Positions 1 through 64,000 are shown, counted from the first letter of the stretch. The stretch: 64,000 nt of DNA from Bifidobacterium erythrocebi (GCF_012932675.1 NZ_JAAIIF010000009.1:62001-126000); one strand, 5' to 3'. The notes: a model not told the origin generated them from the letters alone. Made by a program: numbers and translations.

Positions 1-339
1 GACGTCACCGCGTTCCGCAGGCGCATTCCCCGCAGGATCCAGATGACCGCCATCTCCGTGACCACGTCCTGTCTGTCGCTGGTCGCCGTCGCGTCGATGG
101 CGCTCATGTTCGTCACCGACTGCTCGCTGGGCGACGCGGTGTTCGAAACCTGCTCGGCCTTCAGCCTCGGCGGCTACTCCGTGGGCGTGGTCAGCGCCGG
201 CAATCCCGCCTCGCAGTTCATTCTTGCCGCCACGATGATCATCGGCAGGCTCGGCCCCATGACCATCGCCTATTCCATCAGCCGTCCGCTGGCGCCGGAA
301 CCGATTCGCTACCCGCAGGAGAACGTGATCGTCGGCTGA
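1..339 (+). CDS. trkH: Potassium uptake protein TrkH/KtrB family, C-terminal part only
   Basis: Membrane subunit of a Trk/Ktr potassium uptake system. The reading frame is open from base 1, so the gene enters from outside the window and only about 112 C-terminal residues are seen. These include a hydrophobic segment, a Gly-rich turn of the SAFSLGGYSVG type that fits a selectivity-filter loop, and a final membrane segment containing GRLGPMTIAY, a motif typical of the end of TrkH/KtrB proteins. The regulatory subunit trkA follows 112 bases downstream on the same strand, which is the usual pairing. Confidence 0.85.
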   Translation, partial: DVTAFRRRIPRRIQMTAISVTTSCLSLVAVASMALMFVTDCSLGDAVFETCSAFSLGGYSVGVVSAGNPASQFILAATMIIGRLGPMTIAYSISRPLAPEPIRYPQENVIVG

Positions 340-451
340 TCGCATCATCATCCATCCGGCAAGCGCCGATGCGGGGCGGCAGACCACTGACCGCCGACCG
401 CCCGCACCGCTTCGGCGTACACTTGGGCATGAACATATTCAAGGAGCACAT

Positions 452-1111
452 ATGGCACGTAAGAAGGGCACCAAAAGCGTACTGGTCGTGGGACTGGGCC
501 GATTCGGCAGTTCCGTGGCGGCCACGCTCAACGAGATGGAACAGGATGTGCTCGCCGTGGACAAGGACCCGGAGATCGTGGCCCGCTGGTCCTCGCAGAT
601 CCCGGTGGTGCAGGCGGACATGACCGATGTGATGGCGATCGAACGCATCGATGCCTCGCAGTTCGACACCGCCGTGGTGGCGATCGGCGACAGCATCGAG
701 GCCTCCGTGATCGCGGCAGGTAACCTGCTGGACGCCGGCATCACGGATCTATGGGCGAAGTCCGTGTCCATCCAGCACGCGCGTATTCTGCGCCGTATCG
801 GCGCACGCCATGTGATCAACGCCGAGAGCGACGCCGGCAAGCGCATCGGGCATCTGGTGTCCGGCAACTACCTGGATTACATCGAGATCGAGGGCATGCA
901 CACCGTGGTGAAGGTGCATACGCCGCAGCACCTGGCCGGCAAGACGATCGCGGAGGCGGAGATCCACGACAAGTACGGCATCGTCGTGGTCGGCGTGAAA
1001 TCGCCCGGACGCGAGTTCCAGTACGGCGAGAACGACACCGTGATGCGCCGCAACGACGAGCTCATCATCGCCGGCAGGCAAAGCCAGATCGACAAGTTCC
1101 TGGCTTCCTGA
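452..1111 (+). CDS. trkA: Trk/Ktr potassium uptake regulatory subunit TrkA
   Basis: Cytoplasmic nucleotide-binding gating subunit of the potassium transporter encoded just upstream, 219 residues. The N-terminal RCK/TrkA-N Rossmann domain has the GLGRFG dinucleotide loop near residues 14-19 and an acidic residue at the end of the second strand (AVDKD). The last 70 or so residues form the TrkA-C domain. The start is fixed by an AAGGAG Shine-Dalgarno a few bases before the ATG. A perfect 19-bp hairpin follows the stop codon and probably ends the trkH-trkA transcript. Confidence 0.92.
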   Translation: MARKKGTKSVLVVGLGRFGSSVAATLNEMEQDVLAVDKDPEIVARWSSQIPVVQADMTDVMAIERIDASQFDTAVVAIGDSIEASVIAAGNLLDAGITDLWAKSVSIQHARILRRIGARHVINAESDAGKRIGHLVSGNYLDYIEIEGMHTVVKVHTPQHLAGKTIAEAEIHDKYGIVVVGVKSPGREFQYGENDTVMRRNDELIIAGRQSQIDKFLAS

Positions 1112-1168
1112 CGGCCCGGGTTCCCACCGTATTCGGCGTTGTGTTGGATATGACCGACTGATATGACG

Positions 1169-1212
1169 AAGGCCGGTCCCGTGCGAACGACCATTCGCAC
1201 GGGACCGGCCTT
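1169..1212. terminator. Bidirectional hairpin between trkA and tlyA
   Basis: Perfect inverted repeat with 19-bp arms (1169-1187 and 1194-1212) and a 6-base loop, lying between the convergent trkA and tlyA genes. A short T run follows on the plus strand. It can end both transcripts. Confidence 0.85.
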
Positions 1213-1274
1213 TGCCGTTGTTCGGCACGTCGGGCTCTATGTTGTCCTGTTTCGCCGCCAGGCGGATACCGGCA

Positions 1275-2084
1275 TCATGCGCGCGGCATGCGGGCGTACA
1301 GCAGCCATTCGGCGTTGCCGTGGGTGCCTTCGATCGGCGAGGGCGCGGTGGCCATCACGGCAAGCCCTTCGCGTTCGGCGCACGCCACCACGTCATCCAA
1401 CGCCTTGCGCCGCAATTCCTCGCTTGCCACGATGCCGTTCCTGCCAAGCCCTTCGCGCCCGACCTCGAACTGGGGCTTGACCAGCAGCACCACGGCCGCG
1501 CCCGGAGCCGCGATGCGGGCGATGACGGGAATCACGTAGGTCAGGGAGATGAACGACACGTCCGAAACGACCATCTGCGGCCTGTACGGCAGGTCGCTCG
1601 CCGTCACGTCGCGGATGTTCACGCCGCTCATCTCGATGATGCGCGGGTCGGCTGCGATGCGCGGGTCGAGCTGTCCGTGGCCCACGTCCAGGGCGATGAC
1701 GTTCCTCGCTCCCCTGCGCAGCAGCACGTCGCAGAATCCGCCGGTGGACGCGCCGATATCGAGGCATTGCAGACCGTTCGGCTCGGCAAGTCCATGCTCG
1801 CGGAACACGTCGAACGCGCCGACCAGCTTGTATGCGCCACGCGACACGTAGTCCTCGCCCTTGTCCACGCGAATGCGCGCATGGCCCAGCGCGCCGACCG
1901 CGTATGCGGGTTTGGTCACCGTCTGGCCGTTCACCGTGACCTTGCCCGCCTTGATGAGCTTCTGCGCCCTGGTGCGCGTGCCCACCACGCCGGTCTCCAC
2001 CAGCAGGAGATCCAGTCGATCGGGCATCTCGACGATATCGTCTTCCGTGATGTCGATGCCGTTGCCATCGATACGTTCGCTCAT
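1275..2084 (-). CDS. tlyA: TlyA-family rRNA 2'-O-methyltransferase / hemolysin-like protein
   Basis: Probable S-adenosylmethionine-dependent 2'-O-methyltransferase of ribosomal RNA, 269 residues. An N-terminal S4 RNA-binding domain (about residues 23-85: RLDLLLVETGV, RAQKLIKAGKV) is followed by an FtsJ/RrmJ-like domain with the SAM loop DIGASTGG and the Lys-Asp-Lys type catalytic positions (SRGAYKL, SDVSF, LLVKPQFE). The ATG at 2084 follows GGGAAGG; a longer frame reaches 2159 but would run through the hairpin at 2125-2167. Last gene of the minus-strand group after tyrS, the TPR protein and the HAD phosphatase, an order common in actinobacteria. Confidence 0.9.
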   Translation of the reverse strand: MSERIDGNGIDITEDDIVEMPDRLDLLLVETGVVGTRTRAQKLIKAGKVTVNGQTVTKPAYAVGALGHARIRVDKGEDYVSRGAYKLVGAFDVFREHGLAEPNGLQCLDIGASTGGFCDVLLRRGARNVIALDVGHGQLDPRIAADPRIIEMSGVNIRDVTASDLPYRPQMVVSDVSFISLTYVIPVIARIAAPGAAVVLLVKPQFEVGREGLGRNGIVASEELRRKALDDVVACAEREGLAVMATAPSPIEGTHGNAEWLLYARMPRA

Positions 2085-2124
2085 AGTCCTTCCCGCCTCG
2101 TACATCAGTCTCATGCATAACAGG

Positions 2125-2167
2125 ACGCCGTCGCGCGAACCATGGAAACCGGTTCGCACGACGGCGT
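2125..2167. terminator. Hairpin between the HAD phosphatase gene and tlyA
   Basis: Inverted repeat with 17-bp arms (2125-2141 and 2151-2167), one mismatch and a 9-base loop. It lies just before tlyA on the minus strand, so tlyA may have its own promoter or be expressed by partial read-through. Confidence 0.65.
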
Positions 2168-2220
2168 TTCATTGTGCCGTAGGCGGATCCGCCCGCCCAC
2201 GGCCGCCGCGGCTCATAGGC

Positions 2221-3267
2221 TCACAGCGTGAACTCCGGCAGGGACACCGTATCCATGTCGGTGCCGTTGTCCTGCAGTTGCCAGGCAAGGCAGATCGCCG
2301 CGCGCAACGCGTCGATGGATGTGGGATCGCCCACGCGGATCGCATTGTCCACCTTGTCGTAGGCGGCGCGGGCGTTGCCGCACACCCAGCATCCGTTGCC
2401 GATGCTGGTCGGCAGCGGCATGGCCTCGTTCAGTCCGCGCAGATCCTTCGCCACATAGGTCGGGCGCAGGTGCGCCGGGGCGAGCATCAGCTCGTGCGGG
2501 TTCGTCACACCGGTCAGCACGGCCAGCGAATCGTAGCCGCCACGGTTGCCGGCCTCGATATCGGTATCGAGCCGGTCGCCCACGGCGATGGACTCGTCCT
2601 TGGACACCATGCTGTTGCCTTCCGAGGCGTTGAGTTCGCGCGCCTCGTCGTACATGTACGATTCCGGCTTGCCCGCCGAGGCAACCGGCTCCACGCCGGT
2701 GGCGGTGATCACGGCCTGGATCATGGAACCGCAGCCCGGCGCGATGCCCAGCTCGCGCGGAATCGTCAGATCACGGTTGGTCACGAAATACGTGGCACCG
2801 GCTTCGACCGCGAACGCGATGTTCGCCATCATCTGCCAGGTCATCTGCGGGTACCAGCCCTGGATGACGGCCACGGGCTTGTCGGCCGGGTCATCGGTGA
2901 TGACGAGACCGGCGCGTTCTACCTCCTCGCGCAGATGCTCGGCACCCAGCACCAGCACGCGCGAACCGGCCGGAACGGCCTTGGCGACCATGCGGGCGGC
3001 CACCACGGACGAGGTGATGACCTGCCAGGGCTCGACCTTCAGACCGAAGCCGACCAGCTGATCGGCCACGATGCGCTGGAACCTGGACGAGTTGTTCGTT
3101 GTGTATTCGATCATCATGCCCGACTGTTCGGCCTGACGGATGGAGTCGGCGGCATGGTCCACGGCGTTCTTACCGCGGTAGACGACGCCGTCGAGGTCGA
3201 GCAGCGCCAGATGGTACCGCTCGGCCAGGGTGCGTTCTGTTCCCTTGAGAAAACGGGTCTTGCTCAC
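2221..3267 (-). CDS. HAD-superfamily phosphatase, NagD-like (subclass IIA)
   Basis: Cytoplasmic phosphatase of the haloacid dehalogenase superfamily, 348 residues. Motif I is DLDGVVY (nucleophile and acid/base Asp) near residue 23, the Thr of motif II lies in YTTNNSS, the Lys motif is AGKPE, and motif IV is VGDRLDTDI. A C2-type cap sits between motifs II and III, as in NagD and 4-nitrophenylphosphatase-like enzymes. The substrate cannot be told from sequence. The ATG overlaps the stop of the upstream TPR gene by four bases, so the two are translationally coupled. Confidence 0.88.
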   Translation of the reverse strand: MSKTRFLKGTERTLAERYHLALLDLDGVVYRGKNAVDHAADSIRQAEQSGMMIEYTTNNSSRFQRIVADQLVGFGLKVEPWQVITSSVVAARMVAKAVPAGSRVLVLGAEHLREEVERAGLVITDDPADKPVAVIQGWYPQMTWQMMANIAFAVEAGATYFVTNRDLTIPRELGIAPGCGSMIQAVITATGVEPVASAGKPESYMYDEARELNASEGNSMVSKDESIAVGDRLDTDIEAGNRGGYDSLAVLTGVTNPHELMLAPAHLRPTYVAKDLRGLNEAMPLPTSIGNGCWVCGNARAAYDKVDNAIRVGDPTSIDALRAAICLAWQLQDNGTDMDTVSLPEFTL

Positions 3268-5105
3268 TCTTCGGTCGGCTCCTCGTCGGATTCAGCCTCA
3301 GCGTCGGCATCGGCCTTGTCGGATTCGGATTCCTCGGCCTTGGTATCGTCTGCGTCTGCATCCTTGGCCTCGGCCTTGCCGGTGTCCTCGGACTTGTCGC
3401 CTTCCGCCTCGGCCGCCTGTGCGGGCTCCTCGTCGGATTCCGCGCCGTCCTTGGCCTCTTCGGCGGGCAGCTCGGTCTCGTCCTCCTCGGGTTCCGGCTC
3501 GGGTGCGAACTGCGCTTCGGACGGATCGATGCCGAGCTTGTCGAGCACCTCCTCGTCGTCGCCATTGGTGATGTAGGCCAGATCGTGGTCGATCACCACA
3601 TCGTCGGAATCCTCGTCGATGTCGAAATCGGCGTACTGATCCTCAAGCTTCTCGATCGTGCCTTCAAGGGCATCGGCCTTGTCCTTCTGGCCGGTCTCCT
3701 CAAGGAAGAGCTGTTCGGCCTGCAGCGCGCGCATGCGGTACGCGCCGGACAGACCCTTGGAACGCGCCAGCGTATGCACGACGGCAATGGCCTTGTCCCA
3801 CTGCTCCAGGTCGCCCAGGGCACCCGCGTACACCAGGAACATCTCGGCCTTGGCCTCGCCGCGCAGCAGCTTGGCGTCATCGCTCAGCGCCAGCTCGATG
3901 GCCTTCTTCGGATTGCCCAAGCCACGCTCGCAGTCGGCCATGAACGGCAGGTAGTCGGCGTAGCCGTTCATACGGTAGGCGGTGCGGAACTCGCGCAGGG
4001 CGAGCTTGTAGTCACCGGTACGATAGGCGGCGAAGGCCAGGGTCTCACGCGCGAAATCGATGCGGGACGCCTGACGGGCGACCCACTTGGCGTGCTCCAT
4101 GGCCGCCTTGGGGTCATCGTCGATCAGCGCGTAGGCCGCGAGAATGTGCAGGCCGGTGTTCTCCGCGTGTTCCTTCGACAGGCCACGCAGACGTTCCTTC
4201 TCATCGGAGGACAGCATGGACCATTCGAGACCCTTCGGCATCACCGGCTCGTCGGGGCGACGGGCGGTGTACGGGTTCTGGGAGGGGAAGCTCATCGTGC
4301 CGTCGGAGTTGCGGCGCGGACGGCTCATGTATTCGGTGCGCTTGTGCTCGCGATATTCGCGCTTCTCCGCATCGGAGAGCTGACGGCGTTCGCCGTGCTG
4401 GTCGTTGCGACGATTATCGCGACGATCGTCATCGCGGCGGTAGCGAGGATTGCCGCCATGCTCACCATCGCGGCGCGGTCCCTTGCCATAGCCGCCCTTG
4501 CCGCCACGGTTGCCGCGGTAGCCGTCGCGACGCTCGCCGTCCTTGTGGAAGTCACGGTCCTTGCGGAAGCCGTCGTCATGACGGGATTCGCGGTTCTCAC
4601 CCTCGCCGTCACGACGATTGTCGCGATCCTTGCGGAAATCACGATCCTTATGGAAATCGCGATCCTTGCGGTAACCGCCCTTGTGGAAGTCGTTGCGGTC
4701 CTTGCGATAGCCGCCACGGCGATCGCCGTCACGACGGTTGTCGCCGTCCTTATGGAAGTCCTTGCGATAACCGCGGTTCTCGCCGTCGCCATCGCGACGG
4801 AAGTCACGGTCCTTGCGGAAATCACGATCCTTATGGAAATCGCGATCCTTGCGGTAACCGTCGCGACGCTCGCCGTCACGCTGGAAATCGCGATCCTTGC
4901 GGTAGCCGCCGTGCCCATAGGACTTACGGCCGCCGAAACCGCCCTTGCCGCCTTCCCTGTCACCATCGCGACGGCCGTAGCCGCCCTTGTTGCCGCGCGG
5001 CTTGAATCCCTTGCCGCCGCGATTGCCCGGACGTCCGGATCCGCCGTGTCCGTAGGACTTACGGCCACCGAAAGACTTGCCGGAATGTTCGTTACCTTCT
5101 GCCAT
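3264..5105 (-). CDS. Large Arg/Asp/Gly-repeat protein with TPR-like core and acidic tail
   Basis: 613 residues with three parts. Residues 1 to about 245 are low-complexity, very basic and Gly-rich, built from degenerate repeats such as RKDRDF, HKDRDF, RRDGD and GRKSYGHGG, resembling RGG-type RNA-binding tails. Residues about 290-500 are helical and TPR-like (ALREFRTAYRMNGYADYLPF, WDKAIAVVHTLARS). The last 110 or so residues are almost purely Asp/Glu/Ala/Lys/Ser. The gene lies between tyrS and the HAD phosphatase and shares a four-base overlap with the latter. Its neighbours suggest a translation- or RNA-linked role, but this is inference. The start ATG is near AGGAA. Confidence 0.85.
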   Translation of the reverse strand: MAEGNEHSGKSFGGRKSYGHGGSGRPGNRGGKGFKPRGNKGGYGRRDGDREGGKGGFGGRKSYGHGGYRKDRDFQRDGERRDGYRKDRDFHKDRDFRKDRDFRRDGDGENRGYRKDFHKDGDNRRDGDRRGGYRKDRNDFHKGGYRKDRDFHKDRDFRKDRDNRRDGEGENRESRHDDGFRKDRDFHKDGERRDGYRGNRGGKGGYGKGPRRDGEHGGNPRYRRDDDRRDNRRNDQHGERRQLSDAEKREYREHKRTEYMSRPRRNSDGTMSFPSQNPYTARRPDEPVMPKGLEWSMLSSDEKERLRGLSKEHAENTGLHILAAYALIDDDPKAAMEHAKWVARQASRIDFARETLAFAAYRTGDYKLALREFRTAYRMNGYADYLPFMADCERGLGNPKKAIELALSDDAKLLRGEAKAEMFLVYAGALGDLEQWDKAIAVVHTLARSKGLSGAYRMRALQAEQLFLEETGQKDKADALEGTIEKLEDQYADFDIDEDSDDVVIDHDLAYITNGDDEEVLDKLGIDPSEAQFAPEPEPEEDETELPAEEAKDGAESDEEPAQAAEAEGDKSEDTGKAEAKDADADDTKAEESESDKADADAEAESDEEPTEE

Positions 5106-5157
5106 ATGCTGTTCCTTGCTTCAATCAGATATCTTGCGACTATTCGAAAACCATTCG

Positions 5158-5188
5158 CGTGGCGGCCCGGCTGTTCCGGTCCGCCACG
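5158..5188 (-). terminator. Terminator after tyrS
   Basis: Inverted repeat CGTGGCGG/CCGCCACG (5158-5165 and 5181-5188), followed on the minus strand by a T-rich stretch. It lies between the tyrS stop and the start of the TPR gene. Confidence 0.6.
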
Positions 5189-5200
5189 ACCGTATGCGGG

Positions 5201-6523
5201 TCAGTGGCGCTCGACCACGCCGAGAGCCTTCTTGCCGCGGCGAATCAGCGCGAAGCGACCGGCAAGGAAGTCCTTGTCGTCCAGCACCGCCTCGTCGCTC
5301 TCCACGCGCACGTTGTTGAGATACACGCCGCCGGACTTGATCGCACGGCGCGCCTCGGAACCGGACTTGAACAGACCTGCTGCCTGCGCCGCGTCGATCA
5401 CGCGCGCACCGGCCTCGGACTGCGGGAACACATGCTCGCCGTTCTCGTCGGCGACCTTGAATCCCTCAAGCACGGATTCCAGCGTCTCCTCGTCGATGGC
5501 GGCAAGATCGCCGCCACGGCCGAACAGCGCGGCGGAGGCGTCGATGGCGGCCTGGGTCGCCTTCTCGCCATGCACGAAGCTGGTGACCTCCCACGCCAGG
5601 GCCTTCTGCGCCTCGCGAGCGCCGGGGTTCGTCCTGCTCTCCTCGATCAGATGCTCGATCTCGCTCTTCGGCAGGAAGGTGAACGCCTTGAGCAGGCTCT
5701 CCATCTCCGCGTCCGGGCGGTTGATCCAGAACTGGTAGAACTTGTAGGGGCTCAGCATCGTGGGGTCGAGCCACACCGCATTGCCTTCGGACTTGCCGAA
5801 CTTCTTGCCCTGCGCATCGGTGATGATCGGGCTGGTGAACACGTTCACGTCCACGCCGCGCACCTTGTGGATCAGGTCCAGACCGGAGGTGAGGTTGCCC
5901 CACTGGTCGGAGCCGCCGAGCTCAAGCGTGCAGTGGTATTCATCAAACAGGTGCAGGAAGTCGTTGCCCTGCAGCACCTGGTAGCTGAACTCGGTGAAGG
6001 AGATGCCCTCCTCGGACTTCAGGCGTCGAGCCACGGTGTCCTTGGCGAGCATGGTGCCCAGACGGAAGTTCTTGCCGACATCGCGCAGGAAGTCGATGAC
6101 GCTCATCTGCGCGGTCCAATCGTAGTTGGAGACGAAACGCACCGGATTGCTGCCCTCGGTGTCGAGGATGCCGCCGATCTGCCTCTTCAGGCGCTCGGCC
6201 CATCCGGCCACGACGTCCTTGGGGTTCAGGGTGCGTTCGCCCGACTGGCGCGGGTCGCCAATCAGACCGGTCGCACCGCCGACCAGGGCGATGGGGTGAT
6301 GGCCCGCAAGCTGCAGGTGACGCATGTTGATGAGCTGAACGAGGTTGCCGATGTGCAGGGAGGCCGCGGTGGGATCGAAGCCGCAATAATAGGTGATCGG
6401 CTCGCCGTCAAGTGCCTGGGCAAGGCGTTCACGATCGGTGGACTGGGATACCAGACCACGCCACTGAAGTTCCTCGAGCAGAGATGAAAAACCTGCTTCC
6501 CTGAAGTCAGTGATACGAGCCAT
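5201..6523 (-). CDS. tyrS: Tyrosyl-tRNA synthetase
   Basis: Class I aminoacyl-tRNA synthetase charging tRNA-Tyr, 440 residues. The catalytic Rossmann fold carries HIGN (HIGH motif) near residue 58 and KFGKSEG (KMSKS motif). The Tyr-binding YQVLQG and the GGSDQWGN loop are both present. The C-terminal 70 or so residues form an S4 RNA-binding domain. Length and motif order are normal. AGGGAG about 11 bases upstream is a distant Shine-Dalgarno. No T-box leader was recognised in front of it. Confidence 0.96.
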
Positions 6524-6667
6524 ATCTTGTTAATCTCCCTATCAAATTCTTGGGTTCCGAATGCGCATAGCGCACCATTCAGTCTCGCAGAACATCACGA
6601 CAGCATCACGTCGGCGCAACAGGTCGCCCGGACGGCACCGCCGAGCGTTGGAAACGATTGCAAAAAC

Positions 6668-6673
6668 TATACT
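6668..6673 (+). promoter_or_regulatory. Likely -10 element for the 6735 membrane-protein gene
   Basis: TATACT in the 211-base divergent region between tyrS and the gene at 6735. No convincing -35 element is seen. Transcription would start near 6680, which puts the 5' UTR hairpin CACTTGG/CCAAGTG (6681-6687 and 6700-6706) at the very start of the mRNA. Confidence 0.45.
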
Positions 6674-6734
6674 GGGGGAACACTTGGGCATGTGTGTGTC
6701 CAAGTGACGCATATCCAAGGAAGACAGGGGAACA

Positions 6735-8588
6735 ATGAATCGAAAAGCCTTGAAATCACAGGCTAAAGTCACATTGAAGCGCCATTACTGGCTCATTCTT
6801 GTGCTGTGCCTGTTCGCGGCGTTCCTCGGCGTCGAATACGGTTCGACGCTGTGGGCCACCGACTATCAGAATCCAACCGCCGTCAGCTCGGCAGCCGGCG
6901 AGGCCACGGCCACCAGCAGCGCTGCGAGCGACCAGCTGTCGTCAGACGGCATCTCCGAACTGCTGGGAAAGATCGTCTCCGGCGATGACGCCGGCGCGAA
7001 ACAGCAGGTGGAACAGTCCCAGAAGAATATCCAGGCCAACGACACCAACGCGACGCTCGGCCGTTCGCGCGGCGTGTTCGCCATGGTGCTGAACTCCTTC
7101 TCCACCGGCAGCGTCATGCTTTCCATCACCGACGCGGCAAGCTCCATCCTGCATTCGCGCGGAGGGGCGACCATCCTGCTGGTGCTGATCAGCCTGGCGG
7201 TGTATCTGTTCGTATGGCTGTTCATCCGTGAGACCTACCTGGTGGTATCCCGCCGCATGGTGCTCGAATCGCGTGTCTACGAGCAGGTGCCGATCCACCA
7301 TATGCTCTTCCCGCTGCGCACCCGCAAGTGGCCGCGCATCGCATGGACGATGTTCGTGAAAAGCGTGTTCCTGGGGCTCTGGTGGCTGACCATCATCGGC
7401 GGCATCATCAAGAGCTTCTCCTACCTGCTGGTACCGTTCATCGTCGCCGAGAACCCCTCCATCAAGGCATGCGACGCGATCACACTGTCCCGCCGCATGA
7501 TGAAAGGCCACAAGTGGGAGTGCTTCGTGGCCGTACTGACGTTCCTCGGCTGGGACATCCTGTCCATCTGCACGCTCGGCCTGACCGGCATCTTCTACTC
7601 CAACGGATACAAGGCGTCGTTCTGGGCCGAGTACTACACCTACCTGCGCGGTCTCGCCAAGCAGGCGAACATCCAAGGTGCCGATCAGCTCAACGACACG
7701 TTCCTGTTCGAGAAGGCACCGGCCGACCTGCTGGAACGCACCTACGCCGACGCGCGCACCGCCATCAACGAGGTGGACGCGCAGGGCGAGACCGTCAGCA
7801 AGCCGAAGGGCCTCGCCGGCTGGCTGGCCGACTGGTTCGGCATCCGCATCATGCAGTCCAGGAAGGTCGCGGCATGGGAGGACTACCAGGCGAAGACGCA
7901 TGCGCTGAAGACCGGCAGGGCCCTGCTGGGCGCGCAGATGTACCCGGTGCGCCTCTCCCCCATCCCCATGAAGGACAAGAACGTCAACGTGGGCGGCATG
8001 AGTGCCACGCGCAGCTACTCGCTGCTGAACCTGGTGATGATGTTCTTCATCTTCTGCATCATCGGCTGGGTGTGGGAAGTCGCGCTGTGCTTCATCGACG
8101 AGGGCGTGTTCGTCAACCGCGGCACCCTGCACGGCCCCTGGCTGCCGATCTACGGCACCGGTGGCATCTTCATCCTGATCGTGCTCAAGAAGCTGCGCGA
8201 GCACCCGGTTGCGGAATTCGTCTCCGCTGTCGTGCTCTGCGGCACGTTGGAGTACATCTCGTCGTGGCACCTGGAAATGACCAAGGGGCAGCGCTGGTGG
8301 GATTACACCGGCTACTTCCTGAACATCAACGGCCGCGTCTGCGCCGAGGGACTGCTGGTGTTCGGCCTGGGAGGCCTGGCGATCGTGTATCTGGTGGCGC
8401 CGACGCTCAACCAGCTGCTCGATCGCATCAACCGCAAGGCGCTGCTGTGCGTGGCGCTGGTGCTGCTGGTCTCCTACATCGGCGACCAGATCTATTCGTC
8501 ACAGCACCCGAACTCCGGCCACGGCATCACCGATACCGGCGCATCGGCGGTGCAGGTGGTGGAACCGTCTGCCCTGGGCTCGCGGTGA
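6735..8588 (+). CDS. Large membrane protein with DUF975-like N-terminus and CmpB (ABC_trans_CmpB) C-terminal domain
   Basis: 617 residues, polytopic. Residue 17 onward is a membrane anchor followed by a roughly 100-residue exported-looking loop rich in Ser/Ala. Several membrane segments typical of DUF975-like proteins follow, to about residue 330. From about residue 427 there is a CmpB/type IV ABC permease-like domain with IIGWVWEV, NRGTLHGPW, PIYGTGG and the conserved RWWDYTGY. The ATG follows an AGGGGAA Shine-Dalgarno. The neighbour at 8691 carries a second copy of the same CmpB domain. Transport function is inferred only from the family name; no ATPase is nearby. Confidence 0.8.
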   Translation: MNRKALKSQAKVTLKRHYWLILVLCLFAAFLGVEYGSTLWATDYQNPTAVSSAAGEATATSSAASDQLSSDGISELLGKIVSGDDAGAKQQVEQSQKNIQANDTNATLGRSRGVFAMVLNSFSTGSVMLSITDAASSILHSRGGATILLVLISLAVYLFVWLFIRETYLVVSRRMVLESRVYEQVPIHHMLFPLRTRKWPRIAWTMFVKSVFLGLWWLTIIGGIIKSFSYLLVPFIVAENPSIKACDAITLSRRMMKGHKWECFVAVLTFLGWDILSICTLGLTGIFYSNGYKASFWAEYYTYLRGLAKQANIQGADQLNDTFLFEKAPADLLERTYADARTAINEVDAQGETVSKPKGLAGWLADWFGIRIMQSRKVAAWEDYQAKTHALKTGRALLGAQMYPVRLSPIPMKDKNVNVGGMSATRSYSLLNLVMMFFIFCIIGWVWEVALCFIDEGVFVNRGTLHGPWLPIYGTGGIFILIVLKKLREHPVAEFVSAVVLCGTLEYISSWHLEMTKGQRWWDYTGYFLNINGRVCAEGLLVFGLGGLAIVYLVAPTLNQLLDRINRKALLCVALVLLVSYIGDQIYSSQHPNSGHGITDTGASAVQVVEPSALGSR

Positions 8589-8616
8589 ACGCCGCATACG
8601 GTAAGTGACGTCTAGC

Positions 8617-8661
8617 GGAAGGGCCGCCGACGATTCCACGAGAATCGCCGACGGCCCTTCC
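8617..8661. terminator. Bidirectional hairpin between two convergent CmpB-domain genes
   Basis: 20-bp arms (8617-8636 and 8642-8661), two G-T mismatches and a 5-base loop, placed exactly between the convergent stops at 8588 and 8691. Confidence 0.8.
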
Positions 8662-8690
8662 GTACGCCCTACTGGTTGTGCTGTTGTCTG

Positions 8691-9473
8691 CTATTTTCTG
8701 CGCAACAGTTCGCGTACGGTTTCCATGATCTTGCTGTCATTGGCCGATTCGGTCGACTTCAGATGCGGGAACGACTGGATCATGCGGCGCTGCTGACGGT
8801 TCAGCGTCGCCACCGCGCTGCCACGCATATTGGAGACGATTTCCTGCGACGACGATGACCATTCGTGGATCTTCTGCAGCAGCACATCCTTGCCCCACTG
8901 GTACGATTCGCCCGCATGCTCGGCGGCGGACTGGATAATCTCGCTGAAATCCCTCAGGCTCTTGCTCAGATTCACCATGCCCCTGACCGTGACAACCGTA
9001 TCCGCCACAATCGCCACCGCGAAGACCGCACATATCGCATGCACCGCGTTCATCGGGATCAGCATGATCCACTGCGCCACCCACGGCTGGGCGAATTCGA
9101 TGAGACCGACGCCAGCAGCCCCGAACACCAATGCGCCCAGCAGACTCACACGCCCCTGGATGTTGAACCGGTAGTCGCTGTAATCCCACCAGCGGGCGTG
9201 GAACATCTTCTCCATCGCCCACGAGGTGACGTATTCGAGTACGCTAGCGCCGAGCGCGCTGATGAGGAACACGAGCACGGGATGAGCGCGCAGACCGCTC
9301 AGCAGCACGATGGCCAGCACCGCGCCGGCACCGTAGATCGGGCATATCGGCCCGTTGAGGAATCCACGGTTCACCCAGCGCCGTTCCACAGCGGACACCA
9401 GAATCGACTCATAGACCCAGCCGGCGCAGCTGTACAGCAGAAACCACAGAAACAGATATTCGATATTCGTCAT
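8691..9473 (-). CDS. CmpB-domain (ABC_trans_CmpB) membrane protein
   Basis: 260 residues. The N-terminal 170 residues hold about five membrane segments with the family motifs CAGWVYES, NRGFLNGP, PIYGAG and RWWDYSDYRFNIQGR. The C-terminal 80 or so residues are soluble and helical. AGGGGAG lies before the ATG. Its gene starts 18 bases after the HD-domain gene stop, so the two are probably co-transcribed. It is a stand-alone version of the C-terminal domain of the 6735-8588 protein, so the two convergent genes look like diverged relatives. Confidence 0.82.
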   Translation of the reverse strand: MTNIEYLFLWFLLYSCAGWVYESILVSAVERRWVNRGFLNGPICPIYGAGAVLAIVLLSGLRAHPVLVFLISALGASVLEYVTSWAMEKMFHARWWDYSDYRFNIQGRVSLLGALVFGAAGVGLIEFAQPWVAQWIMLIPMNAVHAICAVFAVAIVADTVVTVRGMVNLSKSLRDFSEIIQSAAEHAGESYQWGKDVLLQKIHEWSSSSQEIVSNMRGSAVATLNRQQRRMIQSFPHLKSTESANDSKIMETVRELLRRK

Positions 9474-9491
9474 AAGTGCTCCCCTGCGTTC

Positions 9492-9983
9492 TCATTTGTG
9501 CAGCATCGGCTTATGGAAACGGCTGCGGGAGAAGGTCTCCCTGGTGGCGCTGATCTTGTCCGCCATGGTGACCAAGTAGCCTTCGATGTACTTCGGCGGC
9601 ACCGGCGTCATCGGGAACATGTGCTTGGCGATGGCGTCGCGCTCGATATGGTTGAGGTCGAAATCGCGCGCCGCATTGCGCAACGCGGTATGGCCATGGG
9701 TGAAGCCGTGCAGGCGATGCGTGCCGTTGTCCCAATCGTGCCAGTCATACAGGAAGTAGTCGTGCAGCAGCGCGGACCTGATCAGGGCGTGCAGGTCGAC
9801 GCGGTACCACAGATGCAGACGGTCGGCCAGCCAGACCGCCAGGCAGGCGACGCGAATCGAATGCGCGAACGTGGTCACCGCACCATGCTGGTAGCAGCGT
9901 TTCTCGACCTCCATATGGTCGTGTTCGAACACCTCACGACCATGCTTATAGACCAATCGTTGAATCTGAACCCTTGTCAGCAC
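9492..9983 (-). CDS. HD-domain phosphohydrolase-like protein
   Basis: 163 residues from the GTG at 9983, which has AAAGGA eight bases upstream. The frame is open further to 10121, but that extension crosses the hairpin that ends argH and has no ribosome site. The HD-domain ligands appear as HSIRVACLA, then ALLHDYFLYDWHDW, then HGFTHGHTALRNA, with a later AIAKHMFP. It resembles small HD proteins annotated as phosphohydrolases; the substrate is unknown. Co-directional and 18 bases from the CmpB-domain gene. Confidence 0.8.
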   Translation of the reverse strand: MLTRVQIQRLVYKHGREVFEHDHMEVEKRCYQHGAVTTFAHSIRVACLAVWLADRLHLWYRVDLHALIRSALLHDYFLYDWHDWDNGTHRLHGFTHGHTALRNAARDFDLNHIERDAIAKHMFPMTPVPPKYIEGYLVTMADKISATRETFSRSRFHKPMLHK

Positions 9984-10112
9984 CGTGTATTCCTTTTTGC
10001 ATCCGTTGATCGCCGCGCGTTTGCCCGCGGCTCCCGCCGCATCCGAGTGTATTGCGAATCGACCCCGGGCACCCTCATTCGATGGGATGAACCATACGGG
10101 AGCAAACATACG

Positions 10113-10148
10113 CAGACCCACCGAACGATCGCTCGAACGGCGGGTCTG
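10113..10148 (-). terminator. Terminator after argH
   Basis: CAGACCC-type stem with 11-bp arms (10113-10123 and 10138-10148) and one G-T pair, downstream of argH. It supports a start for the HD gene inside 9983 rather than 10121. Confidence 0.6.
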
Positions 10149-10220
10149 TCAGTCATCATCCGATAGCCGCTCCCCCATACGGGGCTTCAACGGCTTGACC
10201 GCCCGGAAAGCGGGCACGGT

Positions 10221-11834
<1,614 letters not shown>

Positions 11835-11869
11835 TCAGTGTTGCGATGCCGTCAATGAACGGCGCAGGC

Positions 11870-13108
<1,239 letters not shown>

Positions 13109-13133
13109 GAGCTGCCTTTCTTCAAACAAAGCT

Positions 13134-13201
13134 TATGCAAGTATATACAGAGCTACGTATATTTATGCACGGCGTGTCATATTCCATGCGATATTACGCA
13201 T
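13134..13201 (-). promoter_or_regulatory. Candidate ARG boxes upstream of argG
   Basis: Three A+T-rich half-palindromic sites resemble ArgR operators: ATGCGATATTACGCAT (13186-13201), TACGTATATTTATGCA (13154-13169) and TTATGCAAGTATATACA near 13134-13150. All share the TGCAT/ATGCA-type ends of the perfect palindrome before argC. The link to ArgR is inferred from that likeness and from the presence of argR next door. Confidence 0.55.
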
Positions 13202-13320
13202 AACACCCGGAAAACCGCGCAGCCAGCATACGGCATATACGGCAAAACCCGGCGCGGCAGGTGAACAATCACTCGCCACACCGGGCCAAATACATGCAGG
13301 AGCACCGGGAATGCAACGGC

Positions 13321-13824
13321 CTACTTGGAGGCCAAGGTCAGCAGCCAATCGGCACGCTGCCCCGCGCTTTCGTCGTCGGAGCAGATCATCATCACCGTAT
13401 CGTCGCCGGCGATGGTGCCCAGCACGCCCTCAATGCTCTGTCTGTCCAGCACGGAGGCCACATACTGTGCAGCGCCCGAAGGGGTGTGCACCACGATGAG
13501 GTTCTTCGCCGTGGCCACCGATGTGACCAGTCCGTTGAGGGCGCGCGACATCTGCTGTTCCGCCTTGCCGTCCAACGGGCGGTCGTCCTCGTCCGCATGC
13601 CCCACGGCATACGCCATGGTGCCGTCCGGCATGCGCCGCTTGAACGCGTTCATCTCATCGAGGTCACGGCTCAGCGTCGCCTGCGTGACCTCGATGCCTT
13701 CGCTGGCCAGCACCGAGGAGAGCTGCGCCTGCGAGGTGATGATATGGGTCAGCAACGCCTGCTCGATGGCGCTCAATCGAGCGGCACGACTGGCTGGACG
13801 CTGCATCGGTGTGGGCTCGCTCAT
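13321..13824 (-). CDS. argR: Arginine repressor ArgR
   Basis: Hexameric arginine-sensing transcriptional repressor, 167 residues. The N-terminal winged helix (about residues 13-75) contains [18 protein letters not shown], the classic ArgR recognition helix. The C-terminal domain binds arginine through the GTIAGDDT motif near residue 137. The start ATG overlaps the argF stop in an ATGA, so the repressor is made in fixed ratio to its pathway. Palindromes before argC and argG are its probable targets. Confidence 0.95.
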
Positions 13825-14789
13825 GCCAGCAGGCTTTCGTCGCCACGGGCCTTGCCGGCGAGCCAGGTAAGCAATGCCTTCTGCGCGTGCAGACGGTTGC
13901 CGGCCTCGTCCCAGACCACGGACTGCGGCCCGTCGATGACCTCGGCGGTGACCTCCTTGCCGCGGTATGCCGGCAGGCAGTGCTGGAAGATGGCGTCGTC
14001 CTTGGCCTGGGCCATGAGCTCGGCGTTCACCTGGTAATCCCAGAACGGCTTCGAACGGATGGCGTATTCCGCCTCCTCGCCCATGGAGACCCACGTGTCG
14101 GTGAACACGCAGTCGGCACCGGCCACGGCCTCCTTCGGATCGGTGGTGACCAGAATGGAGCCACCGTTCTCGGCTGCGATGGCCTCGGCATCGGCCACAA
14201 TCTGCGGATCCGGCAGGTAGCCATTGGGACCGGCCACACGCACGTTCATGCCGGCGACGGCACCGCCCAGCAGGTACGAGTTCGCCATGTTGTTGGCTGC
14301 ATCGCCCAGATAGGCGATGGTCTGGTTCTTCAGATTGTCCACGCCGCCGCGATGCTCGGCGATGGTCTGGAAGTCGGCGAGGATCTGGCAGGGATGGAAC
14401 TCGTCGGTCAGCGCGTTGACCACGGGGTGCGAGCTGTACTTGGCCATCTCCTCCACACGGTCCTGGCCGAAGGTGCGCCACACCACGCCGTACGCCATAC
14501 GGTCGAGCACGCGGGCGGTGTCCGCCACCGGCTCGCCACGGCCCAGCTGGGAGCCGGACTTGTCGATCACCAGCGGGTAGCCGCCGAGTTCGGCCACGCC
14601 GATGGAGAAGCTGGAGCGGGTGCGGGTGCTCGGCTTGTCGAAGATCACCGCGATGCCCTGCGGCCCCTCGAAGGGACGATGGTAGAAGCGGTCCTTGTGG
14701 AATTTGATGGCCAGCTCCAGAACCTGCTTCTGTTCCTCATGGTTCAGGTCATCATCGCGCAGCATGTGGCGCAGTTCGGGTGTTGCCAT
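13821..14789 (-). CDS. argF: Ornithine carbamoyltransferase
   Basis: Makes citrulline from ornithine and carbamoyl phosphate. 322 residues with the carbamoyl-phosphate site STRTR at residues 54-58, [15 protein letters not shown] in the middle and [10 protein letters not shown] near residue 270. The ATG is preceded by GGAGA. It follows argD after about 100 bases and overlaps argR by four. Its place inside the biosynthetic cluster makes it the anabolic enzyme rather than the arginine-deiminase one. Confidence 0.95.
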
Positions 14790-14889
14790 GTTGTCTCCTT
14801 ACGTTGTGTTGTGTCGTATGGCGCACGATTCAACGGTGATTCGTGCGACTGCCGCCCCGCTCGACCGGAACGGGGCGGCGGTATGCCCG

Positions 14890-16170
14890 TCAGTCGTCGG
14901 GCAGGTCGGCGGGAACGGCCTTGAGGATGGCCAGCGCCTCCTCGACATCGGATTCGCTGACGATCAGCGGCGGGGCGAAACGCAACGCGTCGGCACGCAC
15001 CGCATTGACGATGAGCCCATGCTCCAGGCACCAGTTCATCACGGCGTGGGCGCACGGATGACTCAGCTGCACGGCGTCGAGCAGACCGCAGCCACGCACG
15101 GATTCGTACAGCGGGTTGCCGCTCGCCATGATGCCGTCGCGCAGCTGGGCGCCGCGGGCCTCGACGTTGGCGAACAGGTGCTCCTGCTCGATCGTGGACA
15201 GCGTGGCAAGACCTGCTGCGGCACCCAGCGGATTGCCGGCGAAGGTGGAGCCGTGCGAACCCGGGGTGAACAGATCGGCGACCTTGGAGCCGAACGCGAT
15301 CATGCCGCCCATCGGGAAGCCGCCGGCCACGCCCTTGGCGAACGTGACCACATCCGGCTTGACACCACCGGACAGTTCCTTGCGCTGGAAGGCGAACCAG
15401 GAACCAGTACGGCCGATGCCGGTCTGCACCTCGTCGATGATCAGCAGGGCGTTGTTCTCGGTGCACAGCTCACGTGCATATGCGACGAAATCGGCACCGA
15501 CCGGACGCACGCCGGCCTCGCCCTGGATCAGCTCCATCATGACGGCAGCGACCGGGCCCTTGCCGTCCTTGCCGGTAGCGGCGAAGGCGTTCTTCAGCGC
15601 CTCGGTATCCCTCGCCTCCACGAACTCGATGTTCGGCACCAGCGGCTGGAACGGTTCGCGGATCGCGGGCTTCCACGTTGCGGACAGCGCGCCCAGGGTA
15701 CGGCCGTGGAACCCGTTCACCAGCGCGATGATGCGGGAGGAGCCGTCATCGGCCAGAGTGCGACCGTGCAGCTTGGCGATCTTGATGGCCGCCTCGTTGC
15801 CTTCGGCACCGGAGTTGCCGAAATACACGCGGGAGCCTTCCGGGGCGCCGGCCAGCTCGATCAGCTTGGCCGCCAGCTCGATCTGCGGTTCGGAGGCGAA
15901 GTAGTTGCTCACATGGGCGACCTTCGCGGCCTGCTCGCTGACCGCCTTGACCCATGCGGGGTGCGCGTAGCCGAGCGAGTTGACGGCGATGCCCGCCAGG
16001 AAGTCGAGGTAGCGGTTGCCATCCACATCCCACACATGGGTGCCTTCGCCGTGGTCCATCACGCGCAGCGGCGTGCCGAACACGTTCATATGCACCTGGG
16101 AGTACTCCCCCAGCCACTTGTCGTCGTTGGGACCCAGCACATCCAAGTTCTTGGTGTTGTCAGCGTTCAT
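14890..16170 (-). CDS. argD: N-acetylornithine aminotransferase
   Basis: PLP-dependent class III aminotransferase converting N-acetylglutamate semialdehyde to N-acetylornithine, 426 residues. Seen are the phosphate-loop [13 protein letters not shown], the [11 protein letters not shown] segment, the Schiff-base Lys in [11 protein letters not shown] and [12 protein letters not shown]. The start overlaps the end of argB by 11 bases, which argues for coupled translation. Confidence 0.95.
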
Positions 16171-17113
16171 AGGAACTCCTCATTTCGATGCCGTCATCGG
16201 GCACGACCATGGTGCCGATGCCGGCGGAGGTGAATATCTCGTTCAGGATGGAATGCGGCTTGCGTCCATCGATGATATGGGCCTTGGGCACGCCGCCGTC
16301 GATGGCGCGCACGCAGGCCTCCATCTTCGGCCTCATGCCGCTTTCCAAGTCGGGAAGCATGTCGCGCAGCGTCTCCACGCCGATCCGGCCGATCAGGGAG
16401 CCGCGATCTGGCCAGTCGGCATACAGGCCGTCGACGTCGGTAAGGATGACCAGCTTGCTTGCGCCGACCGCAGCGGCCAGTGCGGCGGCAGCGGAATCGG
16501 CGTTCACATTAAGCACTTCGGTGGCGTCGTCCTCGTTCGGCGCGACGGAGGACACGACCGGGATACGCCCGGCGTTCACCAGATCCTCCACGGCGGACGC
16601 GTCCACGCTCACCACATCGCCGACCAGGCCGATGTCGGTGGGCTTGCCGTCGATGACGGGATGACGCTGCATGGCGGAGAACAGGCCGCCGTCCTCGCCG
16701 GACAGGCCGACTGCGAACGGGCCGTGCGCGTTGATCAGACCCACCAGTTCGCGCGACACCTTGCCGGTAAGCACCATACGCACCACGTCCATGGCGTCCG
16801 GCGTGGTCACGCGCAGGCCGCCCTTGAACTCCGACTTGATGCCCAAGGCCTTGAGCATCTGGGAGATCTGCGGGCCACCGCCATGCACCACGATCGGATG
16901 CAGGCCCACCTGGCGCAGGAACACCATGTCTTCGGCGAAGCACGCCTTGAGATGCTCGTCGATCATGGCATTGCCGCCATACTTGACGACAATGCGCTGG
17001 CCCGCGAACTCCTCAAGCCACGGCAGCGCCTCGATGAGCACCTCCGCCTTCTGATCGGCGCGCAGATCGGTGTGCACGTCGAAGTGGAATCCGGGTCCCT
17101 TTAGTTCACTCAT
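16160..17113 (-). CDS. argB: N-acetylglutamate kinase
   Basis: Amino-acid kinase family enzyme phosphorylating N-acetylglutamate, and the usual point of arginine feedback inhibition. 317 residues from the ATG at 17113 with AGGAAG upstream; a longer frame to 17146 lacks a ribosome site. Motifs are VVKYGGNAM near residue 46, HGGGPQIS, and [12 protein letters not shown] with ILTDVDGLY. It is separated from argJ by a 180-base gap filled by a long inverted repeat. Confidence 0.95.
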
Positions 17114-17154
17114 ATTCTTCCTAGTTTCGATTCTTCGCTTCATCATGCCGGTGG

Positions 17155-17233
17155 GGCGGTCCGATGGGCGTTATTCGACATCCTTCAGGCCGATAGGCCA
17201 AGCTTCATGTCTCATAACACCCATCGGACCGCC
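17155..17233. repeat. Long inverted repeat between argJ and argB
   Basis: 20-bp arms (17155-17174 and 17214-17233) with one mismatch and a 39-base loop that itself contains the small palindrome GGCCGATAGGCC. In the argJ-argB mRNA it would form a strong extended hairpin. No T run follows, so an attenuator, RNA-processing site or mRNA-stability element is more likely than a simple terminator. Confidence 0.75.
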
Positions 17234-17295
17234 TGTCGCCCACAAGGCGAACGCCTCCCGGTATCCCGTCCCATCCAGAGATCAGGAGTTGCGGT

Positions 17296-18468
17296 TCAGC
17301 TCTCGTAGTCGGCGTTGATGTGCACGTAGTCGTTGGTCAGATCGTCGGTCCAGACGGTCGCCTCGGCGTCGCCCGCATGCAGGTCGATGTCGATATGGAC
17401 CTCGCGCGGGGTCATGTCGACCTCGCTGCGGTCACGGCCGGCTCCGCCGTTCTCGCAGATACGCACGCCGTTGACGTCGACGGTCACTGCGGTCGAATTG
17501 TACGGGGCGACTTCGGCGGGAACAGTGCCCAGGGAGGACACGATACGACCCCAGTTCGGGTCGTTGCCGCTGATGGCGCACTTGAGCAGGTTCGACGCGG
17601 CGACGGCACGGCCGCAGGCAAGCGCCGCGTCCTCGCTGGTGGCACCGGTGACGGTGATGCGGATGTCGTGGCTTGCGCCTTCGCCGTCGCCCACGATCTG
17701 ACGTGCGAGGGATGCGCAGGCCTCCTGCACGAGCTTGTTGAACTCGTCCGGGTCGGGCTCCACGCCGGAGGCACCGGAGGCGAGCAGCAGCACGGTGTCG
17801 TTGGTGGACATGCAGCCATCCACGTCGATGCGATTGAAGGAGTGGTCGGTGGCCACGGCGAGCGCGGCCTGCATCTGGCCTGCGGACACCACGGCGTCGG
17901 TGGTGATGACGCACAGCATGGTGGCCAGCTGCGGGGCGATCATGCCGGATCCCTTGACCATGCCGCCGATCTTCCAGCCGGTGGAACCGGTCAGCTCGAC
18001 GGTCTTCGGCTTGGTGTCGGTGGTCATGATGGCGTGCGCCGCATCCGACCCCGCCTCGGCGGTATCCGCAAGAGCGGCGTAGGCGTTCTTCGCGCCGTCC
18101 AGCACGTTGTCGAGCGGCAGCAGTTCGCCGATCAGGCCCGTGGAGCACACCGCCACGTCGTGGCTGTCGCAGCCGACCAGTTCGGCCACGGTTTCGGCGG
18201 TCTTCTTGGACTGGGCGAAGCCGGGTTCGCCGGTGCAGGCGTTCGCGCCGCCGGAGTTCAGGATGACGGCCTTGAGCTTGCCGTCCGCCACGATGCCTCG
18301 CGACCACTGCACCGGTGCGGCGCAGAAGCGGTTCGAGGTGAACACGCCTGCGGCAGCATTAAGCGGACCGTTGTTGACGACGAGGGCGAGATCCTTCTTG
18401 CCCTTAACGGAGGAAATACCGGCTTCCACGCCTGCGGCGGAAAAGCCCTGTGCAAAAGTAACGCTCAC
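17296..18468 (-). CDS. argJ: Bifunctional ornithine acetyltransferase / N-acetylglutamate synthase
   Basis: Recycles the acetyl group from N-acetylornithine to glutamate and, when bifunctional, also makes N-acetylglutamate from acetyl-CoA. 390 residues. The self-cleavage site lies in QLATMLCVIT, with Thr183 becoming the N-terminus of the beta chain. Also seen are SGGANACTG and DPNWGRI. The start overlaps the argC stop by four bases. No argA or argE was seen in the window, consistent with the cyclic pathway. Confidence 0.95.
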   Translation of the reverse strand: MSVTFAQGFSAAGVEAGISSVKGKKDLALVVNNGPLNAAAGVFTSNRFCAAPVQWSRGIVADGKLKAVILNSGGANACTGEPGFAQSKKTAETVAELVGCDSHDVAVCSTGLIGELLPLDNVLDGAKNAYAALADTAEAGSDAAHAIMTTDTKPKTVELTGSTGWKIGGMVKGSGMIAPQLATMLCVITTDAVVSAGQMQAALAVATDHSFNRIDVDGCMSTNDTVLLLASGASGVEPDPDEFNKLVQEACASLARQIVGDGEGASHDIRITVTGATSEDAALACGRAVAASNLLKCAISGNDPNWGRIVSSLGTVPAEVAPYNSTAVTVDVNGVRICENGGAGRDRSEVDMTPREVHIDIDLHAGDAEATVWTDDLTNDYVHINADYES

Positions 18469-19559
18469 GGTGCCACTCCAATCTTGGTAAGGCCTTGATC
18501 CTCAGGAAGACCCAAGGCGATGTTCAGGGACTGCACCGCCTGGCCGGCGGTGCCTCTGTTCAGGTTGTCGATCGCGGCGAACGCGATGATGCGCCCTGCG
18601 TTGCGGTCGGTGACGACCTGCAGGTGCGCGGCGTTCGAGCCGATGATGTTGCCGGTGGACGGCAGTGCGCCCTCGGGCAGCACGACCATGAAGTCCTGGC
18701 CTTCATAGGCCTTCGTCCACACCTCGCGGATCTCCGCGTCGGTCATGGACTTGGCCTTGTCGCTCATGGTCGCGCTCACCGTGGCGAGGATGCCACGGGA
18801 CATCGGTGCGAGCACGGGTGTGAAGCTCAGTGTGAAGTCCTTCGCGTCCGCGGCGCTTTTGCCTGCGGCATGCGCGAAGTTCTGCAGGATCTCGGGAATA
18901 TGACGATGCGTGCCGCCCACGCCATAGGGCAAGGCCGCCTGCAGCGCCTCGGCGGCGAGCAGGTTGGTGCGCTTGAGGTTCTTGCCCGCACCGGAGTAGC
19001 CGACCACCAGATCGGCCACGACGCTCTTGGGCTCGATGAGCCCCTGGGCGATGCCCGGCTGCATGGCCAGCGTGGTGGCGGTGACGTTGCACCCCGGACC
19101 GGCGATGCGCTTGGCTCCCGGAAGCGCGCTGCGCTGGCGCAGGTATGCGCCGGATTCGTCGGTGCCGACGATCAGCTCGGGCATGCCATAGGTCCAATGC
19201 TCGTAGAAGTCGCCACCGTAGAAGGCGTCCCACGCGCTGCGTTCCTCAAGGCGGTGATCCGCGCCGAGATCCACGACGACGGATTCGGGATCGAGCTGTG
19301 CGGCGAGCTTGCCGGATGCGCCGTGCGGCAGGGCGAGGATGATGACATCATGCCCGTTGAGCACTTCCGCGGTGGTGTCTTCCACCACCAGATCCGCCAG
19401 CTGGGGAATGTGCGGCATATGCTTCGCCATGGACTCGCCCACGGACGAGTGCCCAGCCACACAGGTCACCTCAAAATCCGGATGGGCCGCGAGAATGCGT
19501 AGCGCCTCGCCACCCGCATAGCCCGTGGCACCCGCCACGGCAACCGTGTATTTCGCCAT
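18465..19559 (-). CDS. argC: N-acetyl-gamma-glutamyl-phosphate reductase
   Basis: NADPH-dependent reduction of N-acetylglutamyl phosphate to the semialdehyde. 364 residues from the second of two in-frame ATGs; the AAAAGGA site sits seven bases before it but directly touches the first (19565). The N-terminal GATGYAGGE binds NADPH. The catalytic Cys157 is in GPGCNVTA, which differs from the more common GCYPT form. First gene of the arg operon, behind a perfect ARG-box-like palindrome. Confidence 0.94.
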   Translation of the reverse strand: MAKYTVAVAGATGYAGGEALRILAAHPDFEVTCVAGHSSVGESMAKHMPHIPQLADLVVEDTTAEVLNGHDVIILALPHGASGKLAAQLDPESVVVDLGADHRLEERSAWDAFYGGDFYEHWTYGMPELIVGTDESGAYLRQRSALPGAKRIAGPGCNVTATTLAMQPGIAQGLIEPKSVVADLVVGYSGAGKNLKRTNLLAAEALQAALPYGVGGTHRHIPEILQNFAHAAGKSAADAKDFTLSFTPVLAPMSRGILATVSATMSDKAKSMTDAEIREVWTKAYEGQDFMVVLPEGALPSTGNIIGSNAAHLQVVTDRNAGRIIAFAAIDNLNRGTAGQAVQSLNIALGLPEDQGLTKIGVAP

Positions 19560-19613
19560 ATTCATATCCTTTTGACTTGGTAACTTCCCCGAGCATACAG
19601 CGATATACAGACT

Positions 19614-19631
19614 AATGCATAATTATGCATT
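19614..19631. promoter_or_regulatory. Perfect palindromic ARG box upstream of argC
   Basis: AATGCATAATTATGCATT is a perfect 18-bp palindrome, the length of a classical ARG box, with the A+T-rich centre such boxes show. It lies about 55 bases before the argC start codon, where it can block the operon promoter. The ArgR link is inferred from position and from argR in the same operon. Confidence 0.75.
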
Positions 19632-19717
19632 TCAGCGTTTCGCGCCGCCAACACTGTTCTTCGCGCGACCCCGACCGCGCCAAAAGGCCTCGGCATATAG
19701 GCGAAACGCATAGAAAA

Positions 19718-19749
19718 GGGCCGCATGACGGTACACCGCCATACGACCC
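19718..19749 (-). terminator. Terminator after the DUF4190 gene
   Basis: 14-bp stem (19718-19731 and 19736-19749) fully paired when G-T pairs are allowed, with a 4-base loop and a TTTT run on the minus strand. A well-formed intrinsic terminator between the DUF4190 gene and argC. Confidence 0.8.
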
Positions 19750-19797
19750 GAGAAGGAAAACGAAGCGTGTCAGCACATGCAGCAGAGCACGCGCACG

Positions 19798-20475
19798 CTA
19801 CGCGGAGATGGACCCGTCGCCGGCACCGCCGCCGTTGCCGCCGCCCGAATACATATTGAACATCTGCGCATACAGATCGTTGACGCTGATGCCTCTGATC
19901 AGCAGATATGCCTGCAGCAGCGTGGTCAGCACGTTGATGACGATGGCCGCGATGGCCAGCCCGCGCCCCTTCATATGCAGTCTTTTGGTGCGTACCAGCG
20001 ACAATCCGCCGATGACCGCGGGAAGCACCGGAACGGAGAAGACCAACGAGCAGACGAACGCCACGATCGCATACGAATCCCAATGCCCGTAGAACGGGTT
20101 CTGCGCAGGATCGTCGGGGTTCAGGTACTGAATACGCGGCATGTTCGGCTGCGGCGGCTGACCGCCATACGGATTGTATTGGTTCTGCTGCTGCGCGTAC
20201 GGGTTCGGCTGCGCATACGGATTATACGGCTGGCCTTGCTGGCCGGCATATTGCTGGCCGTTCTGCGTATTCTGACCGTTCTGACCAAAGTAGGGCTGGG
20301 CTCCGGGCTGCTGGCCGTTCGCCGGATTCTGCTGCGCCGCGTTGGCGCCGTCCGCCGGCTGCGCCGGTTCCGGCTTGCCGTACAGGTACGGGTCGTAGCC
20401 CGGATACTGCCCGGACATGGCCCCGTATTGCGGTTGCTTGGTCTGCCCGTATTCAGGCTGCTTATGGTCGTCCAT
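19798..20475 (-). CDS. DUF4190-type membrane protein with Pro/Gln/Tyr-rich N-terminal tail
   Basis: 225 residues. The first 120 or so are low-complexity Gln/Pro/Tyr/Asn repeats (QPEYGQ, NPYAQP, QYNPYGG), a form common in actinobacterial membrane proteins. Two membrane segments follow (about residues 132-160 and 175-200) with the GGLSLVRTKRL and GRGLAIAAIVI pattern of DUF4190. A short Gly-rich tail ends the protein. Function unknown. It lies between pheT and argC, with terminators on both sides, so it is a single-gene unit. Confidence 0.8.
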   Translation of the reverse strand: MDDHKQPEYGQTKQPQYGAMSGQYPGYDPYLYGKPEPAQPADGANAAQQNPANGQQPGAQPYFGQNGQNTQNGQQYAGQQGQPYNPYAQPNPYAQQQNQYNPYGGQPPQPNMPRIQYLNPDDPAQNPFYGHWDSYAIVAFVCSLVFSVPVLPAVIGGLSLVRTKRLHMKGRGLAIAAIVINVLTTLLQAYLLIRGISVNDLYAQMFNMYSGGGNGGGAGDGSISA

Positions 20476-20522
20476 ACCGATTACCTACTTCTTCGATCGT
20501 GCCGGCATTGCGCCGAACGGCA

Positions 20523-20556
20523 ATGGGGTGCACGCCGTAGCCGACGCACACCCCAT
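20523..20556 (-). terminator. Hairpin after pheT
   Basis: 15-bp stem (20523-20537 and 20542-20556), mostly perfect with G-T pairs and a 4-base loop. It begins 15 bases after the pheT stop. No strong T run. Confidence 0.55.
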
Positions 20557-20570
20557 AATCATATCCGCGC

Positions 20571-23180
20571 TTAGGCGCGCAGTTGCGCTCCGAGCTGAGC
20601 GGCGGCCTCGACGATGCGGGCGCGAATGGCCTCGCTGTCCTCGGCGCTCAGCGTCTTGTTCGGCGAGCGGAACACCACGGCGAAGGCGAGCGACTTCTTG
20701 CCTTCGCCCACCTGGTCGCCGGTGAACACGTCGAACAGCTCGATGGATTCCAGATCCTCGCCGGCGGCCTCGCGCACCACCTGCTCAAGCTGGGCGGCGG
20801 TCACGGAACCGTCCACGGTGAACGCAAGATCCTGCTTGACCGGCGGGAACGTGGAGATCGGCTTGGCCTGCACCGGCTTGCCGTCGAGCGTGGCGAACAG
20901 GTCGGTCATATTCAGCTCGAACGCGCTGGAATGCGCCGGGAAGCCCAAGGCCTCGTTCACATGCGGGTGCAGCTCGCCGACCAGGCCGATGTGCTTGCCA
21001 TCGGCATCCACGTAGGCGAAACGGCCCGGATGCCACTGCGCGGGAACATCCTCGGCGGCCGGCTGGTTCAGTTCGATCGTGGCGCCAAGACGGCTGGCGA
21101 TGCGGCGCACCGCCTCAACGGCGTCGGACCAATCGACCGGTCGCTTGCCGCCCATCCAGCCGGTGTTCTCCGCAAGGCCGGTGAAGATGCCGGCAACATG
21201 GTCGGGCTGGTCCGGCAGGCCGGCGTCGAGGGCCTTGAGCTGCTCCTCGGTGGGCTTGACACCGCCAGGCAGGGCCGGAATGGCCGGCGCGTCCGGATTC
21301 CACAGGTAGACATGCCCGAGTTCATACAGGCTTACGTTCTCGATGCCACGGCGAATATTGCGCTGCACGGTGGCGGCAAGCGTAGGCAGCACATGACGAC
21401 GCAGGTAGGGGCGGTCACCGTACAGCGGGTTGGCGATTTCGACGCTGACCTTCTTGGTGGCCTCCGGATCATAGCCGAACGCCTTGTAGTCCTCATCGCC
21501 GACGAACGGGTAGCTCAGCGCCTCGACCATGCCGTATTCGGCCAGCTCGTCCGCCACACGACGGCGACGCAGCTGATCGGCGGTCAGTCCGACCTCGCCC
21601 TTGACCGGGGCCGCGGGCACACGTACCGGAATCTCGTCGTATCCGACCAGTCGAGCCACTTCCTCGACCAGATCGCACGGCTCATTGAGGTCCGGGCGCC
21701 AGGTCGGCGCGGTGACGGAGAACTCGCCGTTGCCGCCGCCGGCGACGGTGCAGCCGATATCGGTCAGAATCTTGGAGATGGTGTTCACATCGGTGTCGAG
21801 TCCGGCCACGCGAGCGACCTCGGAAGTCGGGAACTGGATGGATCTGCGATGCTTGGTGTTGTTCACGTCGTTCGGGGTGTCGCTGGGGGTGCCACCGCCG
21901 TATTCGGCCAGCAGATCGGCGCACATCTGCGCCGCAGCGGGCTGCAGGGCGTAATCGACGCCGCGTTCGAAGCGACGGGACGCCTCGGAAGGAATCTTGT
22001 GGCGGCGAGCGGAACGGGCGATCGACACCTGGTCGAAGTGCGCTGCTTCCAGCAGCACGTTCTTGGTTTCGGCGGTCACCTCGCCGTACAGGCCACCCAT
22101 CACGCCGGCAATGCCGAGAATGCGGGACGAACGGTTGCCGTTCGGCGAATCGGTGATCAGCAGGTCCTCGGTGCTCAGCTCATGTTCCTTGCCGTCGAGC
22201 GTGACGAGCTTCTCGCCTTCGTTCGCACGACGAACCACGATCGGGCCTTCGATCTTGTCCAGATCGTAAGCGTGCATCGGCTGGCCCAGGTCCATCATCA
22301 CATAGTTCGTCACATCCACGGCCAGCGAAATGGAACGCATGCCGCAACGGGTCAGACGGCGGCGCATCCAGTTCGGAGTGCGTGCGGCGGGGTCGAAGCC
22401 GCGCACGATGCGTGCGTAGTAGCGATCGCAGCCGGGCACGCCGTGAATCGGATTGTTGTCGTCGATCTGCACTTCGATGTCGGGCTTGACGTCGGGCAGG
22501 GCGGATGCCGGGGTAGGCACCTTCTTGTTCAGCGCGATCACCGGGTCGGTGAACTTGGCGCCCGTGGAATGATGGTATTCACGCGCCACGCCACGGTACG
22601 ACAGCGTATAGCCGCGGTCCGGGGTGATGTTGATCTCCAGCAGCGGCTGATCGAGATGCAGCAGATGCATGGCGTCGTCGCCCGGCTTCAAAGCCTCGTA
22701 TTCCTCTTCGGTGAAGCCGTAGTTGCGCAGCAGGATGATGCCGTCGTGGTTGTCGCCCAAGCCGAGTTCACGCTCGGAGGCACACATGCCGTTGGAGATG
22801 TGGCCATAGGTCTTGCGCGGCTCAATCTTGAAATCACCGGGCAGCACGGCACCCGGCAGAGTCACTACGACCTTCTCGCCGGCGGCCATGTTCGGCGCGC
22901 CGCAGATGATGCCGCGCGGCACCTTGTTGCCGTTCTCGTCGACCTCGTTGTACTTGTCGCCGACGTCCACATGGCACCAGTTGATGATCTTGCCGTTCTT
23001 CTGCGGTTCGGGCGTGGCATCCACCACGTAGCCGACCACGATCGGGCCGGTGACCTGGCTGGAGTGGATCTCCTCCTCTTCCAGACCGACCTTCACCAGA
23101 TCCTTGGCGAGCTGCTCGTATGTCAGATCGTCCGGGACTTCGACATGGCTCTTGAGCCAATCAATATCAACCATAGGCAT
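20571..23180 (-). CDS. pheT: Phenylalanyl-tRNA synthetase beta subunit
   Basis: Large subunit of the heterotetrameric class II Phe-tRNA synthetase, 869 residues. An N-terminal OB/tRNA-binding domain (about residues 40-160) precedes the B3/B4 editing domain, B5 (SEVARVAGLD), the catalytic-like core and a C-terminal ferredoxin-like anticodon-binding domain (STFPPVKQDLAF). Starts at 23186 (TTG), 23180 and 23174 are in frame; 23180 is nine bases from GGGGGAG. It begins seven bases after the pheS stop. Confidence 0.96.
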   Translation of the reverse strand: MPMVDIDWLKSHVEVPDDLTYEQLAKDLVKVGLEEEEIHSSQVTGPIVVGYVVDATPEPQKNGKIINWCHVDVGDKYNEVDENGNKVPRGIICGAPNMAAGEKVVVTLPGAVLPGDFKIEPRKTYGHISNGMCASERELGLGDNHDGIILLRNYGFTEEEYEALKPGDDAMHLLHLDQPLLEINITPDRGYTLSYRGVAREYHHSTGAKFTDPVIALNKKVPTPASALPDVKPDIEVQIDDNNPIHGVPGCDRYYARIVRGFDPAARTPNWMRRRLTRCGMRSISLAVDVTNYVMMDLGQPMHAYDLDKIEGPIVVRRANEGEKLVTLDGKEHELSTEDLLITDSPNGNRSSRILGIAGVMGGLYGEVTAETKNVLLEAAHFDQVSIARSARRHKIPSEASRRFERGVDYALQPAAAQMCADLLAEYGGGTPSDTPNDVNNTKHRRSIQFPTSEVARVAGLDTDVNTISKILTDIGCTVAGGGNGEFSVTAPTWRPDLNEPCDLVEEVARLVGYDEIPVRVPAAPVKGEVGLTADQLRRRRVADELAEYGMVEALSYPFVGDEDYKAFGYDPEATKKVSVEIANPLYGDRPYLRRHVLPTLAATVQRNIRRGIENVSLYELGHVYLWNPDAPAIPALPGGVKPTEEQLKALDAGLPDQPDHVAGIFTGLAENTGWMGGKRPVDWSDAVEAVRRIASRLGATIELNQPAAEDVPAQWHPGRFAYVDADGKHIGLVGELHPHVNEALGFPAHSSAFELNMTDLFATLDGKPVQAKPISTFPPVKQDLAFTVDGSVTAAQLEQVVREAAGEDLESIELFDVFTGDQVGEGKKSLAFAVVFRSPNKTLSAEDSEAIRARIVEAAAQLGAQLRA

Positions 23181-23186
23181 GGGCAA

Positions 23187-24254
23187 TCACTCCCCCATCA
23201 CAAACTGTTCGGCGAAACGCACGTCACCCTCCACGAGGTCGTGCATATCGTTGATGTCGCTGCGCAGCAGCAGCGTTCGTTCCATTCCGACACCGAACGC
23301 GAAGCCGGTGTACTCGTTCGGGTCAAGGCCCGCGGACTTCAGCACGTTCGGGTTCACCATGCCGCAGCCGCCCCATTCGAGCCAGCCCGGGCCGCCCTTC
23401 TTATCGGGGAACCACAGGTCGAGCTCGGCGCTCGGCTCGGTGAACGGGAAGTAGCTCGGGCGCAGACGGGTCTTGGCTTCCGGGCCGAACATGGCCACGG
23501 CGAGCTTGTCGAGCACGCCCTTGAGATCGGCCATGGTCAGGCCCTTGTCCACGGCGAGCGCCTCGCACTGGTGGAACACCGGGGTATGGGTGGCGTCGAG
23601 CTCGTCGGTGCGGAACACGCGGCCCGGGCTGGCGATGTACAGCGGCACGCCGCGGTCGATCAATGCACGGACCTGATCGGAGGAGGTCTGGGTGCGCACG
23701 ACCATGTTGCTGCCCACGAAGCCGGCGGCATCCTTGGCCTGGTTGCCCTTCACGTAGAAGGTGTCCTGCATCTGGCGTGCAGGATGGTCGGGGCCGAAGT
23801 TCAGCGCGTCGAAGTTGTACCACTCGCTTTCCACTTCGGGGCCGGAGGAGATCTGCCAGCCCATGGAGATGAAGAAGTCCTCGACGTCTTCCATCAGCTT
23901 GGCGAGCGGATGACGCGCGCCGAGCGGCTTGCGATTGACCGGCAGTGTCATGTCGACGGTTTCGGCCGCGAGCGCCGCGGCTTCCTCTGCGGCCTTCAGT
24001 TCCTTTTCGCGCGGCCCGTATGCGCGTCCGAAGTCGGCGCGGAGCTTGCCCATGAGCTGGCCGGCTTCCTTCTTCTGGTCCTTGGGCAGCGAACCGATGG
24101 CCTTGCTGGCCTTGGTCATCGCCGATTCCGCACCGGCGTACTGCGTTTTGATGGCTTTCAGTTCCTCCAGACTGGAGGCGTTCTGGATTTTGGCGATGCC
24201 TTCAGCGACCGCATCGCTTACCGCTTGGGCGTCAAACACCATACCCTCTGCCAC
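23187..24254 (-). CDS. pheS: Phenylalanyl-tRNA synthetase alpha subunit
   Basis: Catalytic subunit of Phe-tRNA synthetase, 355 residues from the GTG at 24254 behind AAGGGAG; an ATG four codons later (24242) is the alternative. An N-terminal coiled coil (residues about 1-95) binds tRNA. The class II motifs follow: HPLAKLMEDVEDFF, RTQTSSDQVRAL, a GRVFR motif 2 and the motif 3 region FGVGMERTLLLR. A 5' hairpin (24275-24297) precedes the Shine-Dalgarno. Confidence 0.95.
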   Translation of the reverse strand: MAEGMVFDAQAVSDAVAEGIAKIQNASSLEELKAIKTQYAGAESAMTKASKAIGSLPKDQKKEAGQLMGKLRADFGRAYGPREKELKAAEEAAALAAETVDMTLPVNRKPLGARHPLAKLMEDVEDFFISMGWQISSGPEVESEWYNFDALNFGPDHPARQMQDTFYVKGNQAKDAAGFVGSNMVVRTQTSSDQVRALIDRGVPLYIASPGRVFRTDELDATHTPVFHQCEALAVDKGLTMADLKGVLDKLAVAMFGPEAKTRLRPSYFPFTEPSAELDLWFPDKKGGPGWLEWGGCGMVNPNVLKSAGLDPNEYTGFAFGVGMERTLLLRSDINDMHDLVEGDVRFAEQFVMGE

Positions 24255-24274
24255 GGTCTCCCTTTCTAATATTC

Positions 24275-24297
24275 CTTGGAACGATAGTGTTTCCAAG
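24275..24297 (-). other. Hairpin in the pheS 5' leader
   Basis: CTTGGAA/TTCCAAG (24275-24281 and 24291-24297) lies about 20 bases before the pheS start. No T-box specifier or anti-terminator sequence was recognised, so its role, if any, is unknown. Confidence 0.4.
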
Positions 24298-24419
24298 CAC
24301 TTTACCGACACACATTCTTTCACGCCTACTCGACCGCTTAAGCTCCCGGCTTCACTTCTTGGACACCGGCGGCGCATGCTTGCCGACGTGCCTGCGGGAC
24401 CGCCTGCGAAGACTCGGCG

Positions 24420-24453
24420 GCCGGGCATGTGTATCGTTCTACCGATGCCCGGC
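24420..24453 (-). terminator. Hairpin after the RNA methyltransferase gene
   Basis: 9-bp perfect stem GCCGGGCAT/ATGCCCGGC (24420-24428 and 24445-24453) with a 16-base loop, about 20 bases downstream of the methyltransferase stop. Confidence 0.55.
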
Positions 24454-24473
24454 GCGAATAGGCGTGATGGACG

Positions 24474-25346
24474 CTAGCGTGTGAACGCGAGGCTCATCAG
24501 GATGATGGCAGCGGAGGTGCCCAGATTGAGCGATTCCGCCTTGCCATACATCGGGATGGACACGATGCGCTGGCACTGTTCGAGCGTCTTGCCGTTGAGC
24601 CCACGGGCCTCGTTGCCGAACAGGACGGCGTACCCGTCCTTGCGGTGGTCCTCGCCGCGCATATGGTCGAGCACGTCCGGCAGGGATTCCGGCTTGCGCT
24701 TGCGCGTACCGTACACGTCCGCCGCCCACACGTCGAGCCCCTGTTCCTTCATCCAGTCGAAGAAGTCGTTGGTGCCCATGGCGATGACGGGGATGTGGAA
24801 CAGCGAGCCGGTGGTGGAGCGGATCACCTTGGGGTTGAGCATGTCGACGCAGTCGTCGACGAAGACGACCACGTCGCATCCGGCGGCGTCCGCGGCACGG
24901 ATCACGGTGCCCGCGTTGCCCGGGTCGCGCACCTGCCAGAACGCGGCGACGCGCATGCCCCTGGAATACGAGGAGGCCTTCTCCACTTCGGCCTTCATGC
25001 CGGCGCGAAGCTTGTCGATGTCGCCCACGGCGACGACGCCCTGGGCGTCGGGGCTGATGTGGTCGATCACCTCGCGGGTGGCGGTGTGGATGTACAGGTC
25101 GGCGGATTTGTCGAGCGCGCGCTGCGCGATGTCGGCGAGCACGTCGGAGTCGATGCCGTCCTCGTCACCGGCCACGTAGATGTCGGTGATGACGTCGGAC
25201 GAGTAGCGTACGGCCTCGCGCACGGCCTGGGGCCCTTCGATGAGGAACCGGCCGTTCTTGCGACGGGCCTTGGTACGGCTGAGGTCCGCGATTCTGCGGA
25301 CACGATCGGATCTTGGATTGTCAAGCAGTTGAGCGTTGATTGGCAT
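24474..25346 (-). CDS. SpoU/TrmH-family RNA 2'-O-methyltransferase
   Basis: Probable 2'-O-ribose methyltransferase of tRNA or rRNA, 290 residues from the ATG at 25346 (GGTGGAG upstream). The N-terminal SpoU substrate-binding domain (GRFLIEGPQAVREAV) is followed by the trefoil-knot SPOUT domain with motif 1 RDPGNAGTVIRAAD, motif 2 LFGNEARGL and motif 3 IPMYGKAESLNLGTSAAI. Position next to pheS-pheT is common in actinobacteria. The target nucleotide cannot be read from sequence. Confidence 0.92.
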   Translation of the reverse strand: MPINAQLLDNPRSDRVRRIADLSRTKARRKNGRFLIEGPQAVREAVRYSSDVITDIYVAGDEDGIDSDVLADIAQRALDKSADLYIHTATREVIDHISPDAQGVVAVGDIDKLRAGMKAEVEKASSYSRGMRVAAFWQVRDPGNAGTVIRAADAAGCDVVVFVDDCVDMLNPKVIRSTTGSLFHIPVIAMGTNDFFDWMKEQGLDVWAADVYGTRKRKPESLPDVLDHMRGEDHRKDGYAVLFGNEARGLNGKTLEQCQRIVSIPMYGKAESLNLGTSAAIILMSLAFTR

Positions 25347-25449
25347 GCTCTCCACCCTACCGCCCAAGCAGACATTCGCGGCGTTCCCGCGCCATATGCG
25401 TCGTACGCGTCGTATGCGATGCTCCGTCCGGCTGCGCCGATCGGTGCCG

Positions 25450-28002
25450 TCAGTTGCCGAAGAAGGAGAACGTGCCGAAGGCCAGCGCCAGGCTCAGCGA
25501 GATCAGCGGCAATGCCAGGCATGCCACCAGGAACACCTTGTCGCGCGTGTGCACCGTGCTCACGCGGGCGTGGCTGCGCGGCCCGGTTCCGCCGAATCCT
25601 CGCGCCTCCATGGCCGTGGCCAGCGTGGTGGAGCGCCGGATGGACAATACCAGCAGCGCGAAAGTCTGCGGGAAGAACGCGCGAATCTTGCTGTCGTCGC
25701 CCAAACCGCGCGAACGGCGGGATGCAGTCAACGCGGCCCAATCGTCCTGCAGGACGGAGAACAGGCGCATGCCCGCCAAGCCGCCGTACACGAAACGGTC
25801 GGGCAAGTGCAGGATCTGGCTGAACGAATCCGCCAGATCAGTGGAGTCGATGCCGAGCACGGCGATGATCGCGGGAATGCCGATGGCGAGAATACGCAAC
25901 GCCGTTGCCAAGGCGAGTTCCGCGGAACGGTCGGTAACATGCATCAACCCCCACTGCCACCACAGGTTGCCGCCTGACTTGCCGTACAGCAGTACGGCCA
26001 GCGCGGAGCAGGGCGCACCGATGAACACCGGCCAGGTCGATTTCACCGTTTGCCATGGCATGATGCCGATGGCCATGAGAATGATGAATTCCATTACGAG
26101 CATGCTTCCCGAGGAAAGCCAGTCGAGGCTCAGCAGCATGGGCAGCGCCGCGAGGAAACCGCCGATCAGACGGTACGCGGGGTTGAGCGAAGCCAGGAAC
26201 GGCGAACGGCTGGATTGGCGTTCCCGCTCGTCACGCGTGTTCACTTGGCTTACCGGAATCACGCCGTCGCCGCAAGGCGAAGCATCGCCCGTCTTCTCCC
26301 CGGGGACGTTCCATTCCAATGCGGCGTTTTCAGGCAGCAGTTCGACCACGCGCGCGTCCAAAGCCGTGACCAGTTCCCTATCGTGCGTGACGACGATGAT
26401 GCTCACACCGTCCGACCGCAGGCTTTGGATGAGTTCCACCATCTGCATCCAAGTGTTGCGATCCTGCCCGAAGGTCGGTTCGTCGAGGATCAGCACGCGC
26501 GGCGCGGCGGCCAGAGCCGAAGCCACGGTAAGTCGGCGTTTCTCGCCGCCGGACAGCGTATACGGGTTGGCGTTCGCATAACGCAGCAGGTTGAATCGTT
26601 CCAGCAAACCGAGCGCACGCTCCTTGGCCTGTTGTTCATCAACGCCGGTGCGCAGCGGCCCGAGCATCACTTCCTCAAGCACGCTGCCTTTGACGAACTG
26701 GTGTTCGGGGTTTTGGAACACGTAGGAAATGCGGGATGCAAGTTCGGTGGACTTCCATGAGCTGGGGTGTGTGCCGCGAGCGCCTTCCGCCAGCGAGCGC
26801 GATGCTTCCACGTCGCCGCTTACCGGTTCGAGCAGGCCGGCGAGGGTGAGCGAGAGTGTGGATTTGCCGGCGCCGTTCGCGCCGACCACCGCGGTGATCT
26901 GGCCTTGTTTGAAGGCGAGGTCGATGCCGGTCGCCACCGCTGTGCCGTTGCGTCCGATGGCGAGATCATGGGTGTGGAGTACCGGTTCGCCGGTGCCTTC
27001 GCGGGCCGGGTAGTCGGGTTCGCCGTCGACGTGGATGGGGGCGATGCGGTATTCGTCGCGCATGTATCGTTCCGGCACCCAGATGCCGAGCTGCGCGAAA
27101 TCGAGGTTCGGATCGTTGAATACTTCGTCCGGGGTGCCGTCCGCGACGATGACGGTACGGCGTTCACCGTTCTCGCCGTTGTTCTCGCTGCCTTCACCAC
27201 GGTTCTCGCCGTTGTTCTCACTGCCGCCCTTACCACCGGTTTCCCCGTCGTCTTCGGCGGATCCCAGCACGACCACGCGGTCGATCAGGTCGATCCACGG
27301 CTCGGCGCGATGCTCCACCAGCACCATGGTCGAATGGAATTCGTCAAGCACGTCACGCACCGCGCCCACCACTTGTGTGACGCCGTCGGGGTCAAGATTC
27401 GCGGTGGGTTCGTCCAGCAGCAGCACGCCGGGCCTCATCGCCAATGCGCCGGCCAAGGCGAGCCGTTGCATTTGCCCGCCGCTCAGATGGGTGATGGAAC
27501 GGTGCAGTTGCAGACCTTTCAACCCGACTGCGGCGAGACTGCTGTCCACACGCTTCCAGATCTCATCGCGTTCCACATTGAGGTTCTCCGGGCCGAAGGC
27601 GACATTGTCGCCGAGCCGTTGGAACACGGCTTGCGCGTCCGGGTCCTGCAATACCAGGCCCACGCGCCCTCTCGCTTCACGTACGGGAACGTCATCCACC
27701 AGCACGCGCCCTTCGGTCGCACCGCCTTCGGCGTCGACCACGGCTACCGTACCGTCATCCGCGGTTTCCGTGCCTTGAACGTATTCGCCGGACCCGAGCA
27801 GCCCAGCCCCGCCTTCGAGAATGGTGGATTTGCCAATGCCGGACGCGCCCAACAGCAGCACGCGCTGCCCGGCTTCGATGTTGAGGTCGAGCCCGCGCAC
27901 GCTGAAATGCTTGCGCGACGCGTGACGGTACCCCCAATGTTCGAAACGCAATGCGGCGTTCTGAAACGGTGTGATGGCAGGTGTTGCTGAAGATTCAGGC
28001 AC
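25450..28002 (-). CDS. ykoD-ykoC: Fused ECF transporter: two ATPase domains plus T (transmembrane) subunit, YkoD-YkoC type
   Basis: 850 residues from the GTG at 28002, with AAGGA eight bases upstream. ATPase domain 1 has Walker A GASGIGKST (about 52-60), LSGGQ and LLLDEPTANLDPDG. ATPase domain 2 has GANGAGKST (about 374-382), LSGGE and LILDEPTFGQD. From about residue 605 it is an EcfT permease with the two coupling motifs SRRSRGLG and EARGFG. A Glu/Asn/Gly-rich spacer (about 258-280) sits between the ATPases. It is paralogous to the separate genes at 41844-44226. The neighbouring ykoE and TPP riboswitch point to thiamine or a precursor. Confidence 0.92.
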   Translation of the reverse strand: MPESSATPAITPFQNAALRFEHWGYRHASRKHFSVRGLDLNIEAGQRVLLLGASGIGKSTILEGGAGLLGSGEYVQGTETADDGTVAVVDAEGGATEGRVLVDDVPVREARGRVGLVLQDPDAQAVFQRLGDNVAFGPENLNVERDEIWKRVDSSLAAVGLKGLQLHRSITHLSGGQMQRLALAGALAMRPGVLLLDEPTANLDPDGVTQVVGAVRDVLDEFHSTMVLVEHRAEPWIDLIDRVVVLGSAEDDGETGGKGGSENNGENRGEGSENNGENGERRTVIVADGTPDEVFNDPNLDFAQLGIWVPERYMRDEYRIAPIHVDGEPDYPAREGTGEPVLHTHDLAIGRNGTAVATGIDLAFKQGQITAVVGANGAGKSTLSLTLAGLLEPVSGDVEASRSLAEGARGTHPSSWKSTELASRISYVFQNPEHQFVKGSVLEEVMLGPLRTGVDEQQAKERALGLLERFNLLRYANANPYTLSGGEKRRLTVASALAAAPRVLILDEPTFGQDRNTWMQMVELIQSLRSDGVSIIVVTHDRELVTALDARVVELLPENAALEWNVPGEKTGDASPCGDGVIPVSQVNTRDERERQSSRSPFLASLNPAYRLIGGFLAALPMLLSLDWLSSGSMLVMEFIILMAIGIMPWQTVKSTWPVFIGAPCSALAVLLYGKSGGNLWWQWGLMHVTDRSAELALATALRILAIGIPAIIAVLGIDSTDLADSFSQILHLPDRFVYGGLAGMRLFSVLQDDWAALTASRRSRGLGDDSKIRAFFPQTFALLVLSIRRSTTLATAMEARGFGGTGPRSHARVSTVHTRDKVFLVACLALPLISLSLALAFGTFSFFGN

Positions 28003-28080
28003 TGTGACGATCCTTGCTGTACTTGCTGTGGTTCTCATGATGAGGTTCGCCGTTTCCGGCATGGGTGTTCGGAACGTATC

Positions 28081-28125
28081 GATACGGCCCGCATCGGTTC
28101 GTCGCGGACCGTTGCGGGCCGTATC
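28081..28125 (-). other. Intercistronic hairpin between ykoE and ykoDC
   Basis: Perfect 13-bp arms GATACGGCCCGCA/TGCGGGCCGTATC (28081-28093 and 28113-28125) in the gap between the S-component gene and the fused energizing module. It may attenuate the downstream gene or stabilise the upstream mRNA. Confidence 0.6.
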
Positions 28126-28146
28126 GGCGGGTGTTGCGGGAACGGG

Positions 28147-28761
28147 TCAGTTCAAGCCGCGCACCTCGCGGCCGGACGCGAACTTGTCGAGCGCACCCGT
28201 TTTGGCGATGCCGAGGTACAGGAACCACATGAGCAGACCGGCGACCAGCGTGCCGGAAACGACGGTGGTGATGAGGTAGACGACGCCGTAGGAGCCGGCG
28301 ATGTCGATGGCCTGCAGGTGAGTGAAGAAGCTGTAGGCCCAGCAGCCGACGCCGGACAGTGCTCCGGAAAGCAGCATGGTGCCGATGTTCCACTTTCGGT
28401 AGGCGAAGATGAGGAAGGCGATTTCGGCGGTCACGCCCTGCGCGAGGGCGATGGAGAAGGTGTCGAGGCCGCCCCACTGGTTGCCGAGCAGCGCTTCGAG
28501 CACGCCGCCGACCACTTCGGCGTAGATCGCGGCGCCGGGCTTACGCACGATGACCGCCGCAAGCGGTGCGGCGAACAGCCACAGGCCGTTGAACAGGCCA
28601 GCAAGGCCGGGGACCACGGCTTCGAGCACGCTCCACGGTGCGGCGGTGACGATGGAGACCAGCCAGTAGATCAGAGCCGATGCGACGCCGATCACGGATG
28701 CGACGGCGATGTCGACGACGCGCCATTTGAAATTGGGTTTGCTGATGGTTGTTGCAGACAT
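28147..28761 (-). CDS. ykoE: ECF transporter S component, YkoE family (thiamine or HMP uptake)
   Basis: Membrane substrate-binding subunit, 204 residues from the ATG at 28761, with AAAGG upstream. It has about six membrane segments and the YkoE features VRKPGAAIYAE and ALLGNQWGG. 3'-side segments include ALSGVGCWAYS. It partners the fused A-A-T protein downstream. The TPP riboswitch in the leader indicates repression when thiamine pyrophosphate is plentiful. It is paralogous to the gene at 44388-45020. Confidence 0.9.
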   Translation of the reverse strand: MSATTISKPNFKWRVVDIAVASVIGVASALIYWLVSIVTAAPWSVLEAVVPGLAGLFNGLWLFAAPLAAVIVRKPGAAIYAEVVGGVLEALLGNQWGGLDTFSIALAQGVTAEIAFLIFAYRKWNIGTMLLSGALSGVGCWAYSFFTHLQAIDIAGSYGVVYLITTVVSGTLVAGLLMWFLYLGIAKTGALDKFASGREVRGLN

Positions 28762-28766
28762 GGCAA

Positions 28767-28819
28767 GTGCCTTTCTTCTCAGGTCGACGCAATGCGCCGG
28801 CGGGGTTTCAAGGCACGGG
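28767..28819 (-). promoter_or_regulatory. Shine-Dalgarno sequestering stem of TPP leader 1
   Basis: AAAGGCAC, which contains the ykoE ribosome site, can pair with GTGCCTT just after the aptamer (plus-strand blocks 28810-28816 and 28767-28774). The adjoining CCCGTG can instead pair with CACGGG of the aptamer. This suggests a translational switch. Confidence 0.6.
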
Positions 28820-28824
28820 AAATA

Positions 28825-28928
28825 AGAGCGACAATATCCGTGCCCGGCATTGCCCGCGCACGTTCCATCGGTCGAGATCCTCACGATCTCCTCTCAGCCG
28901 CCATATGGGGCAGCTCCCGTGTCGCTCT
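28825..28928 (-). promoter_or_regulatory. TPP riboswitch 1 (THI element) before ykoE
   Basis: Read on the minus strand it has CACGGGAGC, GCTGAGAGG, CGACC followed by GGAAC, and GCACGGA in the order of the TPP aptamer. Stem P1 is a perfect nine-pair helix, AGAGCGACA with TGTCGCTCT, at the two ends. Placement directly before an ECF S component fits thiamine control. Confidence 0.9.
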
Positions 28929-29013
28929 CCACCATAAAGCCCCGCCATGACTATCGCAATACCGTGTCCGTCCCGCCCATGGCATTCGCCACCGCAGACT
29001 ATCCGCTTTTGAA

Positions 29014-30150
29014 CTATCTGCTTTTGAAGAAGCGCAGGAGCTGGGATTCTCTCACGCATATCCCGGCAAGGAACGTCGCGACGGTGACACCGGCGAAGGT
29101 CATGGCCGGCACCCGGCAGGCGGCGAGGAATATCTCCAGCCACCCATCCACGGACATTCGCCAACAGTATGCGCATAGCAACGCCACGCATGCCAAGCTT
29201 GCAAGCCCCGACCAGATAAGCGTTTCGATATGCATGCCGAGCATCTGCGCGGCTTTGGACTGGCCGATATGCAACGCTCCGGCGTATTCGAGCCGCCGAC
29301 GTCGCACGGAGATCACGCCGACGATGATGCCGACGCCTAAGGCCACATACGGCAGCCATGCGGACATGCGATGCGCGTAACTGGATGCCGCGTCATAACG
29401 GCTGTCGAAGGACTTGTTGACTTGGGCGACGGCCGTATTGCCATCCGACGCGGTGACGATGGCCGTGGAACGCAACAGTTCGTCGGTCTGCTCGGTGACC
29501 GGCCATTGCTTGGCCCAGCATTCGGTGAAGGTGCCCGACGACGCGGATACCGGCACGATCGCCGCGTAGGCGAATCTGGAATCACGCCCGTCATTGGGCC
29601 AGGAGTACACACCCGCGACCGTCATATCACCATGGTTAGTTTGCATGACGCTGCCTTTGACGAGGCCGAAATCGCGGGACACGTCCGTGGAAACCCATAT
29701 GCCGGACGTATCGACGGTTCCGTTCGTTCCCGACGTTGAAGACGCCTGCGATCCGGAATCGTTGGCGGAAGACGCCGCGTCCTCGCCGCCCGAAACGAGC
29801 AACGGTATGAATCCCGGCGTCACTTCGTATGCGGGCAGTTCCATGCCCGGTGTGGATGCCGCAGTGATGCTGTCCGTGGCCCGTGCCGCTCCGGACAAGG
29901 TTGGCCCGTTATCGACTTGGGTGAGCGCATCGCAGGCCACGCCATCTACGCCGGCTCCGACCAGCGCCTTGGTGTCCGCGTCGGCTGCGATGCGTGTGAC
30001 GGCCTCCTGTTCAAGCCGCACGATGGATGTGGCTTCATACCCGCCCAGCAGCAGTCCGGTGATGAGAACGATGAGAAAGAACCATGCGGCACGCGCGGTT
30101 CCCGCGCTGATGTTGCGTACGGCTTCGGAAACAATCGATCGCAATCTCAT
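29014..30150 (-). CDS. ABC exporter permease, MacB/FtsX-like
   Basis: 378 residues. One N-terminal membrane segment (about residues 18-42), a roughly 200-residue outer domain rich in Ser/Thr/Gly, then three membrane segments near the C-terminus: the MacB/FtsX layout. The ATG overlaps the ATPase stop in ATGA, so the two are coupled. With the ATPase and the peptidoglycan-binding adaptor it forms a three-part exporter. The substrate is unknown; neighbouring secreted products suggest a peptide or its immunity. Confidence 0.8.
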   Translation of the reverse strand: MRLRSIVSEAVRNISAGTARAAWFFLIVLITGLLLGGYEATSIVRLEQEAVTRIAADADTKALVGAGVDGVACDALTQVDNGPTLSGAARATDSITAASTPGMELPAYEVTPGFIPLLVSGGEDAASSANDSGSQASSTSGTNGTVDTSGIWVSTDVSRDFGLVKGSVMQTNHGDMTVAGVYSWPNDGRDSRFAYAAIVPVSASSGTFTECWAKQWPVTEQTDELLRSTAIVTASDGNTAVAQVNKSFDSRYDAASSYAHRMSAWLPYVALGVGIIVGVISVRRRRLEYAGALHIGQSKAAQMLGMHIETLIWSGLASLACVALLCAYCWRMSVDGWLEIFLAACRVPAMTFAGVTVATFLAGICVRESQLLRFFKSR

Positions 30151-30872
30151 TGTTCGCCCTTCCCACCCGCTGCCGGTATGGAAACGGTAGGCTCGTCCGT
30201 TTGAGAGCGCGACGGTTGAGACTTTGCGTCGGAGCCCGGCAAGGCTGCCTGTTCCTCCATGCTGCCGGCGGGCGCGTAATGCGCAAGATCGATGATTCGC
30301 CCACATGCGTCCCGCGCACGCGGATCATGCGTGGCCACCACGACGATCATGCCTTGCCCGGCGAGATTGCCCAACACTTCGCTGACGGAACCCGCGGTTC
30401 GCGTGTCCAACTGGGCGGTCGGCTCATCCACCAGCAGCACGTCGGGATGCGAGCACACCGCACGCGCGAGCATGAGCCGCTGCGCTTCACCTCCGGACAG
30501 TTCGGAGAATCTACGATCCGCCGCATAGTCCAGATCGAACAATCCCATGGCATCCTTAGCCTCCGGGATCGCCTCGCGTCGGCTCATGCCATGGCAGAGC
30601 AGCGGAAAGACCACATGGTCGAGCGCGGTTCGTTCGGGTACGCCGTATGGGTTCTGGAATACCCATCCGATGCGGTGAATGCCTTCGCGTTCCACATGCC
30701 CGGCCCACGGTTTGACCCATCCCGCAAGAATGGACAGCAATGTGGATTTGCCGCATCCCGATGGCCCGCAAAGCGCGACGGTCTGCCCGGGGGCGATGGT
30801 GAAATCAAGGTGTTCGAAAAGCACGTCCGTTCCCGGGAAACGGTGTGCCAATCCTACTGCTTTCAGGAGCAT
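30147..30872 (-). CDS. ABC transporter ATPase, LolD/MacB type
   Basis: 241 residues with Walker A GPSGCGKST (about 37-45), Q-loop VFQNPYG, signature LSGGE, Walker B LLVDEPTAQLD and the H-loop ATHDPRA. This is the pattern of the LolD/MacB/FtsE exporter ATPases. It overlaps the upstream adaptor by 10 bases and the downstream permease by four, so all three are one translational unit. The C-terminal 30 residues are a Ser/Thr/Gly-rich tail outside the fold. Confidence 0.9.
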   Translation of the reverse strand: MLLKAVGLAHRFPGTDVLFEHLDFTIAPGQTVALCGPSGCGKSTLLSILAGWVKPWAGHVEREGIHRIGWVFQNPYGVPERTALDHVVFPLLCHGMSRREAIPEAKDAMGLFDLDYAADRRFSELSGGEAQRLMLARAVCSHPDVLLVDEPTAQLDTRTAGSVSEVLGNLAGQGMIVVVATHDPRARDACGRIIDLAHYAPAGSMEEQAALPGSDAKSQPSRSQTDEPTVSIPAAGGKGEQ

Positions 30873-31948
30873 GTCGCGCCCGCGATCTTCGACCCCACGG
30901 CCACCGAAGTGATGGAGGCGGCATCATCGGAACCGAGTTGCACAAGGCTCACGCCGAGCGACGACCCTACGATGCTGACGGTATGCGACGTTCCATCCGG
31001 CGTCATGATGCAACCTTTATTGCCGTTGATGCCGTAGACCGCTCCAGCAGGTACACGCAGCGCGTTGATGGCTTGCGGCAGCGCAAGCGTGGCGCTGATG
31101 CCAGCGGCAAGCGTTTCCTTGGTCTGGGACTGGTATTCCTCGGTAGCCGACACCTGTTTGAGATAGTCGGCATTGTCTATGGCTGTTTGACCTGCGGGCA
31201 GGGTGGTCGACTGCCCGTACACCGTGATGATGCGGTCTTGGTCCGACGGTGTGGCGTTCTTGATGCTGAGTTTGACGAGCGCTCCCGGGATTTCGCCGAT
31301 CTGTGTGCCTTGCGTGACGTTCGCGCCGGCAGTGCCCTGCCAATCGCCGACGCTGATGCTCTGTTCGGGAATCCACAGGATATCGGCAAGCTGCAGAGTG
31401 CCGTCACTATCGGAACCGTTGTCCACCATCAGTTGCTTCCACCCTTGCTGCGTGTTCCACGAGTAGCGGTCACTGTCCGGATCGGACAGATATCCGAGTC
31501 GATTGAGCTCGTTGTTGAGCGCCCGAACATCCTGACCACGATCCTCCACATGCAGGTCGCGGTAAAGCGGTATGGCGGTGTTGAGTGCGATGACGGCACG
31601 ATCGTTCACACGCATGCACGCGCGGCCGGATGCCAGCCCGCCGCTCGAATAGTCTGCGGTTACGGTGCCGTTGCTGTTGCCGAGCAATGCGCGGCTGTTC
31701 GAAATGCTGGGGATGAGGGTAACGGTCTGCGACCCGTTGTATTGCTGCGTGGATACTTTAGCTTCGGTGATTTCCCCCGAAGCGCCCAATAGTGCCGGTG
31801 GCCGGTCGGGCAGGAATACCGCGCACGCCCCCACGCTGACCGCTGCCGCCACGATGATGGACATCACGATCCATACGGCGACATTGACGTGCCGACGCCG
31901 TTTACCGGTATCTCTTCCCTTGACTCCTCGTTCACGACGGAACAACAT
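30863..31948 (-). CDS. Membrane-anchored adaptor with peptidoglycan-binding-like domain
   Basis: 361 residues from the ATG at 31948, nine bases after GAGGGGG. A basic N-terminus and one membrane segment (about residues 22-45) anchor an outer domain. Residues about 130-165 match a peptidoglycan-binding-1 repeat (HVEDRGQDVRALNNELNRLGY). The C-terminal half has RVPAGAVYGINGNKGCI, like the barrel/hairpin part of MacA/HlyD-type adaptors. It overlaps the ATPase gene by 10 bases. In Gram-positives such proteins pair with MacB-like exporters of antimicrobial peptides. Confidence 0.8.
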   Translation of the reverse strand: MLFRRERGVKGRDTGKRRRHVNVAVWIVMSIIVAAAVSVGACAVFLPDRPPALLGASGEITEAKVSTQQYNGSQTVTLIPSISNSRALLGNSNGTVTADYSSGGLASGRACMRVNDRAVIALNTAIPLYRDLHVEDRGQDVRALNNELNRLGYLSDPDSDRYSWNTQQGWKQLMVDNGSDSDGTLQLADILWIPEQSISVGDWQGTAGANVTQGTQIGEIPGALVKLSIKNATPSDQDRIITVYGQSTTLPAGQTAIDNADYLKQVSATEEYQSQTKETLAAGISATLALPQAINALRVPAGAVYGINGNKGCIMTPDGTSHTVSIVGSSLGVSLVQLGSDDAASITSVAVGSKIAGATCS

Positions 31949-32022
31949 TGCTCTCATCCCCCTCGATGATCCGCATCGGATTTCATATCATGCCTGGCGT
32001 CATGCTTGACGTGCAGGCCGCA

Positions 32023-32799
32023 TCATCCCAACGGTTTCCAATACGAATCCGCATCCTGCGCATTGGCGACCCCATACTGGTAGAGCGTGAAGCATTCCTG
32101 CGCCTCCGCACTGGAGAAGAACGCCGGCGCCGAATCACTGCTCCAATCCTTCGAGAACTGCTCTTTGGTGTACGAAGTCGGCGCGACCTTCTTCTGGATG
32201 AGGCAGTTCACGAGCAACTGGTCACTGTCGGTCGACAGCTCCGGATTGCTTTCCTGCGTACGATACAGCTGATCGGTGTTCGTGTTCTCCGAAATCGAGC
32301 AGAAGTTCAGATCGCTGACGAGTTTCTCGTCCTGCGTCTTGCTCATGCCTTCTTCGTTCATGCTGGGAACCGCATAGAATCCGCCATATGCGGTCGGTTT
32401 GGGGTCGGTCCACCCACGGTTCATGATGCACGAGCGGAAATTCATCCAGGACTGTTCATAATCAGCGCGGGACACTTTCCCCTCATTAGCGATTGCGCGG
32501 TTGATGATGTCCCGCTGCGCATCGCTCATCGGAATCTGCGTGCTGTTGGAATCCTTGCGGATGTCGTCATCGCTTTTCAACATCCACTCCGCGTATGCCT
32601 TCAACGACGACGCATAATGCTGCCGATCGCTTCCTTCAGCCGACTGCGGCGCGGATGCGGAGGAGGAGGAAGAGGACGATGCGTTGGAATCAGCGCCCTT
32701 GTTCTTCGCGGCCCCCGGAGTGGAGCATCCGGAAAGACAAACCCCCACGCATACCGCAATCGCCACGGCGGTAAAAACTTTATGCCACATAATTTTCAT
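32023..32799 (-). CDS. Secreted lipoprotein of unknown function
   Basis: 258 residues from the ATG at 32799, eight bases after a GGGGG block. The signal peptide ends in a lipobox (LSGC), followed by a Ser/Ala linker and a soluble domain with four Cys (RSCIM, NFCSI, VNCLI, QECF) that may form two disulfides. No known family was recognised. It lies between the secreted 108-residue protein and the exporter, all on one strand, so it may act with them outside the membrane, possibly as an immunity or sensing protein; that is inference. Confidence 0.75.
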   Translation of the reverse strand: MKIMWHKVFTAVAIAVCVGVCLSGCSTPGAAKNKGADSNASSSSSSSASAPQSAEGSDRQHYASSLKAYAEWMLKSDDDIRKDSNSTQIPMSDAQRDIINRAIANEGKVSRADYEQSWMNFRSCIMNRGWTDPKPTAYGGFYAVPSMNEEGMSKTQDEKLVSDLNFCSISENTNTDQLYRTQESNPELSTDSDQLLVNCLIQKKVAPTSYTKEQFSKDWSSDSAPAFFSSAEAQECFTLYQYGVANAQDADSYWKPLG

Positions 32800-32817
32800 C
32801 ACAACATCCCCCATAGG

Positions 32818-32870
32818 GCCTGTTTGCGCCGCTGAGTTATCCTGTTATCCTCGCGGCGGCGCAAACAGGC
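32818..32870. other. Strong hairpin between the secreted protein gene and the lipoprotein gene
   Basis: Perfect 15-bp arms GCCTGTTTGCGCCGC and its complement (32818-32832 and 32856-32870). It follows the stop of the 108-residue protein and immediately precedes the lipoprotein ribosome site, so it can separate expression of the two. Confidence 0.7.
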
Positions 32871-32882
32871 ATTTACTCATAT

Positions 32883-33209
32883 CTACTGATATGAGTATTC
32901 CACCCAATCTTCATGCGCAGCTTGGGTACCATTCGCGATGGTATGGCATTGTGTATATTTGGAGGCCGATTGGTAGCGTACAATCGTTCGGTCTTGCACA
33001 GATCGGCAATAATGGCTTCGCGAAGAGGAATAACCTGTTACCTCAGACTTGGTGGGTGTAACATCCCAGCTAGCCTGATAGTATCCTATGTTAGTGCTCC
33101 CCTTGCTGACAGGATATTGTATATACGCGTTAGCAGTAGCAGCCACCCCAGTGCACATTCCGAGAGCGGCAATAGCAGATACTATCGCTGTTATCATTCT
33201 TTTTCTCAT
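32883..33209 (-). CDS. Small secreted protein, candidate lactococcin-972-type bacteriocin
   Basis: 108 residues with a clear Sec signal peptide (MRKRM, hydrophobic core, then cleavage after ATANA at residue 28). The mature 80 residues begin YIQYPVSKGSTNIGYY, close to the start of mature lactococcin-972 relatives, then are rich in Ser/Tyr/Thr with two Cys. A strong AAAGGGG site lies before the ATG. The adjacent exporter with peptidoglycan-binding adaptor is a context also known for this bacteriocin family. The likeness is weak beyond the N-terminus, so the bacteriocin call is tentative. Confidence 0.5.
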   Translation of the reverse strand: MRKRMITAIVSAIAALGMCTGVAATANAYIQYPVSKGSTNIGYYQASWDVTPTKSEVTGYSSSRSHYCRSVQDRTIVRYQSASKYTQCHTIANGTQAAHEDWVEYSYQ

Positions 33210-33407
33210 ATTAATCCCCTTTGATAAACATGAATTATCAATTACCCTTCGAGCTCAACCCCCTTAGAAATTCAGCTCATTTTTATTGTATATCAAATCG
33301 CTACATCATGTCATCTGACACGCCGTCCATATCGCATTCTCCGTTATCGCATCTATAGCCGTCCATGCGGCATAAATAACAACAACCAGCAAACAACACA
33401 GCAAACG

Positions 33408-34331
33408 CTAGGGGCGGAATACACTGCCCGGCACTGGGACATCCGAATCATTCCCCAATTCGCCGAAATCCATCGCCACAGTTTGCACACCAGTCACATG
33501 GGAATTGCTTGAATACCGATTATCCGCGGAACGAGGAACCTGCATTTCCAGCCCACTCGCGGGGAGTTCCGAATACACGTTGTCTATCGGCCCAACGGCA
33601 TAACAGGCAAATCCCAGAACCGCAATCACCATATACATGCCGGCGAGAACCAAGCATCCGGCATTGATAAGATCAACACCGCCGGAGACTGGCGAGAATT
33701 GGTAATTGAATCGGTAGCGTGTCAGTAGCTCAAGCATGGCCGGTCGGACACACACCATCAACTGGGCATATTCCAACATTACATACCCTAGACAGTATGC
33801 AAGAGTCCGCCCTGCTTTCTGTTCTCCAACAACGGTCAACCCCAATGGAGCGAATAGCCTGCTCTGCCGACTTCTGCAGCACAGCCCGCGCAGCCACCAT
33901 ATCAGGCACAAATCGGTTATCGGCCAAGGCGATATCTTCAACGTCGACAACGATGTCGAACCTGAAAACGGATGCCCGTCGGCAGTGAAGTTGAAGAACG
34001 GCCACCACATCACGAATTCAACATAACTGCACACTACGGCATAGATAAGGCAAGCGGATATCTCGATACGATTGCATGTCCTCTCCCGTCTCACCCCCGA
34101 CTGCACCATACGAACCAATCGCGAGGACTTACGGTCTTCGATGGAACCGACACTTCCGGGACGGTACGAGTTGAGGCATTGAGGGCATACGACTTCACAT
34201 TCCTGAATCCAGTTGTCACAGGAATCGCAATGCCAGTATGTTCCGGAATATTGGGGCAGAAACCGGTAGGCGGCCAATAACAGCATCCACAATGGCGGCC
34301 ACGCATAATCGCGGATAATCTCACCGATCAC
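33408..34331 (-). CDS. Polytopic membrane protein with zinc-ribbon motif
   Basis: 307 residues, unknown family. An N-terminal membrane segment is followed by two CxxC-type knuckles (CDSC and CPQC, about residues 35-55), likely binding zinc. Three or four further membrane segments lie at about 95-115, 135-150, 195-215 and 235-260. The tail of 40 or so residues is polar. The coding DNA is visibly richer in A+T than the rest of the window. It sits upstream of the secreted-protein gene, so an immunity or processing role is possible but unproven. Confidence 0.65.
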   Translation of the reverse strand: MIGEIIRDYAWPPLWMLLLAAYRFLPQYSGTYWHCDSCDNWIQECEVVCPQCLNSYRPGSVGSIEDRKSSRLVRMVQSGVRRERTCNRIEISACLIYAVVCSYVEFVMWWPFFNFTADGHPFSGSTSLSTLKISPWPITDLCLIWWLRGLCCRSRQSRLFAPLGLTVVGEQKAGRTLAYCLGYVMLEYAQLMVCVRPAMLELLTRYRFNYQFSPVSGGVDLINAGCLVLAGMYMVIAVLGFACYAVGPIDNVYSELPASGLEMQVPRSADNRYSSNSHVTGVQTVAMDFGELGNDSDVPVPGSVFRP

Positions 34332-34396
34332 CGCTTGTCAGACTCCCCAATAACGCATCAATCTGCCGCTCACCCTGCCAGAAAGCGATGCCTGCA

Positions 34397-34555
34397 TCAG
34401 CGATTCGCAGCATTCTCATAATCGGTTTCGGTAAGCACGGCAGACGTTGCTTCATCATCGGTGACTGCATGCGCCGGAATCGCGATACATCCCAGAATCG
34501 CCACCGAGACCACTGCGGAAATAAGGATTACCGATCGTTTCATCATTGATTTCAT
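34397..34555 (-). CDS. Short secreted peptide, 52 residues
   Basis: Starts near MKSMMKRSV, with a hydrophobic signal sequence ending AIPAHA and a predicted 22-residue acidic mature part starting VTDDEAT. Cys in AILGC could instead be a weak lipobox. A GGTGGGG site is distant from the ATG at 34555. The frame continues upstream to 34738 without a better start. It may be a real small secreted peptide or the remnant of a longer gene. Confidence 0.4.
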   Translation of the reverse strand: MKSMMKRSVILISAVVSVAILGCIAIPAHAVTDDEATSAVLTETDYENAANR

Positions 34556-34690
34556 CAAGTTTCTCACCCCACCGCTAATACTACCAGCGTCGGCTATGCG
34601 AGGCACGCCCGTTACAACGATTGTCGAGGAAACCCTCTTTGGAAAACGATTACAAAGCGCGAATAACGGCGGCGATTCATGCATGGTAAT

Positions 34691-34742
34691 GACGATGGCC
34701 GTGACCGCGGCGGCATATGCCATTGCGGTCACGGCCATCGTC
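34691..34742. other. Perfect 18-bp hairpin downstream of the dipeptidase gene
   Basis: Arms at 34691-34708 and 34725-34742 are perfect complements around a 16-base loop. It can end the dipeptidase transcript, although no T run follows on the minus strand. Confidence 0.7.
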
Positions 34743-34789
34743 GTAACGTTACGCCCTGAATCACGGCCAGCATGTTGGCCGGCGCGGGC

Positions 34790-36157
34790 TCACTTGGCGA
34801 GCTTGTTGAGCAGCAGAGCCTCGGTGATCACGTTGTTCTTCAGACCCGGCAGCGAGATGGACTCGTTCGGGCTGTGCGCGTTGGCCTTCGGGTCCTCCGG
34901 GCCGGTGACCAGCACCTGGGCCTTGGGGAAGATGCGCTGCAGTTCGGGAATGAACGGGATGGAGCCGCCCTCGCCCTTGTTGATGGGGGCCGTGCCGAAC
35001 GCCTCCTCCATCGCCTCAAGCGCGTCCTTGGTGGCCACGGCAGTCGGGTCCATGGCCCAGCCCATGCCGTTCTCGCCGAGCTTCACGCTCACTTCGGCGC
35101 CGAACGGCGCATGGTCCTTCAGGAACGTGGCCAGCGCCTCCTGTGCCTCTTCCGGGCGCTGGTTCGGTGCCGTGCGCAGGCTCAGACGGAACGTGGTCTC
35201 GGGGCTGATCACGTTGAACGAGCCCTCGACCGGGTGCGCGTCGAAGCCGATCACCGTCACCGACGGCTTGGTCCACATGCGCGAGGCGAGCGAACCGGTG
35301 CCGGCGAGACGATAGCCGGGCACCGTGCCGGAATCCTCACGCACGGTTGTCTCATCCAGGTCGCGCTGCAGACCGCCGATCGGCTCCTCGGCCGCCACGC
35401 CCGGCACCGCTAGATCGCCGTTCTCGTTGTACATGGATGTGATCAGCATCGCGGCGAGCGTGTTCGCATCGAGGATCGGGCCGCCGTACTGGCCGGAATG
35501 CACCGGGTGCTCCAGCACCTTGACGGTCACGTCCATGTCGGTGTTGCCGCGCAGGGACGTGGTCAGGCTGGGGATGTCGGCGGACCAGTTGCCCGAATCG
35601 GCCACGATGATCACGTCGGCGTCGAACTCGTCGCGGTGATCCTCGATGAACGGGATGAAGCTCGGCGAGCCCATCTCCTCCTCGCCTTCGATGAAGATCT
35701 TGACGTTCACGCCAAGATCGTCGCCCAGCGCCTTCAATGCGCCAGAGTGGATGGCGATGCCGCCGCCGTCGTCCGCGGCGCCGCGGCCGTACAGCCTGCC
35801 GTCGATCTCGGTGCCGACGAACGGGTCGGTGTGCCATGCGGCGGCATCCGGCACGGGCTGCACGTCATGATGCGCGTACAGCAGCACGGTGGGCGCGTCC
35901 GCGTCGACGATCCTGGAACCGATGACCTCCCATGCACCGGGGGTGCCATCGGGATTGTGCGACTGCACGACCTTGGCGTCCACGCCGACCTCGCGCATCT
36001 GCTCCGCCACGAATTCTGCGGAGCGCTTCATGTGATCCGCCGTTATGCCGTGGGCGGAAATGGATCGCAAAGCGATCTTGCGGTTGAGCACATCGACGAT
36101 GCGCTGCCAATCCTGTTCGACACGGGCGCGGATGACGCCCGACTCAAGCTGTGCCAT
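34790..36157 (-). CDS. M20-family metallodipeptidase
   Basis: Zinc-dependent dipeptidase of the M20 family, 455 residues from the ATG at 36157, seven bases after AAGGAAAAGG; an ATG two codons earlier touches that site. Metal ligands are seen in YAHHDVQP (about residue 89), GRGAADDGGG, FIEGEEEMGS and VVADSGNW. The dimerisation lid lies in the middle. It matches cytosolic peptidases of the DapE/carnosinase group acting on short peptides. Divergent to the DUF3043 gene. Confidence 0.92.
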   Translation of the reverse strand: MAQLESGVIRARVEQDWQRIVDVLNRKIALRSISAHGITADHMKRSAEFVAEQMREVGVDAKVVQSHNPDGTPGAWEVIGSRIVDADAPTVLLYAHHDVQPVPDAAAWHTDPFVGTEIDGRLYGRGAADDGGGIAIHSGALKALGDDLGVNVKIFIEGEEEMGSPSFIPFIEDHRDEFDADVIIVADSGNWSADIPSLTTSLRGNTDMDVTVKVLEHPVHSGQYGGPILDANTLAAMLITSMYNENGDLAVPGVAAEEPIGGLQRDLDETTVREDSGTVPGYRLAGTGSLASRMWTKPSVTVIGFDAHPVEGSFNVISPETTFRLSLRTAPNQRPEEAQEALATFLKDHAPFGAEVSVKLGENGMGWAMDPTAVATKDALEAMEEAFGTAPINKGEGGSIPFIPELQRIFPKAQVLVTGPEDPKANAHSPNESISLPGLKNNVITEALLLNKLAK

Positions 36158-36357
36158 ATTCATACCTTTTCCTTATGCCGCCGATCACGGCGGAACATGC
36201 GCTGGCTCGTACCGTACGTGCGACGATGCGAATTCGATATGCAATCGTATATTCCTCGCGCGCCCATGCAAAACGCACCATCGCGCCGCTATGCCGGGCA
36301 GCCCGCAAAGCTTGCAGTTCCAAGCATTCGCGCAAGCGCAGCGTCGAGACGTCACCG

Positions 36358-36363
36358 TAATCT
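36358..36363 (+). promoter_or_regulatory. Candidate -10 for a leaderless DUF3043 mRNA
   Basis: TAATCT ends six bases before the ATG at 36370 and no Shine-Dalgarno is visible. Transcription would start at or next to the start codon. Confidence 0.4.
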
Positions 36364-36369
36364 GCAAGC

Positions 36370-37002
36370 ATGACATGGAATAAGAAGAAGGACGAGGCGC
36401 ACAAGCCGGCCGATGACGCGGCCCAATCCTCCGACACCAAGCACACAGGCACCGCCCAGACCACCGGCAAGGGCCATCCCACCCCCAAGCGCAAGGACGC
36501 CCAGGCACAGAACCTGCACCCGCTGGTCCCCGTCGACCGCAAGGCCAGCGCCAAGGCCGCCAAGGCCCGCATCCGCGCCAAGGAAGACGCCCAGTACGAG
36601 GCCATGCGCACCGGAGACATCAACAACATGCCGAAGTCGGAACGTCTGCCGTGGCGCGTGTACATCCGCGACTACGTCGACGCCCGCTTCAACATCGGCG
36701 AGTTCTTCGTCCCCGTCGCCGTCATCATCCTGATCGCCTCCATGGTGATGAGCGTGACCGTCCGCAACGTGTGGACCACCATCGTCCCGATGGTCCTGCT
36801 GTACGCCTACCTGGCCGCGGTGATCATCGACGTGGCGGTGATGTGGCACAAGCTCAAGAAGAAGCTGATCGAGAAGTACGGCGAGGCATCCGTGGCGAAG
36901 GGCACCCGTTCCGCGTCCTACGCGTGGAGCCGTGCGATCCAGCTGCGCCGTTGGCGTCTGCCGAAGCCGCGCTACGACAAGCGTGGCCACTGGCCGGAGT
37001 GA
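36370..37002 (+). CDS. DUF3043 membrane protein
   Basis: 210 residues, the actinobacterial DUF3043 layout: a charged Lys-rich N-terminal half (about residues 1-105), two membrane segments (about 115-137 and 143-163) and a basic C-terminus ending RWRLPKPRYDKRG. The conserved RLPWRVYIRDYVDAR precedes the first membrane helix. Function unknown. No ribosome site precedes the ATG; see the -10 element. A hairpin follows the stop. Confidence 0.85.
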   Translation: MTWNKKKDEAHKPADDAAQSSDTKHTGTAQTTGKGHPTPKRKDAQAQNLHPLVPVDRKASAKAAKARIRAKEDAQYEAMRTGDINNMPKSERLPWRVYIRDYVDARFNIGEFFVPVAVIILIASMVMSVTVRNVWTTIVPMVLLYAYLAAVIIDVAVMWHKLKKKLIEKYGEASVAKGTRSASYAWSRAIQLRRWRLPKPRYDKRGHWPE

Positions 37003-37031
37003 TCCGCACCGCGCGTACATGCATACGATCC

Positions 37032-37066
37032 AACGCCCTGGGCGCAGTTCAGCCGCCTGGGGCGTT
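37032..37066 (+). terminator. Terminator after the DUF3043 gene
   Basis: GC-rich stem AACGCCC/GGGCGTT (37032-37044 and 37054-37066) with inner pairs, followed by TTTC. Confidence 0.6.
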
Positions 37067-37165
37067 TCGCATATTCGCAGCACGCGAGGCCGCATCATGT
37101 GCTATGCAGCCGCAGCCGCACGCTAAGGTGGTTGCATAGCGCCGCGAACACGGCCGGCAGGCATA

Positions 37166-37215
37166 TCGGTACGTGTCGAGCGCACCTATCAGCATCACAT
37201 ATCAATCGGTACGTG
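37166..37215 (+). repeat. Direct repeat upstream of lpd
   Basis: ATCGGTACGTG occurs at 37165-37175 and again at 37205-37215, exactly 40 bases apart (about four helical turns), in the leader of the lipoamide dehydrogenase gene. Possible tandem operator; unproven. Confidence 0.3.
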
Positions 37216-37255
37216 CCGGGCAACGGTACGCCAACAAACAGACGGGCAGGTTTCC

Positions 37256-38764
37256 ATGACCGAACAATTCGACATCGTCATCATCGGCGCTGGCCCCGGC
37301 GGCTACTCCACCGCGTTGCGCGCGGCCCAGCTCGGCAAGCAGGTCGCCCTCGTCGAACGCGACGCCACGCCGGGCGGCACCTGCCTGAATCGCGGGTGCA
37401 TCCCCACCAAGGCGCTGCTTGACGCCACAGCCACATTCGATGCCATCCGCCATACCAACGGCATCGGTATCCATGCGCACGCCGATTCCATCGACTTCCC
37501 CGCCCTGCACCATTGGCGCGAAGGCATCGTCTCCACCATGGTCCAGGGACTCTCATCCCTGCTCGCGCAACGGGGCGTCACCGTCTTCCAGGCCAATGCG
37601 GAACTCATGCCGGCTGGCGAAACCAATACGGCCGATGCCGACGGCCAGCGCCGCCGTTCCGTCTTGCTCACCCCCTCGACCGGGCAGACCGACGTGCTGC
37701 GCCACAAGGGCAAGACCACCGACGCGCAGGGAACGCGACTCGTCATCGAGGCCACGGACGTGGTGCTCGCCATGGGCTCGCGCCCGCGTGAACTGCCCGG
37801 CACCACGTTCCATGACGCGATCATCGACTCGACGCAGGCCCTGCAACGCGACTTCCCCGCTTCGGCCACCATCATCGGAGCCGGGGCCGTCGCCGTCGAA
37901 TTCGCCTCGATCTGGAATTCGGCCGGCTGTACCGTCACACTCGTCATCCGCAAGGACCGCGTGCTTTCCGCGTGGGATCGCCGTGCAGGCACCACCCTCA
38001 CCAGGGAGCTGAAGAAGCGCGGCATCACCGTCGTCTCCAACGCCGCGGCGACCCGTATCGAATCGAATGCGCCGAACGAAGCGACCGTATATTACCGCGT
38101 CAAGGACGGCGAGGAACAGTCCGTCACATCCGAAGTCGTGCTCGGCGCCATCGGACGCGACCCCAACACCCAGGCCGACTGGATCGCCGGCAACGGCATC
38201 GACCTTGACGAACGTGGGCATATCGTCACGGACGAATACGGCCATACGCGGGCCGCGCATGTCTGGGCCGTCGGGGATATCGTGGCCGGGCATGCGCTGG
38301 CGCACCGCGCGTTCGAACAGGGCATCACGGCGGCCGAGCGCATCGCCGGACTGGATCCGAAACCCGTAGACGAGAACACCGTTCCGCAAGTCGTATTCTC
38401 CCGCCCGCAAGCCGCAAGCGTGGGATACACCGGCGCACAGGCCAAGGCGGACGAACGGTTCGGCAACGTCACCGAAACCGCATACCCGATGATGGGCAAC
38501 GCGCGCATGGCGATGAGCGGTTCGACCGGCTCGATGACCATCGTAAGCGGCGAGACCGCGGACAATCCGGGAACGCGCGTGGTGCTGGGCGTGCACATGG
38601 TGAGCCCCGAGGCGACCGAGCTCATCGCCGAGGCCGAGCAGCTGGTCGGCAATCGTGTGCCGCTCAGCGAGGCGGCCCGGCTCATCCACCCGCATCCCAC
38701 CTTCTCCGAAACACTCGGCGAGGCGCTGCTGAAGGCGGACGGACGCCCATTGCACACCCGGTAA
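37256..38764 (+). CDS. lpd: Dihydrolipoamide dehydrogenase-type flavoprotein disulfide reductase
   Basis: 502 residues. FAD loop GAGPGGYS (about 11-18), redox disulfide CLNRGC (Cys43 and Cys48), NAD loop GAGAVAVE and C-terminal HPHPTFSE with the catalytic His-Glu pair. Oxidises dihydrolipoyl groups with NAD. Bifidobacteria lack a complete pyruvate dehydrogenase complex, and no partner gene lies here, so the physiological partner is uncertain. CAGG is the only candidate ribosome site. Confidence 0.9.
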   Translation: MTEQFDIVIIGAGPGGYSTALRAAQLGKQVALVERDATPGGTCLNRGCIPTKALLDATATFDAIRHTNGIGIHAHADSIDFPALHHWREGIVSTMVQGLSSLLAQRGVTVFQANAELMPAGETNTADADGQRRRSVLLTPSTGQTDVLRHKGKTTDAQGTRLVIEATDVVLAMGSRPRELPGTTFHDAIIDSTQALQRDFPASATIIGAGAVAVEFASIWNSAGCTVTLVIRKDRVLSAWDRRAGTTLTRELKKRGITVVSNAAATRIESNAPNEATVYYRVKDGEEQSVTSEVVLGAIGRDPNTQADWIAGNGIDLDERGHIVTDEYGHTRAAHVWAVGDIVAGHALAHRAFEQGITAAERIAGLDPKPVDENTVPQVVFSRPQAASVGYTGAQAKADERFGNVTETAYPMMGNARMAMSGSTGSMTIVSGETADNPGTRVVLGVHMVSPEATELIAEAEQLVGNRVPLSEAARLIHPHPTFSETLGEALLKADGRPLHTR

Positions 38765-38882
38765 CCGGTCTTTCCGCCCCGATCAGGCCGCACGGCTCTC
38801 CCCTATTCCGGGACTCATTATGTTTCGGCTCCACGTTGCCTGTTCGGGGCATGACCGGCAGCAATGCTTTCAATATTCCTTA

Positions 38883-38907
38883 ATACTGGTAGACTATTGG
38901 CCAGTAT
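38883..38907. promoter_or_regulatory. Palindrome upstream of the DUF4191 gene
   Basis: ATACTGG and CCAGTAT (38883-38889 and 38901-38907) spaced 11 bases, one helical turn centre to centre, overlapping a -10-like TAGACT. Looks like an operator over a promoter; the regulator is not known. Confidence 0.35.
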
Positions 38908-38939
38908 GCCAACAGCGTCGAGTAGCAAGTGAGGGAGTT

Positions 38940-39728
38940 ATGGCGGAAAAGCCTGCAAAGAAAAAGCCAGCAAAGAGGAGCCTGTTCAAGCAGATCGCAC
39001 AGGTCTACAAGTTCACGCATGAAGAGGACAAGCAGCTTCCTGCGCTGATGGCTCTGGTCTTCGTCGCGCCGATCGTCGTGATGATTGTTCTCGGCATCGT
39101 GTTCAAGTGGATGTGGCTGACCTGGATCCTGATGATGATCCTGGCCATCCTGCTCGGCTTCCTGTTCGCCACCATGGTGCTGACCCGCCGCGCGGACGCC
39201 GTCGGCTTCCGCAAGATGGAAGGACGCCCGGGCGCCGCCATCGCCGTTCTGGGCAACATGAACAAGGCCGGCTTCAGCTTCCCGCAGGAACCGGTGTGGA
39301 TCGACCCGCGCACCAAGGACGCCGTCTGGCGCGGCACCGGCTACAACGGCATCTACCTGATCGGCGAAGGCAACGCCGAACGACTCAAGCATGCGATGGA
39401 CCGTCAGGAGCACGCCATCAAGGGCGTGACCGCCGGATCCTCCATCCCCGTCTACCGCGTGTACGTCGGCAAGGGCGAAGGGCAGACCCAGATCAAGGAT
39501 CTGCGCAAGGTCATCCTCAAGATGAAGACCAAGCTGCCGAACACCACCACCAACAAGTTCATGAAGGCGATCCACCCGCACCAGCGCTTCATGCTCACCA
39601 AGACCGAGCTCACCACGCTGAACGATCGTCTGCGCACGCTGCAGGCCAAGAACGGCTACAGCATTCCGAAGGGAATGGATCCGATGCATCCCCAGAAGAT
39701 CAGCCGCCGCGCCATGCGTGGTCGCTGA
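38940..39728 (+). CDS. DUF4191 membrane protein
   Basis: 262 residues from the ATG at 38940 directly after GAGGGAG; the frame is open further up but without a ribosome site. A Lys/Ala-rich N-terminus is followed by two membrane segments (about residues 40-62 and 65-85) and a soluble domain with [17 protein letters not shown] and VYVGKGEG as in DUF4191. Function unknown. It precedes glnA, an arrangement common among actinobacteria. Confidence 0.88.
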
Positions 39729-39753
39729 GCCGATCAACCGATACGGCAATTTT

Positions 39754-39784
39754 CGAAGATCCCGGCCAATCACCGGGATCTTCG
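39754..39784. terminator. Terminator after the DUF4191 gene
   Basis: Perfect 12-bp arms CGAAGATCCCGG and its complement (39754-39765 and 39773-39784), 7-base loop. The rest of the 320-base gap to glnA holds no gene; it must contain the glnA promoter. Confidence 0.75.
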
Positions 39785-40048
39785 CATATCCAGGCAACGA
39801 ACGCGAGCCCCATCGGCTCACATGGCCGCGTCCTTGTTCGCGCTTCCCGCTCCCCTTCCCATCCAGCATGCGACCCTGGCACCCGTCCACTGTATGGACA
39901 TGCATCATCGCATATTTCCCCGCAATACCGCGATTCGCACCCCAAAGCACCCGGCACGAAACATTCTCGTAACCGAAAGTACGAGTGCGCGAAACGCACG
40001 GTTCTATGCTTATCTCACGTAACTTCTGATTTTGAAAGGAGCGGTCCC

Positions 40049-41488
40049 GTGACCGACGAACTGAAAACCAAGGCTGATGCCGAGGCCCTTATCAATAAGG
40101 AAGGCGTGGAGTACGTCTCCGTCCGTTTCACCGACCTTATCGGCGTGCAGCAGCACTTCACCGTGCCGGCAAGCGAATTCCTGAAGGATGCCTTCACGGA
40201 CGGCATGCCGTTCGATGGTTCTTCGGTGCAGGGCTTCCAGGCCATCAACGAGTCCGATATGAAGCTGGTCCCGGATGTGTCCACCGCCTTCATCGACCCG
40301 TTCCGCAAGCACAAGACCCTCGACGTGGCCTTCTCCATCGTGGACCCGCTCACCGATGAGCCGTACTCCCGCGATCCGCGTCAGGTCGCCGGCAAGGCCG
40401 AGGCCTACCTGAAGTCCACCGGCATCGCCGATACCGCTTCCTTCGCTCCGGAAGCCGAGTTCTTCATTTTCGACAAGGTTCGTTTCGAGAACTCCATGCA
40501 GCGTTCCTTCTACGAGGTCGACTCCATCGAGGCTCCGTGGAACTCCGGCATCGACACCGAAGACGACGGCACCCCGAACATCGGCTTCAAGAACCGCGTC
40601 AAGAAGGGCTACTTCCCGGTTCCCCCGATCGACCACACTCAGGATCTGCGCGACGACATGGTCGCCAACCTGCAGAAGGTCGGCCTGATCCTTGAGCGCT
40701 CCCACCACGAGGTGGCCGGCGCCGGTCAGCAGGAGATCAACTACCGCTTCAACTCCCTGCAGCACGCAGGCGATGACCTGATGAAGTACAAGTACGTCGT
40801 GCACGAGACCGCCGCTCTGGCAGGCAAGGCCGCGACCTTCATGCCGAAGCCGATCGCAGGCGACAACGGCACCGGCATGCACTGCCACCAGTCCCTGTGG
40901 AAGGACGGCAAGCCGCTGTTCTACGACGAGAAGGGCTACGCTGGCCTGTCCGACATGGCTCGCTGGTACATCGGCGGCCTGATCAAGCACTCCTCCTCCG
41001 TGCTGGCCTTCACCAACCCGTCCCTCAACTCCTACCACCGTCTGGTTCCGGGCTACGAAGCTCCGGTCAACCTGGTGTACTCCGCCCGCAACCGTTCCGC
41101 CGCCATCCGTATTCCGCTGGCCGGCACCTCCCCGGCTGCCAAGCGCATCGAGTTCCGCGCTCCGGATCCGTCCTGCAACCCGTTCCTCGCCTTCTCCGCT
41201 CAGCTGATGGCAGGCCTGGACGGTGTGCTGAACCACATCGAGCCCCCGGCACCGGTCGACAAGGATCTCTACGAGCTGCCGCCGGAAGAGCACGCAGGCA
41301 TCAAGCAGGTGCCGAGCTCCCTGGCTGAAGCTATGGACGCCCTGGAAGAGGATCACGACTTCCTGACCGCCGGCGACGTGTTCACCGACGATCTGATCGA
41401 GACCTGGCTGGACCTCAAGCGCGGCGAGATCGACGAAGCCCGTCTGGCTCCGACCCCGCTGGAGTACGAGCTGTACTTCCACATCTGA
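40049..41488 (+). CDS. glnA: Glutamine synthetase, type I
   Basis: Makes glutamine from glutamate, ammonia and ATP. 479 residues from a GTG at 40049 behind GAAAGGAG. Conserved parts are DGSSVQGF, the PEAEFF metal site, [18 protein letters not shown] and the RIPL segment. The Tyr of [11 protein letters not shown] near residue 407 is the usual adenylylation site, so activity may be controlled by GlnE. Normal length. A strong hairpin ends the transcript. Confidence 0.97.
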
Positions 41489-41508
41489 TAGCCACAGTGT
41501 TTCATATA

Positions 41509-41553
41509 GGAGGACCCCGCCGCTCTTTGGACTGGCGGGGTCCTCCCGTTTCT
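41509..41553 (+). terminator. Terminator after glnA
   Basis: Perfect 13-bp arms GGAGGACCCCGCC and complement (41509-41521 and 41534-41546), followed by CGTTTCT. Typical intrinsic terminator. Confidence 0.85.
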
Positions 41554-41650
41554 GCTCCCGGCTACGAAAACATTCGGGCGCGTCTTGCAAGACTGCTTTG
41601 TGGCCGCCCTTCAGAATACCGGCGATGTTCCCTAACGGCCGCCCACATGG

Positions 41651-41743
41651 TTCCGTAGGTGGTTGGCCGCAATACGTGGATACGGCAATGGCTTATTTCA
41701 CGCCATTGTTCGCGTGGGTTTCTTACCTGAACCACCTACGGAA
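41651..41743. repeat. Inverted repeat in the glnA-ykoC gap
   Basis: 14-bp perfect arms TTCCGTAGGTGGTT and complement (41651-41664 and 41730-41743) with 65 bases between. Inside is a second palindrome, CAATGGC/GCCATTG. The whole can fold into one long interrupted hairpin. No gene is seen in this gap. Confidence 0.65.
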
Positions 41744-41843
41744 GCACGCATATCCCCATCCACGCATATGTTCTCATGCATACTTCAGCTTTTGCCTGGT
41801 TTTATAACACAACCATGCCAAATACCAAGAGCCAGAGCGGCAG

Positions 41844-42680
41844 TCAGTTGCTCACGCCGCTGAAAGCCCAATGCCAGTAGCCGGTGCAATACGCCGTGAT
41901 GAGCGCAATCGCCGGCACCGCGGCGCATATCAGGTAGAATCCCCAGTCAACCGCATGCAATCGCGATTCACGGGCCTGGCTGCGCGGCAGTTCGGAACCG
42001 AATCCACGCGCCTCCATGGCGGTGGCCAGCTTCGTGCCGCGCCTGATCGACACGACCAGCAGATTGAACGCCTGGGAGATCACACGTCTGATGGCGTTGC
42101 CGTCGCCAAGGCCACGCGAGCGGCGGGCCTGCCCGAGCATGCGCCAGTCATCCTGCAGCAGGGTGAACATGCGCAGCCCGGCTAAACCGCCGTATACGAA
42201 TTTCGACGGCAGGTGCAGGATCTGCACGAGGCCGTCGGCCAGATCGGTCGGGTCAAGCCCGAGCGCCAGCATCACGCCGGGCACCGCGATCGCGGCGACG
42301 CGCAGGAACGTGGCCGCCGCCAGATACAGCGATCCCTGCGAGATCACCACGAACCCGCCCAGATCCACCAGCACATCGCCCGACGCCTTGCCGTACAGGG
42401 CCACGGATACGAAGCTTCCCGTGGCTGCGATCCACACCGGCCAGGTCTTGCGCAGCACCGTCCACGGCGCGATGCCGCCGATCCACAGCAGAACCATCTC
42501 CAGCCCGAACGCCACCGATGCGGACATGATGTCGAGCGTGAAGAACATCGGGATGCACAGGAGCAACGCGCCGATGAACCGGCTGACCGGGTTGATCCGT
42601 GCAATGAACCATGATGGCGATGCGGGGCGGGATACGTCGAGACGTTCCGCATGTGGTACGACCGTAATGCGCTCAGTCAT
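41844..42680 (-). CDS. ykoC: ECF transporter T component, YkoC type
   Basis: 278 residues, about five membrane segments, with the coupling motifs ARRSRGLG and EARGFGSE. It aligns along its length with the C-terminal domain of the fused protein at 25450-28002 (shared QILHLPSKFVYGGLAGLR-like stretch). Its start overlaps the ykoD stop by eight bases. It forms the energizing module with YkoD and serves the S component YkoE. Confidence 0.9.
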   Translation of the reverse strand: MTERITVVPHAERLDVSRPASPSWFIARINPVSRFIGALLLCIPMFFTLDIMSASVAFGLEMVLLWIGGIAPWTVLRKTWPVWIAATGSFVSVALYGKASGDVLVDLGGFVVISQGSLYLAAATFLRVAAIAVPGVMLALGLDPTDLADGLVQILHLPSKFVYGGLAGLRMFTLLQDDWRMLGQARRSRGLGDGNAIRRVISQAFNLLVVSIRRGTKLATAMEARGFGSELPRSQARESRLHAVDWGFYLICAAVPAIALITAYCTGYWHWAFSGVSN

Positions 42681-44226
42681 GCTGTTCCTCCTCGCTGACT
42701 ATGATGCGGCGCGCGTCCAACGCCTCGATCAACGCCTCATCGTGCGTGACCATGATCACCGCGGAGCCGGCGTCGCGCACGTCCGCGATCAGGCGCACCA
42801 TTTCCGTCCATGTGGTGAAGTCCTGGCCGAAGGTCGGCTCGTCCATCACCAGCACCTTCGGCGCGGCGGCCAGCATGGATGCGACCGACAAGCGTCTTTT
42901 CTCACCGCCCGATAGCGTGAACGGATTGGCTGGTCCGAAGCGTTTGAGGTTCACGCGTTCCAGCATCTCGTCCGCGATCCGATACGCCTCCTCATCCGAC
43001 TTCCCCATGGACTTGGGGCCCACGGCGATCTCATCGCGCACGCTGGATGTGACGAACTGATGCTCCGGCTCCTGGAACACCATGCCCACGCGCCCCAGCA
43101 GATCACGGCTTTTCCATGTGCCGACATCATTGGCCCTATGCGCAGGCACCAGGTGCTCCGCCATGCGCACATGGCCGGCGAGCGGTTTGAGCAGCCCGGC
43201 CAGCGTGAGCGCGAGCGTGGATTTGCCCACGCCGTTCCGTCCCGTGAGCGCGGTGACCTCGCCGGCATGGAATTCAATGTTGACATGCTCGCCGAGCGGG
43301 AAACCGCGGCCGAAGCTCAGATCGTCGGCGTGCAGCACCGTTTCGCCAGGCTGCCCGGCCGGAGGGCAGTGCGTGATGGTACGCCCCGGAACCCATGCGC
43401 CGCCTGCGGCGAGCACATCGCCCATAGCGCCGAACACCTTGCTCGGAGCGCCGTCCGCGATCACCCCGCCGACCAGCGAATCCCCGTCGGGCTTGCCCAG
43501 CACAATCACACGGTCGACCGTGTCAAGCCACACGTCGATATGATGCTCGACCACGATCAGCGTCTCCCCGGTGCGTTCGACCACACGCTTCACGGCATCG
43601 TGGACCTCCTTGACGCCTTCGGGGTCGAGATTCGCGGTCGGCTCGTCAAGCAGCAGCAGACCGGGATGCATGGCCAGCACGCCGGCCAGGGCGAGACGCT
43701 GACGCTGGCCACCGGAAAGCTTGCGGGTGGAATGGTCGAAACGCATGTAGTCGAGGCCGACCATATCCAGGGATTCGCGAGCGCGCTGCCAGATCTCGTC
43801 CTTCGGCAGCCCCAGGTTCTCGCATCCGAACGCGGCATCGTCGCCCACGCGTTCCAGAATCGTCTGCGCATCAGGGTCCTGCAGCATCAGGCCGGAGATT
43901 CCGCGCGCCGTGCGCGCCTCCGCACCACCGATCAGCAGATGCCCCTCCTGCTCGCCGTCGTCATCGCCGCCGAGCACGCCGGCAAGTCCCGCCATCAGCG
44001 TGGATTTGCCTGCTCCCGAGGCACCGAGCAGCAGCACGCGCTCCCCCGGCTCGATATCGAAGCTCACATGGCGCAGGGCGAAGTCCTTGCGCGAGGCATG
44101 TCTCCATCCCCAATCACGCGCCTGGACGCTCACGCCCATCGAACCTTCCGTGGTGTTTTCGGCAGCGGCACTTTCCAAGGCACCCGCTCCGGTCCCAGCA
44201 CCAGCGTTTTTGGCAGTATCAGCCAT
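42673..44226 (-). CDS. ykoD: ECF transporter duplicated ATPase, YkoD type
   Basis: 517 residues from the ATG at 44226 (GAAAGATCG upstream). Two ABC domains in one chain: domain 1 with GASGAGKST, LSGGQ and LLLDEPTANLDPEG; domain 2 with GRNGVGKST, LSGGE and LVMDEPTFGQD. A Gly/Ala/Glu-rich N-terminal extension of about 35 residues precedes the first domain. Both signature loops and the PTFGQD variant match the first locus, so the two loci came from one duplication or from repeated acquisition of the same system. Confidence 0.92.
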   Translation of the reverse strand: MADTAKNAGAGTGAGALESAAAENTTEGSMGVSVQARDWGWRHASRKDFALRHVSFDIEPGERVLLLGASGAGKSTLMAGLAGVLGGDDDGEQEGHLLIGGAEARTARGISGLMLQDPDAQTILERVGDDAAFGCENLGLPKDEIWQRARESLDMVGLDYMRFDHSTRKLSGGQRQRLALAGVLAMHPGLLLLDEPTANLDPEGVKEVHDAVKRVVERTGETLIVVEHHIDVWLDTVDRVIVLGKPDGDSLVGGVIADGAPSKVFGAMGDVLAAGGAWVPGRTITHCPPAGQPGETVLHADDLSFGRGFPLGEHVNIEFHAGEVTALTGRNGVGKSTLALTLAGLLKPLAGHVRMAEHLVPAHRANDVGTWKSRDLLGRVGMVFQEPEHQFVTSSVRDEIAVGPKSMGKSDEEAYRIADEMLERVNLKRFGPANPFTLSGGEKRRLSVASMLAAAPKVLVMDEPTFGQDFTTWTEMVRLIADVRDAGSAVIMVTHDEALIEALDARRIIVSEEEQHD

Positions 44227-44387
44227 CGATCTTTCTTCCCCACTCAAGCAACACATAGCAGCACATAGCCATCACATCAATCACATAGCCGGGCACGCAT
44301 CACAGCCGGCCGGCAAGCGATCAACGGGCAAACGGCGAGGCCCCGCGCCATATCACAAGACGCGAGGCCTTACCAGCCCAAATCCGA

Positions 44388-45020
44388 TCAGACCAGGGTC
44401 TGTACGCGACCGGATTCGAAGCGGTCAAGCACGCCGGTCTTCGCGATGGCACGCTGCAGCAGGCACATCACCACGCCGGCCAGCAGTGCGCCGGAGATGA
44501 CGGACGTGCCCAGGTAGATGCTGGAACGAAGCACGCCCCATGCCGGGTTCATGACCCAGTAGTAGAGGCCGCAACCCACGCCGGCCAATGCGCCGGACAC
44601 CGCGGTGCTCAGCATGTTCCAGCCCTTGTAGGCGAACAGCGCGAAGCCGATCTCCGCGCCGATGCCCTGCATGATGCCGACGATCAGCGATCCGCCGACG
44701 CCCCACTGATTGCCCATGGTGAGTTCCAGTGCGGCGGCGAGGGTTTCGGCGAACAGCGCGGCACCAGGCTTGCGCACGATGATGGCGGCAAGCGGGCCGG
44801 CGAACAGCCAGAACGCGTTGAGCAGGCCTTCGAAGCCCGGCGTCACCGCGCCGAAGATGGCCAGCGGGGCCGCGCAGACGATGTCCCAGCCCCAGAAGAT
44901 CACGCCGGATGCCACGGCGATGATGGCGGCCACCACAATGTCGACCACGCGCCATGTATTGCTGTGCTTGCGGACCACGGAAGACTCGTGCTCCGTGTTC
45001 TTGGTCGTCGATTCAGTCAT
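44388..45020 (-). CDS. ykoE: ECF transporter S component, YkoE family, second copy
   Basis: 210 residues from the ATG at 45020. Six membrane segments with VRKPGAALFAE, TMGNQWGVGG and GALAGVGCGLYY, matching the first YkoE across its length. A TPP riboswitch and a ribosome-site-sequestering hairpin precede it. It carries a short Thr/Glu-rich N-terminal extension. Operon ykoE-ykoD-ykoC. Substrate inferred as thiamine or the HMP precursor. Confidence 0.9.
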   Translation of the reverse strand: MTESTTKNTEHESSVVRKHSNTWRVVDIVVAAIIAVASGVIFWGWDIVCAAPLAIFGAVTPGFEGLLNAFWLFAGPLAAIIVRKPGAALFAETLAAALELTMGNQWGVGGSLIVGIMQGIGAEIGFALFAYKGWNMLSTAVSGALAGVGCGLYYWVMNPAWGVLRSSIYLGTSVISGALLAGVVMCLLQRAIAKTGVLDRFESGRVQTLV

Positions 45021-45027
45021 TACTTGT

Positions 45028-45050
45028 GCCTTTCTCTCATTCAAGGCACG
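45028..45050 (-). promoter_or_regulatory. Shine-Dalgarno sequestering stem of TPP leader 2
   Basis: On the minus strand GTGCCTT and AAAGGCAC flank a short loop directly before ykoE; AAAGG is its ribosome site. The same pair of sequences occurs in the other TPP leader, although the intervening sequence differs. Confidence 0.6.
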
Positions 45051-45058
45051 GGAAGAGA

Positions 45059-45144
45059 GACTCCGTGCGCCGGCATTACCCGGTAAACGTTCATACGGTC
45101 GAAGCTTGCGCTTGCTCTCAGCCTGGTAGGCCCCCGTGTCAGTG
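45059..45144 (-). promoter_or_regulatory. TPP riboswitch 2 (THI element) before the second ykoE
   Basis: Minus-strand order: CACGGGGGCC, GGCTGAGAG, CGACC, a TATGAAC block and GCACGGA, as in the TPP aptamer. Stem P1 is short and weaker than in copy 1 (GAC/GTC). Confidence 0.87.
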
Positions 45145-45326
45145 CCGATAGTACGCAAGGCACCCGATTTTCCCGTGTTCGTTTCTCATATGCGAAGACG
45201 GGACGCGCACCCGCAATGCTCGCAATAGGATTATGCGTACGCGGCGTGCGAGCCGACAACGGGACAGTGCCCGTACGATTCCCCGGAAATGCTCTAGGAT
45301 GGCGTAGGAAGAGCGAAAGGAATGTT

Positions 45327-46397
45327 ATGACCGACGAAACGAATATCAGCGTCGCATCGGATATATCGGCTTCCAGCCAATCGAAGAAGACGGAGACGGA
45401 AGGAACGAAGGAAAGGAACGGCAAACCCGCCAACGCCAACGCGGGCGCCGCGGTCAAGGCCGCCCTCGCCGCGAACATCGGCGTGGCCTGCGCGAAGTTC
45501 GCCGCCGCCGCATTCACCGGCTCGTCCTCCATGTTCTCCGAATCGGTGCATTCCGTGGCCGATTGCGCGAACGAGATCGTGCTCATGTTCGGCGACCGCG
45601 CCTCCGACCGCAAGTCCAAGGGCGATCACCCCTTCGGCATGCATCGTGCGAAATATCTGGCCAGCTTTATCGTCGCCACGCTGCTGTTCTTCGTCGGCGG
45701 CGTGTTCGCCGTCAGCCAGGCAGCCAAGAAGCTCATCGGCCTGGCGGACGGCTCCATTCCCAGAAGCGTCGACTCGCTCGAACTGCTCGCCGCACTGGCC
45801 GTGGTCGTGATCTCCGCTTGCCTTGAAGGCTACGGCCTGCACACCTCCATCAGGGAGGCACGCGAACGCATGGCGCGGGTGAAGGTCGAGGAGGATTCGC
45901 TGATCGGATTCTGGCGTCGCACCAAGTCGGCGGAGCTGGCGTCGGTGATGATGGAGGATACGCTCGCGCTGATCGGTCTGCTGTTCGCAGGTCTTGGCAT
46001 CGGCTGCTCGATGCTGACGGGTGACGAGCTGTACGATACGATCGGCGGTCTGCTGGTCGGTCTGGTGCTGGTGGTCGGCTCCGCCGCACTGGCGTTCAAA
46101 TCCGGATCGCTGCTGCTTGGCGAGGACGTGGACCCGCGTACGCACAAGCTGCTTTCGCAGGCGGTGGCGGACACGCCGGGCGTGGAACGGCTCATCAACA
46201 TGCAGGCGATTCATATGGATGAGGATGCCGTACTGCTGTGTCTGAAGGTGCAGACGTCCAAGCTGGACCGTGATTACGATGTGGAGACGGTCGACAAGAT
46301 CGAGAAGAACATCCGTGCCGCGCTGCCGTGGTATGAGTGGGAGATCTATGTGGAGCCGGATATCTGGCGCGCGAATCACGTTTCCGCGGACGAGTGA
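45327..46397 (+). CDS. Cation diffusion facilitator family metal efflux protein
   Basis: 356 residues from the ATG at 45327 behind GAAAGGA. An N-terminal Ser/Lys/Glu-rich cytoplasmic tail of about 40 residues precedes six membrane segments and a soluble C-terminal domain. Membrane metal site residues lie in SESVHSVADC, and HPFGMHRAKY follows helix 2, as in CDF proteins. Likely exports Zn2+, Mn2+ or Fe2+ in exchange for protons; the metal cannot be fixed. A TAGGAT -10-like element lies about 30 bases upstream. Confidence 0.88.
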   Translation: MTDETNISVASDISASSQSKKTETEGTKERNGKPANANAGAAVKAALAANIGVACAKFAAAAFTGSSSMFSESVHSVADCANEIVLMFGDRASDRKSKGDHPFGMHRAKYLASFIVATLLFFVGGVFAVSQAAKKLIGLADGSIPRSVDSLELLAALAVVVISACLEGYGLHTSIREARERMARVKVEEDSLIGFWRRTKSAELASVMMEDTLALIGLLFAGLGIGCSMLTGDELYDTIGGLLVGLVLVVGSAALAFKSGSLLLGEDVDPRTHKLLSQAVADTPGVERLINMQAIHMDEDAVLLCLKVQTSKLDRDYDVETVDKIEKNIRAALPWYEWEIYVEPDIWRANHVSADE

Positions 46398-46601
46398 TCG
46401 GCTGATCGGCGCGGGGCCTAACGCCTTATTCTGCGCCCCCGTTCCGTGTTCCTCCATATTGCAATCGGCATGATACGTTCGGCCGCCTTCCTGCCACTTG
46501 CCTGCTTGTCTGCTTGCTCCGTCAAGCGAATCGGCTGAATCGGCAAGTGCGGTAGCGGGAGGGCGGCCGAACACGCTTCTGGCGTGGCACGGGGCCACCC
46601 G

Positions 46602-46607
46602 CTAAGG
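46602..46607 (+). promoter_or_regulatory. Candidate -10 for the Mrp-type ATPase gene
   Basis: TAAGGT in CGCTAAGGTGG, about 24 bases before the start codon. The same CGCTAAGGTGGT occurs near 37121 upstream of lpd. Confidence 0.35.
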
Positions 46608-46630
46608 TGGTAGGCGCACACAGGAGGATC

Positions 46631-47776
46631 ATGAACGACATTCACACCATCGAAGCGAGTATTTTCGAACGACTGAGCCACGTCATCGACCCGGAGCTGG
46701 GTCGTTCCGTCACCGATCTGGGCATGATCACGTCGATCGAGGCTGTGCCTTCCGACAATACCGACGCGGACGGCAACGGAATCGTCGATGTGACCGTGCA
46801 CGTGGAGCTTACCGTCAAGGATTGCCCGTTGAGCGAGACCATCACCAATCAGATCAACGGCGCTGTCCGCTCCTATACCAGTCCCGACTCCCCCGATATC
46901 ACGCTTGTTCCCCATATCGAGGTCAGTTCCATGCCACAGAGCAAGCTGACCGATCTCGTGCAGACGCTCAAGGCCGAGCGTCGACAGAACCCGTTCAGCA
47001 AACCGGGCATCAAGACCCGCGTGTTCGCCATCGCGTCCGGCAAGGGTGGTGTGGGTAAGTCCTCCGTGACCGCGAATCTTGCGGCCACGTTCGCGGCGCT
47101 CGGCTACGATACCGCCGCCATCGACGCGGATATCTACGGTTTTTCCTTGCCGCGCCTGTTCGGTGTGCATACGCAGCCGACGAATCTGAACGGCATGCTC
47201 ATGCCTGTGACCGCGTGGGGTGTGAAGCTGATTTCGATCGGCATGTTCGCGGGGGCGGACCGTGCGATTCTGTGGCGTGGACCGCGACTGCAGCGTTCGT
47301 TGGAGCAGTTCCTGTCCGATGTGTGGTGGGGCGAGCCGGACGTGCTGCTGCTCGATCTTGCGCCCGGCACCGGCGATATGGCGATTTCCGTGGCGCAGGC
47401 GTTGCCGAACGCCGAACTGGTGGTGGTGACCACGCCGCAGCCGTCCGCGTCGGATATTGCGGTGCGTTCCGGGCTGGTGTCATTGCAGGTGCCGATGAAG
47501 GTGCGCGGCGTGGTGGAGAATATGAGCTACTACGAGCATAAGGGCGAGAAGCTGCGGATTTTCGGCGAGGGAGGCGGCAAGCGCGTGTCCGAGCAGCTGA
47601 CGGCGGCGTTGGGGCATGACGTGCCGTTGATGGCGCAGTTGCCGTTGCTGCCCGAGCTGCGCGAGACCGGCGAGGCGGGGCGTCCGGCGGTGCTGACACC
47701 GGAGGGCGCGCTGGACTCCACTCCCCTGGCGGCCGAGTTCACCTCGCTGGCACGTCAGCTTATGGAATCGCGCTGA
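46631..47776 (+). CDS. Mrp/ApbC-family P-loop ATPase (iron-sulfur cluster carrier type)
   Basis: 381 residues from the ATG at 46631, after AGGAGG. An N-terminal DUF59/MIP18 domain (about residues 6-100: DPELGRSVTDLGMI, VKDCPLSETI) is fused to a Mrp-type P-loop ATPase with the deviant Walker A SGKGGVGKSS near residue 137, IDADIYGFSLPRL and LLLDLAPGTGD. The C-x-x-C typical of many Mrp proteins near the C-terminus is not seen, so cluster binding is uncertain. Confidence 0.88.
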   Translation: MNDIHTIEASIFERLSHVIDPELGRSVTDLGMITSIEAVPSDNTDADGNGIVDVTVHVELTVKDCPLSETITNQINGAVRSYTSPDSPDITLVPHIEVSSMPQSKLTDLVQTLKAERRQNPFSKPGIKTRVFAIASGKGGVGKSSVTANLAATFAALGYDTAAIDADIYGFSLPRLFGVHTQPTNLNGMLMPVTAWGVKLISIGMFAGADRAILWRGPRLQRSLEQFLSDVWWGEPDVLLLDLAPGTGDMAISVAQALPNAELVVVTTPQPSASDIAVRSGLVSLQVPMKVRGVVENMSYYEHKGEKLRIFGEGGGKRVSEQLTAALGHDVPLMAQLPLLPELRETGEAGRPAVLTPEGALDSTPLAAEFTSLARQLMESR

Positions 47777-47863
47777 GCCGCCATGGCAGCTGCCGTGTCA
47801 GCTGCCATACCTCCGGGCAGCCGGCATATCATGCGGCATTACCCCGAATGGAACACGGCAAAT

Positions 47864-47943
47864 GGCTGTCCATTCGACCGTTATCCGCACTTTGATGGTC
47901 CATTCGGTCGTTTTCAGGCTCGAAAACGACCGAATGGACAGCC
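47864..47943. repeat. Palindromic repeat copy 1, between the Mrp gene and the amidase gene
   Basis: Perfect 18-bp arms GTCCATTCGGTCGTTTTC and complement (47898-47915 and 47922-47939) with a 6-base loop AGGCTC. A further GGCTGTCCATTCG at 47864-47876 pairs with CGAATGGACAGCC at 47931-47943. A near copy lies on the other side of the amidase gene. Confidence 0.8.
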
Positions 47944-48054
47944 ATGTGACCGGTTCCGACCGAACCGACCGCCATGTGCCCGACTCATCCGACCTCGTCC
48001 GACTTTGTCAGGACGGACGCCGCCCCACGCGCGCTTGCCGGTAACGCGACCGTG

Positions 48055-48061
48055 CAAGAAT
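48055..48061 (+). promoter_or_regulatory. Candidate -10 for a leaderless amidase mRNA
   Basis: CAAGAAT lies just before the ATG at 48069, and no Shine-Dalgarno is seen. The sequence resembles that before the gene at 57583. Confidence 0.35.
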
Positions 48062-48068
48062 GCGGGGT

Positions 48069-48878
48069 ATGAGAGTCGCCATAGCACAGTTCGCAGTCGC
48101 ACGTGAGCCTGACCGCAATATCGAGACCATCCGCACCTATGCCATGCAGGCCGCAGCCAACGGCGCCCGCGTCCTGCTGCTACCCGAGGGCATCATCGCA
48201 CGCGACGCAACCGACCCGTATTATCCGGCACATCATGCGCAGCCGATCGACGGCCCGTTCGTCACGGCGCTTCGTGCCATCAGCACGCAGACGGGCATTG
48301 CGATCATGGGAACCGTGCACATATCCGATTCGGAATCTGCCAAGCCAGGCAACGTGTTTCTGATCATCGACGGCGGCGAGATCCGGCTTGCCTATCGCAA
48401 GATCCATCTGTACGACGCGTTCGGCGAACGCGAGTCCGACGTGATCGAACCGGGTAATGAGATTCCGCCGCTTATCGGCATCGACGGCTGGCGGTTCGGC
48501 GTGATGACCTGTTATGACCTGCGTTTCCCCGAGTTGGCGCGGGCGCATGCCATTGCCGGCGCGGATGTGTTGGTGGTATCGGCGGCGTGGGCGCGCGGCA
48601 CGGACAAGGTGGATCATTGGACAACGCTGTGCAAGGCCCGCGCGTTGGAGAATACGTGCTACCTGATGGCGTGCAGCGAGCATAGCGCACACAACATCGG
48701 GCACAGCATAGCCGTCGACCCGATGGCGCATGTGGTCGCGCAGGCCGGGGACGATGACGATATCGTGTTCGCCGATTTCGACCGGGACGTGTTGGATAAG
48801 GCCCGTCAGACACTGCCGGTGCTGCGCAACAGGCGCTTTGCAGCACCGGTGCTGCGAAGCGCACCATCGGCCGACTGA
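48069..48878 (+). CDS. Nitrilase-superfamily amidase (carbon-nitrogen hydrolase)
   Basis: 269 residues. The Glu-Lys-Cys triad is visible: Glu in LLPEGIIA (about 42), Lys in YRKIHLYDAFGE (about 110), Cys in GVMTCYDLRFPE (about 144). The closest layout is the omega-amidase/Nit2 branch, which removes faulty glutathione or 2-oxoamides. Starts at 48060 and 48069 are in frame; 48069 suits a leaderless mRNA. It is flanked on both sides by copies of the same palindromic repeat. Confidence 0.85.
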   Translation: MRVAIAQFAVAREPDRNIETIRTYAMQAAANGARVLLLPEGIIARDATDPYYPAHHAQPIDGPFVTALRAISTQTGIAIMGTVHISDSESAKPGNVFLIIDGGEIRLAYRKIHLYDAFGERESDVIEPGNEIPPLIGIDGWRFGVMTCYDLRFPELARAHAIAGADVLVVSAAWARGTDKVDHWTTLCKARALENTCYLMACSEHSAHNIGHSIAVDPMAHVVAQAGDDDDIVFADFDRDVLDKARQTLPVLRNRRFAAPVLRSAPSAD

Positions 48879-48922
48879 CCTGCACTTGGCGGCCAATTCG
48901 GTCGATTCCGCTGACTTGGCTG

Positions 48923-48999
48923 TCGGTCCGGTCGTTTTCAGGCTTGAAAACGACCGAATGGACTACCATTTGCCGGATTCCGTCCGAATGGACTACCAT
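48923..48999. repeat. Palindromic repeat copy 2, between the amidase gene and ligA
   Basis: CGGTCGTTTTC/GAAAACGACCG (48929-48939 and 48945-48955) with loop AGGCTT, nearly the same as copy 1. CCGAATGGACTACCAT then occurs twice (48954-48969 and 48984-48999). It lies between the convergent amidase and ligA stops and could act as a terminator, but there is no T run. Confidence 0.8.
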
Positions 49000-49018
49000 C
49001 CGCCCGGTTTCGACCGGA

Positions 49019-51874
<2,856 letters not shown>

Positions 51875-54800
51875 CTATTCGCTCAACGAGCGGATGAACT
51901 GTGCCTGCACCACGTCGATGCCGTTCGATTCCGTGTCGTTCATGCGGGCCGCCGCCACCGCGAGCGTGCGGGCGGGCACGAACAGTCCCTCGTCCACGGT
52001 GATGCGCACGGCCTGGCGCACGATGCCGGCGGCCTCGGTGTCCGGCCAGACGGGCAGTCCGTGGTGGCGCAGCACCATGGCGGCCTCCTGGACGTTCTCC
52101 GGCACGGGGATGCACTGCGAGTCGGCGCGCGAGACGAGTTCGCGCAATTCGTCCTCCAATGTCATGATCTGGCCGGGCGCGATGTGGTTGCTCATGATGT
52201 ATGCGGCGGCGGCCGTGTCGAAACGGTCCTGCATCCATTCGGCGTATGCCAGGCGGTAGTAGGCGAATGCGGCGTCGTCGCGGTCGAGCGCGACGAGCAG
52301 CGCGTTCAGGCATGCGGCGCGCGCGGAGTCCCAGTCCTCGTCGCGTGCCAGCTGCACGGCGAGCTTGAGGTGCGCCAGCGGGTAGGACGGCGCGTACGCC
52401 ACCATCGCGTTCAGATGCGGCAGCGCCTCCTTGCTTCCCTTGAGCTGCGCGTACATGTCGGCCATTTCCATGTGCATGTAGAACAGGTTGTCGGGAATGA
52501 GCACGGTTCGCTCGTCTGGCGTGGCAAACAGGCGGTTGTACACCACGCGTTCCGCATAGGAGTTGAAGTATCTCGGCACGCCGTCGCCCTGCGCGTACAG
52601 CGCGTCCAGACTGGTAAGCAGTTCCTCCGCCGATTCGCACGCCTGGTCGGCCTGACCGGAGAACAGCAGGTCGTGCATGCGCCCGCGTTCGGCGTCGATC
52701 CGGGCCGCAAGGTTCAGTTCGATCGCCGGGGTGTCGCGTCCGTCGATCAATGCGCCCGCGATGGCGGCGGATTGTTCGCTCAGTTCGGGGTCGGCGATGC
52801 CGTCGATGATGCGCGTGGCCTCCTGCGCCTTGGCGACGGACGGCATGGTCGTGTCGGAGGCGAGACGGTGGAATTCGCTGTCCGCGCGCTGCATCACGTC
52901 GACACGTTGGATGGACAGGCCCAGCGCGTTGCGAGCGCCCAGGGCCTGCGCCGCCTGAGGTGCGAACTCGTGGTCGGCCATTTCCGGCTCCTCCTGGGAG
53001 CCTGCCGGCGCGAATCCACGGTCGCGCAGATCGAAGTCGGGGACGATCTGCTTGAGTCCTCCGTTCTCGTCGACGTCGATCGTCGCATCGAACATACGGT
53101 ACGTGTCCTGCGGATGTTCGAGACCGTCACGCCTGATGCGCGCAAGGAACTCATCGCGGGTGAACCGGACGGTGGCGAGCGTGCGCACCGTGGGGTTGCG
53201 CCTGAGCACGTTCATCGGATCGTCCTGATCGCCGTCGTCGTTCTTGAATCCGGCGGGCTGTTCGCCGGGGTCGGCGAAGGTGGTCTCGTCGATGTCGATG
53301 CCCTTGACCAGATCCTCGAAGCGCTGGTCCACGGAGGCGTCGGCGTCCGAACTGCTGGCGTCGGCATCGTCGTGGGGTGCGCCGGCGGTCGGCATGAAGG
53401 TGTCGCCGCCCATCTCCGCGAGGGAACGGGCCGCGGTGCGCGAGGGATCGCCGTGCATGTCGCCGTCCTTGGGCTCGGCCTTGCTGCGGCTCGGCCCAAC
53501 GTCACCGGTGTGCATGCGCTCGAACGCGCTCAGCGCCTCGCTCATCAGCGCTTCGATGGCGGTGTCCTGCTCGGCCACGGCTTCTTCCAGACCGAGCGAG
53601 TCGACGTGCAGCGACACTTCCCGCACCTTGTCGCACGCGCCGAAGCTCATCAGCGCCAGCATGAGGCCGACGCGCAGATTGTAGTCGGCGCTCATCGCCG
53701 CACGTTCCTTATCGCTCAGCGTGACCCACTGCCCGGTCTTCTCGTCGTAGCAGGTCGCGGGCATCATCGAGACGCCGGCCGTGGTGAAACCGACCGCCAC
53801 GCGCCCTTCCGCCAGATTGGACCGCAACGCCACGTCGAAACGGTACGGCAGGCGCAGGCGGCGGATCAGCAGCGACATCGTCTGCCGGTACACCCATTCG
53901 GAGTCCGCCGGTTCGCCCACGCTGCCCGCCGTCTTGCCGGCCGCGTCGAACAGCGCCTGCATGGAGCTGTGGCCCGGTTCGGGGGCATGGTCGACGCCCA
54001 ACGCCAGCAGTGCCGGGTTCTTCAGCAGGTTCATGTCGATGGCGGCGGCCTGCTCGCGCGTCACGGTTTCCTCGGTGGGTTCCAGTCCGAGCCGCGAATT
54101 GTGTTCCAGCCACGAGCTGACCATGGCGAAGCGGTTGAGGTTGCCTTCGATGGCGAGCGCCCGCAGGGCCGGCGCGAGCGCCAGCGAGGAATCCCAGGTG
54201 AAGAAGTACGCGCCGGAGTAGCTGGAGGTGTACAGGTGCAGCGGTTCGGCGCCGTGATTGGCTTCGAGCCCCGGCACCTCGTCGAGGGCGCCGGCTTCGC
54301 GCATGAGTTCCGCGAAGTGGTCTTCCAGGCCGGATACGCGCATGTCTCGCGCGCGTGCCTCCAGCATGTCGCGTACGGAACGACGGATCGCGCCGATCGG
54401 CGCTTCCCTGTTGAGTCTGCGGAAGATGTTGCCGGCGCCGAAGCCGATCAGGGCTCCGCTCATCTGCGGCAGCATGTATGCGGCGAAGAACGCGATGGCG
54501 ATGGCGTCGCGGTATTCGAGTCCTTCGCGCATGGTTGCGGGCAGTTTGCGGCGCATCTGTTCGAGCCGGTATGCGCCGTCCTTGCGGGACCATGCGGCCA
54601 GCCAGGTCATGCGTCCGGTCATGTCGCGTCCCACGATGCCGCCGTAGTCGGGGCGTTCCTTGGAGAAGATGAAGCGCGGTTCGATCCCCTGCGTGTCCAT
54701 GCCGATCTCGTTGCCGACGAAGACGCGGCCCTTGCTGTCGGCCACGGCGATCTGCGCGAAGCGGTCGCGCCCGGCGAACAGACCGAGCGAGAATACGTTG

Positions 54801-55165
54801 CCCTGGTAGTTCGTGCTGGGCAGCTGCGCCCAGCCGAGGGTGAGTCTGCCCGGCACCTCGTCGAAGTCGAACATGTGGCGTTTGACCAGCGGGCCGAGTC
54901 GGACGGTGTGGCCGGCGAACTGCTCGATGATGGCCTGTTCGGCCTGGCTGCGCTGCCCCGCGCCCTGGGCGTCGTGGGAGCCGGTGGCTGGTGCGGCGTC
55001 GGTGCCGTGGGTCTTGCCTTTGCCCGGATGCTGGTCGAGCGTCGCACCGAACGGATCGACCATGCGCATGGCCGCCTTGCCTTGGCGTGACAGGCGCGAC
55101 GCCCAGTGTCGCGCGCGCCCCAAGGCATCCCCGAAGGGGTCTGAGTGTGATTTGCGTGCTGACAT
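51875..55165 (-). CDS. 1096-residue protein of unknown function with TPR-like C-terminus
   Basis: Basic N-terminus with a Lys/Gly/His-rich linker (about 1-75). An unrecognised globular domain to about residue 500 holds a hydrophobic stretch (about 230-255, FFAAYMLPQMSGALIGFGAG), WDSSLALAPALRALA and RLPYRFDVALRS. An Asp/Ser/Glu-rich linker lies at about 580-650. A helical TPR-like region (about 830-1010) has YMHMEMADMYAQLKGSKEAL and DDAAFAYYRLAYAEWM. No signal peptide. Start chosen at 55165 because AAGAAT lies seven bases upstream; 55174 is possible. Function not recognised. Confidence 0.75.
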   Translation of the reverse strand: MSARKSHSDPFGDALGRARHWASRLSRQGKAAMRMVDPFGATLDQHPGKGKTHGTDAAPATGSHDAQGAGQRSQAEQAIIEQFAGHTVRLGPLVKRHMFDFDEVPGRLTLGWAQLPSTNYQGNVFSLGLFAGRDRFAQIAVADSKGRVFVGNEIGMDTQGIEPRFIFSKERPDYGGIVGRDMTGRMTWLAAWSRKDGAYRLEQMRRKLPATMREGLEYRDAIAIAFFAAYMLPQMSGALIGFGAGNIFRRLNREAPIGAIRRSVRDMLEARARDMRVSGLEDHFAELMREAGALDEVPGLEANHGAEPLHLYTSSYSGAYFFTWDSSLALAPALRALAIEGNLNRFAMVSSWLEHNSRLGLEPTEETVTREQAAAIDMNLLKNPALLALGVDHAPEPGHSSMQALFDAAGKTAGSVGEPADSEWVYRQTMSLLIRRLRLPYRFDVALRSNLAEGRVAVGFTTAGVSMMPATCYDEKTGQWVTLSDKERAAMSADYNLRVGLMLALMSFGACDKVREVSLHVDSLGLEEAVAEQDTAIEALMSEALSAFERMHTGDVGPSRSKAEPKDGDMHGDPSRTAARSLAEMGGDTFMPTAGAPHDDADASSSDADASVDQRFEDLVKGIDIDETTFADPGEQPAGFKNDDGDQDDPMNVLRRNPTVRTLATVRFTRDEFLARIRRDGLEHPQDTYRMFDATIDVDENGGLKQIVPDFDLRDRGFAPAGSQEEPEMADHEFAPQAAQALGARNALGLSIQRVDVMQRADSEFHRLASDTTMPSVAKAQEATRIIDGIADPELSEQSAAIAGALIDGRDTPAIELNLAARIDAERGRMHDLLFSGQADQACESAEELLTSLDALYAQGDGVPRYFNSYAERVVYNRLFATPDERTVLIPDNLFYMHMEMADMYAQLKGSKEALPHLNAMVAYAPSYPLAHLKLAVQLARDEDWDSARAACLNALLVALDRDDAAFAYYRLAYAEWMQDRFDTAAAAYIMSNHIAPGQIMTLEDELRELVSRADSQCIPVPENVQEAAMVLRHHGLPVWPDTEAAGIVRQAVRITVDEGLFVPARTLAVAAARMNDTESNGIDVVQAQFIRSLSE

Positions 55166-55297
55166 ATCCCACATTCTTTCAATTCATTCAGACATGCCCG
55201 CCGATTATTGCCCTCGGAGAAACCGTGAGCACTGGGTGGCCGTCGTATCCGTTGCGTTGCCGGTCCCGTTCATGGTCGCGGTTTGCGGCGCGACCTG

Positions 55298-57526
55298 TCA
55301 TAGGAACCAGGCGAATACATTGTAGAACAGGTTCGGTGCGGCGGAGATCAGCGCATCGTGGCGTCCGATGGTGAACAGCGAGAGCACGCCCACCGCGATG
55401 GAGCACATCATGACGGCCGCGACCGCCAGTCGTGCCAAGCGTATCCGCATCGGTATGGCACCGGTCCGGCGAGACCCGTCGCATGATCCGGCGCCGGGCT
55501 CCCCCAGCAGCCGCAGCAGTACCGGCATCGCCGCCAAAGCGAACAGCCAGCCGAAGTCGGCCATGTACCGCCAGCCGAGGCCGGCGTTCACCGCGTCGAA
55601 TACGACCAGTCCCATGGCCAGCGCCAACGCGGTCAGCGTGGTGCGCGTGCGGCCGGGTCTGCCGTCCCGGGCGCGTAGGAACGGCAGTACGAACGAAAGC
55701 GCGGCCAGCGGGCACATGGCGAACAGGCCGCCGATCATCGGTTCCGTGTAGGACCATTCGGGCAGGGCCGCGGCGGAGAGCGCGATCCAGGGGAAAGTGT
55801 CGGTGAATCGCAGCGGCAGCAGTAGGTAGTCGCCGGCGATCGGCAGGATGTTCGCCGCGGCGACCCGGTATGCGGTCATGTCGGTGACGGTGAGCTGGTA
55901 TTCGTTGCCGAAGTTCATTGGCGAGCCGAATCGTGCCGCGTTGTATGCCATGAGCGGCACCACCGGAATGAGCGCGGCGATAACAACCACAGCGGGCGCG
56001 CGCAGCGTCGCCGGCACGGGTGCGGTCCTGCTCCGCAGCGTGATTGCAATGGCTTTCAGTTGCGGCCAGAAGATGGCGATGCCCAGCAGGGCCGTCAGGC
56101 AGAAGGTGGGGCGGCATCCGAAATTCGCCGCGATGCACAGCGAGCCGAGTCCGATGCGGGTCAGCGAAAGCGCCGGCGCGTTCCCCGCCTGCCAGCGGTC
56201 GGCGGCACGTAGAGCCCGCCATGCGCGGCCAAGGTGCCCGCCGCCCGTCGAAGTGCGCTCATGCTTCCCGTCATCGTATGCCGCCCCCAGCCACAGCCAT
56301 AGTCCGAGCGCGCTCAAAGCGAGGGACGCGGCGAACGGCACCGAGTAGAAGTTCCGGCGGAACAGCAGGTAGCCGGCGTTCGATCCGAGCAGCATGGTCG
56401 TAAGCGCGATGGAGACGGCGGCCAGCGATGTCTTCGGCGCAATGCGGTCGATGACGCGCAGCACGAGCAATGCCAGGAACAGCATGGCGAGGAACATGAG
56501 CAGCAGCACCGCCGCCCCGCTGGAGAGCATGTGGCCGGTGATCATCCGGTAGGGCATGAACAGCAGCACGGCCGGCAGCACGCCGAAATACGAGTACCAG
56601 TGGCCGTTGTAGTAGGCGTAGTCCCAGTAGATCGGGTTCACGCCGTCGGCGAGCAGCTTCGCGCGGGTGGCGGTGCTGTACGGGTTGCCTGCGGCGGCGA
56701 GCGCGTCCGGCACGCCCAGGTCCAGCGAGGTGCGTCCTTGCAGCAGCGCGTCGGCGATGTGCCCGTATTGGTCGAAGTCGTAGGTGTAGCCGCCGGCTTC
56801 GTGGAAGACCAGTGGGCTGGAGGTCAGTTGGGTGCCGATGCCGTAGACCGTGGCGAGCGCGATGGGAACGGCGATGCACCAGGCGACGGCCCGCTGCCTG
56901 CCGCTGGCCGTGTTGAGCGGGATGCGCCAGAGTCTCGATCCGGGCCTCCAGCATGCCGCGATGAGCACTATGGCAGCCATGATCGCCACGCGTGCCGGGT
57001 TGAAGTCGAAGGGGACCTTGGCGTTGGCGCGTACGGCCTGGATGGGGATGAGCGAGCCTTTGGGCTCTTCGACGCTCACGCGCAGGGTGCCTTTGCCCGG
57101 CGCGTGGATATAGCAGGATCGTGCGGATTGCGGGCTGAACGAGGTTTCGCGCGCGATGCCGTGATCGACCGATGCTCTGAGGTGCACTGCGGTGAGCGCC
57201 TTGCCGGTGACGAATGACGGGTCGATGCGCGCATAGTCGGAGGTGCCGTCCGTCTTCACTTCGAGCCATGCCTCGGTGGGGTCGGCGACGCGCAGCATGC
57301 CTTCCTTGGTGCGTTCGAGGCCGGATCCCATGGCGTTGGTGTACGAGACGGTGTCGGTGCTTGCACCAAGCGTATGCCAGAACGGCATGTTGAAGCCCAC
57401 GCATTCGATGAGCAGTATTGCCAGTATTGCGATCAGCGCCGCACACAACGTCCGTCGGCGCATACGCCGGCTCATATGGGCATGCTGAGGGTTCTCGGGC
57501 ACTGGGTGGTGGAGAAGGTGAAGCAC
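55298..57526 (-). CDS. Large polytopic membrane protein, possibly glycosyltransferase-like (GT-C)
   Basis: 742 residues. N-terminal membrane anchor (about residues 25-46), a roughly 130-residue outer domain, then ten or more membrane segments. A long extracellular loop after helix 3 has FDQYGHIADALLQG, NPIYWDYAYYNGHWYSYFG, which resembles the acceptor-side loop of GT-C mannosyl/arabinosyl transferases but lacks a proven catalytic motif. Start GTG at 57526 follows TATAGAAT by six bases, suggesting a leaderless mRNA; an internal ATG at 57475 is the alternative. Divergent to the ABC ATPase gene. Confidence 0.72.
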   Translation of the reverse strand: MLHLLHHPVPENPQHAHMSRRMRRRTLCAALIAILAILLIECVGFNMPFWHTLGASTDTVSYTNAMGSGLERTKEGMLRVADPTEAWLEVKTDGTSDYARIDPSFVTGKALTAVHLRASVDHGIARETSFSPQSARSCYIHAPGKGTLRVSVEEPKGSLIPIQAVRANAKVPFDFNPARVAIMAAIVLIAACWRPGSRLWRIPLNTASGRQRAVAWCIAVPIALATVYGIGTQLTSSPLVFHEAGGYTYDFDQYGHIADALLQGRTSLDLGVPDALAAAGNPYSTATRAKLLADGVNPIYWDYAYYNGHWYSYFGVLPAVLLFMPYRMITGHMLSSGAAVLLLMFLAMLFLALLVLRVIDRIAPKTSLAAVSIALTTMLLGSNAGYLLFRRNFYSVPFAASLALSALGLWLWLGAAYDDGKHERTSTGGGHLGRAWRALRAADRWQAGNAPALSLTRIGLGSLCIAANFGCRPTFCLTALLGIAIFWPQLKAIAITLRSRTAPVPATLRAPAVVVIAALIPVVPLMAYNAARFGSPMNFGNEYQLTVTDMTAYRVAAANILPIAGDYLLLPLRFTDTFPWIALSAAALPEWSYTEPMIGGLFAMCPLAALSFVLPFLRARDGRPGRTRTTLTALALAMGLVVFDAVNAGLGWRYMADFGWLFALAAMPVLLRLLGEPGAGSCDGSRRTGAIPMRIRLARLAVAAVMMCSIAVGVLSLFTIGRHDALISAAPNLFYNVFAWFL

Positions 57527-57532
57527 CCCATC

Positions 57533-57538
57533 ATTCTA
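57533..57538 (-). promoter_or_regulatory. Candidate -10 for a leaderless mRNA of the 742-residue membrane protein
   Basis: TAGAAT (within TATAGAAT) on the minus strand ends six bases before the GTG at 57526. Confidence 0.45.
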
Positions 57539-57570
57539 TATGGTGTGCCCATGGCGTGCGATCGCACGCG

Positions 57571-57576
57571 TAAGAT
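57571..57576 (+). promoter_or_regulatory. Candidate -10 for a leaderless mRNA of the ABC ATPase
   Basis: TAAGAT ends six bases before the ATG at 57583, and no Shine-Dalgarno is present. It forms a back-to-back pair with the TAGAAT at 57533 on the other strand. Confidence 0.45.
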
Positions 57577-57582
57577 GGCGGT

Positions 57583-58386
57583 ATGCCATTTTTTGCCAAA
57601 CGGGCCATGCAGCCGAAGCCGGCGCAGCTCACGTTCGCCCTTGCCGATGCCGGGCTCGTCTACGATGACGGCGCGGTCGGGCTGAATCCTACCTCATTGA
57701 CCATCGCCGAACGTCGTGTCGCCGTCATCGGTTTGAACGGCAGCGGCAAGTCCACGCTGCTGGGACTATTGGACGGCACGTTGAAGGCCACCACGGGATC
57801 AGTGTCGATCAGCGGAAACGTACCAGGCGGCGACGCAGAGACACTTGATCCGGCATCCAAACGCGACAGGAAACGCATCGACGAGCTGATCGGCCGCGTG
57901 CGCCGCGAGGAGATCCCCGAATCGTTCTATCGCGCCGATTCCATCGCCAGCGCAATCGACGCCATGCTGAAGAAGCGGCGCGTACCCGAGTCGGAACGCC
58001 AGGCGACCATCGGCAATCTGTTCGCGCATTTCTCCCTGGCCAATGCGGCAAAGGAGCCCGCGTCGGCGTTGAACAGCGAACAGCGGCATCTGCTGGCGAT
58101 CGCCGCGGCACTGTGCCTGCGGCCGAGCTGCGTGGTGGCGGACGAACCGTCCAAGGGACTGGACGAGATCGGCACCGCGCATGTGGCGAAGGCGTTGTTC
58201 TCGTATAACAGCCAGGTGATCTTCGCCACGCATGACACGGATATGATCGTGCGCCCCGAGTATGCGATCGAGCGCACGCTGGTCCTGGACGGCCAGTCGA
58301 TCGTGTTCGACGGCACGCCTACGGATGCGGTCGCGTTCTACACCGATCTGATCCGCCAGCACTACGAGGCGGCACGGCGCGGCTGA
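57583..58386 (+). CDS. Lone ABC ATPase with degenerate signature loop
   Basis: 267 residues. Walker A GLNGSGKST (about 50-58), Walker B CVVADEPSKGLD and the H-loop FATHD are intact, but the usual LSGGQ signature reads LNSEQ. The Q-loop is hard to place. The ECF/CbiO-like order of elements suggests a transporter ATPase. No permease gene is adjacent: the divergent neighbour is a large membrane protein and the convergent one an aminotransferase. It might serve a distant ECF or other membrane partner, or be a regulatory ATPase. Confidence 0.8.
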   Translation: MPFFAKRAMQPKPAQLTFALADAGLVYDDGAVGLNPTSLTIAERRVAVIGLNGSGKSTLLGLLDGTLKATTGSVSISGNVPGGDAETLDPASKRDRKRIDELIGRVRREEIPESFYRADSIASAIDAMLKKRRVPESERQATIGNLFAHFSLANAAKEPASALNSEQRHLLAIAAALCLRPSCVVADEPSKGLDEIGTAHVAKALFSYNSQVIFATHDTDMIVRPEYAIERTLVLDGQSIVFDGTPTDAVAFYTDLIRQHYEAARRG

Positions 58387-58414
58387 ACCGCACGCGATCG
58401 AATCGTATTCGACT

Positions 58415-58441
58415 GAATCGGCTCAGCCTGTCGGCCGATTC
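58415..58441. terminator. Hairpin between convergent genes
   Basis: GAATCGGC/GCCGATTC (58415-58422 and 58434-58441) between the ABC ATPase and aminotransferase stops. Short stem, no T run. Confidence 0.4.
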
Positions 58442-58460
58442 GGCCAGTCGTCCGATTTGG

Positions 58461-59633
58461 TCAGCCCAGCATCGCGCGCACAGTGTCGAGCACTGCGGCG
58501 ATGCCCCGTGCGAACTCATCCGGCTCCGGCAGAAGCGACACGGCCAGGTACCCGTTCGAGGTCATGTCGAAGAAGTACCCCGGCTGGCCGGTAAGCCTGT
58601 GATCCGTGATCAGCTTCAGCACCAGCTCGTTCTCATCCAGCACCGACGGCACACGCAGCAGCACGTTCCACCCGCCTTCGGGGCGCAGCACATCCGTCAC
58701 GCCGAGTTCGTCGGATTCCAGCATGCCATGCAACGCGGCAAGATTGCCACGCACCCGTGCACGCACACGGTCGGTCTGCGCATCCGCGGCGTCCAGCAAC
58801 GCTGGAATGCGCCCGGCGATGATATCGCTCATCGGCAGATAGTCGTCGGCGATCACATCCAGCCGGCGCTGCGCCTCGGCCACGTCATGCTCCGGCCCGG
58901 ACACCTGGATCCAGCCGACCTTGGCATGCGGCGCGGCCAGCATCTTCGAGAACCCGTCGAGCGCGAAGGTGAGCGCGCCTTCCTCGCCGGCCAGCCTGCG
59001 GTTTGCGGCAAGGGGCTCCAGATCGTAGTCGAAGAACACCTCGTCGGCGATGATGGCGATGCCACGCTCACGGCACAGGGCGACCAAGGCCTCACGCTCG
59101 TTCTCCTTGACGTAGGAGCCGGTGGGATTGTTGGGGTTGATGAGCACCAGCGCCCGCACTCGCTCGCCTTCGGGCGAGTCCAGGATCGCGGCGATGTCGG
59201 CGGGCTCGATGTACCACGCGCCGTCGTATCGCAGTTGGTATTCGATCGCGTGCACGCATTCGAGTCCGGCGATCGACTCGATGAGCGGATAGCCCGGCTT
59301 GGGCGCGAGCACCGCGTCGCCCGCGTCGCACAGCAGCTTGATGAGCCAGGAATACGCTTCGGAGGTGGAGGACAGCAGGTAGAGACGTTCCGGGTCGACC
59401 GCCTGCCCGTTCCGGCTCCCCAGAAACGCCGCCAGCGCCTTGCGTGCGGCCTTGGGGCCACGCGGGTTCGCCTCGTAGATACTGGGGATCTCCTTCGGCG
59501 CCAGGCCATGACGGGTGGGGTTGGAATCGTTGAGTTTGCCGAGTGCGATGCCATCGGCGGCGGCCTTGGCCTGGGCGGCGGCGATCGGGTTCGGCTCGCT
59601 GATGTCCACGCGGGACGAGAAATGCACAGTCAT
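58461..59633 (-). CDS. Class I/II pyridoxal-phosphate aminotransferase
   Basis: 390 residues from the ATG at 59633; the frame reaches 59843 but TAGTCT seven bases before 59633 points to a leaderless mRNA. PLP contacts: INPNNPTGSY, DEVFFDYDLE, and the Schiff-base Lys in DGFSKMLAAPHAKVGW. The fold is the aspartate/alanine aminotransferase type (class I/II). Amino-acid substrate not clear; no biosynthetic cluster surrounds it. Confidence 0.85.
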   Translation of the reverse strand: MTVHFSSRVDISEPNPIAAAQAKAAADGIALGKLNDSNPTRHGLAPKEIPSIYEANPRGPKAARKALAAFLGSRNGQAVDPERLYLLSSTSEAYSWLIKLLCDAGDAVLAPKPGYPLIESIAGLECVHAIEYQLRYDGAWYIEPADIAAILDSPEGERVRALVLINPNNPTGSYVKENEREALVALCRERGIAIIADEVFFDYDLEPLAANRRLAGEEGALTFALDGFSKMLAAPHAKVGWIQVSGPEHDVAEAQRRLDVIADDYLPMSDIIAGRIPALLDAADAQTDRVRARVRGNLAALHGMLESDELGVTDVLRPEGGWNVLLRVPSVLDENELVLKLITDHRLTGQPGYFFDMTSNGYLAVSLLPEPDEFARGIAAVLDTVRAMLG

Positions 59634-59640
59634 GCGTTCC

Positions 59641-59646
59641 AGACTA
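59641..59646 (-). promoter_or_regulatory. Candidate -10 for a leaderless aminotransferase mRNA
   Basis: TAGTCT on the minus strand lies seven bases before the ATG at 59633; no ribosome site is visible. Confidence 0.4.
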
Positions 59647-59724
59647 CTCCGTGCCGTCCGCCCGCCGTCTTGCCGCCCCGCTCCCCCGCCTATACGTAAC
59701 CGGTCGGGAAGACGGGCATACAAC

Positions 59725-59762
59725 AAGCGGGGAAGACCGGAACGAACCGATCCTCCCCGCTT
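59725..59762 (-). terminator. Terminator after polyphosphate glucokinase
   Basis: AAGCGGGGA/TCCCCGCTT (59725-59733 and 59754-59762), followed on the minus strand by TTGTTG. Confidence 0.65.
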
Positions 59763-59805
59763 GAAACCCCTTACGCGGAGCGGTAAGTCAGCAGGCTGGC
59801 AGCGC

Positions 59806-60576
<771 letters not shown>

Positions 60577-60684
60577 CTTTGACCTCTCTTCGCAGAAGGT
60601 GAATAGTTTAATGAACCGGTATTGTTATGGTATCGCCCGAATGCACTGTGGCACGCAGGAAACCCCATAACACCAAGCATCTTA

Positions 60685-60735
60685 TGCAAACGTATGCGAT
60701 ATTCTCGCCGCCCCGGCGTGGTGCAAACGTTACCA
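60685..60735. promoter_or_regulatory. Tandem LacI-type operator-like sites upstream of ppgK
   Basis: TGCAAACGTATGCG (60685-60698) and TGCAAACGTTACCA (60722-60735), 37 bases apart, share TGCAAACGT and a central CG as in LacI/GalR-family operators. Regulation of ppgK by a sugar-responsive LacI protein is inferred; no such regulator gene is in the window. Confidence 0.35.
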
Positions 60736-60803
60736 TGCAACGTCTCGCCAAATGGACGTCATACGGCCCCGGTCGCACGCTCCGTGTAGAAACGAAACCG
60801 TAA

Positions 60804-60946
60804 GTTTCAGGGAAGGTGAAATTCCTTACTGGCGGTAAGCCTGCGCCCGGCATTCATAACGGCCCGCACGGCAAGCCCGCGACCCGCGCAAGCGGCTGAT
60901 TCGGTGCAAATCCGAAGCCAACGGTTACAGTCCGGATGGAAGAAAC
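60804..60946 (+). promoter_or_regulatory. FMN riboswitch (RFN element) before ribU
   Basis: Contains the conserved blocks AGGGAAGGTGAAATTCC, CTGGCGGTAAGCC, GCCCGCGA, GATTCGGTGCAAATCCGAA, GCCAACGG and CAGTCCGGATG, in RFN order. Stem P1 is GTTTC with GAAAC at the ends. The ribosome site GAGGAG follows at once, so FMN binding can block it. The start codon lies in the palindrome GCTCATATGAGC (60952-60963). Confidence 0.95.
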
Positions 60947-60957
60947 GAGGAGCTCAT

Positions 60958-61587
60958 ATGAGCCAGTCTTCTGCTATGCAATCCCATACCGACGCCGACC
61001 ACGGCACCACCGCCCCGTCGAACCACGCCACCGGCACGCACTCCACCGGAGTCGCCGACCACGGCCGCTGGTCCACCCGACGCATCGCCATGTACGCGCT
61101 GTTCGTCGCGCTCGCCATGGCCGCCAGCCTCATCGAACTGCCGATCTTCCCCGCGGCTCCGTGGCTCAAATACGACCCGTCCGGCATCGTCTGCCTTATC
61201 GCCGGATTCGCCTTCGGCCCCTACGCCGCTGCAATCGTTTCCGTTCTCGGCTTCCTGCCGCATATGTTCACCAGCCCGTGGGGCGCGTTGATGGGCGTGC
61301 TCGTGGCCTTGGCGATCTCGGTGCCCGCATCGCTCGTATACCGCCGCAAGCGCACCCGCGGCGGCGCGATGGCCGGCATGGCGCTGGGCATGGCGATCGC
61401 GCTGGTGGTCGCGCTGGTCTCGAACCTGCTGGTCACGCCGCTGTACGCGCATATGACGGTGGCTCAGGTGGCCGCGATGATCGTGCCGATCCTGCTGCCG
61501 TTCAACCTGCTGAAGTTCGCGATCCACGCCGTGGTGACCTTCCTGATCTACAAGCCGGTCACCGCGCTGATCGACCGCGCTGCCTGA
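60958..61587 (+). CDS. ribU: ECF transporter S component, RibU-like riboflavin uptake
   Basis: 209 residues from the ATG at 60958. A His/Thr/Ser-rich N-terminal tail of about 38 residues precedes six membrane segments. EPI-like motifs of RibU are ELPIFPAAPWLKYDPSGI and GFLPHMF. The FMN riboswitch directly upstream supports riboflavin as substrate. The energizing module follows two bases later. Confidence 0.92.
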   Translation: MSQSSAMQSHTDADHGTTAPSNHATGTHSTGVADHGRWSTRRIAMYALFVALAMAASLIELPIFPAAPWLKYDPSGIVCLIAGFAFGPYAAAIVSVLGFLPHMFTSPWGALMGVLVALAISVPASLVYRRKRTRGGAMAGMALGMAIALVVALVSNLLVTPLYAHMTVAQVAAMIVPILLPFNLLKFAIHAVVTFLIYKPVTALIDRAA

Positions 61588-61588
61588 C

Positions 61589-63967
61589 ATGCCATCAGCG
61601 ATGTCTTTCGATATGCCTGCCGCAGCGTCTTCCGCAGGGGGCAGCGCAGCGGATATGACGGACGACGCGCCTGCCACGCCATTGGCCGAACTGCATGACG
61701 TGCGATTCAGCTACGACGCCGGTGCCCATTGGACGCTCGACGGCGTGGATCTGACCATCATGCCCGGCGAGCGCATCTGCCTGACCGGTGCGAACGGTTC
61801 GGGAAAGTCCACGCTCGCCCGTCTCATCTGCGGCCTAACCGCCCCCGATTCCGGCACCATACGGCTTCTGAACCTGCCGGTCTACACCACGGAAAGCGGC
61901 CCGGACGCCGAGGCCTATCGCAAGGCCCGTCGCGGCATCGGCGCGGTGTTCCAGAAACCCGAAGACCAGATCGTCACCACCATATTGGAGGACGATGTGG
62001 CCTTCGGGCCGGAAAACCTCGCCGTGCCGCACAAGAGGCTCGGCGAACGCATAGCCGATGCCCTGCACGCCGTCGGCCTGCAGCACCAGCGGCACAGCAA
62101 CCCGACCCGCATGAGCGGCGGCCAGCAGCAGCGCGCCGCCATCGCCGGCATGCTCGCCATGAAACCGCGGCTGCTGGTGCTCGACGAGCCGACCGCGATG
62201 CTGGACGAAACCGCACGCGACGACATCATGCAGGTGCTCGACGAGCTGCAACGCCAAGGCTCCACCATCGTCCACGTGACGCACCGCCCCGAAGAAACCG
62301 CCCATGCGACGCGCATTCTCAGGCTGGAGCGCGGAAGGCTCATCGACGCTACCGGCATGGCAACCGACTCGGAGACCTTCGCGGCTCCCGAAACCGGCAG
62401 TCGTGAAAAACCCTCGGCAGATGCCATGCCACCGGCAGCCTTACACGCCGAGAACAGCACGAACAGCCCACTGGTCTCTATCGAACACCTCTCCTACACC
62501 TACCCCGGCGCATCCGCACCGGCGATTACCGACCTCTCGCTCACCATCGGCCACGGCGAGACCGTCGCCATCATGGGACCCAACGGCGCCGGCAAATCCA
62601 CGCTCGCGAAGATCCTGTGCGCGCTCGCCAAGCCGAATGCCGGCACGGTCGTGGTGGACGGCATTCCCGTGCAGCGCGCCAAACGCAAGCAGCGTGCGCA
62701 GGTGCACGCCACGGTCGGCTACATCATGCAGCACCCCGAACGCCAGCTGTTCGCCGCGACCGTTGCCGAAGACATCGCCTACGGCCCGCGCAACCAGGGA
62801 TTGGGCGAGCAGGAGGCCATGCAGCGTGCCGAGCAGACCATGCGTCTGCTGCATATCGAGCATCTTGCAGATCGCTCGCCGTTCGCCCTGTCCGGCGGGC
62901 AGCAGCGGCTCGTCGCCATCGCCGGTGTGCTGGCATGCCGGCCGAAGCTCATCATCATGGACGAGCCCGCGGCGGGACTGGATGACGCGGCGCGGCACCG
63001 TTTGCACGGCGTGATCCGGCATCTGCACAATCTGGGCGTTGCCGTCATGCTCATCACGCATGACGCCGACGAGGCGCGTGCCCTTGCCGACCGTATCGTG
63101 CGTATCTCCTCGCCTGCCGTTGCGGACGCGGATACGGATACGGATGACGCGAGTGGCGATAATCGGTCCGCCGATTCCGCACGATCGGCGGACCGCGTCT
63201 CCGACTCTTTGATTGGACGTCTCGATCCGCGTGCGAAGCTGCCGGTCTTCCTGCTGGTCATGATGTGCGCGTTCGCCATCTCGAACGGCCTCCAGCTTGC
63301 CGTGGGCGCGTGCGCGGTGGCCGGCGTGCTGGCGGCGTCGCATATCGGCGTGCGGAGACTGTGGCGTTCGATTCGCGTGTTCCTGGTGCTGTTCGTGCTT
63401 ATGGGCCTGGCGAACGTGCTGTTCGTCCGCACCGGCACCGTGCTTGCGACCATCGGATCCATACCCATCACCGATGACGGATTGGCCATATCGGCGCTGT
63501 ATATCTGCCGATTCGCAATGGTCATCGTGCTGGGTGCGGTGTTCCTCGCCACCACCACGCCCACGGCCATCACCGACGCGGTCGATTCCCTGTTCTCGCC
63601 GTTGCGCAGATTCGGCGTGCACACGCAGGAGGTCGCGCTGGTGTTCAGCCTGGCGCTGCGGTTCATGCCGACATTGGCCGACGAGACGCATGCGATCATG
63701 GATGCGCAGTCGGCGCGTGGCGGTTCCATCGAGACCGGTTCCCCGCTGAATCGTGCACGCGCCCTGGCGGCGATCATCGTGCCGGTGTTCGCCGGGGCGC
63801 TGCGGCATGCGGATAATCTCAGTCTCGCGCTCGATGCGCGCTGCTATGAGGAGGGCATCCGGCGCACGCACTGGAGGGTGCTGCGCATCACCTCGAATGA
63901 CATCGTATTCATAGCCGCTGCGGGGCTGACCGTTCTCGACATCGCGCTGTTCGCGTTCCTGCCATAG
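61589..63967 (+). CDS. ECF energizing module as one chain: EcfA, EcfA' and EcfT
   Basis: 792 residues. ATPase 1: GANGSGKST (about 67-75), MSGGQ, LVLDEPTAMLD. ATPase 2: GPNGAGKST, LSGGQ, IIMDEPAAGLD. From about residue 537 it is an EcfT permease with the coupling motifs QSARGGS and DARCYE; the second has Cys where Gly is usual. A linker rich in Asp/Thr/Ser separates ATPase 2 from the permease. It starts two bases after the RibU stop. It may also power S components encoded elsewhere, as group II modules do. Confidence 0.92.
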   Translation: MPSAMSFDMPAAASSAGGSAADMTDDAPATPLAELHDVRFSYDAGAHWTLDGVDLTIMPGERICLTGANGSGKSTLARLICGLTAPDSGTIRLLNLPVYTTESGPDAEAYRKARRGIGAVFQKPEDQIVTTILEDDVAFGPENLAVPHKRLGERIADALHAVGLQHQRHSNPTRMSGGQQQRAAIAGMLAMKPRLLVLDEPTAMLDETARDDIMQVLDELQRQGSTIVHVTHRPEETAHATRILRLERGRLIDATGMATDSETFAAPETGSREKPSADAMPPAALHAENSTNSPLVSIEHLSYTYPGASAPAITDLSLTIGHGETVAIMGPNGAGKSTLAKILCALAKPNAGTVVVDGIPVQRAKRKQRAQVHATVGYIMQHPERQLFAATVAEDIAYGPRNQGLGEQEAMQRAEQTMRLLHIEHLADRSPFALSGGQQRLVAIAGVLACRPKLIIMDEPAAGLDDAARHRLHGVIRHLHNLGVAVMLITHDADEARALADRIVRISSPAVADADTDTDDASGDNRSADSARSADRVSDSLIGRLDPRAKLPVFLLVMMCAFAISNGLQLAVGACAVAGVLAASHIGVRRLWRSIRVFLVLFVLMGLANVLFVRTGTVLATIGSIPITDDGLAISALYICRFAMVIVLGAVFLATTTPTAITDAVDSLFSPLRRFGVHTQEVALVFSLALRFMPTLADETHAIMDAQSARGGSIETGSPLNRARALAAIIVPVFAGALRHADNLSLALDARCYEEGIRRTHWRVLRITSNDIVFIAAAGLTVLDIALFAFLP

Positions 63968-64000
63968 CCGCATAAGGCGGATCGGCCACACGCCAACCGC

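Follow-up and report, generated by a model that had tools for sequence, protein, structure and literature searches.

A minus-strand gene cluster of Bifidobacterium erythrocebi is probably a bacteriocin-type module, composed of a small secreted protein (S) that would act as the effector, a lipoprotein (L) that would provide immunity, and an adaptor, an ATPase, and a permease (A, B, and C) that would form an immunity pump. The cluster lies in a 64,000-nucleotide stretch of DNA (hereafter, the window; G000:C23:62001-126000, in a genome of 2.29 Mb), and the positions given for its features are counted from the first letter of the window. The reading is carried by the pairing of S with L, the abundance of L genes that stand without S, the co-divergence of the two proteins, and a homologous cassette, in genome G072, in which a true lactococcin-972 gene takes the place of S. 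The first-pass annotation had proposed that the island makes and exports, or protects against, an antimicrobial protein; making and protecting are favored by this evidence, while export through the pump has become doubtful.

The seven genes described as a row on the minus strand are all present as reading frames where they had been placed. From the 5′ end, they encode a 52-aa peptide with a signal peptide (34397..34555), a zinc-ribbon membrane protein with a GTG start (33408..34331), S (32883..33209), L (32023..32814), A (30863..31957), B (30147..30872), and C (29014..30150). The reported overlaps are likewise as described, spanning 10 bases between adaptor and ATPase (30863-30872) and 4 bases between ATPase and permease (30147-30150), the latter created by the ATG taken as the start of C, which gives a permease of 378 aa. 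The A+T-richer 5′ part is also real: G+C content is 46-54% at 32.8-34.7 kb, compared to 60-68% on both flanks, and the low end is the S end. As judged from comparison across genomes, the conserved unit is S-L-A-B-C only, which leaves out two frames first counted as part of the island. The zinc-ribbon frame has no counterpart elsewhere in 112 genomes other than a C-terminal remnant of 127-131 residues in B. merycicum (residues 177-307; the matched frame contains a TAA), and we propose that it is accessory or decaying. The 52-aa peptide is likewise shared with B. merycicum only: residues 1-45 are 80% identical, and the remainder differs.

The start of S comes after AAAGGGGATTAAT. This 108-aa protein, the proposed bacteriocin-like effector, begins with a K/R-rich segment, a hydrophobic core, and an ANA cleavage site of the AXA type, i.e., an ordinary Sec signal peptide, followed by a mature part of approximately residues 28-108 in which Cys68 and Cys88 are conserved. 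AF2 prediction from three input sequences gave no usable model (mean pLDDT 38). A family profile built from 12 sequences (A4) recovered 25 loci, distributed over 12 of 112 Bifidobacterium genomes, together with six loci in four genomes from two other genera of Bifidobacteriaceae; a sample of 394 other genomes from across the class yielded none. By these profile searches, S founds an undescribed family, seen only in Bifidobacteriaceae, whose paralogues can reach eight profile matches in a single genome.

S had been called lactococcin-972-like. As a claim of membership, this fails against Pfam, NCBIfam, and hhalign alike: S matched no family in Pfam or NCBIfam even at E ≤ 10, the lactococcin-972 profile PF09683 included, and hhalign comparisons of the S-type, T-type, and combined groups with nine bifidobacterial lactococcin-972 proteins gave probabilities of 1.6-3.3%. 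The S-type and T-type proteins, two sequence groups of small secreted proteins, aligned to each other with 91% probability, and because of this difference, we regard them as one family apart from PF09683. As a functional analogy drawn from gene context, the label holds. PF09683 was found in 14 of 112 Bifidobacterium genomes. The window’s own genome carries a true member elsewhere (46.9 bits), adjoining a 727-aa frame and an ATPase in the classical layout. At locus L155 of G072, the S slot of a homologous cassette is occupied by a PF09683 gene (6815-6588, 45.9 bits); behind it, in the same orientation, come L (9.8e-17), an adaptor (1.8e-86), an ATPase with 53% identity to that of the window, and a permease (5.9e-113). 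Such a lactococcin-972 gene within an L-A-B-C cassette was seen in one of the 14 genomes having the gene, a rarity that weighs against the bacteriocin reading, and the remaining lactococcin-972 loci examined had no L, adaptor, or permease of the island type nearby. This one case is the strongest single reason for thinking that S works like a bacteriocin.

L, whose gene changes fast, carries an LSGC lipobox and, given its pairing with S, is proposed to be the cognate immunity lipoprotein of S. It has no family match in Pfam. Its AF2 model, based on 11 sequences, is helical (mean pLDDT 79), and comparison with the PDB gave no clear match, the best being weak and unrelated (Foldseek E 0.85; VIA-align Z 5.2). 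Searches with profile A3 placed L in at least 62 of 112 Bifidobacterium genomes, with at least 150 copies, often in tandem and mostly without S. When the two profile tables were matched, all 25 Bifidobacterium S loci had an L gene 99-255 bp behind S in the same orientation. Similarly, L stands directly behind S in five of the six loci of the two other genera (30/31 for all genera together); the S gene of the sixth stands ahead of another S-L pair and has a frame that continues into unrelated sequence. The gene order of the window, S-L-(L)-adaptor-permease, recurs in all four genomes of these genera, and L lies within 6 kb of 44 of 46 close adaptors. The two proteins also co-diverge. The S and L distance matrices for 18 full-length pairs, taken without correction for phylogeny, are correlated (Mantel r 0.79, p 0.0001), and permuting S only among same-genome paralogues (nine pairs from two genomes) gave r 0.73 with p 0.004. 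Small secreted frames precede 33 of 122 L genes, compared to 20 of 329 control genes, several of the 33 being lipoproteins themselves. Thus, S shows traits of a bacteriocin class: it is accompanied by a putative immunity gene that also occurs alone, and the proposed effector and immunity protein diverge together.

Pairing and co-divergence would fit equally well, through ligand specificity, if S were a pheromone-like secreted signal and L its receptor, with the pump and two-component genes sensing or clearing the signal. Two-component genes are found in 31 of 61 adaptor loci and are akin to those beside the lactococcin-972 genes of the window’s genome and G072, but none stands beside the island in the window. 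Furthermore, many L genes and pumps have been kept where S is missing and a receptor would be useless, the S paralogues reach eight profile matches in one genome, and a known bacteriocin family takes the slot in G072. We therefore regard signaling as an unlikely explanation, albeit the best of the alternatives.

Comparison of the same locus in related species, as the first-pass annotation had suggested for other strains, revealed a stable L-A-B-C with a patchy S. In B. pongonis, B. merycicum, and B. thermophilum, L-A-B-C is flanked by an M20 peptidase on one side and an ECF transporter on the other; in B. apri, it adjoins the same ECF transporter. The B. pongonis proteins are 96-99% identical to those of the window (98% for the adaptor), and this species lacks 1.9 kb (window 32781-34688) comprising S, the zinc-ribbon frame, and the 52-aa peptide. 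S is absent from B. thermophilum, which retains the pump and two or three L genes, and B. apri carries a tandem of three additional L genes. In B. merycicum, S is intact, while L has an in-frame stop codon and the adaptor has another, an unusual combination for a toxin, unless protection comes from the second L-A-B-C copy of this species (G045:C11).

The space between S and L contains a perfect 15-bp inverted repeat, absent from the first-pass annotation. It forms the stem of a hairpin (32818..32870, minus strand) with a folding energy of -35.9 kcal/mol (z -3.46), and none of 200 shuffled sequences was as stable. Strong hairpins, unrelated in sequence, are found at this position in most of the S loci whose S-L gap is wide (at least about 120 bp, measured to the edge of the L profile), and the G072 locus has one after its lactococcin-972 gene, too; in short-gap loci, the hairpin is mostly absent. 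We propose that it is a terminator, perhaps a partial one, that would let S production exceed that of L, or an mRNA-stabilizing element; it may also be an ordinary S terminator, with L having a separate promoter. Upstream of S, ATGACA-18-TACAAT (33285..33314, minus strand; 10/12 consensus) is a possible promoter that counts for its position only, since the number of such motifs in the region is not above chance.

Profile matches weakly identify A-B-C as a MacAB-type transporter. The HlyD/MacA-like adaptor expected of this type is present: among 21 homologues of A, a membrane-anchored protein, PG_binding_1 was matched in 14 (best 2.5e-8), and HlyD_3 (2.2e-5) and Biotin_lipoyl_2 (3.2e-4) in a few. 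B is an ABC ATPase (PF00005, ABC_tran, 2e-28) that also scores with TIGR03608 (L_ocin_972_ABC, a bacteriocin export subfamily) at 1.9e-34 and 118.9 bits, below the 254.85-bit cut-off. The permease of the window itself has no Pfam match to MacB or FtsX domains, and its homologues gave weak matches to MacB_PCD in 5 of 21 (best 0.005) and to FtsX in 1 of 21 (0.0086).

That this pump is a dedicated exporter of S, with L as a surface accessory of export, is less probable still than signaling. In its favor, export of peptides and proteins is a known activity of MacAB-type pumps, the ATPase leans, if below the cut-off, toward an export subfamily, and the genes are adjacent; the pump may also export S in trans. 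Nonetheless, S carries a Sec signal with an AXA site, which makes export by A-B-C unnecessary and less likely; ABC export of mediterrocin has been argued to be less likely on the same grounds (PMC12345188). In addition, 12 of the 25 S-L pairs lack an adaptor gene within 12 kb or on their own contig, and most genomes keep the pump without S. One pump, then, seems to serve several S-L pairs. The S-bearing Bifidobacterium genomes without an intact adaptor are G012 and G064, and their S and L are partial or decayed. The MacAB-like exporter of the first-pass annotation is thus doubtful, and the best reading of the gene content is that A-B-C is a shared MacAB-type immunity pump.

Ordinary envelope maintenance, in which L-A-B-C would handle lipoproteins or wall precursors and S would be a minor wall protein traveling along, is the least probable of the three alternatives: L-A-B-C is widespread and syntenic and its adaptor has a peptidoglycan-binding segment, but the whole island is not conserved at the G+C content of its surroundings, as this function would lead one to expect, S being patchy (12/112 genomes), low in G+C, rapidly diverging, and present as multiple paralogues, and a lactococcin-972 protein replaces it in G072. 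Two further candidates were rejected, namely anti-phage defense, for which PADLOC gave no match, and carriage by a mobile element, for which there was no plasmid match and a single ‘phage’ match, MT839410.1. This unverified 4.3-kb human-fecal scaffold encodes S, L, an adaptor, an ATPase, and a response regulator, and we take it, for that reason, to be a mislabeled fragment of a bacterial chromosome.

As a bacteriocin-type module, the island would work as follows. S, an 81-residue mature protein probably containing one disulfide, would leave the cell by the general secretion pathway, directed by its Sec signal peptide, and target the envelope of competitor bacteria, most of them relatives. L would be anchored to the producer membrane, on its outer side, and bind S there, and A-B-C would work with L, clearing S from the membrane or wall and serving several S-L pairs in trans. 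S would come and go at a fixed position in the chromosome, with L-A-B-C retained as resistance.

We lean slightly toward a wider reading, in which Bifidobacteriaceae possess an undescribed polymorphic bacteriocin system built from an immunity chassis, L-A-B-C, and an interchangeable cargo slot. The slot would be filled by a protein of the new S family, by lactococcin-972, or by some other, unrelated small secreted protein, and there would often be several S-lipoprotein pairs per genome. To our knowledge, few bifidobacterial bacteriocins are understood at the gene level, and a literature search found no relevant paper joining Bifidobacterium, bacteriocin, lipoprotein immunity, and a pump of this kind. 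If the reading is correct, it yields secreted antagonists and their matching immunity lipoproteins as a family that can be searched for in a major genus of gut and probiotic bacteria and that also occurs in human-gut DNA; it explains why lipoprotein-pump cassettes are kept without cargo in so many bifidobacteria; and it makes strain-versus-strain compatibility testable from sequence.

Among known systems, the lactococcin-972 family is characterized by lipid II binding and septum inhibition, and the solved structure of Lcn972 (PDB 2LGN) is a beta-sandwich fold. Its members Lcn972 and mediterrocin resemble S in being small, Sec-dependent secreted proteins of ~60-90 mature residues, and resemble the island in having an operon with an ABC-type immunity system, in addition to the true member that fills the S slot in G072. 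The Lcn972 ABC genes, orf2-orf3, have been read as immunity genes (PMC4055356). S differs in showing no sequence or profile similarity to this family and in having a conserved cysteine pair, whereas Lcn972 is described as lacking cysteines (PMC8538875). The partners also differ: in the Lcn972/mediterrocin layout, the bacteriocin gene is accompanied by a DUF1430 permease and an ABC ATPase (PMC12345188, PMC4055356), whereas S is partnered by a lipoprotein and a MacAB-like adaptor-ATPase-permease set, in which the permease is MacB/FtsX-like.

MacAB-type tripartite ABC transporters share with the island an adaptor with HlyD/lipoyl-like segments and an ATPase; likeness of the permease, in a MacB periplasmic core and an FtsX-like end, is weak. 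Unlike MacAB, the island operates with no outer membrane and no TolC, its adaptor has a peptidoglycan-binding segment, its permease is separate from the ATPase, and a lipoprotein is associated with it.

Finally, the island can be compared with lantibiotic self-immunity. S, apparently an unmodified protein with no modification genes nearby, is unlike a lantibiotic; L is helical and, unlike NisI/SpaI, has no Pfam relative or clear PDB fold match; and the pump differs from NisFEG/SpaFEG in having a wall-binding adaptor and in being MacB-like. The division of labor proposed for L and A-B-C is nevertheless that of NisI and NisFEG: a lipoprotein (NisI/SpaI) binds the bacteriocin and an ABC pump (NisFEG/SpaFEG) expels it (PMC8538875).

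Seven pairs of the S gene, encoding the small Sec-secreted and proposed bacteriocin-like protein, with the gene of its partner lipoprotein occur in one genome, G027 (contigs C1, C5, C7, C11, C12, C17, and C36), some of them decayed, as against a single close adaptor of the window's type. This expansion of pairs is arms-race-like. In B. merycicum (locus L044), the lipoprotein gene (6141-6935) carries an in-frame TAA stop codon and the adaptor gene (7001-8095) an in-frame TAG, while the S gene is intact. The window's own genome, G000, contains two more lipoprotein-adaptor cassettes, at C20:314296-318356, accompanied by two-component genes, and at C23:153377-154968; both lack an S gene.

Other small secreted proteins, outside both the S family and PF09683 (the Pfam lactococcin-972 family), are encoded near lipoprotein-adaptor-type cassettes at L074:10857-11177 and L101:7606-7938, in both cases immediately 5' of a lipoprotein gene, and at L097:1581-1952. 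These proteins possibly represent further cargo families.

Record MT839410.1 (L184), labelled 'Bacteriophage sp.' and obtained from human faeces, encodes S, the lipoprotein, a response regulator, an ATPase, and an adaptor; it is a fragment of a bifidobacterium-like chromosome and not the phage of its label. Within the window, two ECF-type transporter clusters lie at 25450-28884 and 41844-45020, and their S-component-like proteins are 48% identical to one another.

A genuine lactococcin-972 gene (PF09683, 46.9 bits) is also present in G000, at C12:98506-98667 (L001, L156), accompanied by genes for an ABC ATPase and for a paired histidine kinase and response regulator, and by a frame of 727 aa. 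Genome G072 (contig C20; L155:2870-6815) has a homologue of the window's cassette of lipoprotein, adaptor, ATPase, and permease genes, with a lactococcin-972 gene of PF09683 at its head and a two-component system next to it.
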